From: Calliopum simillimum
Lineage: Eukaryota > Arthropoda > Insecta > Diptera > Lauxaniidae
Length of the DNA: 64,000 nucleotides
Assembly: GCA_951812925.1 (NCBI GenBank)
Contig: OX638368.1
Span: forward strand, 79,838,909-79,902,908
Reading direction: 5' to 3'
In this document: positions 1 through 64,000 of the stretch, in pieces
How positions within the stretch are numbered: position 1 is the stretch's first letter
Layout: every line of letters begins with the position of its first letter
The notes under the pieces: model-generated
Databases searched by the model: none
What the model was told of the DNA's origin: nothing
The model's input: the letters and a program-made list of their open reading frames with translations, nothing else
Program-made: the position numbers and the translations under genes

Positions 1-180
1 AGTTATTTTTTTTTTCACTGGTGCTGGGAACATCATTATCCCGCTTCTTTTTTTCCATTTTTTTTTTATTTATTCATCGTGTCTAGGACCGAACCGAATT
101 TCGTACCGTAATTATTCTTAAATTGCTTAAAACTCCGCGTGTTATATTATTATTTATATTTTTTTTTTTTTGTTAACCGA
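1..180 (-). mobile_element. 5' leader of an LTR retrotransposon (runs off the left edge)
   Basis: This stretch lies immediately downstream, on the minus strand, of a primer binding site and LTR (181-1270). It should therefore be the untranslated leader of an LTR retrotransposon whose gag-pol lies left of the window. It is T-rich on the plus strand and has no open frame. Function is inferred only from its position. Confidence 0.5.
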
Positions 181-198
181 GTCCCTGTTCGGGCGCCA
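181..198 (-). other. tRNA-Lys-type primer binding site
   Basis: On the minus strand the 18 bases read TGGCGCCCGAACAGGGAC, complementary to the 3' end of a tRNA-Lys. This is the priming site for minus-strand cDNA synthesis. It follows the LTR end after one spacer base, the usual arrangement, and so fixes the orientation of the element and the inner LTR boundary. Confidence 0.85.
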
Positions 199-199
199 T

Positions 200-1270
200 T
201 GTGACGAAGCTTTTGCTAGGGCCGACGTCTTGGCTCGCCGGTGGCCAAGGTTCGCGTCACAAAATATTTTTATTTTGGAGACAGGGTTAACAATTATTAT
301 TAGTTCCGTTTAAATTGAATATAAACACCGGTTTTCGTTCTCTTATTTCTTTTATTTACAAATTTCTTAAAATTACGGTACTTTATTTACAGATTTGAGC
401 GCGTTACAATTTGATTCGAGCGTCCGGCCTATACATTATCGGCTCGGCTCAATACCACTACAACGGAATATCCCTGGTGATTATGCTATCTCACTCTCAC
501 CGTATCGGCTTGACTTAATACCGTTATAACTGAAAACTCTTAGTGATTATGCTGTCTCACTCTCGCAGTATCGGCTTGGCTCAATACTGTTCTAACTAAC
601 GGCTACTATTGACTATGCCGTCTCACTCTCACCGCATCGGCTAAATACCGTTATAACTGAAAACTCCTAGTGATTATGCAGTCTCACTCTCGCAGTATCG
701 GCTTGGCTCAATATTGTTCTAACTAAAAGCTACTAGTGACTATGCTGTCTCGCTCCCACCGTATCGTCTTGGCTCAATACAGTTATAACTGAATACTCCT
801 AGTGATTACGCTGTCTCACTCTCGCAGTATCGTCTTGGCTCAATACTGCTCTAACTAAAGGCCCCACTAGTTAGGTTTACTACTCTCACTCAGTATCGTC
901 TTGGCTCAATACTGTTCTAACTTAATGCCACTACGTATTACGATTTCTCACTCTAGCAGTATCGTCTTGGCTCAATACTGTTCTAACTTAATGCCACTAC
1001 GTATTACGATTTCTCACTCTAGCAGTATCGTCTTGGCTCAATACTGGACTAACTAAATGCTACTAGTTTCTAGGTTCACAGTATCGGCTTGGCTCAATAC
1101 CATGCTAACTAATGCCACTAACTACTATGCTCACCACCTTTACTCGCTGCCGGTCGCCGCTCGAATGACAATATTTTCTGCCTACACTGAGGTTATAATC
1201 ATCCCAACTCACCTCGGTGCGGTGAGTGAACAGCTGATTGCAGTAACAGCTGTTGACTGGTGTTGCCACA
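200..1270 (-). mobile_element. 5' LTR of a retrotransposon, minus strand, about 1.07 kb
   Basis: The LTR is bounded on the inside by the primer binding site. On the minus strand it begins TGTGGCAACA (at 1270) and ends GTCACA (at 200), giving the expected short TGTG...CACA inverted termini. Most of its length is a 66-bp minisatellite. The target duplication cannot be tested because the other LTR is outside the window. The outer end at 1270 is inferred from the terminal match and could be off by a few bases. The primer site suggests a Ty3/gypsy or related family; no coding part is visible to settle this. Confidence 0.7.
440..1135. repeat. 66-bp minisatellite inside the LTR, about 10 copies
   Basis: Copies of a unit containing GTATCGGCTTGGCTCAATAC recur at about 502, 568, 634, 695, 761, 827, 893, 959, 1025 and 1081. 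Spacing is 66 bp, with one 61-bp and one shorter step. Adjacent copies differ at the motif after CTCACTCT, and the first half shows an alternating pattern suggesting a 132-bp higher-order unit. The array sits in the promoter/U3 part of the LTR, so it may affect transcription, but that is inference. Confidence 0.85.
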
Positions 1271-1501
1271 TGTTACTAAAACTAATATATTAAACCGTAG
1301 TCCAACTATTTTGTTGGTCTCCTCAAATTTCTTATTATACTAATTAACATATTTCAAATACGATGCTTATCATATTAAATCAATTCAAATTCAATGTTAG
1401 ATATCGAAGAAAATATGTGGAGGCATCAAACGAGCGCCCAGCGACTTGTTACCTCACAATCTAATAAAATTAAGTTAATAATAACACATTTTTAACTAGC
1501 A

Positions 1502-1756
1502 TTACAAAACTAGTTGTCCTTTTACAGTGAACTTAAGCATAGTCGACAAATTGCTGCCACAAGGCTTAAGCAAGAACTCCGTAGAGGCACGGGAAATATC
1601 TGTGACTGAGGATCCGGAGCAATTGACATTGCTTATATTATTTGAAATTTTTTCTAGCATTTCTAACACTTTACGGGTTGATGGTGGCGATATTGTCCCT
1701 TGGTCACATATTAAGACTTGTTCAGCAAGAACAAATTGACGGTAAAGACGATTCAC
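1502..1756 (-). CDS. Unidentified exon-like frame B (84 codons, ends in stop)
   Basis: An open minus-strand frame runs from a possible splice acceptor (TATATTTAG before 1756) to TAA at 1502-1504. The product is mixed and hydrophilic, with a central helix-like stretch (RKVLEMLEKISNNISN), and I do not recognise it. It is separated from frame A (1780-1927) by only 23 nt, which begin GTAAGT and end TTTAG; the two frames are in phase if those 23 nt are removed. The plus strand of the same DNA also has a 70-codon open frame behind a good acceptor (TCCTTTTACAG), so strand is not certain. It could be the end of a neighbouring gene or a decayed gene copy. Confidence 0.3.
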   Translation of the reverse strand: MNRLYRQFVLAEQVLICDQGTISPPSTRKVLEMLEKISNNISNVNCSGSSVTDISRASTEFLLKPCGSNLSTMLKFTVKGQLVL

Positions 1757-1779
1757 CTAAATATAACAAAATTACTTAC

Positions 1780-1927
1780 CCTGTCCTTTCGCCACTGCCG
1801 CAATCCGGCTTTGAACTTTATTTCTTCACCAAAAAACCCAGAGCCATATATATTAGCAAAAAATTTCTCCACATCTTCCATTTCTATTTTTTCTAGGACA
1901 TCGATGGAGTTCACACAAATTGTTAAA
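1780..1927 (-). CDS. Unidentified exon-like frame A (49 codons)
   Basis: The frame is bounded by a good acceptor (GAATTTTTCAG) at its upstream end and a consensus donor (AGG|GTAAGT) at 1780. It is 148 nt long: one base plus 49 codons without a stop. The product includes LEKIEMEDVEKFFANIYG and ends GLRQWRKDR. It looks like a genuine protein segment but I cannot name the family. Its donor directly abuts the 23-nt gap before frame B. No upstream exon was found; the next sequence on that side is a gypsy remnant. Conservation in other flies would decide whether it is a gene. Confidence 0.35.
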
Positions 1928-2276
1928 CTGAAAAATTCAATTTATGAGAAACCTCATAATTTTAAAAACAATGTCTCTTAGATTTTATTATAGTATTTTT
2001 TTAATTTGAAGTGACAAACTTTTTTGTTCAGAAAACAATTTATACGCTTTCCTTCTTAAAACAAGAAATCAATAAGTTGCTCACATAACCTACATCGTTT
2101 TATGTTGTATTCTATACAAAACTAATGTGAAAATCTTTTTGAATTTTTAAGAAGATTTTCTTAGTAAAGTCATAGGGATTTCTCTATGGAATATTCATAT
2201 TGTTTACTACTTTTAATGTGAATTCATAGTAAAATAGCTCAATACGACAATCTTCTTGTTTTTAGGGGTCACTTTT
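1928..2276. other. AT-rich sequence without recognisable genes
   Basis: I see no conserved frame, repeat end or RNA gene here. On the minus strand it contains the polypyrimidine tract and acceptor of frame A at its left edge, so part of it may be an intron. Confidence 0.4.
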
Positions 2277-3403
2277 TGCTCTGTGTAGGAAGTTAAATGA
2301 CAAATTGGTCAACGATAAATTCCCTTTAACTAGATTAGAAGACGTACTGGACATGTTAGGCAGAGCCAAATACTTTTCAACTTTAGACATGACAAGCTCT
2401 TTTCACCAGATACCTTTAGACGAAGAATCGAGGTGTACCTTTTGGCTTAAAAATTTCGTCAAACAGTTTTCAACGCATGTTAACTATTGCATTAAGTGGT
2501 TTAAATTTTGAGGCATTTTTATATGTCGACGACATAATCGTTTTTGGATGTTCACTAAGACATCACAACCAAAATCTCATCAAAGTTTTCGATCGTTTAC
2601 AGTATTACAATTTAAAGCTTAATGCAAGCAAATGCCATTTCCTAAAAACAGAAGTAGTATACCTTGGACATTTAATTACCGATAAAGGCATAAAAACTGA
2701 TCCTTCAAAGTACGTAAGAAGATTTGTTGCGTTTTGTAACTACTATAGCCGCTTCATACCGGAATTTGCCAATATTGCAAAATGTTTGAATCCCTTACTA
2801 AAGAAAGGAATACCTTTCATCTGGTCAGATGAATGCGACAAAGCGTTCAACGTTTTAAAACAAAAATTAATCAATCCACCAGTATTGCAATACCCAAATT
2901 TCGAAATTTCATACTTACAACTGATGCATCTGATTTTGCACTAGGAGCAGTACTTTCACAAGGAGAAATCGGACATGATTTACCAATCTCATAAATCACT
3001 AGAAAAAAATGACATCAACAAACCTATAATTGAAAAAGAACTTTTGGCAATCCACTGGGGAATAAACTTTTTCAAACCCTACTTATTCGGTAGAAAATTT
3101 ATAGTTGTAACTGACCATCGACCATTAGTATCGTTATTTTCGCATAAAAATCCTTCGTCAAAGATGACAAGGATAAGGCTCGACCTGTCTGATTACGACT
3201 TCGAAATTATTTACAAGCAAGGTAAAATTAACATAAACGCGGATGCGTTATCGCGAATAAAAATTGACAGCGATATTTTAAAATCCATGGTTCCCACAAG
3301 TGAACAACATGAACAAGAAACAAAAGCTAATTCAAGTAAGCAAAATGTACATAATGTACAAGCTATTACACGGAGCAAAATTGAGGCAAACAAGGAAACG
3401 AAT
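2277..3403 (+). pseudogene. Gypsy reverse transcriptase and RNase H remnant
   Basis: RT motifs are clear. The fingers/palm segment RLEDVLDMLGRAKYFSTLDM comes at about 2332-2391. After a frameshift and a deletion of the intervening palm segment, the catalytic YVDD box follows (about 2521-2535), then YLGHLITDKGIKTDPSK. Around 2915 another frameshift separates the connection domain (TTDASDFALGAVLSQG) from the RNase H frame. That frame has KELLAIHWGINFFKPYLFG, VTDHRPL and NADALSRI (ends about 3255). The reading frame is broken at least three times, so no enzyme can be made. The motif set is typical of Ty3/gypsy polyproteins of flies. Confidence 0.9.
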
Positions 3404-3776
3404 GCAAAAACCAGTGTTGCCAACCTAGTGCTTTTCGCACTAGATCTAGTGCTTTTTTGGGATTATTACCCGTAAAATTTTTGGCCTAGTGCTTTTTCAT
3501 TTTTAGTTTTATTTAAAAAAGAAAGATTGGTGGTCCTTATTTCCCTCCCTTACCCTAATAATTATTTATTGAAAAGTCTTTTTATAAAATTGATTCATAA
3601 TTAAAATGTTTTAATTAAAAATTACTAAACTTGTCTGTACACGTACGAAACTTTTTCGTTTTTTTTAAATTTTTTTTTGCAAATTAGAATTTAGTGCTTT
3701 TTTTTGGGAAAAAACGCGTTTTTTTGCCGGATTTGGTGCGTTTTCAAATTTAAAAGTTGGCAACACTGGCAAAAAC
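3404..3776. mobile_element. hAT-type MITE (3412-3768) with 8-bp target duplication
   Basis: The element is 357 bp long, with perfect 13-bp terminal inverted repeats CAGTGTTGCCAAC. It is flanked on both sides by GCAAAAAC (3404-3411 and 3769-3776). An 8-bp duplication with CAG-starting termini is the hAT signature. There is no coding capacity. It interrupts the gypsy frame between the RNase H tail and the integrase N-terminus, so it is younger than that element. Confidence 0.9.
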
Positions 3777-4559
3777 AAATATTAAGGTATCCCGACGCAT
3801 CAAAGAGAATAACATCACCCCTCGCCAGTCTGATCAACTGCACATCTGGGAATATACATCCTTTAATGACGTCAAACAGTTAAAGAAACTGAAATTTATT
3901 ATTGAGAATGTGACCACAGCAGTCAAACTCAAGTTTATTAATAATGGAGTGCACGTAACGTGTAGTGATAACCTTTCGAAGCTAGATTCGACGTTGGAGA
4001 AACTACATTGTTTACTACTAAAGTCACAAATCAAGGAGCTAGCCCTCTGTGACAATGATTATATATTTGAAAATATAAATCTTAATGCATTCAAACAAAG
4101 ATACAATGAATTAGCAAGAAATAAAGCCTCACCAATAAATATTTTAATATACCAAGCTCCAACACGGATTTCCAGTGTACTACAACAATACAAGCTGATT
4201 GACGAATTTCACACGTCACATATATCAGGTCATATCGGAGTACGAAAAACCGTACTGAAACTAAAACAACGCTATATTTGGAAAAATATGAATCACATGG
4301 TTAAAGAATTTGTAAACAATTGTGTCAAGTGCGCACAAAATAAAACAACGAAACACATAAAAGAGTAACTCGTGTCGACAGATACTCCAAACACAAGTTT
4401 TGAGACAATTTCAAATCTGATAGGGGAACATAGTTTACAAATGAAATTATGAAAAATGTATGCAACTTATTGAAAATTGAACAAATTTTCTCAGCACCTT
4501 ATCATCACGAGACAATAGGAGCACTCGAAAGAAACCACAGAGTACTTAACGAGTATCTT
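3777..4559 (+). pseudogene. Gypsy integrase, zinc-binding domain and broken core
   Basis: After the MITE the frame continues to 4368. It carries the integrase HHCC zinc finger: LIDEFHTSHISGHIG supplies the histidines and NNCVKCAQNK the cysteine pair. From 4369 to 4559 the catalytic core survives only as short pieces. One ends near SAPYHHETIG and contains ALERNHR with the conserved catalytic glutamate. A large part of the core, including the region expected to carry the first catalytic aspartate, is deleted. The frame is interrupted by the LINE insertion at 4567. Confidence 0.85.
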
Positions 4560-4566
4560 CTTTCTT

Positions 4567-5228
4567 ACCCGGTCATAAAAACATTCAAGGAAATGAAAAG
4601 GCAGATGAGTTAGCTAGGAGGGGTTCATTATTGCCTACAGAGAATATTAATCATATTGTTAAACCACCAATGTCACACGATTGCAAGATAATTTCAGATA
4701 AAATGGTTTTGGAGATGATGAGGAGATGGGGCAACTCGACCCATTATCAAACGACCAAAACTATTTATAACACTCCTAAGATAAGGTTCACTAAATTGCT
4801 TCTAAAGTGCAGCAAGAGTGAATCAAAGTCTTTTATATCAGTAGTTACAGGGCATAATAAGCTATGCAGGCACCTGGGACAGATGGGGTTTGAGACTGAC
4901 GATCTTTGTAGATGGTGTGGAGACAGCGACGTGGAAGAGGATAGTCAACATTATCTTTGCCAGTGCCCTGCACTTGCAAAAACAAGATTTAAAATATTTG
5001 GATCCTTCTTTTTTCAGGATATGCGAGAACTTATGGAGATAGACCCCGCTAAGATCCTGAAATACATCAAGGCATCAAAATGGATAAAATATACTGAATT
5101 TAATTAATTGTATTGTATCATAGAACTATGTTCCGTATTTAAAGAGGGATCACAATGGACCAGCAGAATGGTCTAAGTGGAAGTTGGCTTGCATATATGC
5201 CAACGATGCCCTCGCAACCTAACCTAAC
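4567..5228 (+). mobile_element. 3' end of a non-LTR retrotransposon with RNase H, 5'-truncated
   Basis: The insertion is flanked by CTTTCTT (4560-4566 and 5229-5235), a target-primed insertion duplication. Its coding part begins inside an RNase H-like motif (PGHKNIQGNEKADELARRGS) and runs to a stop near 5105. The C-terminal domain has a CxxC...H...C cluster (LCRWCGDSD, QHYLCQCPAL) typical of I/Loa/Jockey-like ORF2 ends. The 3' UTR ends in an AACCT repeat (CTCGCAACCTAACCTAAC) instead of poly(A). It is heavily 5'-truncated, as is usual for LINEs, and inactive. Confidence 0.85.
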
Positions 5229-5235
5229 CTAACCT

Positions 5236-5703
5236 TTCTTTCGCGGATGATAATGAATGGGACAAATGGATTCCATACTATACATTTGCATACAACACAA
5301 CACCGCATGTTGACTCTTATTAATCTCCATATGAATTAATTTTCGGTAAATTCGGTAAATTCTTCCAAATGAAGTGACAAATTATAGCAATAAAGTTTAC
5401 GATATAGATAATTATGCTAGTGAATTAAAAATAAGATTAAAAACATCTATTAACAAAGCAAAAGAATTTATCAAAACAGTAAAACATAAAAGAAAAACAG
5501 AATATGATAAAAATGTCAGCATATCTGATTTACAAGTAGGAGACCTTGTTTTAGTTAAATTAGAGAGTAGAAAGAAAACTCAAAGCCCGTATCACGGACC
5601 TTACAAAATAATTAAAAGAGAAGGAGTAAACTCCATAATAAATATAAAAAATAAGAATAAGGAATTCCATAATAATATGTTAAAAAAGTTTTTAAGCAAA
5701 TAA
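5236..5703 (+). pseudogene. Gypsy integrase C-terminal part
   Basis: The host gypsy frame resumes after the LINE with a segment reading ADDNEWDKWIPYYTFAYNTT, the end of the integrase core. A short frameshifted stretch follows, then an open frame (5374-5703). That frame carries the C-terminal motif DLQVGDLVLVKLESRKK...SPYHGPYKI, which is the DNA-binding/GPY module of gypsy integrases. It ends in TAA at 5701-5703. No env frame follows. Confidence 0.85.
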
Positions 5704-6040
5704 AAATTAATTATACTATATACATTTATAAAAACAAAAATTAAATTTAATTTCAAAATAATTTTTTTTATTACATTTAAACTTAAATTGTATAATTGTA
5801 TTTCAACATAATTTTTAAAATCTTTTTAAGAATTTCAAAACATAGTCATGATGTTTAAAAATAAGAATAATTTTAAAAAATTGCATTCCTGCAAAACTTT
5901 TTTTTTAAAAAATTGAAACAAAAATTGATAAAATTTTAAGTTAAATATTTTTTTTTTTTAAAAAACAAAAAAAAAAATAAATATATTATGAGCTAATCAA
6001 TTTAATTTTATAAAAAATTAAATATATGGAAATTAATTTT
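5704..6040. other. Extremely AT-rich spacer
   Basis: The stretch holds runs of A and T with no frame. It may be the decayed 3' end of the gypsy element, but no polypurine tract or LTR start could be identified. Confidence 0.4.
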
Positions 6041-6143
6041 ATTTAATTGAACTTTTAGTCATATATTTGCCAAGATCGATTTACATATAAATCTATCAAT
6101 GCATTTTTCTAACACATAATTATGACAAATCAAGGAACGGATT
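6041..6143 (-). repeat. Inverted partial unit capping the ribozyme array
   Basis: These 103 nt are the exact reverse complement of 6590-6692, the segment just downstream of the ribozyme cleavage site in each unit. They join directly to the direct-repeat array. A partial inverted copy next to tandem units is a common arrangement of Penelope-like elements; here it could equally be a replication or repair product. Confidence 0.85.
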
Positions 6144-6374
6144 AAATAAAATCAATTTTCAATATAAAATGTCATTAAGTAACACACTTAAAAAATTCTT
6201 AAAGTTATTTGGGAGAACACGCCCTGATAAGGTGGAAACACCTGCAATCGGTATTGAATTTGTTCCAAAGGAACAACTATACCAAATATCAATAAATAAC
6301 ACAAAACAACAATTATGATATATCAATACGTATTAACACACAAATAAAACTGGCAAAAAGTCGGCTTCGCAGCC

Positions 6375-6448
6375 GGGCAAGGCTGGTGCAGTGGTAACGA
6401 CTTCTGCTACCAACCTGGAGATCCTTGGTTCGTCTCCCGCCCAGACCA
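6375..6448 (+). promoter_or_regulatory. tRNA-like Pol III promoter region, unit 1
   Basis: The region contains an A box (TGGTGCAGTGG, 6384-6394) and a B box (GGTTCGTCTCC, 6427-6437, one mismatch from the consensus). Spacing is that of a tRNA gene, and the sequence ends in AGACCA. The cloverleaf is too degenerate for a functional tRNA. Its likely role is internal Pol III transcription of the repeat, as in tRNA-derived SINEs. Confidence 0.75.
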
Positions 6449-6530
6449 AAAACACAAAAAGTTTTCAAACTTGCAATTTTTCAATTATAATTAATTTAGT
6501 AAAATAAATATAATTATAATTACAACAAAA

Positions 6531-6577
6531 ATAGTCTGATGAGTCTTTGTGGCGAAAAACGAAACATATGTCACTAT
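6531..6577 (+). ncRNA. Hammerhead ribozyme motif, copy 1 (stem II mutated)
   Basis: The order is stem I strand ATAGT, core CTGATGA, stem II, GAA, short stem III ACA-TA-TGT, cleavage base C (6572), and stem I partner ACTAT. The catalytic core is intact. In this copy the 3' side of stem II is AAAAAC instead of AAAGAC, giving one mismatch with GTCTTT, so activity is probably reduced. Predicted cleavage is between 6572 and 6573. Confidence 0.75.
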
Positions 6578-6919
6578 AGCCGTGTTTTTAATCCGTTCCT
6601 TGATTTGTCATAATTATGTGTTAGAAAAATGCATTGATAGATTTATATGTAAATCGATCTTGGCAAATATATGACTAAAAGTTCAATTAAATAAAATCAA
6701 TTTTCAATATAAAATGTCATTAAGTAACACACTTAAAAAATTCTTAAAGTTATTTGGGAGAACACGCCCTGATAAGGTGGAAACACCTGCAATCGGTATT
6801 GAATTTGTTCCAAAGGAACAACTATACCAAATATCAATAAATAACACAAAACAACAATTATGATATATCAATACGTATTAACACACAAAAAAAACTGGCA
6901 AAAAGTCGGCTTCGCAGCC

Positions 6920-6993
6920 GGGCAAGGCTGGTGCAGTGGTAACGACTTCTGCTACCAACCTGGAGATCCTTGGTTCGTCTCCCGCCCAGACCA
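6920..6993 (+). promoter_or_regulatory. tRNA-like Pol III promoter region, unit 2
   Basis: This is the same A box and B box as in unit 1, displaced by exactly 545 bp. Identity with the other copies is complete or nearly so over the motif, indicating recent amplification of the unit. Confidence 0.75.
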
Positions 6994-7075
6994 AAAACAC
7001 AAAAAGTTTTCAAACTTGCAATTTTTCAATTATAATTAATTTAGTAAAATAAATATAATTATAATTACAACAAAA

Positions 7076-7122
7076 ATAGTCTGATGAGTCTTTGTGGCGA
7101 AAGACGAAACATATGTCACTAT
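7076..7122 (+). ncRNA. Hammerhead ribozyme motif, copy 2 (intact)
   Basis: All elements of a type I hammerhead are present. Stem I is ATAGT/ACTAT. The core is CTGATGA. Stem II pairs GTCTTT with AAAGAC around the loop GTGGCG. GAA precedes the palindrome ACATATGT, which serves as stem III, and the cleavage triplet is GTC (7115-7117). Because ACATATGT is self-complementary, two neighbouring ribozymes in one transcript could form a dimeric hammerhead with a longer stem III. Cleavage at successive copies would release 545-nt RNAs. Confidence 0.88.
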
Positions 7123-7464
7123 AGCCGTGTTTTTAATCCGTTCCTTGATTTGTCATAATTATGTGTTAGAAAAATGCATTGATAGATTTATATGTAAATC
7201 GATCTTGGCAAATATATGACTAAAAGTTCAATTAAATAAAATCAATTTTCAATATAAAATGTCATTAAGTAACACACTTAAAAAATTCTTAAAGTTATTT
7301 GGGAGAACACGCCCTGATAAGGTGGAAACACCTGCAATCGGTATTGAATTTGTTCCAAAGGAACAACTATACCAAATATCAATAAATAACACAAAACAAC
7401 AATTATGATATATCAATACGTATTAACACACAAATAAAACTGGCAAAAAGTCGGCTTCGCAGCC

Positions 7465-7538
7465 GGGCAAGGCTGGTGCAGTGGTAACGACTTCTGCTAC
7501 CAACCTGGAGATCCTTGGTTCGTCTCCCGCCCAGACCA
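7465..7538 (+). promoter_or_regulatory. tRNA-like Pol III promoter region, unit 3
   Basis: This is the third copy of the A-box/B-box region, again displaced by 545 bp, followed by the AT-rich body and ribozyme copy 3. Confidence 0.75.
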
Positions 7539-7620
7539 AAAACACAAAATGTTTTCAAACTTGCAATTTTTCAATTATAATTAATTTAGTAAAATAAATA
7601 TAATTATAATTACAACAAAA

Positions 7621-7667
7621 ATAGTCTGATGAGTCTTTGTGGCGAAAGACGAAACATATGTCACTAT
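7621..7667 (+). ncRNA. Hammerhead ribozyme motif, copy 3 (intact)
   Basis: Sequence and pairing are identical to copy 2: ATAGT/ACTAT, CTGATGA, GTCTTT/AAAGAC, GAA, ACATATGT, C. Predicted cleavage lies between 7662 and 7663. About 175 bp of the following partial unit remain before the array ends. Confidence 0.88.
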
Positions 7668-7839
7668 AGCCGTGTTTTTAATCCGTTCCTTGATTTGTCA
7701 TAATTATGTGTTAGAAAAATGCATTGATAGATTTATATGTAAATCGATCTTGGCAAATATATGACTAAAAGTTCAATTAAATAAAATCAATTTTCAATAT
7801 AAAATGTCATTAAGTAACACACTTAAAAAATTCTTATAT

Positions 7840-8611
7840 GTAAATTAGTTTATAAAATTCCCAACAAAATTTTATTACCACCTGTACAAAAACTCCATCA
7901 TCTTAAAAATTTATCTTTCGAAGGTAAATTTTCGCTTAAGGGTTAGGGTGTAGTGTACTCATAAAGTCACTATTGCCACAAACGACACTTCTCTAAAACT
8001 CAGACTAAAATAATTTTTCTTCAATTTATTTTCCCACCAAATTTAAAGTTAACAAATTAAATTCAGAAATACTAAAACCACTTTGGAGTAAACAAAATTC
8101 CAAAGTACTCAAATTCCAAATAAATAAATTTTCTTTAATTTATTTTCAACCCCTTTTGGCTTGTACTGTTTATGTATCCAACACATGAGCACGAGCACAA
8201 CAACACATTTAAAGTCATGGTCAATATTTTCAATGCACTTGTTGTTATTGGGGAATTAGATTTCAGTTTGGGAAACTAAATTGTGTTGATCGACCAAAAC
8301 AAAACTGATTGGCGATCAAGGGAAAATCCAAAGAGAGAAGGGTGGAGTTAAAGAAAATAGTGGGAAATAATTTTAAGTAAAATAATGTTTTTTTTTATTG
8401 TTTATATACTCGTACATCATTCTTAATAAAGTAATCTTAAGTCTAAGCACAAGAGTGGCGCATAGCCAGAGTTTTTAATTTCGATTCAGATGAAAAGTGC
8501 GGCGTAAAGCCAGAACAAACTGCTGCGTCTAGCAGACATAAATATAAGACAACCTTTTTTTTTATTTATCTTCTTTACTCGCATCCTACGCTTAACGCGT
8601 AACTTTACACT
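7840..8611. other. Non-coding AT-rich sequence
   Basis: No gene, RNA or clear repeat boundary was recognised. Some mixed-composition stretches (for example 8455-8550) might be old repeat sequence, but I cannot assign them. Confidence 0.4.
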
Positions 8612-8885
8612 ATTGTAGATACGAATTTCGTGAAATCTACGAAAGTGCTATCATTGAATCCGAATTGCTACGACGTAAATTCAAAATTCGTAGATTAGGA
8701 TCACTTACTCCATCCGAAACTCAAATCTTTTTTTTAGTTTTCGACAACTAGATATGACTACCGAAGAAATATCATAATTTTATTCAAGAAATACTTCAAA
8801 CTCCACGAATTACGAAGTTACGTTCGTAATTTTTTGAAATCAATAATAGCATTTTCGTAGATCTCACGAAGTTCGTATCTACGAT
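8612..8885. mobile_element. MITE with about 40-bp terminal inverted repeats
   Basis: The left end ATTGTAGATACGAATTTCGT and the right end (read inward on the minus strand) ATCGTAGATACGAACTTCGT match for about 40 bp, continuing through GATCTACGAAA. The element is about 274 bp long and has no frame. No clear target duplication was seen, so the superfamily is unassigned. Confidence 0.65.
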
Positions 8886-9130
8886 GAATTCAATGATAGG
8901 CCTGAATATTTTTTTCCCGCATTCCTGTTGATTTTTCGCATTTTTTGCGTATAAGTTTCATTATTATTATTTTTTGATACATTTGCGGCATCGGAATCAA
9001 TTTCTGTTGTGGAATATGTTTCAATAATTCTTTTCCCTTTTTTAGTATTTCCTAAATCCGAACCGTCTTCACTTCCTGATTCCAAAAATCCTTTTTTGCA
9101 TAAAACCGGATGGGTGCAATTTCTATACAT
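8886..9130 (-). pseudogene. Fragment of an unidentified insect ORF
   Basis: An 83-codon frame on the minus strand includes an acidic stretch (ESGSEDGSDLG) and a basic motif MRKINRNAGKKYSG. The latter resembles a K/R-R-N-x-GKxY motif I associate with repetitive insect ORFs of unknown function; that association is from memory and weak. The frame is cut at its C-terminal side by the MITE at 8612-8885. A possible upstream mini-exon with a GTAAAAAG donor at about 9190-9240 does not join in phase. Confidence 0.3.
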
Positions 9131-9917
9131 TAAAATATTTAATAATTTCTATTATATGAACATAATTTAGCCGGTTTTCTTTTTACCTGAGTCATTGTCG
9201 GACGTATCTTCAACACATGCATTTCCCAGCATATTTAACTGATATTAAAACAGTGTGAGAAAGATTTAAAAAAAAACACGTCTTTTCTTATAAAAAACTT
9301 TTTCCGAACTAAACTATTTTATTGAAAATTTTTCAAAAACAAATAACAATCCAGATCAATACTGACTATTGAAAAACAAGTACAATGTTACGAAAAAAAC
9401 AAGTGAAGTATAGAAAAACAACTTATTTCAATAAAAAACAAAGCTCAAATCAAGCAAGCCGAACTTCATCCTGAAAATTTCGGTTGCGGAACGTGAGATA
9501 TTAATATAGAGATATTGCACGTAAAATAAATTATTTAATTGATATTATATTTTATTCTTGCATTGTAAACGCTAACATAGCTATACTTTGCGGGTGCACC
9601 AAGGCTAAAACTATATTACAATTACGTATTTAAAGGAGCTAAACAATAGTACATTAATAATAAAACCTAAATATTTTCCACATGCATTTGAAATTGTTAA
9701 AACGGAACTTAGGTCACTTTCAAAATAAAAAATTTTATCATTTATTAACAAGCAAATTTTCATTACACAATATCTTTGTATTTTTTAAGTTATTAGTTAC
9801 AATTTGTTTCAGGATAAAAAAAATAACGTAAGAATATAACTATTACAGCGGCTAACTAAATTTTTTTGGAAAATGGACTTAAGCCACTTTCAAAATAAAC
9901 GGCTCATCTATGTGTAT
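9131..9917. other. Non-coding AT-rich sequence
   Basis: No supported gene. A phrase about GGACTTAGGTCACTTTCAAAA recurs in variant form near 9700-9725 and 9870-9895, suggesting an old local duplication. Confidence 0.4.
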
Positions 9918-11928
9918 TAGAGAGGATCAATTGATTTTTTGACTTGGTTTCTTGGTTTCGGATTCTACGTCAAATTTCAAGTTAAAAACTCCTAGGGACC
10001 ATATATGTGCGGTGCATTTCGAGGCGCCTTAAAATCGTTTGAAGTTTTGAGTGTTTTTTTCTATTGCGAGATTCATTTTAAATATTTAGATCTTTCGAAC
10101 CATTTGTTGTAGCAAAATGATTTTGGCTTCCTTGGAAAGGTGTTGCTGCAACTTATAGCAAATTTTTTGAAAAACGTCATCGGGTTCAAAAGTTATGACA
10201 TTCTGAATGAAGATATATGAAATATTTATACTAAATGTATTAGAAATCACATCTTCTTCGAAAACAAAATCTTAACTTTTAAATTTCTTTATAGTGCATA
10301 AAAATACCTTTCTTACGAGGGTCTACTCATCAAGATACGGCTAGCCATTCAAAGCTATGACACTTTTAAATGAAGTCAGTTGAGAACTTCATACAAAGTG
10401 TATTAAAAATCACATCTTCTTCGAAAGAAAAATTGTAACTTTAAAATTTATTTTATAGCGCATAAAAATACCTTTCCAACGCAGGTCTGCTTTTCAAAAT
10501 ACGGCTAGCCATTCTCAAGTTATGACCTTTTGAATGTAAGCAGGTTCTGAATTTAGTGTATGAACAAACGAAATATTTGTTCAGTTAATTTAGAAGCAAG
10601 TAATTTAGTAGGTTTATTCACTAAATCCCGAATAGAGTGGTCATTTTTCATCCGATCTTGGACCGCAAGGGCTCAAAATTTTTTTAATAAAATATGTTAT
10701 TTATGAAATAATCCAGTCCAACCATAGTTTTCCGTCCTCGGTTTTTATAGCCATTTATGGTAGAATGGGATCTCCTTACTTTGACTCTGAGCTTGGTTTT
10801 TTTGTATCATGTCAGGAAATCACTTTTACTAGGTCTACTTAAAGCTATATAAGTAAAACAGCATATAAAAAAATTACTTTTTGTCAATGGATACGAATAG
10901 CTAAAACTACCACAAAAAATCCGTATTCTAGTCATTTTTAAATTTAGTCCCTTTTCTCTAAGTTATAAGCCTTTAATGAAAGGATATCTCTCAATATTAT
11001 ACAAAACCCATTTCCGGACTGAAAAATTAAGAAAGTTAAAATTTTATTATTTTCATCAATAACGTATTTTATTACAAAAATTTTGAGCCATTGCGGTCCA
11101 AGATCGGATAAAAAATTACCAATGTATTCAGGATTTAGTGAATAAACCTACTAAATTACTTGCTTCTAAATTAACTGAAAAAAAAGTTTTGGCCCTATGC
11201 TCCTCCTAGGAGTTAAAGGAGAATACATACATACAAAATAACTGAACAAATATTTCGTTTGTTCATACACTAAATTCAGAACCTGCTTACATTCAAAAGG
11301 TCATAACTTGAGAATGGCTAGCCGTATCTTGAAAGGCAGACCTGAGTTGGAATGGTATATAAAATAAAATAAATTTTAAAGTTACAATTTTTTCTTTCGA
11401 AGAAGATGTGATTTTTAATACACTTTGCATGAAGTTCTCAACTTACTTCATTTAAAAGAGTCATAGCTTCGGAATGGCTAGCCGTATCTTGATGAGTAGA
11501 CCCTCGTAAGAAAGGTATTTTTATGCACTATAAAAAAATTTAAAAGTTAAAATTTTGTTTTCGAAGAAATTGTGATTTCTAATACATTTAGTATAAATAT
11601 TTCAAATATCTTCATTCAGAAGGTCATAACTTTTGAACCCGATGACGTTTTTCAAAGTTATAAAGCTATAAGTTGAAAAAACAAAGCAACACCTTTCCAA
11701 GGAAGCCAAGATCATTTTGCTACAACAAATCGTTTGGAAGATCTAAATATTTAAAATGAATCTCGCAATAGAAAAAAACACTCAAAACTTCAATCGATTT
11801 TAAGGCGACTCGAAATGCACCGCACATATATGGTCCCTATGTGTTTTTAACTTGAAATTTGACGCAGAATCCGAAACTGGATGTTGCCAGGTCAAAAAAT
11901 TTAGTTTCGAACAATTTGATCCGCTCTT
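9918..11928. mobile_element. 2.0-kb foldback element with 8-bp target duplication
   Basis: The element is a long palindrome whose arms (about 9918-10715 and 11035-11928) remain recognisably complementary for some 800 bp around an asymmetric centre. Ends are TAGAGAGGATCAA on the left and, read inward, AAGAGCGGATCAA on the right. ATGTGTAT flanks it on both sides (9910-9917 and 11929-11936). An 8-bp duplication fits hAT or P-type transposition. There is no transposase. The arm segment around 10640 and 11090 recurs in two other foldbacks of this window. Confidence 0.8.
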
Positions 11929-11986
11929 ATGTGTATACACTGTATATATTCACTTATATATGTATATATGTGCATATATATATAGA

Positions 11987-12388
11987 TTAGGCCGGGTCAA
12001 TTTGTTCGGGAGGCAAAAAATTGGCAAAGAGTATAGCAACAAAAAAATCTGTGAAAAATTCTAACAAACTTTTCCCAAGAAACCATGGGTCTAAAATCAA
12101 TATCGAGCCGCCGTGAATTGCGTTGAAGTTTTGATGTACTACTTTAAAATACAATAAGAAATAGAAAGTTTAAAATTTGTTTTTACTTGTTTCATATAAA
12201 ATTATTCAAAGTATTTGATTTTTTTGTTTTTCTTTATTGAATTTTAAAGTACTACATCAAAACTTCAACACAATTTTCGGCGGCTCGATATTGATTTTTG
12301 TCCCATGGTTTCTTGGGCAGTTTTTTAGAATTTTTCGTAGTTTTTTGTTGCAATACTCTTTGCCGCAAAAAAATTTTACCCGGCCTAA
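11987..12388. mobile_element. Palindromic MITE with TTAGGCCGGGT ends
   Basis: Starts TTAGGCCGGGTCAATTTG and ends CCCGGCCTAA; the arms are complementary for nearly their whole length (about 190 bp each). The element sits in TA-repeat DNA, so the target duplication, perhaps TA, cannot be resolved. Non-coding. Confidence 0.7.
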
Positions 12389-13139
12389 TATATATGTATA
12401 TATATATATAAATATAAATACATACATATATACTAAATTTACTACTATTTTAGTACTAAACTACTAAAAACGCTATAGTACCTGGTGGAGCACTGAAGCC
12501 TTTTTCCTTGCTCATTTGAATTAAAATCGGACTGTATTCTATTTTTGTTATTTATTTTAATTTTATTATTTTTAAAACTAATGCCGGCTAAACTAAAACT
12601 ATTAAATCTATTCAAACTAAATCATTCAATATAAAAGATAGAAGAAACAATGATTTTACGACGATGATGAAATTGATGTTGTGTTTACGATGAGTTGCGC
12701 GAGCCAAGTGTCCAAAACTGATTTTTGCTAATTGCTTTCTACTTGCATTAGAATTTGCAAGCGAAGGTCACGTCGTAAAACTAGTTTTTTATAAGACGAA
12801 AATAAGCGGTTGTTGTTGGTAGTTATTGTATGTAAACAAACGGCGAAGACAAAACCTTTGTTGTTGATGCGGTGGCGAAGACGACGAATGTGGGGTAGTG
12901 TAAATGTGCAGCTGCCGAAAATAACGAAAACAAAGAAGTGGTGTGACATTTGATGACGTTCGATGAGCGGTACCGTCGATGAGATGAAATGTGTATGCGA
13001 CAAGTGTGTACTGATGTACATATGTAAATACCCAACAGAAAATTTCGATGCGCATCCCCGAGATGCAATAGCGATGCGCGTCCTTCTCGCATCCAAAGAG
13101 CTGATTTGTATGCGCATATTTTCTGCGCTATAGGTAGCG
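12389..13139. other. TA-rich flank and probable U5 side of a BEL/Pao LTR
   Basis: Starts with TA repeats. It then carries a phrase (TACTAAATTTACTACTATTT, about 12431) that recurs at about 46946. The stretch from roughly 12650 to 13139 is more GC-rich and probably belongs to the LTR that begins at 13884 on the minus strand, but the inner LTR end could not be fixed. Confidence 0.4.
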
Positions 13140-13720
13140 AGAGCAAAGCGCATCCAAAGAGCATTACTGAATGCGAGAGCGATGAGCATCCAAAGAGAAT
13201 TTCTGGTAGCGAGAGTGATGCGCATCCAAAGAGCATTTCTGGATGCGAGAGCGATGCGCATCCAAAGAGCATTTTTGGTAGCGAGAACGATGCGCTTTCG
13301 GTCACGTATTAACGTACAAAACAAAATAAATCAATAAGTCGTCTTCGTAAGAGCGCGATGATAGAGCAGTGGTCTAGCGACTGGCACTGCGATTGAGAGT
13401 TGTAGCAACCGTGAGGTCCTCGGTTCAACTCCGGCCCAGACCTAACACAAAAGTTTGCAACTTGCAATTTTTCAATTAGAATTAATTTAGTAAAATAAAA
13501 ATAATTATAATTACATAAAAAAAATAATAGTCTGATGTGTTTTTGTTGACGAAAGACGTAAAATTTCAGTTAAAAATGAATTTTTTAAATATTTTTATTG
13601 TCATCCAAAAAGCATCCAAAGAGCATTTCTGGTAGCGAGAGCGATGCGCATCCAAACAGCATTTCTGGATGCGAGAGCGATGCGCATCCAAAGAGCATTT
13701 CTGGTAGCGAGAGCGAAGCG
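13140..13720. repeat. 36-bp minisatellite, two blocks split by a SINE
   Basis: The unit GCATCCAAAGAGCATTTCTG + GTAGCGAGAGCGATGC repeats at 13149, 13186, 13222 and 13258, and again at 13612, 13648 and 13684. The gap between blocks is the SINE at 13336-13575. Because 36 is divisible by three, the array keeps long frames open on both strands (for example repeated EMLFGCASLS on the minus strand); I read these as array artefacts. Confidence 0.85.
13336..13575 (+). mobile_element. tRNA-derived SINE, diverged relative of the 545-bp ribozyme unit
   Basis: An A box (TAGAGCAGTGG, 13362-13372) and a perfect B box (GGTTCAACTCC, 13422-13432) are followed by GGCCCAGACC. The body AACTTGCAATTTTTCAATTA is shared with the 545-bp array. 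At 13531 the hammerhead site reads CTGATGTG, with GAAAGACGTAAA downstream. The conserved A of CTGATGA and the GAAA box are therefore lost and the ribozyme is dead. The 545-bp unit and this SINE clearly share both head and body. Confidence 0.75.
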
Positions 13721-13884
13721 CTTCGTTCCAATGACATGCCAATGTTAATTTCAGCGCTTTTGGCAACGAGAGAGATGCGCTTCACTGCTGCTTTAGAGCG
13801 CTTCAGAAGCGCTATTGATGCGCTCCATTCCCCATTGGGTATGTTTTCAAAAAATATGTTGTAAATTTGGTAGGGTTACCAACA

Positions 13885-13897
13885 TCCTCCCCCCTTT
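13885..13897 (-). other. Polypurine tract of a BEL/Pao element
   Basis: The minus strand reads AAAGGGGGGAGGA directly before the LTR start TGTTGG. This is the plus-strand primer site for cDNA synthesis and marks the 3' LTR boundary. Confidence 0.7.
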
Positions 13898-14095
13898 GGG
13901 AAGCTCTAAGATTGATTTTCTATTGGAAGCTTGCATACCTTTGCTATGACTCTTTTAACTAGTCCTTGGGCTGTTTTGATGACGACAACTCTGACGTAAC
14001 CATCTGGTCCAGATATGACCTCGACGACACGACCAAGCGGCCATTTTAGTGGTGGTGTGTTTTCATCCTTAAGCAGCACTAAGTCATTTACCTGA
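13898..14095 (-). pseudogene. BEL/Pao integrase C-terminal fragment
   Basis: The minus-strand frame reads NLQVNDLVLLKDENTPPLKW, then PLGRVVEVISGPDGYVRVVV and KTAQGLVKR. This is the characteristic end of BEL/Pao integrases (a DLVLIK...PPLKWxLGRV...GxDGxVR motif). It runs to a stop close to the purine tract. Everything upstream of it is missing, replaced by a jockey-like fragment on the other strand. Confidence 0.8.
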
Positions 14096-14104
14096 AGATT
14101 TGGT

Positions 14105-14420
14105 GCACATAAAAATGCTGATAGGTTCTACCCAGCTTCAAAATCATACATTCTTCACTGAGAACTGGTTATCACAATGGCGCATTAAAGTTAATGAGCA
14201 AAAATGTCTGTATGTTACATTTATACTGAATAGAAGCCCTTCTCCGTTTATCTCACTCAATGGTACTACCATTTCTCAAGCGAATGATGTCACTTACCAA
14301 TGAAGTCAAGAAAACGCAAATCAAACTAAAAGCTGATAGCCTACACTGGTAAATAAACAGTCGATCCTTCCTCAAATTGGAGTACCAAGTTCAAAATTAC
14401 TGTGTCGTCAGCAAAAGAAG
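14105..14420 (+). pseudogene. Jockey-clade LINE reverse transcriptase fragment
   Basis: The frame includes TENWLSQWRIKVNEQKCLYV, then TFILNRSPSPFISLNG. In another frame a lysine-rich IKLKADSLHW segment follows. This is the part of jockey-type RT downstream of the catalytic box (WRIKVNxxKS...VxLNGxxI). It is truncated on both sides and frameshifted near 14300. Confidence 0.75.
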
Positions 14421-14864
14421 AAGTATCTAATTTGCTGTTCGTTGGTTTAATAGCTGTAAAATAAGATATTTAAAAGGGATCCCTTTACGCTAATACACCA
14501 GCACACTGCGGAGCAGTATTCTCACCACTCGAATGCATTCCTGAACTCGTTAGTGATTCGATTTACTGTTGCAAAGGAATAAGGTTATTTTCTTGAAGAT
14601 AGGGCATAAGCTCAGATAACAATATTTTCTCAAAAAGTTTGAAAGACAGGGGAGCAAACTAATAGGCCGCATTACTGGCGGCGGAGAGCGCCTCAGCGGC
14701 ATTGCACACATTATTTAAAACTTTTTGTCTTAGTTTATATATTTTTATTTTTGTTATGGCTTTATTTAAATTGTTTTTATTTTTTAACACCACAAAATGC
14801 TTGCATTAAAACACACTACACTTTTATTAATTTTTTTGTTTGATATTTGAAAACTTTGATAAGT
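14421..14864. other. Non-coding sequence
   Basis: No gene or clear repeat boundary seen; possibly the decayed tail of the jockey fragment followed by AT-rich DNA. Confidence 0.35.
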
Positions 14865-15764
14865 AGAGTAGAACGGGGCAATGTCGTGCACTCAACTTTG
14901 ACATGCTCGTAAAGCCGTACATCTCAAGCGAATGCGACGAGTAAGCATCCGATCGAAAGATAATTTCATTGGTTACATCCATGTGTAACAACATTTGTGT
15001 AGCAAGAAATTGTGTTTGTGTAAGTGAAGAAAAAAAAAATGTGCACGACATTACCCCCCTCAAAATTTGTGGGGTAATGTCGTGTATTGTTTTCCGAGTA
15101 TAGTAGAGGTACCAAAATGTGTGAGAAATGATAGGTAGTGGTTCTATTAGTTTAGATTTAGCATTATCATGTATTTATTCATTATTATACAAGTGTGAAG
15201 TACATAATATGTTGTGTAGAGTAGAACGGGGCAATGTCGTGCACTTAACTTTGGCATGCTCGTAAAGCCGTACATCTCAAGCGAATGCAACGAGTAAGCA
15301 TCCGATCGAAAGATAATTTCATTGGCTACATCCATGTGTAACAACATTTGTGCAGCGAGAAATTGTGTTTGTGTAAGTGAATGTGCACGACATTACCCCA
15401 ATGGTCGTTTTAAAGGTCAACTTCGGTAACTCGGTGAAGCCCAAAATTTTTTTCGAAAACCAAATACTTCTTTTCTTTGGCAGGATATTTCGTTTCAGAA
15501 AACACTTACCTGGTATATTTTCCCGGAAGGAAAATTATTTTTCTGACCCGATAAAAAAACACTTTTATCGTCCCGAAAGCGTGCGTTTTGAAAAAAAGAA
15601 TACTCTGTAGAGACGAACTGGTGAAAATTGCTAGTATTATATGCATAAGCTAAGTAGGTCAGCAGGTCCCTACCTTACGAACAGTTGGTAAATCATTCAA
15701 TTCTTTGGGCTAAAACAGCCGTGCACGATATTACCCCCTGCACGACATTACCCCGTTCTACTCT
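14865..15764. mobile_element. TIR element AGAGTAGAACGGGG with an internal direct duplication
   Basis: The left end AGAGTAGAACGGGGCAATGT is repeated directly at 15218. The right end at 15764 is its inverted form (ACATTACCCCGTTCTACTCT). The roughly 195-bp segment from the first end to GTGCACGACATTACCCC (near 15056) recurs from 15218 to about 15399. The whole looks like one MITE nested in, or recombined with, another copy. Non-coding; superfamily unassigned. Confidence 0.7.
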
Positions 15765-16734
15765 ATAAATAGACAATTAACGCAGAGAATGACCGAACAC
15801 GTCGCACAATGTCGCAAGCAGATATATAGAATGGCTAAAACAAATAAACGTTATCCGATTTTGATAAAATTTTGCACATGATGCTTTTTATTACAATTAA
15901 GAAAATTTAAGAAAATGGGCGCGGTCCGCCCCTTTTTAGGACTTCTTCCAGTATAAAAGTGTTAGTATCGGGTGATTCATTTAGAGGTTTTTTATACAAC
16001 TAAGAAGATTAAATACTAACCTTTTAAATACTTTTGACCTTTTACGATCGAATAAGAAACAAAAAAGTTATAGCAGTCATTACTTAAAATTAAAGTGAAA
16101 TATTTCAATTTCGGAAATTCGCTCATTTAAGAAAACGAAAAAGAAGACTTATACTTAAAAGCATTTAATTTAAAAACCATACAATTAAGAAGATTGAATT
16201 TTAAGCCTTAAAATGCTTTTTGATCTTTTCCGATAGGTCAAGAAGCAAAAAAGTTATAGACATTAGAGTTAAAAATTAATATGAAATATAATATTTACAA
16301 TTTTGGTACTCGCTCGTTTTTGAAAACGAAAAAAATGGTCCAATAAACAACTGAGCCAAGATTCAAGTCCGCAAAAATTTTTTGATATTGTATTAGACAT
16401 TTAAATTAACTGTACTAAGCATATTAATTTTATGTTGAATTTTAATCGAAGTCACTTTAAAAAATTAACGAAAACACAAAATGGGGCACATTGGGGCAGA
16501 ATTTTTTTCCTTTTCTTTTGACCGTACTTAACTCTTTTGTTTCTAATTAACGCAATATGATCTCCCAAAGTTTATTTTAGAATTCACAAATCAGGAAAAA
16601 AATATATATCCAAAAAAGTAACTGTAAACAAAAGGTTAATACCAAAATCTGCTCGATCACATCGAGAAAACGTCATTTCATTCCTAAAAAAATTGAACTA
16701 AGGTAATTAGTAACACAAGCCTGCTTTCGATTTT
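15765..16734. other. Non-coding sequence with a local duplication
   Basis: No supported gene. A block around 15975-16130 recurs in diverged form at 16150-16330: AAGAAGATTAAATACTAACC against AAGAAGATTGAATTTTAAGC, each followed by a Tyr-poor AT-rich tail. This indicates an old tandem duplication. Confidence 0.4.
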
Positions 16735-18104
16735 ACATAGAATCATAGAATAGTACAATAATTTGGGAGAATAATATGATGTTACCTGTAAAGTTTTGCG
16801 GGATTTTTGCAAATGAGTTATTTTATAGATTTCAATGTGTTCTTTTAGAATTTCAACTTTGCTACCTCGAGTCGTGTTCGCTCGCGCCGCCATATTGGAA
16901 AATTGGCGACCGAAATCAGTTTTTTACAAACATCTCATGAACGGTTACATTAAGAGAAAAATATTGTGGCGCAATATTGTAGCTTATAAAATTTTTTATA
17001 AAAACGACCCGTTAAATGTTAACGTATGACTAATAACTCAGAAGATATCCTAATTCAAAATTAGAAAAAATTAGTAAGTGCATGCCGCTTATGAGTAGGC
17101 ATAGTGATGTGTTGAGCTTGAAATTACGATAACTCATGAACGGCTAGTCACACGTTCAAAGTAAAAACATTTATTTATAGAGAATTACTTCCACTACAAG
17201 CTACATAAGGACTGCGTTCGATAAAATTGTCCGATACATTTTATCTAATAACTTGATTTCAAATTACTCAATTTAAAATTTTCTTCGCAGCAGGCTTTGA
17301 AATGAATGTACCCAAACTATGGTTTTCAAATTTTGTCCCTAGTCAGTAAGGTGCAGCAAAATTCAAAAAAAATTAGTGCATCAAAAATGATCATAGATTA
17401 AGATCTTAAAACAAAAACTGCATACTTAGTTTTGGTCAAAACCCCCGAAAAGATGGCCCGCCCGGGGCTTGAATGAAGGTCTAAACGACAAAAATCATTG
17501 TTTTTTCGCAGTTTTTTTATTTTATCTCAAAAACCACGAAACTATTGGTAGTAATTCTTCCTAAGTCTTTGAAAGGGATAAATTTTCTACATTTTTTGTT
17601 TTTTTCTCATTGTTCTACAGTGAAGTTTGCCCTATGGAAGTCCCGGAAGAAGTTAAAAGTTAATTTTTTTTTTTTTTTTTTGTATCATAGACTATATATT
17701 TGTGAAGAAAATAAGATACAACTTAAAAAATCGATGGGAAAATGCAAAAGTTATATACAATTCATTGATAAATTACTAAAATGCGTTTTTGCCTAATTTT
17801 TTCAGTCTTTTTTAGTAAACTGTCGATAATTTGAATCTTTTTGTAAAACACATGAGAAAATCCGAAAAATTCTTAAAGTTAGCGTTAAAAAAAAAATACC
17901 CGTGTCTCGTCGTTTTTCTCCAGCACGTCAGATTTTTTTTTTATCGATTTTTGAAGTTTTTTAATCCACTGTACATGAAAAAAATAACGCATTCTTGTGT
18001 TAAATCGATGCAAATAATTATATGATCCTTACATTTGAGGGGTATCATGTGTTCAGTAAACTTATGCAGGATATTACGAGGAATATTTTTGTAGACAATT
18101 TTAA

Positions 18105-18184
18105 CCCTCTAAAACCCCCACATGTAGGTCTTTTAACCTAAATGTGGGGGGTCAAAATGACCCAATAGTAAGGGTCTTAGAGGG
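18105..18184. mobile_element. 80-bp micro-element with CCCTCTAA ends
   Basis: Sits at the centre of the inner palindrome. Termini are CCCTCTAA and TTAGAGGG. It is preceded by TTAA (18101-18104) and followed by TTAC (18185-18188). Internally, ACCCCCACATG pairs with AATGTGGGGGGT. It could be a tiny piggyBac-type MITE with a decayed right target site, or simply the hairpin tip of the palindrome. Confidence 0.45.
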
Positions 18185-18464
18185 TTACAATTTTCTACAA
18201 AAATATTCCTCGTAATATCCTGCATAAGTTTACTGAACACGTGATACCCCTCAAATGTAAGGATCATATAGTTATTTGCATCAATTTAACACATAAATAG
18301 GTTATTTTTGATTTTTTCATGTACAGTGGATTAAAAAACTTCAAAAATCGATTAAAGAAAAATCTGACGTGCTGGAGAAAAACGACGAGACACAAGGGTA
18401 TTTTTTTTAACGCCTACTTTAAGAATTTTTTGGATTTTCTCATGTGTTTTACAAAAAGTTTTAA

Positions 18465-18880
18465 CCCATTAACTGTTTAATTATTTTCCATCGAAGACGA
18501 GTATACTCGACATAAACAGAGTAAAATGTTTCTGCCTATAAAATTATGGCAATTGTGATCAAAAGTTGCGTGTTGGTTATTTGAAAAATATATATTTTTA
18601 TTCGTTGTTAACAAACAAAATTTATTTCATTGATAAAAAAATATCACAGAAAATCGTTTTATAACGGTACTTCCCCAGAATTTGTTATTTCAGCTATTGT
18701 GAATTAAAATAAATAAGGTTGCCAGACTAACGAATATTCAGAATGTATATTTTTTAAAAGATCTTTATTTGCCCTTTTTCAGGAAAAAAAAAAAAATTAC
18801 AGTTGATTCGTTTAATAATAATACGAATGCGATTTTTTTTATCTTCACGACGAGTATACTCGACATAAACAGTTAAAGGG
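18465..18880. mobile_element. piggyBac-type MITE with TTAA target duplication
   Basis: A 416-bp element starts CCCATTAACTGTTTA and ends TAAACAGTTAAAGGG. TTAA lies at both ends (18461-18464 and 18881-18884). CCC...GGG ends plus TTAA are diagnostic for piggyBac. A subterminal motif GACGAGTATACTCGACATAA occurs near both ends in direct orientation and is itself nearly palindromic. The opposite arm of the surrounding foldback (about 17820-17850) lacks the insert. Confidence 0.85.
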
Positions 18881-19631
18881 TTAATTATCGAACAGTTTAT
18901 TACAAAAAAAACGAAAAAAAAAAGGGGAAAAACGCATTTAATTTATTTCGCCGAAACTAACGCACCAACCAAAAAATGCTGTGAATATCATTTGTAGGTA
19001 ATTTAATTACCTTTAACATGACATATAATACGTTTGAATACAAACATTGGTTCTTGAGATATTTGTATTTAAATAGAACTATCTTCTTTTTTTTGGTCCG
19101 AAAACCGAAAATGACCGATATCTCGAAAACGACACGAAAAAAAAAATTAATTTTCGGAATCAGCAGCCCATTTTACATATAAAATGTATAGTGGCATTCA
19201 CTGGGAATTTTGGCTGTAGACTAGTGTAATCGTATAGAAAATTTTATAAGCTACAATATTGCGCCACAATATTTTTCTCTAAATGTAACCGTTAAAGAGA
19301 TATTTGTAAAAAACTGATTTTGGACGACATTTTTCCAATATGGCGGAGCGAGCGAACACGTCTCGAGGTAGCAAACTTGAAATTCTGAAAGAGCACATTG
19401 AAATCTATAAAATAGCTCATTTGCAAAAATCCCGCAAAACTTTCCAGGCAACATTATTTTAATCTCCCAAATGATTGTACTAAGTTCTTGATAATGAATT
19501 TAAGAGAAATTCGAAATATTGGAAGTAAATAAATAAATTTAAAAAACTGAACAAAAGCCCGTTTATTCATTTAAAAAAATTTTAAACTCAATAAAGTTTA
19601 ACATATGAAATTTTTTTTTTTTACCATATAT

Positions 19632-19637
19632 TTTATT
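19632..19637 (-). terminator. Poly(A) signal AATAAA for the putative terminal RNF19 exon
   Basis: On the minus strand AATAAA lies about 190 nt downstream of the stop codon at 19829. It is followed after about 10-12 nt by a run of 12 A (19611-19622 on the plus strand as T). This position suits a real polyadenylation site; the genomic A-run also leaves open a processed copy. Confidence 0.5.
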
Positions 19638-19828
19638 GATTAGACTTACATTCATTTTAAAATAAAATATTTAATTTAATATTTTGCACTTTTGACAAAC
19701 AAAAAGAAAAAAAAAATCTATTACAGTATTCGCTACAAGCATTGCTTGGCAAATATAATCTAAGTGTTGATAAAAAGATGTTAAACAATCGCATATTATC
19801 ACATTAGCATACCATTTTTACACAAAAA

Positions 19829-20047
19829 TTATATTTCTTTTGGTATTTCTAAATATTCCGTTGCGTCTTCAGGAATATAATTTGTTGAATTTTGAATATC
19901 AGGAGACAATTTTCGATGAACGCTAACATTTTTAAGACGAGCATTAAGAATGGTTCGTTTTCCAGTTGTATCGAAGTCCTTTTCCACTTGACGTTCACAC
20001 CCCAAAAACGACTTGTTGCTATGAACACTGCATTTATCAAATGTGTC
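19829..20047 (-). CDS. Putative terminal coding exon, probably of the RNF19-like gene
   Basis: On the minus strand a strong acceptor (TTTTATTTTGTTAATTAG) is followed in phase 0 by 72 codons, a TAA stop and a poly(A) signal. The peptide starts DTFDKCSVHSNKSFLGC and ends EDATEYLEIPKEI; I do not recognise a domain. The only same-strand exon in the window with a phase-0 donor is the RNF19 exon at 62509-62991, 42 kb upstream. Phase and strand agree, and the RNF19 C-terminus is known to be long and poorly conserved. The link is an inference: the exon could belong to another gene or be a retrocopy. Confidence 0.45.
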   Translation of the reverse strand, partial: DTFDKCSVHSNKSFLGCERQVEKDFDTTGKRTILNARLKNVSVHRKLSPDIQNSTNYIPEDATEYLEIPKEI

Positions 20048-20182
20048 CTAATTAACAAAATAAAAAGAAAAATATTTCAAACATAATATTATTAGTAGAA
20101 ATAAAAAGGCTTTTTTTTAGTGGCCAAAAAATTAGTAAACCAAATTTAAAATCAAATTTTTTATTTAAAATATTATAATATT

Positions 20183-20812
20183 ACTAGCTGGCCTGGTTGC
20201 GACTTCGTTCGCCCATTCTCGATGCCTTTACGTACGAAGTCCCATCCATCTCCATCGTTCTTCTCTTCCAATCACCAAGGTTTTTGAAGATCCATATATC
20301 AACTTCTGTAATCATAGCTCCCATAGGTACAAAGATATAGCATTTTATATATTTTTTGTATGAATGGTGCAACTCCCCTTCTCACCCCCTCCCCCCGCCC
20401 AAGTTTTTCAAAGTCAATAGTAGATAGAATATTCATGTATGTACCAAGTTTTATAACGATATCTGCGATATGTGAAGAAATATAGCATTTTGTGTATTTT
20501 TGAAAAGTGGATGCAATTCTCCTACACTCATTATCCCTCAAGTTTTGCATGGTGAATGGTAGATATGTACATTATGCATAAGTTCATCAACTTCATTATC
20601 ATAGCTTGTATAACTGTAAAGATATAGCATTTTTTGTATTTTTTTCGCATGGGGGGTGCGACCCCCGTTCCCCTCAGTGGCATTCCACCCCCTTAAGAGC
20701 CTTCTACAGACCATAACAAACAATTTTAAAAAAAATTATGTAAATCGGCCTTGTAGTTTCCGCGTTCATAAGCTACATACGGACACCATTTCATTTTTGT
20801 ATATATAGATTA
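20183..20812. mobile_element. Dispersed non-autonomous repeat, RTE-tail-like
   Basis: The block starts ACTAGCTGGCCTGGTTGCGA and ends TTTTTGTATATATAGATTA. These openings and endings resemble those of insect repeats associated with RTE-type LINEs; that is recalled, not compared. It contains a short internal repetition: three variants of a phrase on 'kappa' spacing around AAGATATAGCATTTT at 20332, 20470 and 20618, each followed by a CCCC-rich patch. Non-coding. Confidence 0.5.
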
Positions 20813-21344
20813 CTTTTCCAAATTTGTAGACATTTCGTCGCCTGAGTTCTCTTTTGCCCCATACGCATATTTATTAAAAACACAAAAGCAAATAACTTGA
20901 GTTTTTGTTGACACAGGTTATGTGACGACGATTTATATTAACAAAAAGTAGAGTCAAATTACAGTTCATTGTCTAAAAAATCTACTTACAGAATTTGTCT
21001 GATCCTAAAGTGTCCATATGATAATTTTAAGATATTTTTAAAATTTTCCATATTCTCAGTTATTTCAAATAAGACTTAAAGCATGGTAAGTGTTATCGGG
21101 CATTAAAAAAATTATATTACGTATACCAACGTATTTTCATTAAAAACCAACATAATAAATCATTGTTTCGTAATATTCGAAGAAATGCCATATTAAGATG
21201 ATTTTAATAAAAAACCAAAACAAAAGAATGGTAAAAGTTGACGTATTTTTCGGAGCTAAATCTGATTCCGTCGGAGAGCTGTTAAGAAATAATAAAAAAT
21301 GCATCAATTGCTTTGCACTAAGATATCGAGAAATATATTTTTAT
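20813..21344. other. Non-coding AT-rich sequence
   Basis: No gene or repeat end recognised. Confidence 0.35.
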
Positions 21345-21620
21345 TACACCTAGCATATATTCACTTTGTCCGTCTATTTGCAACAAGGAGGCGTGGCACG
21401 TATGGAAAAGTTTTTATATTCTTGATCAGCGTCACCTCCTGAGCCTATATAGCTATGTCTATCTGTGGAAATAGTTTTTACGGGAAAACTAAGCAAAAAA
21501 ACTTTATGAATTTTGGTACACTGCTTCCATAGTCAAGCTAGCTCGTGGTATCGAAAATCAGCCAAATCGTTCAACGGACACGAATACCACCCATACAAAA
21601 ATATTCAAAACGCAATACAC
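21345..21620 (+). mobile_element. Helentron-like repeat, 5' part
   Basis: Matches the family seen complete at 33462-34274: CATATATTCACTTTGTCCGT, TTCTTGATCAGCGTCACCTC, then ATTTTGGTACACTGC and GGACACG. It ends at about 21620, where another repeat (21621-23095) begins. Confidence 0.7.
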
Positions 21621-23095
21621 GGAAGGGTAGGTAGGAAGCAAAATCTAATCCGACTAAAATGAATCGGAAATCTATCAATGCAGATTGTTTTCTTATAATG
21701 TGAAGATAAAAACGCACCAAACTTTGGAATCCCATCAGATCACTTTTTCGAAATATTCAAGGTCAAAAACAATAATTTTTTTTGTAAATATCACACTAAC
21801 GGTTACTTCTTCAGACCTCAGAGCTTTTCTCGTACGACTTATTGGTTACGAGATATCCTAAACAAAAAAGTGGCAAAGCTTGGTAATGCATACATACGGC
21901 ATTTAAGAGTACAGTACCTGGAGACCGATCCCTGCTCGGTCAACAATCTAATCTTAATATTTTAGTCGATGTTTTTATTCATAGCTATTTTTTGTTATGA
22001 AACTTGTATCTTTTCACTTCTTCACTTCACAATTTCAAAATCCTGCAGGTATAATGACAGTTCTGCTGATGAAGACGGACTTAGCGTCAAAAAGTACATA
22101 AGACTGCATATAAGAATTAAACAGTTCATTCCAATTTTTTTTTTTTTTTTTGTGCCTGAGTTATTAACCAAAATTTTTATTTTGATAAAAAAATGGGCGT
22201 GGCAATTATTAAACAAAGTCTTCTTTTTGTTATGCTTTAGATACTCCTGATCCAGATCCGCATACCAAATTTCATCAAAATATGTTGTATCATTTGCGAG
22301 AAATAGCATTTATTGTATGGGAGGTTCCACGCGCACTTTCGATATTTTGCCTACTTTCAGGTCGTAGGTGTCTAAAAGCAAGTAGACTCCCTGTAGTTAA
22401 ATTCAGAAAGATTGCTTTAGTAGTTTTCTTTTTATAGCGCACTATATTTTTGTGGGCGGTACCACGCCCTTCACCGAGTTTTCCCAATATAACGGCATAT
22501 CACATATTAACACTTGTTTGCAGGGGTAATTTCTCCTAAATTTTCATTAAAATTGTTGGAGTCGTTTTCGAGTAATATTGAATAAAAATTTTCAAGGGCT
22601 AAAAAGTGGGCGTGGAACTTCTTCGATCCCGCCCACTTTTTGTCTGTTTCAAGGCATTATTAAACCGTATCTTCTCACCAAATTTTATTCAAATGTCTTG
22701 TATGGTTTGCGAGTTATGACCATATCAAATTTAAAATTTAATGCGATGCCACGCCTTCCGGTGAGCATTTACAAAGTTCAAGCCTAGCTCATTCTTCATT
22801 GTATGCTAATATCTAACACTATACCAAGTTTCATTGAAATCGAGAAAAAAATATTGAGTGCAAAAAAACAAACAAACAAACATACAATTTTATCTCGTAT
22901 AAGAAGAGAAGAAAGTAATATCGCCGCTTGAGACACTTTTTGACATTTTGACTTAAGACTTGTTCCACAGGTTTTGAAACATGATCTTTCTAATGCTGTT
23001 GTCAGAATGCATCTATCTATCTTCTTGAGTTACTTCATGTTTTTAAATATTTTTATTTCTTATTTGCTCCAAAAAGCTATTTTTGGTTTTGGAGC
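21621..23095 (+). mobile_element. Unclassified 1.5-kb dispersed repeat (also at 44575-45100)
   Basis: Both ends recur in inverted orientation at 44575-45100. The end at 21650-21770 (containing ATCTATCAATGCAGATTGTT) matches about 44990-45080. The end at 22905-23090 (GACTTAAGACTTGTTCCACA, TTATTTGCTCCAAAAAGC) matches about 44590-44780. The distal copy lacks the roughly 1 kb in between. Several GGGCGTGG phrases lie inside. There is no coding frame. Both copies are embedded in Helentron-like sequence. Confidence 0.65.
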
Positions 23096-23116
23096 AAGTT
23101 CCATATGAAAAAAAAA

Positions 23117-24016
23117 CTAGTAAGGGTGTAAAATTTGGCCTGGCCAAACATTAAATACCCTACACTGCAGTATTTTTAAAATTTTGCTCTTATGGGAGGT
23201 GCTACGCTCTCTTGTCCGAGTTCACCCAGTTTTTGTCCAGAGCTTGCATTTATAGTTTTTAGTGTCTGATTGAAAAACGTTTTCAGCTTTTGCTTATATA
23301 GCAGGTGCCACGCCCTCTTGTCCGAGTTCGTCTAGTTTAAGCTTAGAGCGTGCATTTATAGTCTTAAGTGTTTGAGTGAAGTTTGGTTGGATTATCTCAA
23401 AAACTCTTTCAGTATAGCCTTTTGAAACTTTTGCTTATATGGGAGGTACCACGCCCCCTTGTCCGATTTCACCCAATTTTTGTTGAAAGCTTTTATTTAT
23501 GATTCTTAGTGTCTGAGTCGAATTTGGTTCGAATATCTCAAAAAACCCTTTCAGTATAGCGTTTTAAAGCTTTTGATTATATGGGAGGTGCCACGCCCTC
23601 TTGTCCGAATTCGTACAGTTTTTTCTTAGAGCTTGCGCTTACAATTCTTAGTATTTATGCGTATTTTGGTTGCATTGTCGTGAAAAATACTGCTAAATTT
23701 GCATTTTGAATATATTTTTTGTATGGGCGGTAGGCGTGTCCGTTGACCGATTTCGCTCATTTTCAATCCCCCGAGCTATCTTTGACGACGAAGGCAGTGT
23801 ACCAAATTTCATTAAATTATCTTGCTCAGTTTTCCTAAAAAGTGTATTTCAACACACAGCCAGCCACCCAGCCAGCTAGACAGACGGACATGGCTATATC
23901 GACTCAGGAGGTGACGCTAATCAAGAATATATATACTTTTCTATATCTGCCACTCCTCCTTCTCTGCGTTACAAACGGAAGGACAAAGTGAATATACCCT
24001 GGGTGCAGGGTATAAA
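23117..24016 (-). mobile_element. Helentron-like repeat, near full length
   Basis: On the minus strand it runs from the hairpin-forming ATACCCTGCACCCAGGGTAT end (about 24012) to TTTGGCCAGGCCAAATTTTA and ACACCCTTACTAG (23117). A hairpin a few bases before a CTAG-type end is the Helitron/Helentron 3' signature. Inside, a motif around CCACGCCCTCTTGTCCGA recurs at about 23200, 23308, 23449 and 23591, giving a degenerate tandem array of about 140 bp, as in DINE-1-type elements. Non-autonomous. Confidence 0.75.
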
Positions 24017-24674
24017 AAAAAGTTTTAAATTGTTAATTCCCAGCAGTTCTCAAGTAGACAATTCGCCCAATATCACTAGCGAATTAGCTAGCAAAACACG
24101 CGCTAGTTCCTTTTTTGACCCCAGGTAATGCAAGCAGTCGTCAGTTTAATAATAAAATATAAAACGTGAGCGATAAAAACGTTTGAATTTCAAATTTTCT
24201 TTGGAGAGACTTTTTTTAGTTTCAAAATTTGAGTAATTTTTTTTATAAAAAAAAAAAACAAAAAAAAAAAAAAGAGAACAAAATTTAGAAAAAAAACAAA
24301 AATTTTTTCAATTGTTTAAATACGAATTTCACATAACTACGTCAATAAGCTTTATAGACGAATGAGCTAAAGACTTCGTAATTTATCTACATACATAGGT
24401 GAAAAACTTTGAACCCCAGGTTCGAATCTCAGTGTGGGTTGTTCGATTTTTTTTTTTTCTCTACTAAGAGAATGAATTAGAAGCAAGCTTCTTCTCACTA
24501 GTGAAATAACTAGTGAGCAGTAGAGCAAAGGGTGGCAATCGACCCCTGCCTATGACATGCACACGTTAAATTCGCCGGTTGAGAACGAATAAAGTAGATC
24601 TGGGAGGAACTAGTGCTGAACTGAAGGGTTCTTATTTGCTCTATAGACATATAAAATCATAATTTTATTTTTTT
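24017..24674. other. AT-rich spacer with an isolated Pol III B-box-like motif
   Basis: Mostly A/T runs. At 24419-24429 GGTTCGAATCTC-like sequence (a perfect B box) occurs, with GAATGAGCTAAAGACTTCG about 60 bp upstream as a weak A-box candidate. It could be a SINE head, but the body matches nothing else here. No gene. Confidence 0.3.
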
Positions 24675-25225
24675 ATAGAAAGTTTCCTATGGATAACTAA
24701 GAAAGATAACTCGATGAAATTTGATAAATTGCCTCTGTATCAAAGTTAGCTCGTGAGATTGAAAATGAGCGAAATCGGTCAACAGACACGCCTAATACTA
24801 CTAAATACTGAAGATAGTAATTACAAGCTCTGAACAAAATACTATGTGAATTCGGACAATAGGACGTGTTACCTCCCGTAAAAGCAAAAGTTAAAAAATC
24901 CTTTACTGAATGCGTCTTTTGATATAATCCATCCAAATTTTACTCAACCACTAAGGATAGGAAATGCAAGCTAAGTTGATTCGCACAAGAGGGCGTGGCA
25001 CCTCCCATACGCTCAAAGTTTTCAAAATGTTGTAGTGCAAGCGTTATTTGAGATAATGAAATAGAATTTCGCACAGAAACTAAGAATAATTAGTGGAATC
25101 TTTGAGCAAAAATTGGGCGAACTCGGACAACAAGGCGTGGTTCCTCCCATACAAGCAAAATTTTCAAAATGCTGCAGTAAATGTTGTGCAATATTTGGCC
25201 AGGACAAAAGTAACACATGTCTATT
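24675..25225 (+). mobile_element. Helentron-like repeat, 5'-truncated
   Basis: Contains the family phrases GATTGAAAATGAGCGAAATC, ACGCCTAATACTACTAAATA, repeated GGCGTGG(C/T)xCCTCCCATA and the 3' hairpin TTTGGCCAGGACAAAAGTAA. The 5' end is missing. Confidence 0.65.
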
Positions 25226-25599
25226 TGTTATTAAATTTTTTTTATAGAAACTAGTGCCATCTACTACGTATTGTTATTAATAATAATGCTTTTCATTCAT
25301 TTGCCCCATTTACATTTCTATGTAAATGAGATATCTTTACATAAGAGTTTAAAGGACACCATTTTTTCCTGTTTTTGAAGTTATATAGCTAGACAATTTA
25401 ATTTTAGGCAGTAAAATCTGGTATGACCGCTAATAGCCCTAGCTTTTTTCTTCAAAACACAATCGAACCGATATCGGTATCTGTAAAATCGCAATAGTTT
25501 TTGCGCACATTCAACGATATGAAAATTAGACTCCGTATTTAAAGTTTTAAGATTCAAGGGCAAGCGAACACTGACTTGCTGTTCTTTAGTAAACTAAAC
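25226..25599. repeat. Fragment related to a foldback arm (30480-30640)
   Basis: The segment 25325-25480 (GAGATATCTTTACATAAGAG, AAAGGACACCATTTTTTCCT, AATCTGGTATGACCGCTAAT) matches the arms of the palindrome at 30314-31808. It is a single diverged arm fragment. No gene. Confidence 0.6.
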
Positions 25600-25880
25600 G
25601 TTGGCCTACCCTACACTGCAGTGTTTTTTAAATATTGTTTATATGGTGACACGACCTCTTGTCCGAGTTCACTCATATTTTGCTCAGAGCTTGCATTTAT
25701 AGTTCTTAGTGTCGGTGTGAAATTTGGTTGGATAATCTCAAAAAACGTTTTCAGTATAGCGTTTTGAAGCCTTGCTTATATGTGAGGTGCCACGCCCTTT
25801 TGTCCGAGCTCGTCTTGTTTTAGCTCAGAGCGTGCATTCATAGTCCTTAGTATTTGAGTGAAATTTATGTCCTAATTCTC
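25600..25880 (-). mobile_element. Helentron-like repeat fragment
   Basis: Starts at CCTACCCTACACTGCAGTGT, as the 3' end of the family, and contains two copies of the CTTGTCCGAG unit. It breaks off near 25880. Minus-strand orientation relative to the copy at 33462. Confidence 0.65.
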
Positions 25881-26709
25881 TATTTCGAAAACTCTCACTT
25901 TTCACTATATTCGAAATGGTTGTGGTCTTTGATTTTATTTTTATATTGAAAAAATTGTCTTTCTGTAAAACGAAAACAGACGAATTTACAGTCAAGTTCG
26001 TCACTTGAAATTTTCTGTCGGTTAAAATTCAAGCGCAAGTTCTTTTTTTGAATTTATTGGTTATCATGGACTTTGTTATTTTTCCGGTTTTTTTTGGCGA
26101 AGGAGTAATGAAAATTATCGTTCTCTTCGGATAAATAGAAGAATTTTAAGAGACAACTTAAATGTTTCGGAGATTCCAGAATCTGCGTAAGTACGTAGAT
26201 AAATACCACGACTTTCATCATAAGGCAAAATGAAGTTAAGCGTTGCAAATTTATTTATTGCAGCTTTATAAAGAACTTTCGCGTAAGTAAATAAGTCTTC
26301 AAATATATTTTTGATTAATTGTCCCCAAAAATGAAAACCGGACACAGACAAACAGGAATACCAAATGTAATTAAACTGGCTTGTTTTTTGACATTCCTTG
26401 CATCAGGAAGCTATCAAGGTTTTGTTGGGACTGACTTCAAATGCTGTCTATCCCAAGCATCGGCTTCAAGAATTGTTGCAGAGTGCTTGGAATTATTTGG
26501 AAACTACTTATGCTCGATATGGGTTTGGTTGTGGTTTTCTTTTGAATTCCAGATATATCATATTTTTTCTAGATTTGTGATCATAATTTGGTTATCAAAT
26601 ATGTCGACATAAGAAATCCCGGCTAAAACTACGATTCATTTATTTGGAAAAGTAGTCATGTTAATTCTTATCTAAATCCAAATTTGAAAGAGGAAAAATA
26701 AGTGCATGT

Positions 26710-28717
26710 CTTCTTGGTAAGTTTTTTTAAGGACATATGGATATTTCTTACAAATAGTCTACCGAGTGTGAAAAATTAAATATGTTATAAAGTTTGATTT
26801 AACCACCGGTAGTTATGCAAAAATATTCAAATTTATATATGCAAATAATACATATAGCTTTTATCAATTGTAGTCCATAAAAAATGGCTGCAAAAATTTA
26901 ATTTCTCCAATTTAATTTTTAACAAATTTATTAGTCTTTTTTCTTTATGCGGTAGAGGAGCTTAAGAAAATTTAATTTTGTATTAGTTTGCGTTTAAATT
27001 TGCCTAACAATACCAATTATACAAATAAAATGTTTAAATTGCAACTGGAGTCCAAATAACGGTAATTTTTCGGATTGTCTTAAGTAAAGTTCTAATGTCG
27101 CGTCCGTAGTCCAAAAATATCATTTTTAATTACTATTAATGTATTAGCGGTCACACCTGATCGAAACTCTATATCTTCAGTAAGATCATAGTCCGCTAAA
27201 AAAATACTTAATTAGTAAGTCTCGACAAAGTATATCTAGAAAGTTATAAGTGTTTGAAATGTGTCAGGTCCGCAATTATATGTAATAAATCCATATAAAT
27301 AAAACTGAAACTTTGTATGTATCTTTGGATATCCCTTACGATTTAGAAAATGTGCGGTTGAATTCATCAAACGTTTACAGTGCGTTTGTTAGTATTGGAT
27401 AATGCTCGATCATAGGTTGAAAAAATGGGTGTTGTCACGACCTCCTCCTAACATAATTCGTCATAAGACTGAAACTATTTAATGCAGATGGATGGCATTT
27501 CGTACATATGTAAAGAGTATTGAGAGAAATAAAATCAAAATTCATTACATCACCTCAATATTTTGGTAAATTTGTAATTGAATTTGGATATAAATACTTA
27601 GATTTCGTAATTTCGCACACGTACTTAGATGCAGACGATAAAATTAGACACGTACAAAAAAGAAAAGTTTGACAGAAACGACTTAAAAGCCATAAATTTA
27701 TTTTACAAAATGCTTTTGTTTTTCGAATGCTCTAACTAATCATAACACTCATGAAGTTAATTGGTTTTATATTCATGCAAAGGAGGTTAGACACTTTTCA
27801 TCAATAGCTACCTTAATATCATTAAAACAACTAAAATGAAGTATTTCACTACTTGAATTATTGTTAAGGAAAAATTTGTGGCGTCCGGAATGTCACGTCC
27901 GTTATTACATTTTAGCTTATAAAAGTGAAACTAAAGAGGATATTTTATTAAGGAAAAATGCATTATGAAGAAGCATGTTTCAGCATGGTTTTCACATTAT
28001 TAGAAAAACAAATTTGCCTACATATTTCGCAGAATTTTTAATTTTCGTACATGCACCTCAAAAGTACTTCCATTTTATGTCGCGTCCGTATGGACTTTTA
28101 TTGGCTAGTATTTTGGTACTGCATGCCCGACCGACCTCGTGATTTTTTCGAATAGTAGTCCTCCCCTAGTACTAAATTATGCACCAAATAAAAAGTCAAA
28201 GTTTCCTCTGGACTTGATTATTTTTAAAAAATATGCGTACGAATGTTGCGTCCGTAACCTGTGGAAATACCCATATGTAAATAATAAAAACATACGCAAA
28301 ATAATAAGTAGTAAGGGGTGTTAAAATCATAATCTTAAATATTAGATGTTAACTCTTCTTTTAAAGTTTCTTTTTCGATTAGCTCATAAAAATACTACCA
28401 CATTCCATCTGTAATATGCAATGTGCAAAATATATTTTCTTTAAAATCATTTAGCAGAAAAAATACTGGTTTTTATCAAAAACTCTATTTTTCATCCATT
28501 TTTAGTCATACGCCATTCAGATGCAACCCATTAGCCGACTCGAGATTTTTGGCAATTTTTACGATCCCTTATTAAAGTGCAGAAGATAAATAGTTTTGAA
28601 TACTTAAAAAATATCATATGGCTGTATAATCTCTGTGAGATTTAGAAAACCATATTTAAAACAAAAACATTCAACATGCACAAATTACAAATTGTAATTA
28701 TTCACCTTAATATGCAC
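26710..28717. other. Non-coding insert within the Harbinger remnant, with recurring GCGTCCGTA
   Basis: No gene found over 2 kb. Variants of TGTCGCGTCCGTA recur at about 27098, 27886-27900, 28078 and 28245, each in otherwise AT-rich sequence, so this may be a decayed element with internal repeats. Ends not resolved. Confidence 0.4.
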
Positions 28718-29300
28718 TAGGGGTCTGCACAAGACATCTTGAAATAAAGTGTACTTTTTTTTTACACCCACATTTTACACTGAACTAATGCATTTGATCC
28801 AAAAAATTCAAGATTCAAATCATCGTGTACACTGATTTCATTTTGACACTATTTACATTGTCTTGTTTTATCAGTGTGAAAAATAAACTTGGTTCTAAAA
28901 AATACATCAGTGAACTCTATTTTATAAAAACAAATACTTCAGGTCACTGTAAAACGTGCGAGAATTGTAGTAGCTTTCATACATTTTTGCGACAGAGTGA
29001 GAGTAAACAAAAAAGAGGCACAAGAAGAGAGCGATAAACTACTCTTATCACACCATTAGCATTTAGTAGTGTACACTACTACTACAGTATGTTAGTATGC
29101 AACTAAAATAACTGAAACAAATCAAACAAGACAAATTAGCACAGTATTTCTTTATTTTCTTTCAAATTCTAGTTCTGTCAAGACATTTACACACGACACT
29201 GAACTAGAGCATTTGATAAATAAAAAACGGGTACAAAATATAACGTATCTTGAAACGAAATGTCTTAAAACGCAAACAAGACGTCTTGTGCAGACCCCTT
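28718..29300. mobile_element. hAT-type MITE with 8-bp target duplication
   Basis: The element is 583 bp, with ends TAGGGGTCTGCACAAGAC and (inward on the other strand) AAGGGGTCTGCACAAGAC. ATATGCAC flanks it on both sides (28710-28717 and 29301-29308). Near each end ACAAGACRTCTTG forms a small palindrome. Short frames inside are not related to transposase. Confidence 0.88.
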
Positions 29301-29645
29301 ATATGCACCAAACTCTATCTTATGAAGTATATTTTTTAAATTTTGGTCAATTTCGAACTGCTCTCACGTACTTGCATAGTAATTATTATTTTTCAGCAGA
29401 TTCTAGTTATCAATTGTCACCAAATTTATTAACAGCGTTCAGAAATCCATAGTGACCTTGAGAAATTTTGTAATTGAACGCTGTTTTGGAGTCCTCAAAA
29501 ATAGGTTTCGATGCATTTTTGCCGAGAGAGGACTGCATTACTCTCCTATGGTAGTAACTAAAACTATAAATGTTTGTAGTTCTCAACATAATGCTTGTAT
29601 ACATTACGAAAATGAGATGCAGAAAGCAATGAAATTGTAAGTGAA

Positions 29646-30024
29646 ATTGTGAGACCACCAAATGAAAACATTCCAACTTTAGTTACAACTTTAAGGAGAA
29701 GAATAGCAGAAACTTTTGTATAATACATGTTTTCTGCAGTTGTACCTTAATAAAACTAACTTACATTGCAATCGAATACTTTTTATATTTATTTAAATGA
29801 TTTAATTAGATAAACTAAAATTGGGTACTTGTATAAATAAAAATTCTTCAACCGCTGTCTTCACTTCGCCCGTTCAACCGTTTTTGTTTTTATTATTTTC
29901 AAACCAAATCTCAACAGAACTGCCACTTGAAAATTATTTCCTTATTTCAATTGAAAATATTCAGTAAAAAGTTTGAAACATCATAAAAAAAAGAGTTGGC
30001 AGGGCTTAAAAATGTATTGTCTTT
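29646..30024. other. Harbinger 3' flank and AT-rich DNA
   Basis: No gene. It contains the end of the Harbinger remnant, then sequence interrupted by the foldback at 30025; its continuation is at 37954-38130. Confidence 0.4.
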
Positions 30025-30313
30025 CACGGTGGTTTTTAAAAAATTTTAACTTTTTGAAATACCACCCGCGATTTTTTCAGGGATAATGTTGGGGGACCCT
30101 TCTAGTATCTAAATCCGCAAACCGCGAAATCGAACGTCCAGCCGTTTTTTTTTTTTTTTTTCGACCTTTTAGTTTTTTTAACGATTTTTGAGTATGTCTC
30201 GGTGTGTATATACATATTATGTACACATATATATGAATATACGTACATATATATACTTGTATATGTATATATGTGTAATATATATATATGGATATATATA
30301 TACATACATACAT

Positions 30314-31808
30314 ATAAAAGGTATCGCTTCCGCACCATTTATTTTTAAAAAAAAATCGGTTTTTTCGTATTTAAGAAAAACACAAACAAAAACCGGAAAC
30401 GAAAGTAGTCACTCCAGATGTGATTTTTGATGCTTAATCCGATTCCGGTATTAGAATTGCTCTATTACGTCTGGACTTTGAGATATCTTTACATATATGT
30501 TTAAAGGACACCATTTTTTTTCCTATTTTTGAAGTTATATAACAAGATAAGGTAATATTATGCCGTAAAATCTGGTATGACAGTTAATAGCCCTAGTTTT
30601 TTTATTGAAAACTCAATTAAACCGATAACGATATCTTTTTTTTGTCGGAGATATCTTTGCCTAAAAAGTTAAAAAAGTGCAAAAACTCGATTTTTGGCTA
30701 TATTGGATGTTATATGCAGGACACACAAAATTTTTTTGGGAATTTCTATCACCAGAAACATTTGGTACTTTCTTTTGGCTTTAAATTGAGCTATCAAATG
30801 TTTATCTGCAATATTTCTCTGCAAAGTTATGTTAATTTTAAAATCACACCATGAAACTTAAAGCGAAAAATCTCGGTTTTCGGCTATATTTGAGGTTGTA
30901 TACAGTACAGACGAAATTCGTCTGCTCTTTTTTACTAACCGACACATTTAAAACCATTCTTTATCTTCAAAATAAGCTATCAAGAGGTCTCTTGTGATTG
31001 TTTTCCACAAAGTTATGACCATTTAAAAATTACATTATGCAGTGCAAACTCACAGTGTACGAGTATTCCTTATATTGCTGCAACATGTTGTCTTAAAATA
31101 GTCATATCTTTTTAGAAAACAATTACAAGAGACCACTTTTTAGCTCATTTTGAAGATAAAGACTGGTTTTAAATGCTTCGGTTGGTAAAAAAGAGCAGAC
31201 GAATTTCGCCCGTACTGTATACAACCTCAAATATAGCCGAAAACCGAGATTTTTCGCATTAAGTTTCATGGTGTGATTTTAAAATTAACATAACTTTGCA
31301 GAGAAATATTGCAGATAAATATTTGATAGCTCAATTTAAAGCCAAAAGAAAGTACCAAATGTTTCTGGTGATAGAAATTCCCAAAAAAATTTTGTGTGTC
31401 CTGCATATAACATCCAATATAGCCAAAAATCGAGTTTTTGCACTTTTTTAACTTTTTAGGCAAAGATATCTCCGACAAAAAAAAAGATATCGTTATCGGT
31501 TTAATTGAGTTTTCAATAAAAAAACTAGGGCTATTAACTGTCATACCAGATTTTACGGCATAATATTACCTTATCTTGTTATATAACTTCAAAAATAGGA
31601 AAAAAAAATGGTGTCCTTCAAACATATATGTAAGGATATCTCAAAGTCCAGACGTAATAGAGCGATTCTAATACCGGAATCGGATTAAGCATCAAAAATC
31701 ACATCTGGAATGACTACTTTCGTTTCCGGTTTTTGTTTGTGTTTTTCTTAAATACGAAAAAACCGATTTTTTTAAAAAATAAATGGTGCGGAAACACTAC
31801 CTTTTATT
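30314..31808. repeat. Palindromic element A
   Basis: Arms of about 700 bp are complementary from AAAGGTATCGCTTCCGCACC on the left to GGTGCGGAAACACTACCTTT on the right, and the centre lies near 31060. The arm peptide-like frames (ISLPKKLKKCKNSIFGYIGC, seen on both strands) are mirror images of the same non-coding arm. A diverged arm piece occurs at 25325-25480. Confidence 0.8.
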
Positions 31809-31817
31809 TGCATGTAT

Positions 31818-32846
31818 TAGGGTGGGCCGATTTGAAAACTGATCTCGGCTACCCCCCTATGTGAAAGTTCATTCAATTCTATGAATATTTGCCCAAAGAA
31901 CTATATCTCTGCGTTCAACTTTAGTTCGGCGCATTTTCGATCGAAAATTGTACCTTTCATCAATATTTTTTTTTATTTTCATACTAAATTTTACAAATTT
32001 TTATAAAGACAAAAGTAATGTCATTATATGATTTGGCTGGTATTCTATCAGTAATCAATTAAATTGGGTTCAGTTTACACAAAAAGTTTATTTGATAGAG
32101 TGGAATTGATGCTATGTATTTAAAAAAATGATATAGTTCAAATAGCCGATTATTATGACCAACTTTCAAAATAAACGGTTCATATTTTTGGATGAATTTT
32201 TTCAAACAAAATACCAACCTAGGCTGAAAGTTCATTCAATTCTATGAATATTTGCCCAAGGAACCATACCTCTACGTTCAACTTTAGTTAGGCGCATTTT
32301 TAATTGAAAATTAAGGTAAAATTGAAAATTAAGGTCAAATTTTCAATCGAAAATGCGCCGAACTAAACTTGAACGTAGAGGTATGGTTCCTTGGGCAAAT
32401 ATTCATAGAATTGAATGAACTTTCAGCCTAGGTTGGTATTTTGTTTGAAAAAATTCATCCAAAAATATGAATTGTTTATTTTGAAAGTCGGTCATAATAA
32501 TCGGCTATTTGACCCATATCATTTTTTTAAATATATAGCATCAATTCCACTCTATCAGGTAAACTTTTTGTGTAAACAGAACCCAATTTAATTGATTACT
32601 GATAGAATACCAGCCAAATCATATAATGATATTACTTTTGTCTTTATAAAAATTTTTAAAATTTAGTATGAAAACAAAAAAAAAAATAGTGATGAAAGGT
32701 ACAATTTTCGATCAAAAATGCGCCGAACTAAAGTTGAACGCAGAGATATAGTTCTTTGGGCAAATATTCATAGAATTGAATGAACTTTCACACAGGGGGG
32801 TAGCCGAGGTCGATAAAATTTCCTCCATACAATTTGGCCCACCCTA
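31818..32846. mobile_element. Palindromic element B, TAGGGTGGGCC ends
   Basis: Ends TAGGGTGGGCC and GGCCCACCCTA; arms of about 500 bp are complementary throughout, with the centre near 32325. GTAT precedes and follows it and may be the target duplication, though the flank is repetitive. Non-coding. Confidence 0.75.
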
Positions 32847-33461
32847 GTATGTATGTATGTATATTAGAGTGGTCCAAAATCCGAAAGTGTTAAAAAGACA
32901 ATGTGCGCGCGACTTTTCTGAATTCTTAAATCCTGCTGATTACACTAGTTTACAGCAAAAATGTGATCTGGTTGCCACTATAAAATTCTTATGTAAAATG
33001 ACTCCCTGATTCCGAAAATGACTATATTTTTTTTTTCTACGGAGGCGTTTTCGAGAAATCCCCCTTTTCCTGTTTTTGAAGGGGGGGAAAAATATGATCT
33101 CATATAATCACATATATCTCGTAAACCAATAAAGCCAGCTTATTATGTAAGACAACAAACGAAAGATAATAAAATTTTACATAAACGCCTCATACTTTAC
33201 TTTTCGATCAGTTTTTTAGTTTCTGTGTTATTAATAAACATTTCGAAAAATTTTGATTTTTCTTTTGAAAAATCGAAAAAAAAAGTTTTTCAATTGGGAT
33301 ATTTTCTTGAAAAAAAATTCGGTAAAAATAAAAAAACTTCATTGTGCAAAAGTCTAAAGAACCCCAGTAAAAACAAGATACTAATGAAGAAAATCGATGT
33401 ATAAATAACGGAGTTATAATCAATTAAGTGAAAATACCAAAAGTCAAATTTTACTCTATTT

Positions 33462-33620
33462 TTATACCCTACACCCAGGGTATATTCACTTTGTCCTTCC
33501 GTTTGTAACGCAGAGAAGGAGGCGTGGCAGGTATAGAAAAGTATATATATTCTTGATCAGCGTCACCTCCTGAGTCGATATAGCCATGTCCGTCTGTCTG
33601 GCTGGCTGGCTGGCTGGCTG

Positions 33621-33652
<32 letters not shown>

Positions 33653-34274
33653 GCTGGCTGTGTGTTGAAATACACTTTTTGGGAAAACTGAGCAAGATAA
33701 TTCAATGAAATTTGGTACACTGCCTCCGTCGTCAAAGTTAGCTCGGGGGATTGAAAATGAGCAAAATCGGTCAACGGACACGCCTACCGCCCATACAAAA
33801 ATTATATTCAAAATGCAATTTTAGGAGTATTTTTCACGACAATGCAACCACAATACATATAAGTACTACGAATTGTAAGCGCAAGCTCTGATAAAAATTT
33901 GAGCGAATTCGGACAAGAGGGTGTGGCACCTCCCATATAAGCATAAGCTTCAAAACGCTATACTGAAAGCGTTTTTTGACTCAGACACTAAGAATTATAA
34001 ATGAAAGCTCTCAGCAAAAATTGGGTGAAATCAGACAAGGGGGCGTGGCACCTCCCATATAAGCAAAAAATTCAAAATGCTATACTGAAAGAGTTTTTTG
34101 AGATAATCCAACTAAATTTCACTCTGACACTAAAAACTATAAATGCAAGCTCTGAACAAAAACTGGGTTACTCGGACAAGAGGGCGTGGCACCTCCCATA
34201 TAAGCAAACTTTTCAAAATACTGCAGTGTAGGGTATTTATTTTTTGGCCAGGCCAAAATTTACACCCTTACTTG
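33462..34274 (+). mobile_element. Helentron-like element, complete, inserted without target duplication
   Basis: Begins with the hairpin ATACCCTACACCCAGGGTAT. It continues through TTCTTGATCAGCGTCACCTC and repeated GGGCGTGGCACCTCCCATAT units, and ends TTTGGCCAGGCCAAAATTTA...ACACCCTTACTTG. The opposite palindrome arm (35335-35360) shows the uninterrupted target. No bases are duplicated: the site resolves as TTT / TTG. Lack of a duplication plus a 3' terminal hairpin supports Helitron/Helentron transposition. Non-autonomous. Confidence 0.8.
33590..33665. repeat. GGCT microsatellite
   Basis: Tandem GGCT with occasional GGGT, inside the Helentron copy. Shorter versions of the same tract occur at the same place in the copies at 23860 and 38270, so it is a variable tract of the family. 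It generates the spurious QPASQPAS frame on the minus strand. Confidence 0.9.
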
Positions 34275-37200
34275 TTGTAATTTTCCTTGCATAAGGATAC
34301 AATTTTGAAAATTTTTTTTCCGATTCGACCGATTCATATTTTTTTTTGATTTGGTGGACCATCATAAGTAAAAAAAATTGTTTTTATTTTTTTCGCTCGT
34401 GTAGTGTTGCCGTATGAGAAAAAAAACAATTATTTGAGGTGTCACTTAACTTAAACTGATCTGTAAAGAGAACTTCATATTTTACTCCTTATCTGAGGAT
34501 ATCATTAAAAAGGCAAATAAATTGCCTTTTTATCATTGGGTCATTTGTTGATATCAGATGAAAATTAGCCAATCTATAGTAAACCAAATTTCAAATTTAA
34601 AGCAAATTTCGATGATTTTCAGAATCTTTCTTTAACGCCGTTAACATTTTCTTGTTCGAAAAAATAGAAAAAGTCAAGTTTTATTACTTTTGTCATTTAT
34701 ATATTTTATTACAAAAATTTTGAGTTAATACGGACCAAGATCGGATGAAAAATGACAGCTCTATTTTAGATTTAGTGAATAAACATATGAAATTTTTGTT
34801 TTGCTAATTAAATAGACAGTAATTTAGTAGGTTCACTCACTAAATCTAGAATAGAGCTGTCATTTTTAATCCGATCTTGGTCCGTATTAACTCAAAATTT
34901 TTGTAATAAAATATATAAATGACAAAAGAAATAAAACTTGACTTTTTCTATTTTTTCGAACAAGAAAATGATAACGGCGTTAAAGAAAGATTCTGAAAAT
35001 CATCGAAATTTGCTTTAAATTTGAAATTTGGTTTACTATAAATTGGCTAATTTTCATCTGATATCAACAAATGACCCAATGTTAAAAAGGCAATTTATTT
35101 GCCTTTTTAATGATATCCTCAGATAAGGAGTAAAGTATAAAGTTCTCTTTACAGATCAGTTTAAGTTAAGTGACACCTCAAATAATTGTTTTTTTTTCTA
35201 ATACGGCAACACTACACGAGCGAAAAAAATAAAAACAATTTTTTTTTACTTATGATGGTCCACCAAATCAAAAAAAAATATGAATCGGTCGAATCGGAAA
35301 AAAAAAATTTCAAAATTGTATCCTTATGCAAGGAAAATTACAAAAATAGAGTAAAATTTGACTTGTGGTATTTTTACTTAATTGATTATAACTCCGTTAT
35401 TTATACATCGATTTTCTTCATTAGTATCTTGTTTTTACTGGGGTTCTTTAGACTTTTGCACAATGAAGTTTTTTTATTTTTACCAAATTTTTTCTCAAGA
35501 AAATATCCCAATTGAAAAACTTTTTTTTTCAATTTTTCAAAAGAAAAATCAAACTTTTTCGAAATGTTTATTAATAACACAGAAACTAAAAAACTGATCG
35601 AAAAGTAAAGCATGAGGCGTTTATGTAAAATTTTATTATCTTTCGTTTGTTGTCTTACATAATAAGCTGGCTTTATTGGTTTACGAGATATATGTGATTA
35701 TATGAGATCATATTTTTCCCCCCCTTCAAAAACAGGAAAAGGGGGATTTCTCGAAAACGCCTCCGTAGAAAAAAAAAATATAGTCATTTTCGGAATCAGG
35801 GAGTCATTTTACATTAGAATTTGATAATGGCACTCAGATCACAGAAAAAAATAATTAATTTGTAAACTAGTGTTACAAAAAGTGCTTTGGAACCAAAAAA
35901 AAATTGCGTTTAGATGTTCCGCAACGAGCTTGAAGGTACTCTTTTGGGAATTTTTGAGTTCGTTTTTTAATTTAAACGCTATACCTTTTGAACCATGTTA
36001 AGTATTTGCAAAAATTAAATTGCATTTTGTTAGGAATATTTTGAGCCATGTTCTGCATCAATAATAGTTAATCTACTTTTTGCCAATTTTTTTTAGCAGC
36101 ACTTTAAACTTAAAAATTTGTTAATTTTTTGAGGTGCTTGCACTTTCAACAACCGATTTTTTTCTTATTTTGCTCTAGAAAATTTTTTTAAACATTTTTA
36201 TATTTTTATGCATTAATTTATATTTTAAATAATTTCAACAACTAACCTATTGGTAACACTTTTACTCACTAAAAACTATTAAGTATAATTAAATTAGACT
36301 CAAAAAAAAAAAAAATTAATTTTAGTGTTTTCAAGGCATTAAAATAAGATATCTTAATAGGATGACGTAAGGTACCACTTTTTTTTTATAGAATCATTAG
36401 TTCCTAATCTTCTGAGTAAAACAACATTCTTTGCAATATCGAAATTTTTGCACTTCATGTTATTTTTGGCAAAATAGGTTAACGGATAGTTTTCATAGAT
36501 CTTCTAAAAAAACTAAAAAAAAACATTAATCAAAAATAAACAAAAATAGCCATTTTCGATTTGTTAATGCTGATTTCGAATTTGGTCTCAAAATTGCACT
36601 ATCTTGTATGGTTAATGAGATATTCAAACATAAAAGTACCAAAAACACCGTTTTTGCTCTTTTTAAAGTGACATTACAAGTCAAGGTTACTTTCAGCCAC
36701 AAAAAATGGTATTGGGGTTAAAAGTGCCAGTATGTTTCTTTAAAATCCAATTTAAATTATACCGATATCTTTTTTACTCTCGGATTTATCCTAACTTAAA
36801 AATTTGAAAAAGTGCAAAAAAAACTTTTTTTTATTATTTCTGCTTACGATATTTCAGAGGAACAAAGAGATATCGATTTAATTTAAATTGGGTTTTCAAG
36901 AAAAAAACCGTCACTTTTATTTTCAATACCAAGCTGAAAGTTACCATGTCGTTATATAACAGCTTCAAAAATATCAAAAACGGTGTTTTTTGCATTTTTA
37001 GGTTAGGGTATCTCTAAAACCGTACAAGATAGAGCAATTCTGAGACCGGATTTAGAATTCTCATGAACAAATACATCACAAATGACTATTGTCGTTTCTG
37101 TTTCACCGTGAAAATTTTAAACTCAAAGTTTTTTTTTTTGACCAAATTTGATTAAACTTTACGGTTTTTAGCAAGTAAAGTGAAGCTGGTGGCTTAGTCG

Positions 37201-37953
37201 TTGGAGTCACTTGATAGATAAATTAATGCGTAAAAAAATAAAAATATAAAAAAAAATTCGCTAGAGCAAAATAAGAAAAAAATCGGTTCTTGAAAGTGCA
37301 AGCACCTCAAAAAATTAACAAATTTTTAAGTTTAAAGTGCTGCTAAAAAAAATTTGCAAAAAGTAGATTAACTATTATTGATGCAAAACATGGCTCAAAA
37401 TATTCCTAACAAAATGCAATTTAATTTTTGCAAATACTTTATCTGGTTCAAAAGGTAGAGCGTTTAAATTAAAAAAAGAACTCAAAAACTCAAAAATTCC
37501 CAAAAGAGTAACTTCAAGCTCGTTGCGGAATATCTAAACGCAATTTGTTTTTGATTCCAAAGCACTTTTTGTAATCAGCAGGATCCAAGGATTCAGAAAA
37601 GTCGCGCGCACCTTGACTTTTTAACACTTTTGGTTTTTCCATACAAAATTTGGACCACTCTAATGTATATATATATCCATATATATATATTACACATATA
37701 TACATATATATGTGTACATATATACATATATATGTGTACATAATATGTATACATATATATGTGTACATAATATGTATATACACACCGAGACATACTCAAA
37801 AATCGTTAAAAAAACTAAAAGGTCGAAAAAAAAAACGGCTGGACGTTCGATTTCGCGGATTTAGATACTAGAAGGGTCCCCCAACATTATTCCTGAAAAA
37901 AATCGCGGGTGGTATTTCAAAAAGTTAAAATTTTTTAAAAACCACCGTGCTTT

Positions 37954-38131
37954 ACTTATTCGAAACAAAGCCACAAACCAAATGAGTGTTGACGAAAAAC
38001 TCAATTCGATTTACAGAAAACATTTTTCAAACGAAAATGACTGAAAACCAATTTCAGTCACTCATATTTTTCGAGATAGAGAATTAGGGCATTAGTTGGA
38101 ATATCTCAAAAAACTCTTTCAGTATAGCATT
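37954..38131. other. Flank resuming after the foldback
   Basis: Continuation of the pre-insertion sequence from 30024; no gene or repeat identified. Confidence 0.35.
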
Positions 38132-39648
38132 TTTATACCCTACATCCAGGGTATATTCACTTTGTCCTTCCATTTGTAACGCAGAGAAGGAGGCGTGGCA
38201 GACATAGAAAAGTATATATATTCTTGATCAGCGTCACCTCCTGAGTCGATATAGCCATGTCCGTCTGTCTGGCTGGCTGGCTGGGTAGCTGGCTGTGTGT
38301 GGAAATACATTTTTTGGGAAAACTGAGCAAGATAGTTCAAAGAAATTTAGTACAATGCCTTTGTCATCAAAGTTAGCTCCTGGGATTGAAAATGAGCAAA
38401 ATCGGTCAACGGACGCGCCTACCGCCTATACGAAAAATATATTCAAAATCCAACTTTAGGAGTATGTATTTTTCACGACAATGCAACAAAAATACACATA
38501 AATACTACAATTTTGTAAGCTTGCGCTCTGATCAAAAACTGGGCGAATTCGGACAAGAGGGCGCACAGTGCGTTGAGCCCATACAAAAAATGGTCAAAAA
38601 TAGAAGGAGTGGTTTGATATCGATGAAATTTGGTACTTTAAATAATTTGGGGCAGCTGAGCTCAAAAATGATCTCAGATTTGTTGTAAACTTTATAGTTT
38701 TGCTAAAAACCAGGTGTTTAGGACGATTTTCTTAAGCTCCATGTATAACGATTTTTTTATTTATCTTTAAAATATGTGTTTTTGTAATATACGTAGTAGA
38801 AATAATGTTTTATGTACCTTTGAAACCATTTGTGTTAATAAAAACAAAAAAAAATTTTCCACATAAATTTTATATTTCATGTAAATTTTTCATTTTAAGC
38901 ATTTTTAAAAAAAAAATATTTGTAGGACGAAGTAGGAAAAGTTATTTGCAGTTCCTGGTTATATAGAATCCGTACTAGAAGACTAAAAAAAAACGGTACT
39001 TATTTTATAAGATTTGTTTTTTTTTTTTTTTTCATCGAAATTTGTCAATTTCTGAAGTTTTTCATTTGATAATATCATATATTAAAGTCACTACAATGTA
39101 TATCAAATTACATATATTTTTTGTAAAATTTTTTAATTTTATTTATTTACTCAAATATTATTTATAATAAAAAACTTTACTTCGCTTAGTTCAATCAAAA
39201 CACAAATTTTTGATAATTATTTGTTTAAGAGAACCCAAAACGAATTGAAGAAAACATGATTTTTTTTTTGAAAAATATCTCAACTTTGAAGTGTCACAGC
39301 ATAGCCAAAACTGAGTTTTTCCCCTAAATATTTTTTTTTGTTTTGTTTTATTGATACAATTACCTGTCGATTGATACCAATATTGTTAGATTTTGAGTCA
39401 CAAAAAATTTTGATTTTTGTCTATGGGCGAACGCATTGTGGGGTGTGGCACTTCTCATATAAGCAAAATCTTCAAAACGCTATACTGATAGCGTTTTTTG
39501 AGACAATCGAAGTGAATTTTACATAGACACTAAGAATTATAAATGCAAGCTTTAAGCAAAAACTGGATAAAATTAGACAAGAGGGCGTGGCGCCTCCCAT
39601 ATAATATTTAATATTTGGCCAGGCCAAAGGTAACACCCTTACTAGTTT
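38132..39648 (+). mobile_element. Helentron-like element split by a Transib-like insertion
   Basis: The 5' end TATACCCTACATCCAGGGTA (from about 38134) and 5' body run to 38563. The 3' part with GTGTGGCACTTCTCATATAA units and the hairpin end TTTGGCCAGGCCAAAGGTAA...CTTACTAG runs from 39441 to 39648. The middle is the 877-bp insertion described separately. Confidence 0.75.
38564..39440. mobile_element. Transib-like non-autonomous element 1 (877 bp)
   Basis: Ends CACAGTGCGTTGAGCCCATA and, inward on the minus strand, CACAATGCGTTCGCCCATAG. The 5-bp flanks are GGGCG (38559-38563) and GGGTG (39441-39445). The uninterrupted Helentron sequence GAGGGCGTGGCAC shows that GGGCG was duplicated and one copy then mutated. 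CACARTG ends with a GC-rich 5-bp duplication are the Transib signature. No transposase frame. Confidence 0.8.
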
Positions 39649-39649
39649 T

Positions 39650-39948
39650 TTTTAGAGCTAGCGCTTACAATTCGTAGTATTTATATATATTTCGGTTGCA
39701 TTGTCGTGAAAAATACTTCTGAAGTTGTATTTTGAATATATTTTTTGTATGGGCGGTAGGCGTGTCCGTTGACCGATTTCGCTCATTTTCAATCAGGCGA
39801 GCTAACTTTGACGATGGAGGCAGTGTACCGAATTTCATTGAATTATCTTGCTGAGTTTTCCCAAAAAAGGAATTTCCACACACAGCCAGCCACCCAGCCA
39901 GACAGACGGACATGGCTATATCGACTCAGGAGGTGACGCACAGTGGTA
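39650..39948 (-). mobile_element. Helentron-like repeat fragment
   Basis: Minus-strand copy of the 5' region (GGGCGGTAGGCGTGTCCGTT, GGACATGGCTATATCGACTC). It breaks at GGTGACG, where a CACAGTGG end begins. Confidence 0.65.
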
Positions 39949-40058
39949 AAAACGATCAATCTAGGTAGACATTGCCCATAACTTCTAAAAAATTAATCAC
40001 AATAACTTGAAAATTTGTGACTGTCTTCGTAAAACCTTAAACAGTACTTGTGCAAAAC
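39949..40058. other. Possible orphan Transib-like end
   Basis: CACAGTGGTAAAAACGATCA begins exactly where the Helentron copy is interrupted, after GACG. No matching inverted end was found downstream, so it is at best a truncated element. Confidence 0.3.
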
Positions 40059-40295
40059 CAGGGGCCTTACTCTGTAATGCGATGCGATAGGAAATGCGTT
40101 GCGAAAGCTAGATTCGATGCGAAAAATAATTGCACTCTGTAAATCTTTCGCATTGGGAGTAGCGTTTTCAGTGAGACATAGTTGGCAACGCTACTCCCAA
40201 TGCGAAAAATTTACAGAGTGGCAATTGTTTTTCGCATCGAATCTAGCTTTCGCAACGCATTTCCTATCGCATCGCATTACAGAGTAAGGCCCCTG
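40059..40295. mobile_element. Near-perfect palindromic MITE, CAGGGGCCTTACTCTG ends
   Basis: A 237-bp element has about 110-bp arms: CAGGGGCCTTACTCTGTAAT... against the inverted end at 40295. The arms differ at only a few positions, so it is young or under conversion. CAGGGG ends suggest hAT, but no 8-bp duplication is present, so the assignment is open. Confidence 0.75.
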
Positions 40296-40860
40296 CGTTA
40301 ATACAATGCAACGCAACGGCTGTTGCGGCGGACACATCGGCCGCTTTTTCACGGGAATCCCAGTATCATATACTAACAGAAGAAACGCGTGATTGATGTT
40401 TTTCGGTGCGCTTAATCGAATGAAACTACTTTTAGAGCTCTATTTCTAAATCTAAAGTGTATTTCTATATAAAATCAAAATACTCAAAGATTAAAAAAAA
40501 AAAAATTATTCAACAACAAAATACTTTTGTACAAGAAATTATAAGTATTTCTACATATTTACAATATAAAAACAAATTGTACTTCAATACACTGAAAAAA
40601 AAAATAATATAAAAAGACTCTAAACTTCCATTTCCATGAACTCGGAAGAATTATTATATTTGATATTTTACCAGATAATTCAAGTGAACACTTTGTTCCA
40701 TACAATATAAATAAATGTAAAACTGTTTTCTTCATGCATATGGAGCTAATAAGAACTTTAGATTTAAACTAAACATATATAGAAATGTAAATGGGACAAA
40801 TGAATGAAAAATTATAAGAATAAGTAGGAAATGTCACTAGTTTCTATAAAAAATTTTAAT
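40296..40860. other. Non-coding sequence
   Basis: A short GC-rich patch (about 40305-40360) is followed by AT-rich DNA. No gene recognised. Confidence 0.35.
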
Positions 40861-41350
40861 AACAAATCGACAAATGTTACCTTTGGCCTTGCCAAATATT
40901 GAACTCCCTATACTGCAGCATTTTGAAAATTTTACTTGTATGGTAGGAACCACGCCTTGTGGTCTAAGTGCGCCTAATTTTTGCTCAGAGCTTCCGCTTA
41001 CTATTCCTACTTTCTGTGCGAAATTTTATTACATTACCTTAAATAACACTAACACTACAGCATTTTAAAAACTTTCAGTGTATGGGAGGCTGGGAGGTGC
41101 CACGCCCTCTTGTGTGAATCAACCAAGTTTCTGATCAGAGCTTGCATTTCCTATCCTTAGTGGCTGAGTGAAATTTGGATGGATTATAGTATATTAAGAG
41201 ACGCATTCAGTAAAGGATTTTTAAACTTTTGCTTTTACGGGAGGTACCACGTCCTATTTTCCAAATTCACGTAGTATTTTGTTCAGAGCTTGTAATTAGT
41301 ATCCTCAGTATTTATGAGTATTTTGGTTGCGTTATCGTTATTTTTTTTTT
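40861..41350 (-). mobile_element. Helentron-like repeat fragment
   Basis: Contains the 3' hairpin region (TTACCTTTGGCCTTGCCAAA) and several CCACGCC(C/T)TxxTGT units on the plus strand, so the element is on the minus strand. It is interrupted by the mariner at 41361. Confidence 0.65.
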
Positions 41351-41465
41351 TTTTCATATAAAGGGTTTTTCAATTAGAGCGCTACAAAAGTTTTTCAAAA
41401 TAAAACAAAAACGGTTTTGGATATCAATGAAATTCTTTATTCCTGTGAAAGTACATTCAATGCCA

Positions 41466-41794
41466 TTATGTATGGAACTCGATTTCTTTTGCATGGCCAT
41501 CACGAGCACGCTTGCATAAGTCCAGACGCTGAACCCAATTTTCGACAGTTTTCAAGCATAAATCGGCCGATACTGCTGCAATTTCACGATCGATATTCGT
41601 ACGAAGTTCATCAATCGTCGCTGGCTTGTTGGCATAGACCATAGACTTGACGTAGCCCCACAGGAAATAGTCTAACGGAGTCAAATCGCACGACCGAGGC
41701 GGCCAATCGACTGGGCCATTTCGTGAGATTACACGTTCACCAAACTTGGTTTTCAATAAATTGATTGTGACATTCGCTGTGTGGCTTGTGGCGC
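41466..41794 (-). pseudogene. rosa-type mariner transposase, C-terminal part
   Basis: The minus-strand frame starts at the DGATSHTANVTINLLKTKFG motif and passes RNGPVDWPPRSCDLTPLDYF, which carries the last catalytic Asp. It ends near GHAKEIEFHT with a stop at 41466. Cut at its start by the insertion at 41800. From D of the first motif to D of PLDYF there are 41 residues. The frame itself has no internal stop. Confidence 0.9.
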
Positions 41795-41799
41795 CGTCC

Positions 41800-43755
41800 C
41801 ACAATGGGAGGGTTTGTATGGAACGGCGGTCATTTATAGTAATAATAGAGCTAGACTATTAAAATTTTGTGCAAATGTTTTTTACATTGAAAAAATAAAA
41901 TTCTGTGAATACGAACAAAAAAATCCGCCGCCAGACACGCCTACCTCCCATACAAAGTAAGGGCGTGGTCTGAATTTTTTTTTTTCAAAATGGGTATCAA
42001 TTTCCAATAACTTGAACCCGCTGATTTCAAAAATGTTAAAAATTCTGAGGTATCTTTTATAGTTTTATAGTTATACGAAATAAACGAAAATCTACTTTAT
42101 AAAAACTAGATTTTGTTTGTTTGCGTATTTGTCCCTTATTGACTCGGAAACTAACTAACCGTTTTTAAAGACGTTGCTACATGGTGTAAGTACAAAAAAG
42201 CCAATGTTATATGCTAAAAAAGTGGGCGGTGCCACGCCCTCCAAAAAATCAACTAATCATATCTCCAAAACCCTTTGACGCAGATAAATGAGATTTGGTA
42301 AATATGTAAAAATCATCAGGACAAATAATGTTTACCGGAAAAATGGGCGAAGCCACGCCCTCGAAAAAATAAATTTATTATTTCTCTGACAATATTTGCC
42401 GCACTTAGATATGATTGAGTACATATGCTAAGAGAATTAGAACAAACAGTTCGCACTAGAAAAGTAGGCGGTGCCGCGCCTCTCTGAATGCTGATTCATT
42501 ATATCTCAGAAACTGCTTGACATAGATAGACAAAATCTGGTACATATGCAAAGGGCATTTGGAAAAATAATTTTCAATGAAAAAATGGGCAGTGCCACGC
42601 CCTACGAAAATAAAATTTGTCATATTATTAACGCTACTTGACGCAAATTATAAGATTTGGTAAAATGCTTCGCTATGGTATGTCCAAGTAAAGAGTGGGC
42701 AATTTCTAAGGGGCTGAAAAAGGGGGAATATACCCTTTACCTACTACCCTTTAGTAAAAAATAAGAATATTCCGAATTTAAGCAGACTGTAAGCTTAAAA
42801 TTGATAAATCTGTTGCAAAACGTTGAAGAATATAAAGAAATAAAAATAGTTTGTTTTGTCAAAAACTGCAACAGGAAAAAATTCATAGAAAAAAAAGTTC
42901 TCATAAAACTCAGTAGGGACTTTGTATTTCGATTCAGCATACTTGGCTACATATTATATTCGAAAATAATGAAAATCAGAAAATTTCTTTTTTTTTTTTT
43001 TTTATGTCAAAGTTTCCAAAATTTCTAGATTTTGGCTTTTTGAGCTTAAATTTTCGAAAAATCACCATAATTCACGTATTATATATAAAAACTTAAACAA
43101 ATGTTTTTTTAAAAGTTAAATGCTTGTACTTTTTGCCAAAATGCTATTTTGACATATCTCGGTGCAAGCGAACTAAAAATAGCGTTCCAAAAAAGTCAAT
43201 TTATTTTGTCCCGTCTAAAACTACAACATGAAAAAGTTCATAAAAAAAAATTTCTCAAAATAGGCAGCAGGGATTTTGCATTTAGATTAAGCATACTTGG
43301 CCACATATTATATTGAAAAAAAATAATAAAAATCAGAAAATGTATTTTTTTTTTAATGTCAAAGTTTGCACTTTTTCCGTTTTTACCATTTTTTTTTTTT
43401 TAATATTTGCAAAATCACCATAATTCACATAAAATCTGCAGAAAAAAACTAGGCTATTTTTAACAAAGTAAAAACAATATTCTTTCTAACGATATGCTAC
43501 ATTAGTGGATCGGGCTTAAAACAAATTAACTAGAGCGTTTATCCAGCAGTTTCTAATTTTAAAAGTTCTTTAGAGCTTTTTTACTGTTTAAAGTCCAACT
43601 TTGGGCCCACTGTGTTGCTAAACCAAAACAAAATTTTTAACCTTTTTAGTTTTTTTTTTTCGTCCCTAAGTATTATCTGATGATTGGCGTAAAAATTTTT
43701 TAAATCCATAGCACTTTAAAATTTTACCTATTTATGGCCACAATCTCCAATTGTG
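41800..43755. mobile_element. Transib-like non-autonomous element 2 (1956 bp)
   Basis: Ends CACAATGGGAG and, inward on the minus strand, CACAATTGGAG. The 5-bp flank CGTCC is duplicated exactly (41795-41799 and 43756-43760) within the mariner transposase codons, which read through when one copy is removed. Inside lie four degenerate units around GGGCGGTGCCACGCCCTC (42220-42610). A direct duplication also lies inside: about 42855-43025 against 43200-43375, both containing AAAATCAGAAAATKT. No transposase. Confidence 0.88.
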
Positions 43756-43760
43756 CGTCC

Positions 43761-44461
43761 TGTTGAAACCACATATTGTCCAAGTCCATATCATCCAATT
43801 TGGGCCAAAAATATTCGGTTTTCATTGAACGGTAGCGAGTCCCATTCACAGTAACGTGCCGGTCTTGATCATCACGGAAGAAGTACGGCCCAATGACGCC
43901 GCCGGCCCATAAACCGCACCAAACCGTAATTTTTTCGGGATGCAATGGTGACACATGGAGTACGTGTGAATTGCTGCCTGACCAATAACGCATATTTTGC
44001 TTATTGACGAAGCCATTCAGCCAGAAATGAGGCTCATCGCTAAAGATACTTTTTCGATGAAAATCCAAATCATTTTCAAGTTGTTGCTCAGCACAATTCA
44101 CGAACATACATAGTTCTTGCGTCAATTTGATCTTGTAAGGATGTAGGCCAAGATCTTTTCGCAAAATTCGCCACAACGACGTCACAGAGATGCCTAACGC
44201 TTGAGAACTTTCATGAACTGAAGCCTCAGCGGCAGCAATATTCTCGACACTACGGGCACTTCTTTGTCTCACTGGCACGGGGAAATTTTGTAATGTGCCT
44301 GTGGATTTAAATTTTTCTACTAGACGCTCAATTGTTGATCTGGTAGGATGATTATGACCATAAATTGGACGTAGCTCTCTTAAAGTTGAGGCCACTGACT
44401 CCGAATTTCGGTAGTAAATTTTAATAATTTCTACTCGTTGTTGGCTCGTATATCTTTCCAT
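43761..44461 (-). pseudogene. rosa-type mariner transposase, N-terminal part
   Basis: Starts MERYTSQQRVEIIKIYY, with the two helix-turn-helix regions (TRSTIERLVEKF and QALGISVTSLWRIL). It includes the linker LGLHPYKIKLTQEL and the first catalytic Asp in IFSDEPHFWLNG, and ends at NMWFQQD, where the insertion cuts it. The alanine usually seen after SDE is proline here. Two short in-frame gaps, after EASVHES and after TQEL, are apparent from family memory. Inactive because split. Confidence 0.9.
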
Positions 44462-44574
44462 GATGAAATGGCAAACCTTACTGAAGAGAAATATCAAGAG
44501 AGCGGGGAAAAATGTGGCGTCGTTTGCTGTCCCTATCGGTCTACTTTGTAGCGTCCCTATTGAAAAACCCTTGC

Positions 44575-45100
44575 TCTATAAACCAAAAATTGGCTTTTGG
44601 AGCAAATAAGAAATAAAAATATAAAAAAACATGGCGTGCAGAGCAAAGTGGGTACTACATACCTCAGAAACTAAAGAAGATAGATGCATTCTGACAACAG
44701 CATTAGAAAGATCATGTTTCAAAACCTGTGGAACAAGTCTTAAGTCAAAATGTCAAAAAGTGTTGATGGGGCGAAATAGAATTCAGGCGACGATATTGCC
44801 ATGTACTCTTACATGCCGTATGTATGCATTACTAGGCTTTCCCACTTTTTTAATTGGGATATCTCCTAACCTAAAAGTCCTACGAAAACAGGTCTGAAGC
44901 ATTTTTTAAATGAAATTACCGGGACTACAAAATTGTCTAGAACTACTTTTCTGAAGAAGTAATATCTCGAAAAAGGGATCTGATAGGATTTCAAAGTTTA
45001 GTGCGTTTTTATCTTCATATTAAAAGAAAACAATCCGCATTGATAGATTTCCGGTCCATTTTAGTCAGATTACTTAGATGTTGCTTGCTGCCTACCGTGA
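44575..45100 (-). mobile_element. Internally deleted copy of the 21621-23095 repeat
   Basis: Inverted relative to the first copy. TTTGGAGCAAATAAGAAATA, GACAACAGCATTAGAAAGAT and GCATTGATAGATTTCCGGTC match its two ends. About 1 kb of interior is absent. Confidence 0.65.
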
Positions 45101-45370
45101 ATATTAAGAGCATTTTTCGCGATAACGCAACCAATATGCAAGTAAATACCAGGGACAGTAATTACAAGCTCTGAACTCTGAACTGAACTAGGTGAATTCG
45201 GACAAGAGCGCGTGGTACCTCCCATATGAGCACAAATAATTGCAATAGTTAGAGAAAGTTCTGAACAAAAACTTGGCGAACTCTGACAACAAAGCGTGTC
45301 ATTAAAATTTTTGCAGTGTAGGGTTAATTTTTGGCCTGGCAAAAGGTAACACTCTTACAAATTTTTTGCT
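45101..45370 (+). mobile_element. Helentron-like repeat fragment
   Basis: Contains ACGCAACCAATATGCAAGTA, GGTGAATTCGGACAAGAGCG and the 3' end TTTTTGGCCTGGCAAAAGGT. The 5' end is lacking. Confidence 0.6.
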
Positions 45371-45385
45371 TTAATCCATCTTTAT

Positions 45386-45999
45386 TTAACGGGATGGCAT
45401 AATCTCCACATACCCGCGAAACAAACTAAATAAATTTTTTAGTTCCGGATTGTTTTGATATCGCACGTTTTCTTTATAATTTTCACGAACAATGATGCAC
45501 CAGGTATATGATTTTGATCCACAAAGCCATTTCAAAATTTTGATGTTCTTTGAACGCAACCATTGACGTATCACTCGGTCATGTTAAAAAACCCAAATTT
45601 TGCAGATGTGTGTTTTGTTCGCAAGAAATTTGTTCGCAGGAACACCGTTTTTTTTTTTTTTGGAAACGCTAATTCCAACACTCCATCAGCACACCTAAAA
45701 GTGTCCAACGAGAAACATTTAAGGAGTATTGTTTGAAAATTTCACGGCAGCTCTTCATTGAGTTTCTGATTACGTTAATAACGATCCGCTTGTCTCGGTA
45801 TAGGTAATTTTTTCTTGGGCCTGACCTTTTTATTTTGTCTGTGTTTATATGGATTCGCCAAATACAATCTACGAACTATGTGGTCTGATTGATGAATGTT
45901 CAACCTTCCTCCAGTTTACTCTTGCCATCTTCTCTTAAGCTCAAAATTTTACCCTTTTCTTCATCAGTTAAATGTGTGCTACGTGGTATCGAGACGTAC
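45386..45999 (-). pseudogene. Tc1-like transposase remnant
   Basis: On the minus strand the N-terminal part reads STHLTDEEKGKILSLREDGK (about 45915-45985), the HTH domain of Tc1-type transposases. It is followed by frameshifted pieces (GPRKKLPIPRQADR, SLDTF). After a deletion of the catalytic centre the C-terminal part appears: VIRQWLRSKNIKILKW and WCIIVRENYKENVRYQNNPE, corresponding to the conserved LWGxIVRxIYKxxxQYxxxPEL. The SPDLNPIENLW motif is degraded. Dead. Confidence 0.75.
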
Positions 46000-47270
46000 A
46001 ATCCTTAAGGATAAAACAACAATATGAAAGTAACGGCAACTTAAGTATTTTGTCATTGGAGGCTGCAGATAAACTAAATAATTCACAATAGTTCAGCTGC
46101 GCGAAAAACACAGTCAAACACAACGGTATCTCAGCGCAAATCAATTGGTTACATTATTCTCTCAAAGTTATTATTTTTTAACAGCTCTCGGACATTACAA
46201 TTGAATTTTCGGTAACCTCTTTACATCCAGGTAAACGTACACAACATCAGCTGCATCTATAGGTAGGCACAGTAGTGTATAATTCCAAAGGAATAAGTTT
46301 CTCACGACCCGATCAAGAAAATTTGTCAAGTTCTTGTCATTGTATCAGAAATGTATATCAAAATGATATCAAAATGATGCTGATATACAATTTTTGTATA
46401 TATTTTTGTTATCATTGAAAAACATGTAAATTTTGTATCAAAATAATATCAAAATTTTATCAGCTGCTGATATGTCAAATTTAACGTGGAAAGCACACAA
46501 TTATAATTGAGTGCAAAAAAACCGACACTCCATTCAGTTGCTGCATGCAGCCTGTGGTTGGGAAAACAAAAAGTATGGAAAACGGACGCGCAGCCAGTTT
46601 TAGTAAGAAGTGAATTTTCTCATGAAATTAGTGAAAAAGCACAAAAAAATATAATTGAGTTCAAAAAAACCGACACTTCATTCATTTGCTGCATGAGGAC
46701 GATTTCTAGAAACACACATTTTTAACTTCATTAAACTTTTTTTTGTAAACACAAAGCACAAAAATACGTTTTTGTTTTAATTTATTTTTCAAATTTTTGC
46801 AAAAAATGGAAAAATCGGTAAATTGTGACAAACTCCCCTCAAATAATTACCAATAACTTGGGCCCTTAACCGATTTTCATGTTTAGACCTGTTTTGAAAA
46901 AGGTATTGCATCAAGCTATATGCTCAAAATAAGTTCGTAGTTGATAATAAGTACTAAATTTACTACTATTTTAGCACTAAACTACAAAAAACGTGCCCAT
47001 GTACACCTTTTTTACCTTCCAAAATATATTTTTTGGAAAGAAAAAAAAAAATAATAATAAAAAGAGGGAAAATTGGTATGCTCAAAAATTATAATTTTTT
47101 CAAAATTGGAAAAACAAAGGTCCGACCACAACATGGCCATAACTAAGATATTTCTTAATCCATTTTCATGTTTGGACCATTTATAGAGAGGTATTGAATC
47201 ACGCTATGCGCACAAAGTAAATTTTTTTGTATTTTGTAGAAAGTAGGGTAAGGTAACCGGCTGTGGGCCG
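46000..47270. other. Non-coding sequence with local repeats
   Basis: A phrase ATAATTGAGTGCAAAAAAAC / CCGACACTCCATTCA is repeated at about 46503 and 46651. Another (TACTAAATTTACTACTATTT, about 46951) also occurs at 12431. A cluster of ATATCAAAATGAT-like repeats lies at 46350-46460. No gene recognised. Confidence 0.4.
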
Positions 47271-47597
47271 TCACCCCTTGTATTTTTTGACGTTTATAAA
47301 ATATGACAGATCTGAGTATGAGGTTATGTGTACATTGACAATAGACAGTATAAGTGCAAACACTGAAGTGAAAGGACGCATCTGACCCGCAGCTACAACA
47401 AAACGAAAAAAATTTAAGAAATTTTCAATAAAGTAGTTTCTGAAGATTTTGCGAGTGTGATAAAGCGAAGTGAAATATTGCAAAGAGGTGAGTGTTATGC
47501 ATTTTTATGCAGTATTTGCGTTAAATTTTCCGATTTTATATCGAGTTTGCTCAGAATTTTTCGCCACGAGAATTTTGCCAGTTACTTACCGGTTGTT

Positions 47598-47756
47598 GGC
47601 CACCATGTTTATTGCATGAAAATGCCACCAAATTTGACAAAAGCCAATTCGATCAAATGCAACGCTGGCTGCGATCGGTTTGTGCATTTGAAATGCGCTG
47701 CTATAAAAAAGAGCTATTATACATGCAAAAATTACGAATCCGATGAGGATGATTAA
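47598..47756 (+). CDS. Small zinc-finger-like ORF fragment
   Basis: The frame reads GHHVYCMKMPPNLTKANSIK, then CNAGCDRFVHLKCAAIKKSY and YTCKNYESDEDD, ending in TAA. The C..C..H..C order resembles the second half of a PHD-type zinc finger, with one expected final Cys replaced by Tyr. It lies behind a possible donor/acceptor pair: AGAG|GTGAGT at 47485, with candidate acceptors before it. I associate such tails with ORFs of insect transposons, but cannot name one. It may be the last exon of a host or transposon gene, or a remnant. Confidence 0.35.
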   Translation, partial: GHHVYCMKMPPNLTKANSIKCNAGCDRFVHLKCAAIKKSYYTCKNYESDEDD

Positions 47757-48079
47757 TAATTCAAAAAAGTCAGATTTTCTTGATGTTTTTTCGCCACTAG
47801 AGGCTTCATTGATAAATAAATTTTGATAATACATATTTCTTTACTGATTTTTCTTCATAATTTTGCATTTGAAGTGGATTTTTCAGGGTGGTCCACAACC
47901 AGTTATAAAATTTTTTTTGTCCAAAAATAAGCCCTTTACAAAATTTGTTAAAAAAAATTTTTTGTTTAAAAATTATAGAAAAATTGTTTCTTTTTGGTTA
48001 CATACTGCCTCTAGCTTTCCATTGGTACCCACAAGTCCGAAAAATGTATACTTGAATGCAAGTTACGGGCAAAAAACTA
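47757..48079. other. Non-coding sequence
   Basis: AATAAATTTTG at about 47814 may be the poly(A) signal of the preceding ORF. Nothing else recognised. Confidence 0.35.
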
Positions 48080-48556
48080 AACCCGGCCCATTACTTACAT
48101 TTGCTATTCTTGAGTTGATATCCTCTTTTGCTCGGCCATCCATGGAGATAATGCTGCCTAAATACGTGAAGCTATCGTCGTTTTCGATGTCATCACTGCC
48201 AGCTCTAAACGTGATGTAATTCCTGTTTGCGTTTAACTTCATGTTTTTAGTCGGTAAAGTTCCATTGGATACCCCTTTTGGCCTTATTAAGAGCTTTATC
48301 TAGGATTTCATCAAAAACGATAAGGAAGAGTGATGGTGACAGTATACACACCTGCCGTACGCCTGAATTAGTGGTGAATGTCGGTGACAACAACCCGTTG
48401 TGTAACACACTGCATTTAAAGCCTTCATATTGTGCACGTACTAAATTTATGGCCTTTGCGGCAGTACCTCTTCGTTGCAGTGAAACCCAGATGTTTTCTC
48501 GGGAGACACTGTCGAAAGCAGTGCTATAGTCTACGAAGACAAGTTAAAGTGCAGCA
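48080..48556 (-). pseudogene. RTE reverse transcriptase, later part
   Basis: Reads FVDYSTAFDSVSRENIWVSL, with the first catalytic Asp in AFDS. GVRQVCILSPSLFLIVFDEI follows, the conserved GVRQGCxLSP..F box with a Gly-to-Val change. Then comes NMKLNANRNYITFRAGSDD and SFTYLGSIISMDGRAKEDIN. The YADD box expected between FDEIL and the last segment is absent, so a deletion has removed the catalytic centre. Confidence 0.85.
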
Positions 48557-48561
48557 CGCCA

Positions 48562-50363
48562 CACAGTGGTCTATAAGAGAGCGCTAGCCGGCCATAACTC
48601 CGAAAATTTTTGTATTAAAAGTAATATTTTTTTTGGACCAATTTAAAGTTAAATATCTAGGTAACATATTTCAAGTACCAGAACACCAAGAAATTATACC
48701 ATTTTTGAGTTTTCACGTCTTAAACTTGATGAATTCAGAAAATGGTAAATTTTTACAAAAATCTTTTAAAATATGTGAAAATTTAAATGAGTGTAGCTTT
48801 AAAACTAAATAATTTTACCTCCTGAAACTTATGGTGAGGATAATCTGATCTATTTTCTGAAGACTTGTGTACTTAGATGTTAGCTTTTTTTAATATAAAA
48901 AGGATAACCGGATCATCACAAAAAATCTCTAATTTCATTTCCCAAATTTACGAATTTGCACTCTGTGGACTATAAATAATATGTTTTATGGAGTTGCAAC
49001 AGCTAGATCATTTAAGTGTATAATATGAGGTTGTCTGAAGGTTCTGCGCATTTATCTGACTCCCCCATCACTCCCCTTCATGGACTACGATGAGTTTTTC
49101 TTCAGCGACTTTTCTGTATTCTTGCAACGCTCCAGTTTCATAAAACTAATAACAACCAAAGTGTTTGAAGTAAAACAATAAAATTCGATTTCTGATATAG
49201 TATTAGCAGCATCTATTTATTTATTGAAAATGGGCGTGTTCGGGTCAAGGACACGCCCACCTCCTATATAACCAAAAATTTAAAATCACTACAACTGCGT
49301 AAATATTTCAAGTACAAAAATAATATTAAATATCTGAGTTAGTATAGATAGCATTAGGTCACTTCGTGAAATTGAACGTGATCGGGTCAAGAAAACGCCC
49401 ACCTCCCATATAACCAAAAATTTGGAATCGCCATAACTTCGTAAATATTTAAGGGACAACAATAATATTCAATATCTGAGTTAGTATTGATAGCATTAAG
49501 TCATTTGGAGAAAATGGGCAATATCGGGTCAAGGTCACGCCCACCTCCTATATAACCAAAAACTTAAAATCGCTATAACTTCGTAAACGTTTCAAGTACA
49601 AAAATAATATTTAATAACTGAGTTAGTATAGATATCATTTAGGCATTTGGTGAAAATGGGCGTGATCAAATCAAGGACAAGCCCACCTCCCATACAGGCC
49701 AAAATTTTGTCGTGATATAATCAATTTTTTAGAAAATTGTCCGCCATTTTGTTTACAAAAAATATGATACCGAATTCGTAATCAGCGACCTCAAAAACCC
49801 CTTTAGCCACAATTTTGTCGTGATATAATCAATTTTTTAGAAAAATGTCCGCCATTTTGGATCCGCCATTTTGTTTACAAAAAAGATGATACCGAATTCG
49901 AAATCAGCAACCTCAAAAACCCCCTTAGCCACAATTTTGTCGTGATAAAGTTAATTTTTAAGAAAATTGTCCACCATTTTGGATCCGCCATTCTGTTTAC
50001 AAAAAAGATGATACCGAATTCGAAATCAACGACCTCAAAAAACTCCTAAGCCACAAAGTTGTTGTGATATAGTCAATTTTTAAGAAAATTGTCCGCCATT
50101 TTGGATCCGCCATTTTGTTTACAAAAATAAAGATACCAAATTTGAAATCAGCAACCTCAAAAACCCCCTTTACCACAATTTTGTCGTAATATAATGAATT
50201 TTTAAGAAAATTGTCCGCCATTTTGGATCCGCCATTTTGATTTTTAAAAAATCGTTTTTAGATTTAGAGTAAGCGACCCCCAAAACATAGAAATTGATAT
50301 TTTTTATAAAAAATAACCAGGAAAGAGTAATGACCAGCTAGATTAGCATTCTAGACCACTGTG
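48562..50363. mobile_element. Transib-like non-autonomous element 3 (1802 bp)
   Basis: Perfect 12-bp ends CACAGTGGTCTA / TAGACCACTGTG. CGCCA flanks both sides (48557-48561 and 50364-50368) within the RTE sequence. The terminal heptamer CACAGTG equals the consensus heptamer of V(D)J recombination signals, as is usual for Transib. Inside are four units of about 147 bp around ACACGCCCACCTCCTATATA (49220-49700). About five units of 115-120 bp follow, around TTGTCCGCCATTTTGGATCC (49700-50260). No transposase. Confidence 0.88.
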
Positions 50364-50479
50364 CGCCATTCGCATGATTATTCGACAATTATTCTGAGGG
50401 TGTTGATTTGATCCACGCATGATCGGTTTCGCCGGAATACTGCTTGCTGCTTTCGAATGGCCGAATCAAGTTTTTCGTT

Positions 50480-51380
50480 TATCCTGTTTAGAAGCAGTTT
50501 CGGCACTCGCTTAGGTCACCTTTTTTCGGCAGTTTGACTAACATACCATGTAGCCAATCTTCTGGCAAACGCTCTTCGCTCCAGATTTTGGTGAGCAGAG
50601 GATGGAGAATTTTAGCTGATGTTATGGGCCATGCCTTTAGCAGTTCAGCTGTTATTTGATCTATACCGGCGGCCTTGTTGTTTTTCATGCTTTGGATAGC
50701 TTTCACTATTTCATCGATTGTAGGCGGTGGTGTTTGTATTCGACTACTACTGCGAGTCACTGCGGCAGTTGTAGTTGGTGATTCTGGTTGCGAGGATGTG
50801 GTAGACATGGGATTTAGTATATCACAAAAATACTCTTTCCATCTCTTTAGTTGGTCGTCCGCGGATATTAAGAGATTTCCATTTTTGTCTTTGATAGGGC
50901 GGCTCTTTTGGAGTTTTCTGCTAGATAATCCGCGGGTGATATCGTAAAGCTGCCTGAGATTTTGAGCATTTGCAGCGCTTTCGGCTTCGCTCGCGAGGTC
51001 GTTATACATTCTTCTTTTGTTTTGTCTGCACGATCGCCTGACTTCTTTATTGAGAGAGTTAAAGATCTTTTTGGCGACGTTCTTTTGCGCTCTAGTTTCA
51101 GTGTCGTCTCTCAGTTTTTTCGCGTTTCTTCTTTTTTCAACAAGACCCCACGTTTCCTCGCTCTTCCAGTGCTTTTTGTTCGAGGGTCGAAACCCAAGTA
51201 TTTTTTCACTGGAGTTTAAAAACGCCGTCTTAACTGCCCTCCGTGATGTTTCAATACTTCTACCACAATCGAACGGAGCTGTTTTAAGTTCTTCTACGAA
51301 AGATCTGCGTATCTCGTCGTTCTTAAGCTTAAGCACGTCGAATTTTTTGCTACAGATTGTTCGCTGGGACGTTTATTAGC
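50480..51380 (-). pseudogene. RTE reverse transcriptase, N-terminal part
   Basis: A 282-codon open frame on the minus strand. It starts with the linker rich in basic residues (KKHWKSEETWGLVEKRRNAK), includes KDKNGNLLISADDQLKRWKE, and enters the RT fingers with IQSMKNNKAAGIDQITAELL and GMLVKLPKKGDLSECRN. It ends in a frameshift before the first catalytic Asp. The order and motifs are those of RTE ORF2 (often annotated as craniofacial development protein 2-like in insects). Confidence 0.88.
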
Positions 51381-51399
51381 GGCAAGTTTTTTCGAACGA

Positions 51400-51730
51400 C
51401 CGCGACGAGAAGATGGTGGTCGGAGCCTATGTCAGCGGCCCAGCGGCTCGTACGTCCAGAAGACTCCCTCTCCATTTTCTGCTAATGCAGAATTGGTCGA
51501 TTTGGTTTTCAGTGATGTTGTCTGGAGACACCCCAGTAGCTTTATGGCATTTTTTGTGTGGGAATAGCGACAACGACAAGACCGGCTGCATTGCAGGCGT
51601 CAATGAGAAGCTCTCCATTGTCGTTTCTCGCACCCATACCATGTCTCCCAATCACGTGCTCAAGGTTAAGGTTTTCTGAGCCTTCTTTGACATTCAAATC
51701 GCCCATAACCATTATGATGTCGTTCTTCAA
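51400..51730 (-). pseudogene. RTE AP-endonuclease C-terminal part
   Basis: Two overlapping minus-strand frames carry MVMGDLNVKEGSENLN (the GDxN catalytic motif), then GRHGMGARNDNGELLIDAC and, after a frameshift, DNITENQIDQFCISRKWR. A short GSDHHLL-type motif, the final catalytic histidines, lies near 51405-51430. The N-terminal half of the endonuclease is missing. Confidence 0.85.
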
Positions 51731-51839
51731 ACCCTACATATACTCCCCCTCTAGAAAAAGTTATTTGATGGAATTTTTAAATAAAATAGTGAAAGTAATG
51801 TAGGATTATGATATATTAAATGTAACCTCTTTTTTAAAT

Positions 51840-52077
51840 TTTTCTAGTCCATTAGGAGAAATGTTCTTTTGTATGAATACTGGCTTAAGACGATCAATGG
51901 AAATTTTCTAAATTGAATTTCCTTGTTGAATTGTGAAAGTGTTATTATTTCGTGAAATTACTTTATAAGGACCTTCAAAAGGACTTTGTAACCCAGACTT
52001 GCGGTTAATTTTAATGAAAACATAGTCGGAAATACTTAAAGCTTTAGGCACATAGCTCTTTTTTTGACTATGATGAA
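51840..52077 (-). pseudogene. Gypsy integrase C-terminal module
   Basis: Minus-strand HHSQKKSYVPKALSISDYVF, then GLQSPFEGPYKVISRNNNTF (the GPY/F module), an in-frame stop near 51912, and DRLKPVFIQKNISP. This ends the pol frame; no env follows. Confidence 0.85.
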
Positions 52078-52080
52078 TTA

Positions 52081-55000
52081 CACTGTGGAACAAAATTTGG
52101 TCAACAAAAGTTTACTCAGATCTGACGCTGCGGGGTGAAAATATAGGCCAAAATAAAAGACCGTTTGGCTCAGTTTGTTGAAATTGGCTCTAGTTTTCGA
52201 GAAAAGGCCGTTTGAATTTTGCACCTTGAATTATGTGGTTTTTTCGATATGGGTGATTCTTAGATAACTGTGCTTTTTCGAGTTGTAAAATTGGCAGATA
52301 ATTTTTTTGGATTTTTGCAAGTTTCTTCATGCTATCTTATGTAAACACACTCTTAAAACTCACCTTTTAAGCAGATCAACTACAAGTGTGAACTTACGGC
52401 TTTGAGGTCGAAATTAAGTAATTTTGCTGCCACGTTTGTGACTAAATTGACACGTTTCTGACATTTTAGCCACAGTATGGAAAAATTATGGTTTTGAAGC
52501 GTTTTGATGAGAGATATATTGCATATAATGACAAATTTACACTTCAAGACTAATTTTGCAACAGTGTCATGTCTCCAGTGGTCGATTTTTTTAAACCCTA
52601 TCGCCCTAAAGATCAACAATGGTTTCCTGTTCTCTGTTTTTATAGCCGTTTGTGGTGGATTAGGATCTCCTAATTACGAATCTGATGTTGATTTTTTTCT
52701 ATTACATCAGTATCCTTATTTATCCTTGCTCAAATGTGAAAAAATCACAGTTTTGACATCTACTTAATAAAAACAGCAACAAGTAAATTTAATTTTTGTC
52801 AATGGATTCAGACAGCCGAATTTATTATCAACAAGACATAATTTACCGTTTTTCAATTGGATTCCTAGTTTCTGAGTTATAAGCCTTTAAAAAAGGGATA
52901 CCTCTCAATAACACACAAAGGATTTTCTGGACCGAAAAATTAACAAAAATGGTAAGTTTTATTATTTTTATCAAAAATATAATTTATCACAAAAATTTTA
53001 AGCCCTCGCAGACTAAAATCGGATGAAAAAATAAGGCTCTATTGTAGATTTAGTGAATGAACAGATGAAATTTTGATTCTGTTAATTTGCAAAGCAGTAG
53101 TTTAGTAGGTTTATTCACCAAATCTAGCATAGAACTGTAATTTTTCATGCGATTATGGTCTGCAAGGTCACGAAATTTTTGTAATTAAATATGTTATTGA
53201 TAAAAATAATAAAACTTGATTTTTTGTAACTTTTGGGTCCCGAAAAATCTTTTGTATGTTATCGAAAGATGTCCTTATTTTAAACGCTTATAACTCGAAA
53301 GCTGGGAATGCAATTGAAAAACGGTAAATTATGTCTTGTTGACAATAAATTTGGCTGTCTGAATCCATTGACAAAAATTAATTTTACTTGTTGTTGTTTT
53401 TGTTTTATAGCTTTAAGTAGATGTCAAAACAGTGATTTTTTCACTTTTGAGCAAGGATAACTCAGGATTCTGATGGTGTAGAAAAATTTTTGTATTAAAA
53501 ACATAATTAATAGCCTTCAACTAAACATCTGTATACTCAATTTTATATGAAAATATGTTTCTTTGCAAACTGATAAAAAGTGTCACGTTTGTGACATTTT
53601 TGATGCGCCACGTTTGTGCCATTTTTGTTGTTTATCACTCATTGTAAAGCACGCGATTGAGTTCAAGATTTTTCCGAAAGAATTTGGGGTCATGTATGCA
53701 AATCCTACAAAAAAATTGTTTCATGCATAAAATAAAATGCACTACCTGCGAGTGCCGAGTGCCACGTTAGTGACCATAATTTAAAAAAAAACTGTTTTTG
53801 TTTATAAACTGCCCCATAAAACGCAAACAGATTTCTTTTTTGGACGCGTCTGGACATGCTGACCATTGGGTGATGGATAGTGTGCAGTAGTAGCATAATG
53901 CTTTGAAGAAATTTTTTTTTTCCAAAACTAGGGGAGTTTTCAATTCGAAATTGTGCCCTCTAAAAATTATTTAAAACTGCAGATGAGCTCAGAATATTGT
54001 AGCCTTAAGTATTTACTTAATATGTGTAGTAACTTGTTTTCTGTTCTATTTCCGTTTTTTGGTCATTTTTCATCGTTTTGTGTATAAAAAGTAGGGGTAG
54101 GACATGCCACGTTTGTGACATTTGGGGTATATTTGCAAACTTTCAAAGTAGACGAATCAAAATTTGGTGGTCAAATTGATACGCTCTATTAGAAAAGCAT
54201 AGTTTCTAACTTATAGCGTAATTTTTTGTGAAAAAAAAGCCTACTGTATAGGTGAAATCGCCAGAGGACACAAAAAGTACAGTTATCTGAGAATCACCCA
54301 TATATCTCGTAAGTTAACTGAGTTTTATTGCATTTAGTGGTAGGGTTTTGTTCTTCTAATCCATATCTACTCTTTCATTACCAAATCAGTATTTTTGGAT
54401 GCACTTTTGGCGAGTTAGAGCACAAAATTCCCATAAAAGTGATATTTTTCGCCTTTTATGACATTCGGCTCAATAAAATTCAACCGAGTGGTGGATTTAT
54501 GCCTTTTAACCTATAGCTGAGAACCATACGAACACTTTGATATAATATATGTGGCATATGGGTAAAAATTTCTCAAGTGAGCCACCTAAGAAATTAAACG
54601 TAAAAAAGGCTTTAACAAAATGATGTTATATAACAACTAGTAAAGATTTTGTAAAAATGTTTTTTTAGAGATATTTAGCATAGATCGGGGAATAAAATGG
54701 TGTTTTTGATTTGTAAAAAAATGTTTCATTTATTATTGAAAATCCCTATTTCAAATAGGTACATAAAAATAAAGCAACTTCTTCGCCTCTGAGAAAACCA
54801 TAAAAAATAGGTAAGCACTCTCCACTTATCAAGCAACTATATTCCAGAAAAAAAATTGGGAAAATCGATATTGGTTCAAAAGTTATTAACAATGTAGTGA
54901 TGTCGTGCAAGTCTTTTTTCAGCATTAGAGAAAAACAAGGCATCCTACGAAAAAAGTGTATATGATATAAAATGCTTAGAATTATCTAAGGAATACGTGT

Positions 55001-58000
55001 GAGTTTTTTTGGAACATATCAAATTTTTTTTTCCGACTTTTTGAAAAATTATAAAATGTCTCAGAAAATTCTAAAACAATTTACACATATTCTTTAGATA
55101 ATTCTAAGCATTTTATGACATTTACTTTTTTTTCGTAAGATGCGTTGTTTTTTTCTAATGCTGAAAAAAGACACATCACACATCCGCGCGATTTAAGGCA
55201 AAAAACTTTTTTCTATAGGATTTTGATGGGAGGTATCTCATTTTCTTCAGGAACTTACGCTGATGTCAAATTTGAAAGAATTTTTGAAATCCCAACGACA
55301 GTTTTTTTTTTAAGTCGGGTAAAGTGATTTTTCAGTACAAAATTTTTGACCATAATTTTTTAAAGACCAAAATTTTCAAAACAGAGGCCTAAGAAAAAAA
55401 TGTAAACCGCAAACATTATTCTACAGATTTTTCCCTATCATTTGATATTAAGAACATAAAAATGTAACTGCCGTAGAAAAAGTTATAACCTTTTGAAAAT
55501 GAGAGTGTTTTTTTGGTAGTTTGCACACTAAAATCTATATATGCCAGGTAGGAAAAAATTGAAATCGAACTGTTGTGAACTAAAAAACAAGGTGTCAAAT
55601 TACTCCTGAGCACATACTAAATAAGACAAAAAAGTTTTGAAAAAAAGTTCATCGACTACTGTTTGAAAAAGGTCGAAAAATGGTACATTTGTTAAAAAGC
55701 ACAACAAAACAAAACAAAAATAGTCATTTTCGATGTTTTTATTAGTGGTGAATTTGAACCTGGTCTCAGAACAACTCTGTCACGTAGTTTTTGAATTATT
55801 GAAACCTAAAATATCAAAAACACGATTTTTGAGTTGATATTGTTACGAAATTTCCTGTTTAGGTTACAATATCTCAAAAACTATACGTGATAAAGCAGTT
55901 CTGGCTCCAGATTCAAATTCACAACTAATAAAAACATCGAAAATGACTATTTTTTGTTTTGTTTTGTTGTGATTTTTAACAAATGTACCATTTTTCGACC
56001 TTTTTCAAACAGTAGTCGATGAACTTTTTTTCAAAACTTTTTTGTCTTATTTAGTTAGTGCTCAGGAGTTATTGACACCTTTTTTTTAGTTCACAACAGC
56101 TCGATTTCAATTTTTTCCTACCTGGCATATACAGATTTTAGTGTGCAAACTACCAAAAAAACACTCTCAATTTCAAAAGGTTATAACTTTTTCTACGGCA
56201 GTTACATTTTTATGTTCTTTATATCAACTGATAGGGAAAAATCTGTAGAATAAAGTTTGCGGTTTACATTTTTTTCTTAGGCCTCTGTTTTCAAAATTTT
56301 GGTCTTTAAAAAATTATGGTCAAAAATTTTGTACTGAAAAATCACTTTACCCGTCTTAAAAAAAAACTGTCGTTGGGATTTTAAAAATTCTTTCAAATTT
56401 GACATCAGCATAAGTTTTTGAAGAAAATGAGATACCTCTCATCAAAATCCTATAGAAAACGTATTTCGCGCGGACGTGCATCACTATATTGTTAATAACT
56501 TTTGAACCAATATCGATTACCCCAATTTTGTTTCTGGAATATAGTTTCTTGACAAGTGGAGAGTGCTTACCTATTTTTTATAGTTTTCTCAGAGGCGAAG
56601 AAGTTTCTTTATTTTTATGTACCTATTTGAAATAGGGATTTTCAATAATAAATGAAACATTTTTTTACAAATCAAAAACACCATTTTATTCCCCGATCTA
56701 TGCTAAATATCTCTAAAAAAAAACATTTTTACAAAATCTTTACTAGTTGTTATAAAACATCATTTTGTTAAAGCCTTTTTTACGTTTAATTTCTTAGGTG
56801 GCTCACTTGAGAAATTTTTACCCATATGCCACATATATTATATCAAAGTGTTTGTATGGATATCAGCTATAGGTTAAAAGCCATAAATTCACCACTCGGT
56901 TGATTTCTATTGAGCCGAATGTCATAAAAGGCGAAAAATATCACTTTTATGGGAATTTTGTGCTGTAACTTGCCAAAAGTGTATCCAAAAATACTGATTT
57001 AGTAGTGAAAGAGTAGATATGGATTAGACCAGGCATGTCAAACTCAATTTGCAAACTGGGCCAATTGATAGAGAATTTTTGGGGTGGGCCGCAAAAATTA
57101 ACGATTTATAATAAAACTGTAATAAAATATACCAACTACCATAAGAGGGTTTCTAATGTTTTCTTCCTGATGACTGAGACCTTTTGTTTTCAATTAATAT
57201 TTTAATATCGGGAGAACTTGATTTCACCGATATTAACTTTCAATACTGACACGAGATAGGAATCTATCATTCTAGCCATATTCAGAAAATTTCAGTTTCA
57301 AATTTGCGTCGCATTGAACCTCAATTATCTCCATTTGGTGGTAGCATGGCACTTTTTTCAGTTTCAATGGAAAACTGGCTTGAAAATAAAGGAAACTTGA
57401 ATCTTGAAATTAAATCTTCAAAACGTTTTTCGAACTCCATCTTTAATCATGAAGTTTTTCCACATATTTTTGGTATGAAGTACCCGTAGCTATATCTTCG
57501 TGTGCTTTGCATATTGGAAAATGTATCAAGTTACCATTTTGATTATGTTTTCCACACAGAAGCTCTAATTTTTTTAATTTAGTAGCTGTAATTTAGTCAA
57601 TCATTATTAATTATAATTTTTCTTTGTCCGTATAGTCTCAAATTCAAATCTGCTGTATGTGTTTCGTTATATCAAACATAAAGAAAAGTTCCTGCAGTAA
57701 TTTTCCGTCAGATAATAGCTCTTCATTTTCTTCTTTTATTTCTAAAAATATCTTTATCTCATCTTTCAAGTCCCAGAATCTTTTTAAAGCTTAAGTGCCT
57801 GAAAGCCATCAACATTCGCAATCTATAATTTGTAAAAACGCAGTAAATTCAAGCTGGTTAAAGCCATGGAATGGGATTCTTTGAAAAGCCTCGATTTAGC
57901 TTATTTTAAATTTTGTATCCAATACGAATTCCTCTTAAATAAAAATTGAGAAATGTTAAATACAATTGAACTGATCCGCAATTTATTTTTATTTCATCTT

Positions 58001-58296
58001 TGGGCCGCAGATGGAAAGGTAGCGGGCCACATGAGACCCGCGGGCCGCGAGTTTGACATGGCTGGATTAGACGAACAAAACCCCACCACTAAATGCAATA
58101 AACCCCAGTTAACTTACGAGATATACATATCGAAAAAACCACATAATTCAAGGTGCAAAATTCAAACGGCCTTTTCTCGAAAACTAGAGCCAATTTGAAC
58201 AAACTGAGCCAAATGGTCTTTTATTTTAGCCTATATTTTCACCCCGCAGCGTCAGATCCGAGTAAACTTTTCTTGATCAAATTTGATTCCAAAGTG
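52081..58296. mobile_element. 6.2-kb foldback with CACTGTGG ends, Chapaev3/CMC-like
   Basis: Ends CACTGTGGAACAAAATTTGG and, inward from 58296, CACTTTGGAATCAAATTTGA. TTA flanks both sides (52078-52080 and 58297-58299) inside the gypsy integrase codons. The arms pair over most of about 2.5 kb each, with a centre near 55850. Asymmetric parts are a hAT element in the right arm and several internal blocks. Phrases around GCCACGTTTGTGACATTT recur four to five times in the left arm (53580-54130). No transposase. CAC ends plus a TWA duplication suggest Chapaev3. Confidence 0.82.
57030..58064 (-). mobile_element. hAT element with GTF2IRD2-type transposase remnant
   Basis: Ends CAGGCATGTCAAACTC and CAGCCATGTCAAACTC. 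GATTAGAC is duplicated (57022-57029 and 58065-58072). The opposite foldback arm at about 54350 shows the empty site. On the minus strand, coding debris includes RFWDLKDEIKIFLEIKEENE and ELFFMFDITKHIQQ, then MEFEKRFEDLISRFKFPLFS. This matches the hAT-like domain of GTF2IRD2/zinc-finger BED-type proteins. Strong internal deletion and stops; inactive. Confidence 0.88.
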
Positions 58297-58299
58297 TTA

Positions 58300-58650
58300 T
58301 TTTAGTTCGAACTAGACTAAAATGTTCTCGTAACTTTTGAAGTAAAGTTTCGGCGGAATCTGTATTTTTGTCAGAGACTACAAGTTCTCCAGGTAGCCTA
58401 AATGACTGTCCGTAAACTAGTTCTGCCCGTGCGCATTTTAAGTCTTCTTTAATTGCTGATCGTAATCCTAAAAGAATGATGGGTAAAGATTCTGACCAAC
58501 TTTTAATCTCATTTCTTGCAGTTATCGAAGTTTTTAGTTGTCTGTGGAAACGTTCTGTCATACCATTAGACTGTGGATGATATGGTGATGTATGGATTTT
58601 GTGTGAGCCGAGAAGTTTGGTCAAATCAGTAAATAATTTTGATGTAAACT
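58300..58650 (-). pseudogene. Gypsy integrase core, second part
   Basis: The minus-strand frame TQFTSKLFTDLTKLLGSHKI, then TSPYHPQSNGMTERFHRQLK contains the catalytic glutamate in the conserved SNGxxERxHR box. It continues to ELVYGQSFRLPGELV and HFSLVRTKI. The open frame extends artificially into the flanking palindromes at both ends. Confidence 0.88.
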
Positions 58651-58654
58651 GAGT

Positions 58655-59879
58655 CACGGTGCTTGTGGGAGAATTTAAATCAAATTTTGATGTACCTCGG
58701 AATTTTTTGAAAATTTTTATTATAGATGTCAAAAGAAGTTATTCTATGCAAAAAATAAAATTATAGAGGTGGCGCTTTTTTAAAAAAACGATAAAAAGCC
58801 CTGTGAAAGGAAAAACGCTTTTTTACTCAAGAGGAAGGCATCTTACGAAAAAAGTGTACATGGCATAAAATGCTTAGAATTGTTCAAGAAATACGTGATA
58901 ATTTTTTTGGAATTTTTTGGAATTTTTTGGAATTTTTTTTTTTTTTTTTAGAAAAAATTTTTGACCTCATTTTTAATAAATATTTCAAAAAAAATTTTAC
59001 ATCATGACAGAATATCCCATGAATTTTTTCAGATTTTTAAATGCATTTTTAAAGGTGGCTCAATCAAAAATATATTTTTATTATTTTTTTTTTTTTTTAG
59101 CATTAATTCTAAAATGTTGTCAAACAATTTGAAAAATTTGTTTTAGAGTAACTTAAAAGCATTCATTTTGTTTGCTTTTTAATGAACTTTAAAACCTATG
59201 GTCGAATATTGCCAAAAAAAAATTTTACCCATGTTAAAAAACGAAAAACTACTTAAAAAAGGCGAAATTTAAGGGTTTTTCAAAGAAAAAAGTCATCGTG
59301 CTTTAAACGAAATGAACATTTTTTTATTTATAAGATTTTATTCGAAAGAACTCTTAAAAACCTTTAAGACAAGATATGTTAAGACTTTTTTGGGCCAGCA
59401 GGCTCGATGATATAGCGTTTGGAACGTAGTGATGAAGCCCTGTGAAAGGAAAAACGCTTTTTTACTCAAGAGGAAGGCATCTTACGAAAAAAGTGTACAT
59501 GGCATAAAATGCTTAAAATTGTTCAAGGAATACATGTGAATTTTTTTGGAATTTTTTTGGAATTTTTTTTTAAAAATTTATTAAAAATGAGGTCAAAAAT
59601 TTTTTCTAAAAAAAAAAAAAAAAAAAAAAAAATGTACACGTATTCCTTGAACAATTCTAAGCATTTTATGCCATGTACACTTTTTTCGTAAGATGCCTTC
59701 CTCTTGAGTAAAAAAGCGTTTTTCCTATCACAGGGCTTTTTATCGTTTTTTTAAAAAAGCGCCACCTCTATAATTTTATTTTTTGTATAGAATAACTTCT
59801 TTTGACATCTATAATAAGAATTTACAAAAAAATCCGAGGTACATCAAAATTTGCTTTAAATTCTCCCACAAGCACCGTG
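58655..59879. mobile_element. 1.2-kb foldback with CACGGTGC ends, Chapaev-like
   Basis: Ends CACGGTGCTTGTGGGAGAAT on both sides, inverted. GAGT is duplicated (58651-58654 and 59880-59883), breaking the integrase codons of the host gypsy. The motif AACGCTTTTTTACTCAAGAG, followed by GGAAGGCATCTTACGAAAAA, occurs three times: direct at 58811 and 59450, inverted at about 59720. It contains long A or T runs. Its 4-bp duplication and CACGGTG ends match the big foldback at 30025-37949. Confidence 0.85.
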
Positions 59880-59883
59880 GAGT

Positions 59884-60235
59884 TCCTTGATCAACAGTAA
59901 TGTCTTAGGGCACACCAAACCTAGGAATATAATTATGGGCAAAGTTTTTGCTATAGTAGCTGTTGATATGTCTTTTAATGGGTATGCTTCAGGCCAACGT
60001 GTGTCTGTCTATAATTGTCAATATATACTTGTAGCCGTTAGAAATAGGTAATGGACCTACTAAATCCATATGAATATGTTCGAACCTTCCATTAGGGATT
60101 TTGATTTTCTGGATCGGTGATTCAGTATAAACACCGATTTTCCTTTTTTGACATTCGAGACAGTTTTGGGCCCATTCGTTGATGTCTTTGCGCATTTGTG
60201 GCCAAAATTATTTCAATTGCATAGGTTTTCTAGTG
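59884..60235 (-). pseudogene. Gypsy integrase zinc finger and first core part
   Basis: Minus-strand MRKDINEWAQNCLECQKRKI supplies the Cys pair of the HHCC finger. FEHIHMDLVGPLPISNGYKY contains the first catalytic Asp, and ILTIIDRHT follows. A frameshift comes after this and the frame meets the foldback at 59879 at the VDQGT motif. Confidence 0.85.
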
Positions 60236-60299
60236 CTTCTGATACCCGGATGCGATATTGAGTGCAATTTTGAAAGAGTAATCGCACCAAATTTTAAGG

Positions 60300-60577
60300 T
60301 TAAGTATTGGAATATTAACTTATTTTAAATTGAATTTTGTCTGTGTTCAAGAAGTTAGAGTTTTCAGAGTTTCATCATTTTGTTGCTCGGTGTAAAGTGT
60401 TTGGCAGGTTATGTCTTTTGAGGAAAGTACTGCTATTTCTGGTATTCTAGATAAAGTATCCGCTACAATATTGTCCTTTCCTGAAATGTATTGTATGTCG
60501 TCAGTAAACTGTGCTATATATTATAAATGTATGGTTTGTCTAGGTGATCGATCTACTTTTGAATTTATGATGTATGT
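60300..60577 (-). pseudogene. Gypsy RNase H tail and tether
   Basis: Minus-strand frame with stops. It includes PLTYIINSKVDRSPRQT, then QYISGKDNIVADTLSRIPEI, the conserved end of gypsy RNase H (VxGxxNxVADALSRI), and a linker. Truncated upstream at about 60577. Confidence 0.8.
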
Positions 60578-60703
60578 CAATGGAAACTAGTGTAAAAACA
60601 TAAATACATTAGGTATAGCATATTAAAGTTTTGGCACACATTTTTTGAACACCCTGCATATCGTATAAGAATCTAAACTATGCTTTTTTTTCTAATAGGT
60701 ACT

Positions 60704-62475
60704 TCGAATAACTTCGGGTATTGTGATATGGTCGGGTAATGTGATATACCAGCTTATTTTCTTAAACATTTCTCTACAAGAATTTTTTTGTCAACATAAG
60801 AGTAAGGGACAACCCTTACTGCATGTCAATACGCCCTTTCATATAACTTTTTTCTGTCAGTGCACATTAGGTCAAATGACTTGTTTTTTTGTACGAAATT
60901 AATAAAAGCAAGTTTGATATTATTTGAACCAATAACTGTAACAAAGGGATAAGTAAGAATAATTTAAAAAAAAAATATTAGAAAAATTAACCCTTTCGTG
61001 AACATTAACTCTTTCGAGGAAAAAAATAAAATAGGTTCCTGGTTCCTTTTATATATATACTAAATTTCATATATCGGTATTTCCACAGAAAAGTAACCGT
61101 GAGCCAAAAAATTAAATCATTATATTTCTGAAACTATTTAACGTACATGGGGTGCATATGTAAAAAGTGCCAAGACAAATAATGTGTACTGAGAATTATG
61201 GGGTATTACGCCCCCACAAAAATCATTTCATCATATCTCTGAAAATATTTAACATGAATGAGATTAAATATGTCTGCCTTAATATTTGCATGTATCTAGG
61301 AGCTATTCTATCGACCCCGCCCATCTTTTACACCATATTTATATAGAGTAGTGCTACTCAAGTGCTGCACAAAAGTCCAAAATAGAAAATCAATTTTCGT
61401 TGTTTTCTTTGTTTTTCTTAACGTTAAAAACGTACGACTGTCACGAGCGTCATGGAAATGTCCATATTTGCGTTGAATAGTTTCGGAGAAATGACGAGTT
61501 TAGTTTTTGTCGTTTTGTCCTAATGCCCTTCACATTTCATTAAACTGGCTCAAACTGTTTCAGAGGTTTGACGAATTATGTAAAGTAGAGAGCGTGGCAC
61601 CACCCATTTTTCTAGCCTATGATCTTCCTCTTAAACGATTCTAGTTCGTTTTGAAAATTTCATCAAAATAAGGCGGATAGTTTTTGAGCTTATAATGGCC
61701 ATACAAACAAACATAACCTCATTTGTATATAATCAGTAACCTAGAAAAATGGTATTATTCGCAAATCGCAAAAATATTCTACGACTCTTCGTTAAAGAGT
61801 ATTCGCAATTTCAAAAGTAAGATATTTTACTATGAACTTATACGTAGCAATTACATATAAAAACTGTGCATAAATTTTTAAATTGGGTTATCTCCTAAAC
61901 TATAAGCTACACGAAAACATTTTTTACATTTTTAAATAAGAAATTTCCTGTGTTACAAAATTGTGGAGAAAAATTTTTCTGCAAAAGTTTGCGTTAGCGA
62001 GATATTTGCAAAAAACTGATTTTAGCTACCTTTGAGCCTGAATAACTTTTTATGCTCACAATGGACTTCAATGGACTTTTTACACATTATTAACCATGCA
62101 TTAATAAATATAATTCCGGTGAAAAAAATTCACTTGGAATTTTTTCGCACAGCAGCTCTTTTTTCGTCTAATTTTCCTGGGCTATATTGGAAAATGTATA
62201 ATATTTGTGCTTTTAGTTCTAGCTGAGGTAATTTTTCAATATATTTATATTTAATAAATCAATCTTTAGGATAGATTTTAAAACTATATTTCGGTTGTAT
62301 GTTACTGTTATATACTTTTCGGGTAATGTGATATGATGTATCACTCCGAAGCAGTAATGTACTGCACAATGCATTAAGAAACCATGATAAATAAAGCGGT
62401 AGCAGCTTTGCTTTATAAATAACGTGTAATTTAAAAAACAAAAATGCCTATGTCACATTACCCAAAGTTACTCTA
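60704..62475. mobile_element. TIR element with GGGTAATGTGA ends next to the RNF19 exon
   Basis: The right end at 62475 reads inward (minus) AGAGTAACTTTGGGTAATGT. The left end reads CGAATAACTTCGGGTATTGT. The phrase CGGGTAATGTGATAT also occurs directly at 60741 and 62317. No transposase frame. The ends resemble those of the element at 14865-15764 (AGAGTA followed by GGGGxAATGT), suggesting related families. No target duplication was resolved. It stops about 33 bp from the splice donor of the RNF19 exon. Confidence 0.6.
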
Positions 62476-62508
62476 TACCAATTACTGCAGACTTGGATTT
62501 TTACATAC

Positions 62509-62991
62509 CTGTTTACAACTTGCAATTGAGCCGGCAAGTCCTTTTGTTGAGAAGTTATCATTTATGGCCGATTTTTCACTATTTGCTGTTATTGCCGAAA
62601 AACTTTCTGTCGACATTTCATCTGCCTGAATATCAAATTTTTTGCCATTAACACTACCAGCTAAAGCAACTGTGGACTCCTGACAAAAATGTTGCAAATT
62701 ACAAAGAGCGTTATTGTTCTGCATTCCAACTTGACTGCCACTTGTGACGCTTATGCTAACATCTCCAATGCTAGCTGCGCCGATTCTGGAAATGGCGCTT
62801 ACACTTAACCCATCACTTTGCATGTGTACTGGATTTTCTTCATCATCCAAATCGAATTTAAAACCTTCTGAAGATGATGATGCGCACCCAGCCCGACAAA
62901 GGGACACTGGCACAATGCCATAAACATAAAACAAGAGGATCGGAACTCCTATGGCAATAGCTAATCCCGCCAGTGCAGGTGATATCAAAAT
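62509..62991 (-). CDS. RNF19: Internal exon of an RNF19-like RBR E3 ubiquitin ligase
   Basis: The exon is 161 codons, phase 0 at both ends, between an acceptor (TTTACTTTATTTCAG) and a donor (CAG|GTATGT). Its first part is a hydrophobic segment, ILISPALAGLAIAIGVPILL, followed by FYVYGIVPVSLCR. This is the second transmembrane helix and the conserved VPISLCR motif that follow the RBR domain in RNF19A/B (Dorfin/NKLAM). Then come the acidic FDLDDEENP, a Ser-rich region, ESTVALAGSVNG and STKGLAGSIASCKQ, corresponding to the repeated ALAGSxxG / STKxMAGSI motifs of RNF19. RNF19 proteins ubiquitinate substrates at ER and other membranes. The RING-IBR exons lie right of the window. Read-through past 62509 is intron. 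Confidence 0.93.
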
Positions 62992-64000
62992 CTGAAATAA
63001 AGTAAATTATTTTTCATTATTATAACATTCAAGTAAATGATATTTAAATATTCGTAGCTAAAGAAACTTTCTTCAATTATTTCTTTCTCTCAACTATTTT
63101 TAATTCTTATAAACTGAACGAGATACACTAACACTAAAGTCAAGAATAACTCATTTCATTTATTTAACTGTAAAACAGCGATGGCCACAAAAATTATTTG
63201 AAGAGTACAATATAATATGTAAGCAGCAAGCTGAAATTGTTTGCGTCCTTAAAAACAGGGTTTGATTTTGCTGAGCTATTTTTTAGGCTATTGATTTGCT
63301 GTGCTGAGACTTATACAAAAATACGCAGCAGTAGCGACAGTCGCAGTACATATTTAAAATCAGAACTGTCTGCTGTGCTGTTCTTTCAATGCATAAGCAG
63401 CAGCAGAGCCGAAGCTGGTACCGTGACATAGTCCCCAAGGACATAATCCCCATTCCGCCAATAATTCGGACACAGTCCCCATTTTTAAAATGGGGATTAT
63501 GTCCGCAAGTGTTTCGGACATAATCCCCAGGAAAAAACGGACATAGTCACCATAACGATATTTTATTATTGACAACAGCCGCAGCTCAGGATTTACAACT
63601 CCCATAAATTCCAATACCTTCAGACGCTGATCAGTCTATAATATATCCAACACCTAGTTTGCTAGCCACAGTAATTTTACATAAGAGTAGGGGTAAGTGG
63701 GCGGCCTGCGGCCTCAGCTCAAGATTTAAAACTCCCAAAAACGCCACTTATTTTTTTTTGTAAAAGTTGCTTACACCATACATTAAAAAAAAAAACAAAA
63801 TTAAATATTAGCCTTAAACCGCTTAATAAACTTTTATTTATATTTTTGGGGTCACCAACTGGTTTTATTAATAAAATCAAGATTTTCTTTCAATAAATTG
63901 CTAAGATCATTATTTTCTCTCTATAAATTGACATCTTGGGTCCAAAAACAAAGAAACAAAAATTTAGGGTTGCCAGACGTTTTTTCGCAAAATTGCGTTT
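62992..64000. other. Intron upstream of the RNF19 exon, with a GGACATARTCCCC repeat cluster
   Basis: No further exon was recognised. At 63430-63550 the phrase GGACATA(G/A)TCCCC and its complement occur about six times; 63467-63505 forms a near-perfect hairpin around CCCCATTTTTAAAATGGGG. A phrase CAGCTCAGGATTTACAACTC at 63582 recurs as CAGCTCAAGATTTAAAACTC at 63715. An AGGGTTGCCAGACG end-like sequence lies at 63966. These are probably MITE pieces. Confidence 0.45.

What the first reader, a model, noticed from the sequence alone, without database searches (positions are those of the whole stretch)
6041..7839. Tandem 545-bp repeat uniting a Pol III promoter and a hammerhead ribozyme
Each unit has A and B boxes and, about 100 bp downstream, a complete type I hammerhead: CTGATGA, stem II GTCTTT/AAAGAC, GAA, stem III ACATATGT, GTC cleavage site, stem I ATAGT/ACTAT. 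The exact 545-bp spacing predicts self-cleavage into unit-length RNAs that could circularise, as in retrozymes. I know hammerheads in Schistosoma satellite DNA, cave-cricket satellites, Penelope-like terminal repeats and animal retrozymes. A dipteran tRNA-headed unit of this kind is not one I recognise. This is the best candidate for an undescribed system in the window.
Basis: partly seen in the sequence, partly recalled or inferred. Interest (0 to 1): 0.92.

Follow-up and report, generated by a model that had tools for sequence, protein, structure and literature searches.

The report
Hammerhead retrozyme carrying Penelope-type insertion ends
An animal genome, taken to be a fly's, carries a self-cutting RNA repeat that appears to spread by being copied round and round from an RNA circle, and relatives of it form arrays at several assembled chromosome ends.

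Summary
The repeat is real. Window 6036-7836 is one insertion with an imperfect 13-bp target-site duplication: a short inverted piece, then about 3.1 head-to-tail 545-bp units, each with a type I hammerhead (HHR). The HHR pattern has 2,978 genome hits, none in the reversed control. A diverged family B keeps the fold through 5 two-sided changes, though Rfam scores stay below gathering.

New: in 39 of 39 classified A insertions at least one outer end lies at one of two unit positions, X (~125) or Y (~175). Where both ends are such (20), it is always one X and one Y. This is the 'tail' signature tied to two internal start sites of Penelope-like (PLE) reverse transcription. PLE frames exist; the helper was not found.

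The Pol III claim is weaker: A/B boxes exist, but T4-T5 runs precede the HHR.

Unexpected: relative C (385-410 bp) lies at 7 of 12 ends of the six largest contigs (six arrays, one single decayed unit), always reading tip to centre.

Verdict: a PLE-mobilised retrozyme, a new variant of a known kind, with a bold open telomere question.

The parts
6023..6035 (.). left copy of imperfect target-site duplication (13 bp, 1 mismatch to 7835-7847)
6036..6140 (-). inverted piece; outer end at unit phase ~125 (X); joined to the + array at a few bases of overlap (6141-6146)
   Evidence: I1; L009 HSPs
6141..7836 (+). head-to-tail array from unit phase 114 to phase 174 (Y); full units 6573-7117 and 7118-7662, partial 6141-6572 and 7663-7836
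6531..6577 (+). type I hammerhead, copy 1 (stem II C-A mismatch); predicted cut after 6572
   Evidence: listed only as weak type III
7076..7122 (+). type I hammerhead, copy 2; predicted cut after 7117
   Evidence: RF00163 21.5 bits, E 0.045 (below gathering 34)
7621..7667 (+). type I hammerhead, copy 3; predicted cut after 7662
   Evidence: RF00163 21.5 bits, E 0.045 (below gathering 34)
6384..6394 (+). A-box-like TGGTGCAGTGG (also 6929-6939 and 7474-7484)
   Evidence: scored
6427..6437 (+). B-box-like GGTTCGTCTCC (also 6972-6982 and 7517-7527), start-to-start 43 from the A box
   Evidence: scored
6696..6749 (+). proposed reverse-transcription start region: X ~phase 124-127, Y ~174-177, with the AC-rich hairpin TTAAGT-AACAC-ACTTAA (phases 148-164) between; repeated at 6151-6204, 7241-7294 and 7786-7836
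   Evidence: functional reading by analogy with PMC11167929
6714..6863 (+). 49-aa open frame (also 6169-6318, 7259-7408); not open in family B, shifted or shortened in a minority of A units; probably not a gene
7835..7847 (.). right copy of the target-site duplication

Best explanation
The element is a non-autonomous hammerhead retrozyme moved by the machinery of a Penelope-like element. A transcript through a genomic array self-cleaves at each HHR into 545-nt units (inferred; the 3-bp, 2-nt-loop palindromic stem III suggests cleavage mainly as a dimer, perhaps helped by protein). Units are closed into circles by a host ligase (inferred from published retrozymes). A PLE protein carries the RNA to AT-rich DNA, both strands are cut, and each cut 3' end primes reverse transcription at one of two fixed places on the RNA, X or Y. 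Going round the circle more than once gives a head-to-tail array with a fixed 3' end and an arbitrary 5' end. The two cDNAs, one started at X and one at Y, meet head to head, which leaves the inverted left piece and a duplication of about 11-17 bp. Shown: anatomy, ends, duplications at many loci, HHR kept across families. Inferred: cleavage, circles, PLE as the enzyme.
For: Ends: of 40 fetched loci (41 cluster rows), 39 were classified (L020, interrupted by another insertion, dropped): 20 X+Y, 0 X+X, 0 Y+Y, 14 with one X or Y end and a 5'-truncated other end, 5 with one X or Y end and another 3' position. If X and Y were used independently and equally, all-discordant would have p about 2e-6 (19 independent, since L018 and L047 share flanks; own arithmetic). 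Exact repeats of 11-17 bp near both ends in 23 of 41 rows, of which L040, L043 and L044 sit away from the ends; 6 rows gave only 7-9 bp and 12 none; no shuffle control. Family B, only loosely alike, shows one end at 121-129 and the other at 150-153 in 3 of 3 loci. PMC11167929 (parts 1-2 of 4 read): PLE reverse transcription starts at two adjacent sites, mostly in an AC-rich stem loop; the interval corresponds to the 30-40-bp genomic 'tail'; both strands are cut, with preference for AT-rich DNA. PMC3846280 passages: tail optional on one of the inverted pLTRs, TSDs of 8-10 bp where present. One template per array: units in one array differ by 2.40 positions on average against 6.09 between arrays, 0 of 2000 permutations as low (95 full units, 37 loci). 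PLE frames with RVT_1 and GIY-YIG of 830 and 662 aa in the same genome. HHR kept by 5 two-sided changes.
Against: No PLE sharing sequence with A, B or C was found: the two fetched PLEs show only short matches (best E 7e-4, 25 nt), and Rfam finds no HHR in them. X-Y spacing is about 50 nt in A and about 20-30 in B, not 30-40. The X and Y windows were set after seeing the data, and the 39 loci are the best matches to the window's unit, so older copies were not examined. L018 and L047 have matching flanks at 99.5% but different array lengths, so array length also changes by recombination, and likeness within arrays need not mean a circle; L011 mixes 545- and 546-nt units, and in L020 and L035 units differ among themselves more than from other arrays. 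In vitro, the anole PLE used mainly uncleaved RNA, did not need its HHR, and the HHR did not cut without protein. Rfam scores stay below gathering. No RNA data could be examined.
Confidence: 0.8

Rival explanations
1. Same PLE route, but the template is a linear multimeric transcript of an existing array, not a circle; the HHR is dispensable for spread.
For: The anole PLE inserted uncleaved RNA in vitro and HHR mutants did not change insertion (PMC11167929). Many arrays exist to be transcribed. L011 mixes 545- and 546-nt units in one array.
Against: Array-specific unit lengths in others (547 x5 in L024, 548 x3 in L029, 546 x5 in L032) and lower divergence within than between arrays fit a one-unit template better; the HHR is kept across families.
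Confidence: 0.3
2. An ordinary satellite that spreads by unequal exchange or extrachromosomal DNA circles; HHR and boxes are passengers.
For: L018/L047 show array-length change at one site; arrays are homogeneous.
Against: X/Y ends, one of each, with duplications and inverted pieces in dispersed insertions; two-sided HHR changes between families.
Confidence: 0.07
3. A classical tRNA-headed SINE transcribed by Pol III and moved by a LINE, which happens to contain an HHR.
For: A/B boxes 16 of 17 (0 of 200 shuffles); Sm-alpha precedent.
Against: The printed 3' ends lie inside the unit at X or Y and share no A-tail; T-runs between B box and HHR; head boxes of family B not above chance (66 of 200).
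Confidence: 0.08

Closest known systems
Metazoan non-LTR retrozymes (Cervera and de la Pena 2020, PMC7229834; parts 1-3 of 6 and passages read)
   Same: Type I HHR in tandem units from dimers to long multimers, low GC, no large ORF, duplications longer than 4 bp, co-existing PLEs.
   Different: Unit 545 nt against ~170-400 nt; internal A/B boxes, whereas the 2020 review says retrozymes seem to lack promoters; PLE-type ends, whereas the review says the repeats show no conserved motif from which to deduce the helper (PMC7761336 section 9).
Penelope-like elements with pLTR-borne minimal HHRs (PMC11167929 parts 1-2, PMC3846280 passages)
   Same: Two start sites with a tail between, inverted partial copies at the left, tandem structure, AT-rich targets, minimal type I HHR upstream of the start sites.
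   Different: No RT/GIY-YIG gene in the unit; tail about 50 nt in A; a tRNA-like head.
Schistosome Sm-alpha / Sj-alpha SINE-like elements (PMC2770079, PMC8490949 passages)
   Same: tRNA-like, HHR-bearing (type I in Sm-alpha), very high copy number.
   Different: Different phylum; no sequence comparison was made here; no PLE-tail ends mentioned in the passages read.
[quoted passage not shown] midges and Anopheles gambiae (PMC12051294, PMC7534423 passages)
   Same: Family C: hundreds-of-bp tandem repeats at assembled chromosome ends.
   Different: C carries a hammerhead and a tRNA-like head; the term 'ribozyme' does not occur in the main text of those two papers.

Membership tests
Metazoan non-LTR retrozyme | type I HHR in each tandem unit | tested here: met
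   but below Rfam gathering, and copy 1 has one broken pair
Metazoan non-LTR retrozyme | tandem units, dimers to multimers, low GC | tested here: met
   (up to 10 full units in L016); GC 0.32
Metazoan non-LTR retrozyme | unit / RNA size ~170-400 nt | tested here: not met
   545 (A) and 532 (B) nt; size is descriptive rather than defining
Metazoan non-LTR retrozyme | target-site duplications longer than 4 bp | tested here: met
   window; 23 of 41 rows with 11 bp or more
Metazoan non-LTR retrozyme | no protein-coding region | tested here: met
   only a 49-aa frame, not open in B, shifted or shortened in a minority of A units
Metazoan non-LTR retrozyme | loop 1-loop 2 tertiary interaction of the canonical HHR | not tested
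   -
[quoted passage not shown]
   no RNA data
Penelope-like element | ORF with RT and GIY-YIG endonuclease | tested here: not met
   no frame of 120 aa or more in 6036-7836
Moved by Penelope-like machinery (works like) | insertion ends at two adjacent start sites ('tail') | tested here: met
   A: 39 of 39 classified with at least one, 20 of 20 double-ended X+Y; B: 3 of 3
Moved by Penelope-like machinery (works like) | a PLE of the same genome sharing the start region | tested here: inconclusive
   two of the many GIY-YIG loci fetched, no similarity
tRNA-derived SINE | internal Pol III promoter driving the whole unit | tested here: inconclusive
   boxes present but T4-T5 runs before the HHR
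Telomeric LCTTR (family C only) | repeat at chromosome ends and not elsewhere | tested here: inconclusive
   7 of 12 contig ends (C6 only one unit); the 100 hits listed of 232 are all within 25 kb of an end, as are 25 of 25 and 56 of 56 hits of C5-specific patterns; about 23 hits not located
Telomeric LCTTR (family C only) | physically terminal (FISH, Bal31, read ends) | not testable with these tools
   only an assembly

The most novel reading that the evidence does not exclude
In this animal the hammerhead repeat has become the telomere: chromosome 3' ends prime reverse transcription of unit-length C RNA circles cut out by their own HHR, laying down identical head-to-tail units that read inward from the tip, so a ribozyme circle does the job of the telomerase RNA and a PLE- or LINE-type reverse transcriptase the job of telomerase. 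Fits: C at 7 of 12 assembled ends (six arrays, one single unit), tip-to-centre orientation in 7 of 7, 19 of 19 consecutive units identical at the C3 start, end-specific variants (0-1.5% within an end, 1.8-7.1% between, five ends compared), HHR core kept in the six arrays. Against: C lacks the X/Y start region, five ends lack C, the C6 unit is decayed, C1 has C interleaved with other sequence, and recombination alone could keep such arrays alike.
Probability: 0.2. Interest if true: 0.95.

Novelty: new variant of a known kind. Interest (0 to 1): 0.76.

Why it matters
The 2020 review of retrozymes states that the animal repeats show no conserved motif from which the helper element can be deduced and that retrozymes seem to lack promoters (PMC7761336 section 9). 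Here the classified insertions of one large HHR family (39 loci, and 3 of a second family) carry a fixed pair of end positions that match the two-site start of Penelope-like reverse transcription. That makes the long-suspected PLE-retrozyme link directly testable. The one-X-one-Y rule, if it holds in a full survey, is also a constraint on how PLE proteins work. And if the ribozyme repeat at chromosome ends is real telomere, it offers a concrete RNA-based answer to how an insect without telomerase could keep complex terminal repeats.

Tried and rejected
Rejected: tRNA gene (ARAGORN none). A viral, phage or plasmid origin: no match in viral contigs (two exact patterns), phages or plasmids. The 49-aa frame as a gene: not open in family B, of 95 A units 4 lack the start sequence searched for, most of the rest keep a 49-aa frame, and a minority are shortened, extended or frameshifted, which is what a young non-coding family would also show. 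The Rfam hit 'archaeal sRNA162' (E 2.8-3.7) as chance. RNA folding energies do not distinguish the HHR from shuffles (z -0.25 to -0.58). A PLE helper by DNA similarity: none in the two fetched PLEs. Telomerase: PF12009 no match in own genome, but none in the control genomes either, so it says nothing. Not answered: search for TTAGG arrays and for the unlocated C hits.

What stayed open: which PLE family is the helper; the species and even its order; RNA evidence; how many of the older copies keep the X/Y ends.
Full report
What is in the window. The element lies at 6036-7836 of a window that is G000:C1:79838909-79902908, from a 690-Mb genome in 334 contigs. Units repeat at exactly 545 bp. Each unit carries the catalytic core of a type I hammerhead; predicted cuts are after 6572, 7117 and 7662. 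Copies 2 and 3 are complete, copy 1 has one broken stem II pair. Rfam gives no hit at gathering scores and E 0.045 for copies 2 and 3 in a permissive scan. The left end is an inverted piece and the whole is flanked by an imperfect duplication, 13 bp with one mismatch, or 17 bp with two. It sits next to Ty3/gypsy-like coding fragments (own reading of the frames at 2420-3475 and of the sequence before 5704).

The family. The pattern CTGATGA-N-CGAAACATATGTC, which catches families A, B and C together, has 2,978 matches in the genome and none in the reversed control. The unit search scored the 40 best of 1,577 candidate places and gave 202 matches. I fetched those 40 places with flanks. In 95 full units from 37 loci the mean distance to the majority sequence is 3.1 positions of 545. 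These are the closest copies to the window's unit, so both the apparent youth and the tidy ends describe the youngest part of the family.

Three relatives share the ribozyme. A (545 nt) is the window's. B (532 nt, L061-L063) is so diverged that only blocks align, but the order is the same: cut site, start region, GGAGAACACGCC block, tRNA-like head, hammerhead. Its stem II is GGTTAC/GTAACC against GTCTTT/AAAGAC. Across A, B and C, 5 of 14 pairs change on both sides, 97.6% of cells stay paired, and sliding the partner by 1-3 columns drops this to 29-49%. These are three representatives that I chose, and all five changes separate B from A and C, so the shuffle numbers (4 of 500) are only a guide. 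Within A I saw no two-sided change (12 distinct sequences over all families, intact core and stem III demanded). Rfam lists no hammerhead in the B locus L061 even at E 10. C (385-410 nt) is discussed below.

The ends are the key. Mapping A units in the 40 loci gave 41 clusters; I dropped L020 (interrupted by another insertion), and for L025 used the outer end 131 because the leftmost hit was a short chance match. All 39 others have at least one outer end at X (phase 112-145 as mapped, ~124-127 after taking off the duplication) or Y (160-186 as mapped, ~174-177); these windows were set after seeing the data. Twenty insertions end in such a site on both sides, inverted to each other: 20 are X+Y, none X+X, none Y+Y. 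Fourteen have a single X or Y end (7 and 7) and are cut off at arbitrary phases on the other side (in one of them the other side borders a run of N, so its end is unknown). Five have one X or Y end and another 3' position (L027, L030, L035, L036, L044). B loci, 3 of 3, show one end at 121-129 and the other at 150-153, untrimmed. Between X and Y of A lies TTAAGT-AACAC-ACTTAA, an AC-rich hairpin.

This is what a Penelope-like protein does. In Frangieh et al. 2024 (PMC11167929, parts 1 and 2 of 4 read) the purified anole PLE cuts both strands, preferring AT-rich DNA, and starts reverse transcription at two adjacent internal sites, mostly in an AC-rich stem loop; the interval corresponds to the 30-40-bp 'tail' seen on some genomic copies. 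They saw no difference in start site between top and bottom strands. Rotifer PLEs carry the tail optionally on one of two inverted pLTRs, with 8-10-bp duplications where present (PMC3846280 passages). The strict one-of-each rule here goes a step beyond what I read there: it suggests that the two strands of one target use the two start sites, perhaps by the two halves of a protein dimer (inference).

Circle or multimer? Units within an array are more alike than between arrays (2.40 against 6.09 differences, 0 of 2000 permutations) and several arrays have their own unit length. That fits rolling round one circle. It is not proof: L018 and L047 have matching flanks (99.5%) but 3 against 1 full units, so arrays also change size by recombination; L011 mixes 545- and 546-nt units, and L020 and L035 hold units that differ among themselves more than from other arrays.

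Promoter. A and B boxes score 16 of 17 in A and 15 of 17 in C (0 of 200 shuffles each), but 13 of 17 in B (66 of 200, not above chance). T-runs of 4-6 lie between the B box and the HHR in all three. So the head may make a short Pol III RNA; whether it makes the ribozyme unit is open.

The helper. GIY-YIG matches number 51 (150 of 209 candidates scored); not all need be PLEs. Two loci with long frames were fetched: 830 aa, and 662 aa from a GTG, each with RVT_1 and GIY-YIG, so PLEs are present. Neither shares more than short matches with the A, B or C units (best E 7e-4 over 25 nt), and Rfam finds no HHR in them. By eye, a minimal core CTGATGA-T-GAGTTG/CAACTC-GAA lies about 146 bases after the 830-aa frame; B has the same extra T before stem II. 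The helper is therefore not identified.

Chromosome ends. Because HHRs lie at C1:369-2703, I read the first or last 1.5-3 kb of the six largest contigs. Seven of 12 ends hold C: arrays at C1 start, C3 both, C4 end, C5 both, and a single unit at C6 start. C is about 80-93% like A over the first ~100 nt, the head and the HHR, and lacks phases ~101-179 and ~214-315, that is, the X/Y region and most of the frame. In 7 of 7 the sense strand reads from tip to centre, the orientation expected if a chromosome 3' end primes copying of the RNA (Drosophila telomeric retrotransposons point towards the centromere, PMC12051294 passage). A C-specific HHR pattern has 232 hits (98 +, 134 -; reversed control 0). 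The 100 listed, which cover C1-C3 and part of C4, are all within 25 kb of an end; C5-start and C5-end variants give 25 of 25 and 56 of 56 hits terminal. By my arithmetic the minus hits are then accounted for, while about 23 plus hits were not located. Single 420-base probes: C present 20 kb from the ends of C4 and C5, absent at 60 kb; absent at 20 kb for C1 start, C3 both and C5 start. Nineteen consecutive C3-start units are identical; at the C5 end 19 units have 3 sequences. Differences are 0-1.5% within an end and 1.8-7.1% between ends for the five ends compared (C4 end dropped out because its stem III is longer, C6 has one unit). The HHR core is kept in all six arrays read, but one of 3 C4 copies has a stem I change and two of 5 C1 copies end in a different stem I flank; the C6 unit is decayed. 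C also fits a type III hammerhead through an upstream ACATATGT, 37.8 bits, E 1.5e-5, still below gathering 48.5; this second fold scores less at the C4 and C5 ends and at C6. Five of 12 ends carry other sequence, so C is not universal. Whether C is telomere or subtelomere cannot be told from an assembly; long dipteran terminal repeats are thought to be kept by recombination or gene conversion, possibly with an RNA intermediate (PMC12051294 passage).

Novelty. Retrozymes, PLE hammerheads and HHR-bearing SINE-like elements are known. In eight paper searches (open-licence PMC only; the 9-20 best listings of each seen) I saw no title or abstract start that describes PLE-type two-site ends on an animal retrozyme, or a hammerhead in an insect's terminal repeat. 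One paper mentions type III hammerheads in dipteran genomes 'in preparation' (PMC7936874 section 10), so part of this may be known to others. Lunse 2017, Cervera 2014 and Arkhipova 2017 were not held and are known to me only through citations and recall.

Changes made on checking: the telomere membership row was lowered to inconclusive, the C6 end is told as a single unit, and limits of the sample and of Rfam were added.

Noticed in passing
L049, L051, L053, L054, L057, L058, L059 (ends of C1, C3, C4, C5, C6): Related HHR repeat C lies at 7 of 12 contig ends (six arrays, one single unit), all reading tip to centre; described in the report.
   Followed up: yes
L049:338-407 and equivalents: C units can fold as type I and as type III hammerhead around one shared core (ACATATGT occurs twice); could give two cuts per unit.
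   Followed up: partly
L049:1219-1897 (C1 start): C units are interleaved with a ~670-bp different sequence in a higher-order repeat; not examined.
   Followed up: no
L052 (C4 start) and L056 (C2 end); L055 (C1 end): Ends without C: C4 start and C2 end share another repeat around ATCCAAAATATCG (read on opposite strands), C1 end has a further tandem repeat (own reading).
   Followed up: no
L036 (C5:79062959-79072841): A large near-palindromic A array, two opposite multi-unit arms with internally shortened units.
   Followed up: no
L018 and L047 (C4 46.43 and 46.45 Mb): Two copies of one insertion with matching flanks, 99.5% alike, with 3 and 1 full units: local or haplotype duplication plus array-length change.
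   Followed up: partly
window 2420-3475 and 5500-5703: Ty3/gypsy-like RT/RNase H and integrase-like coding fragments to the left of the element (own reading).
   Followed up: no
window 13133-13721: 36-bp tandem repeat blocks with unit GCGAGAGCGATGCGCATCCAAAGAGC....
   Followed up: no
G000:C104:11024-11251 and C183:63226-63453: GIY-YIG matches in 622- and 612-aa open frames on small contigs, among the best-scoring; size recalls bacterial UvrC, so possibly an endosymbiont contig (recalled, not tested).
   Followed up: no
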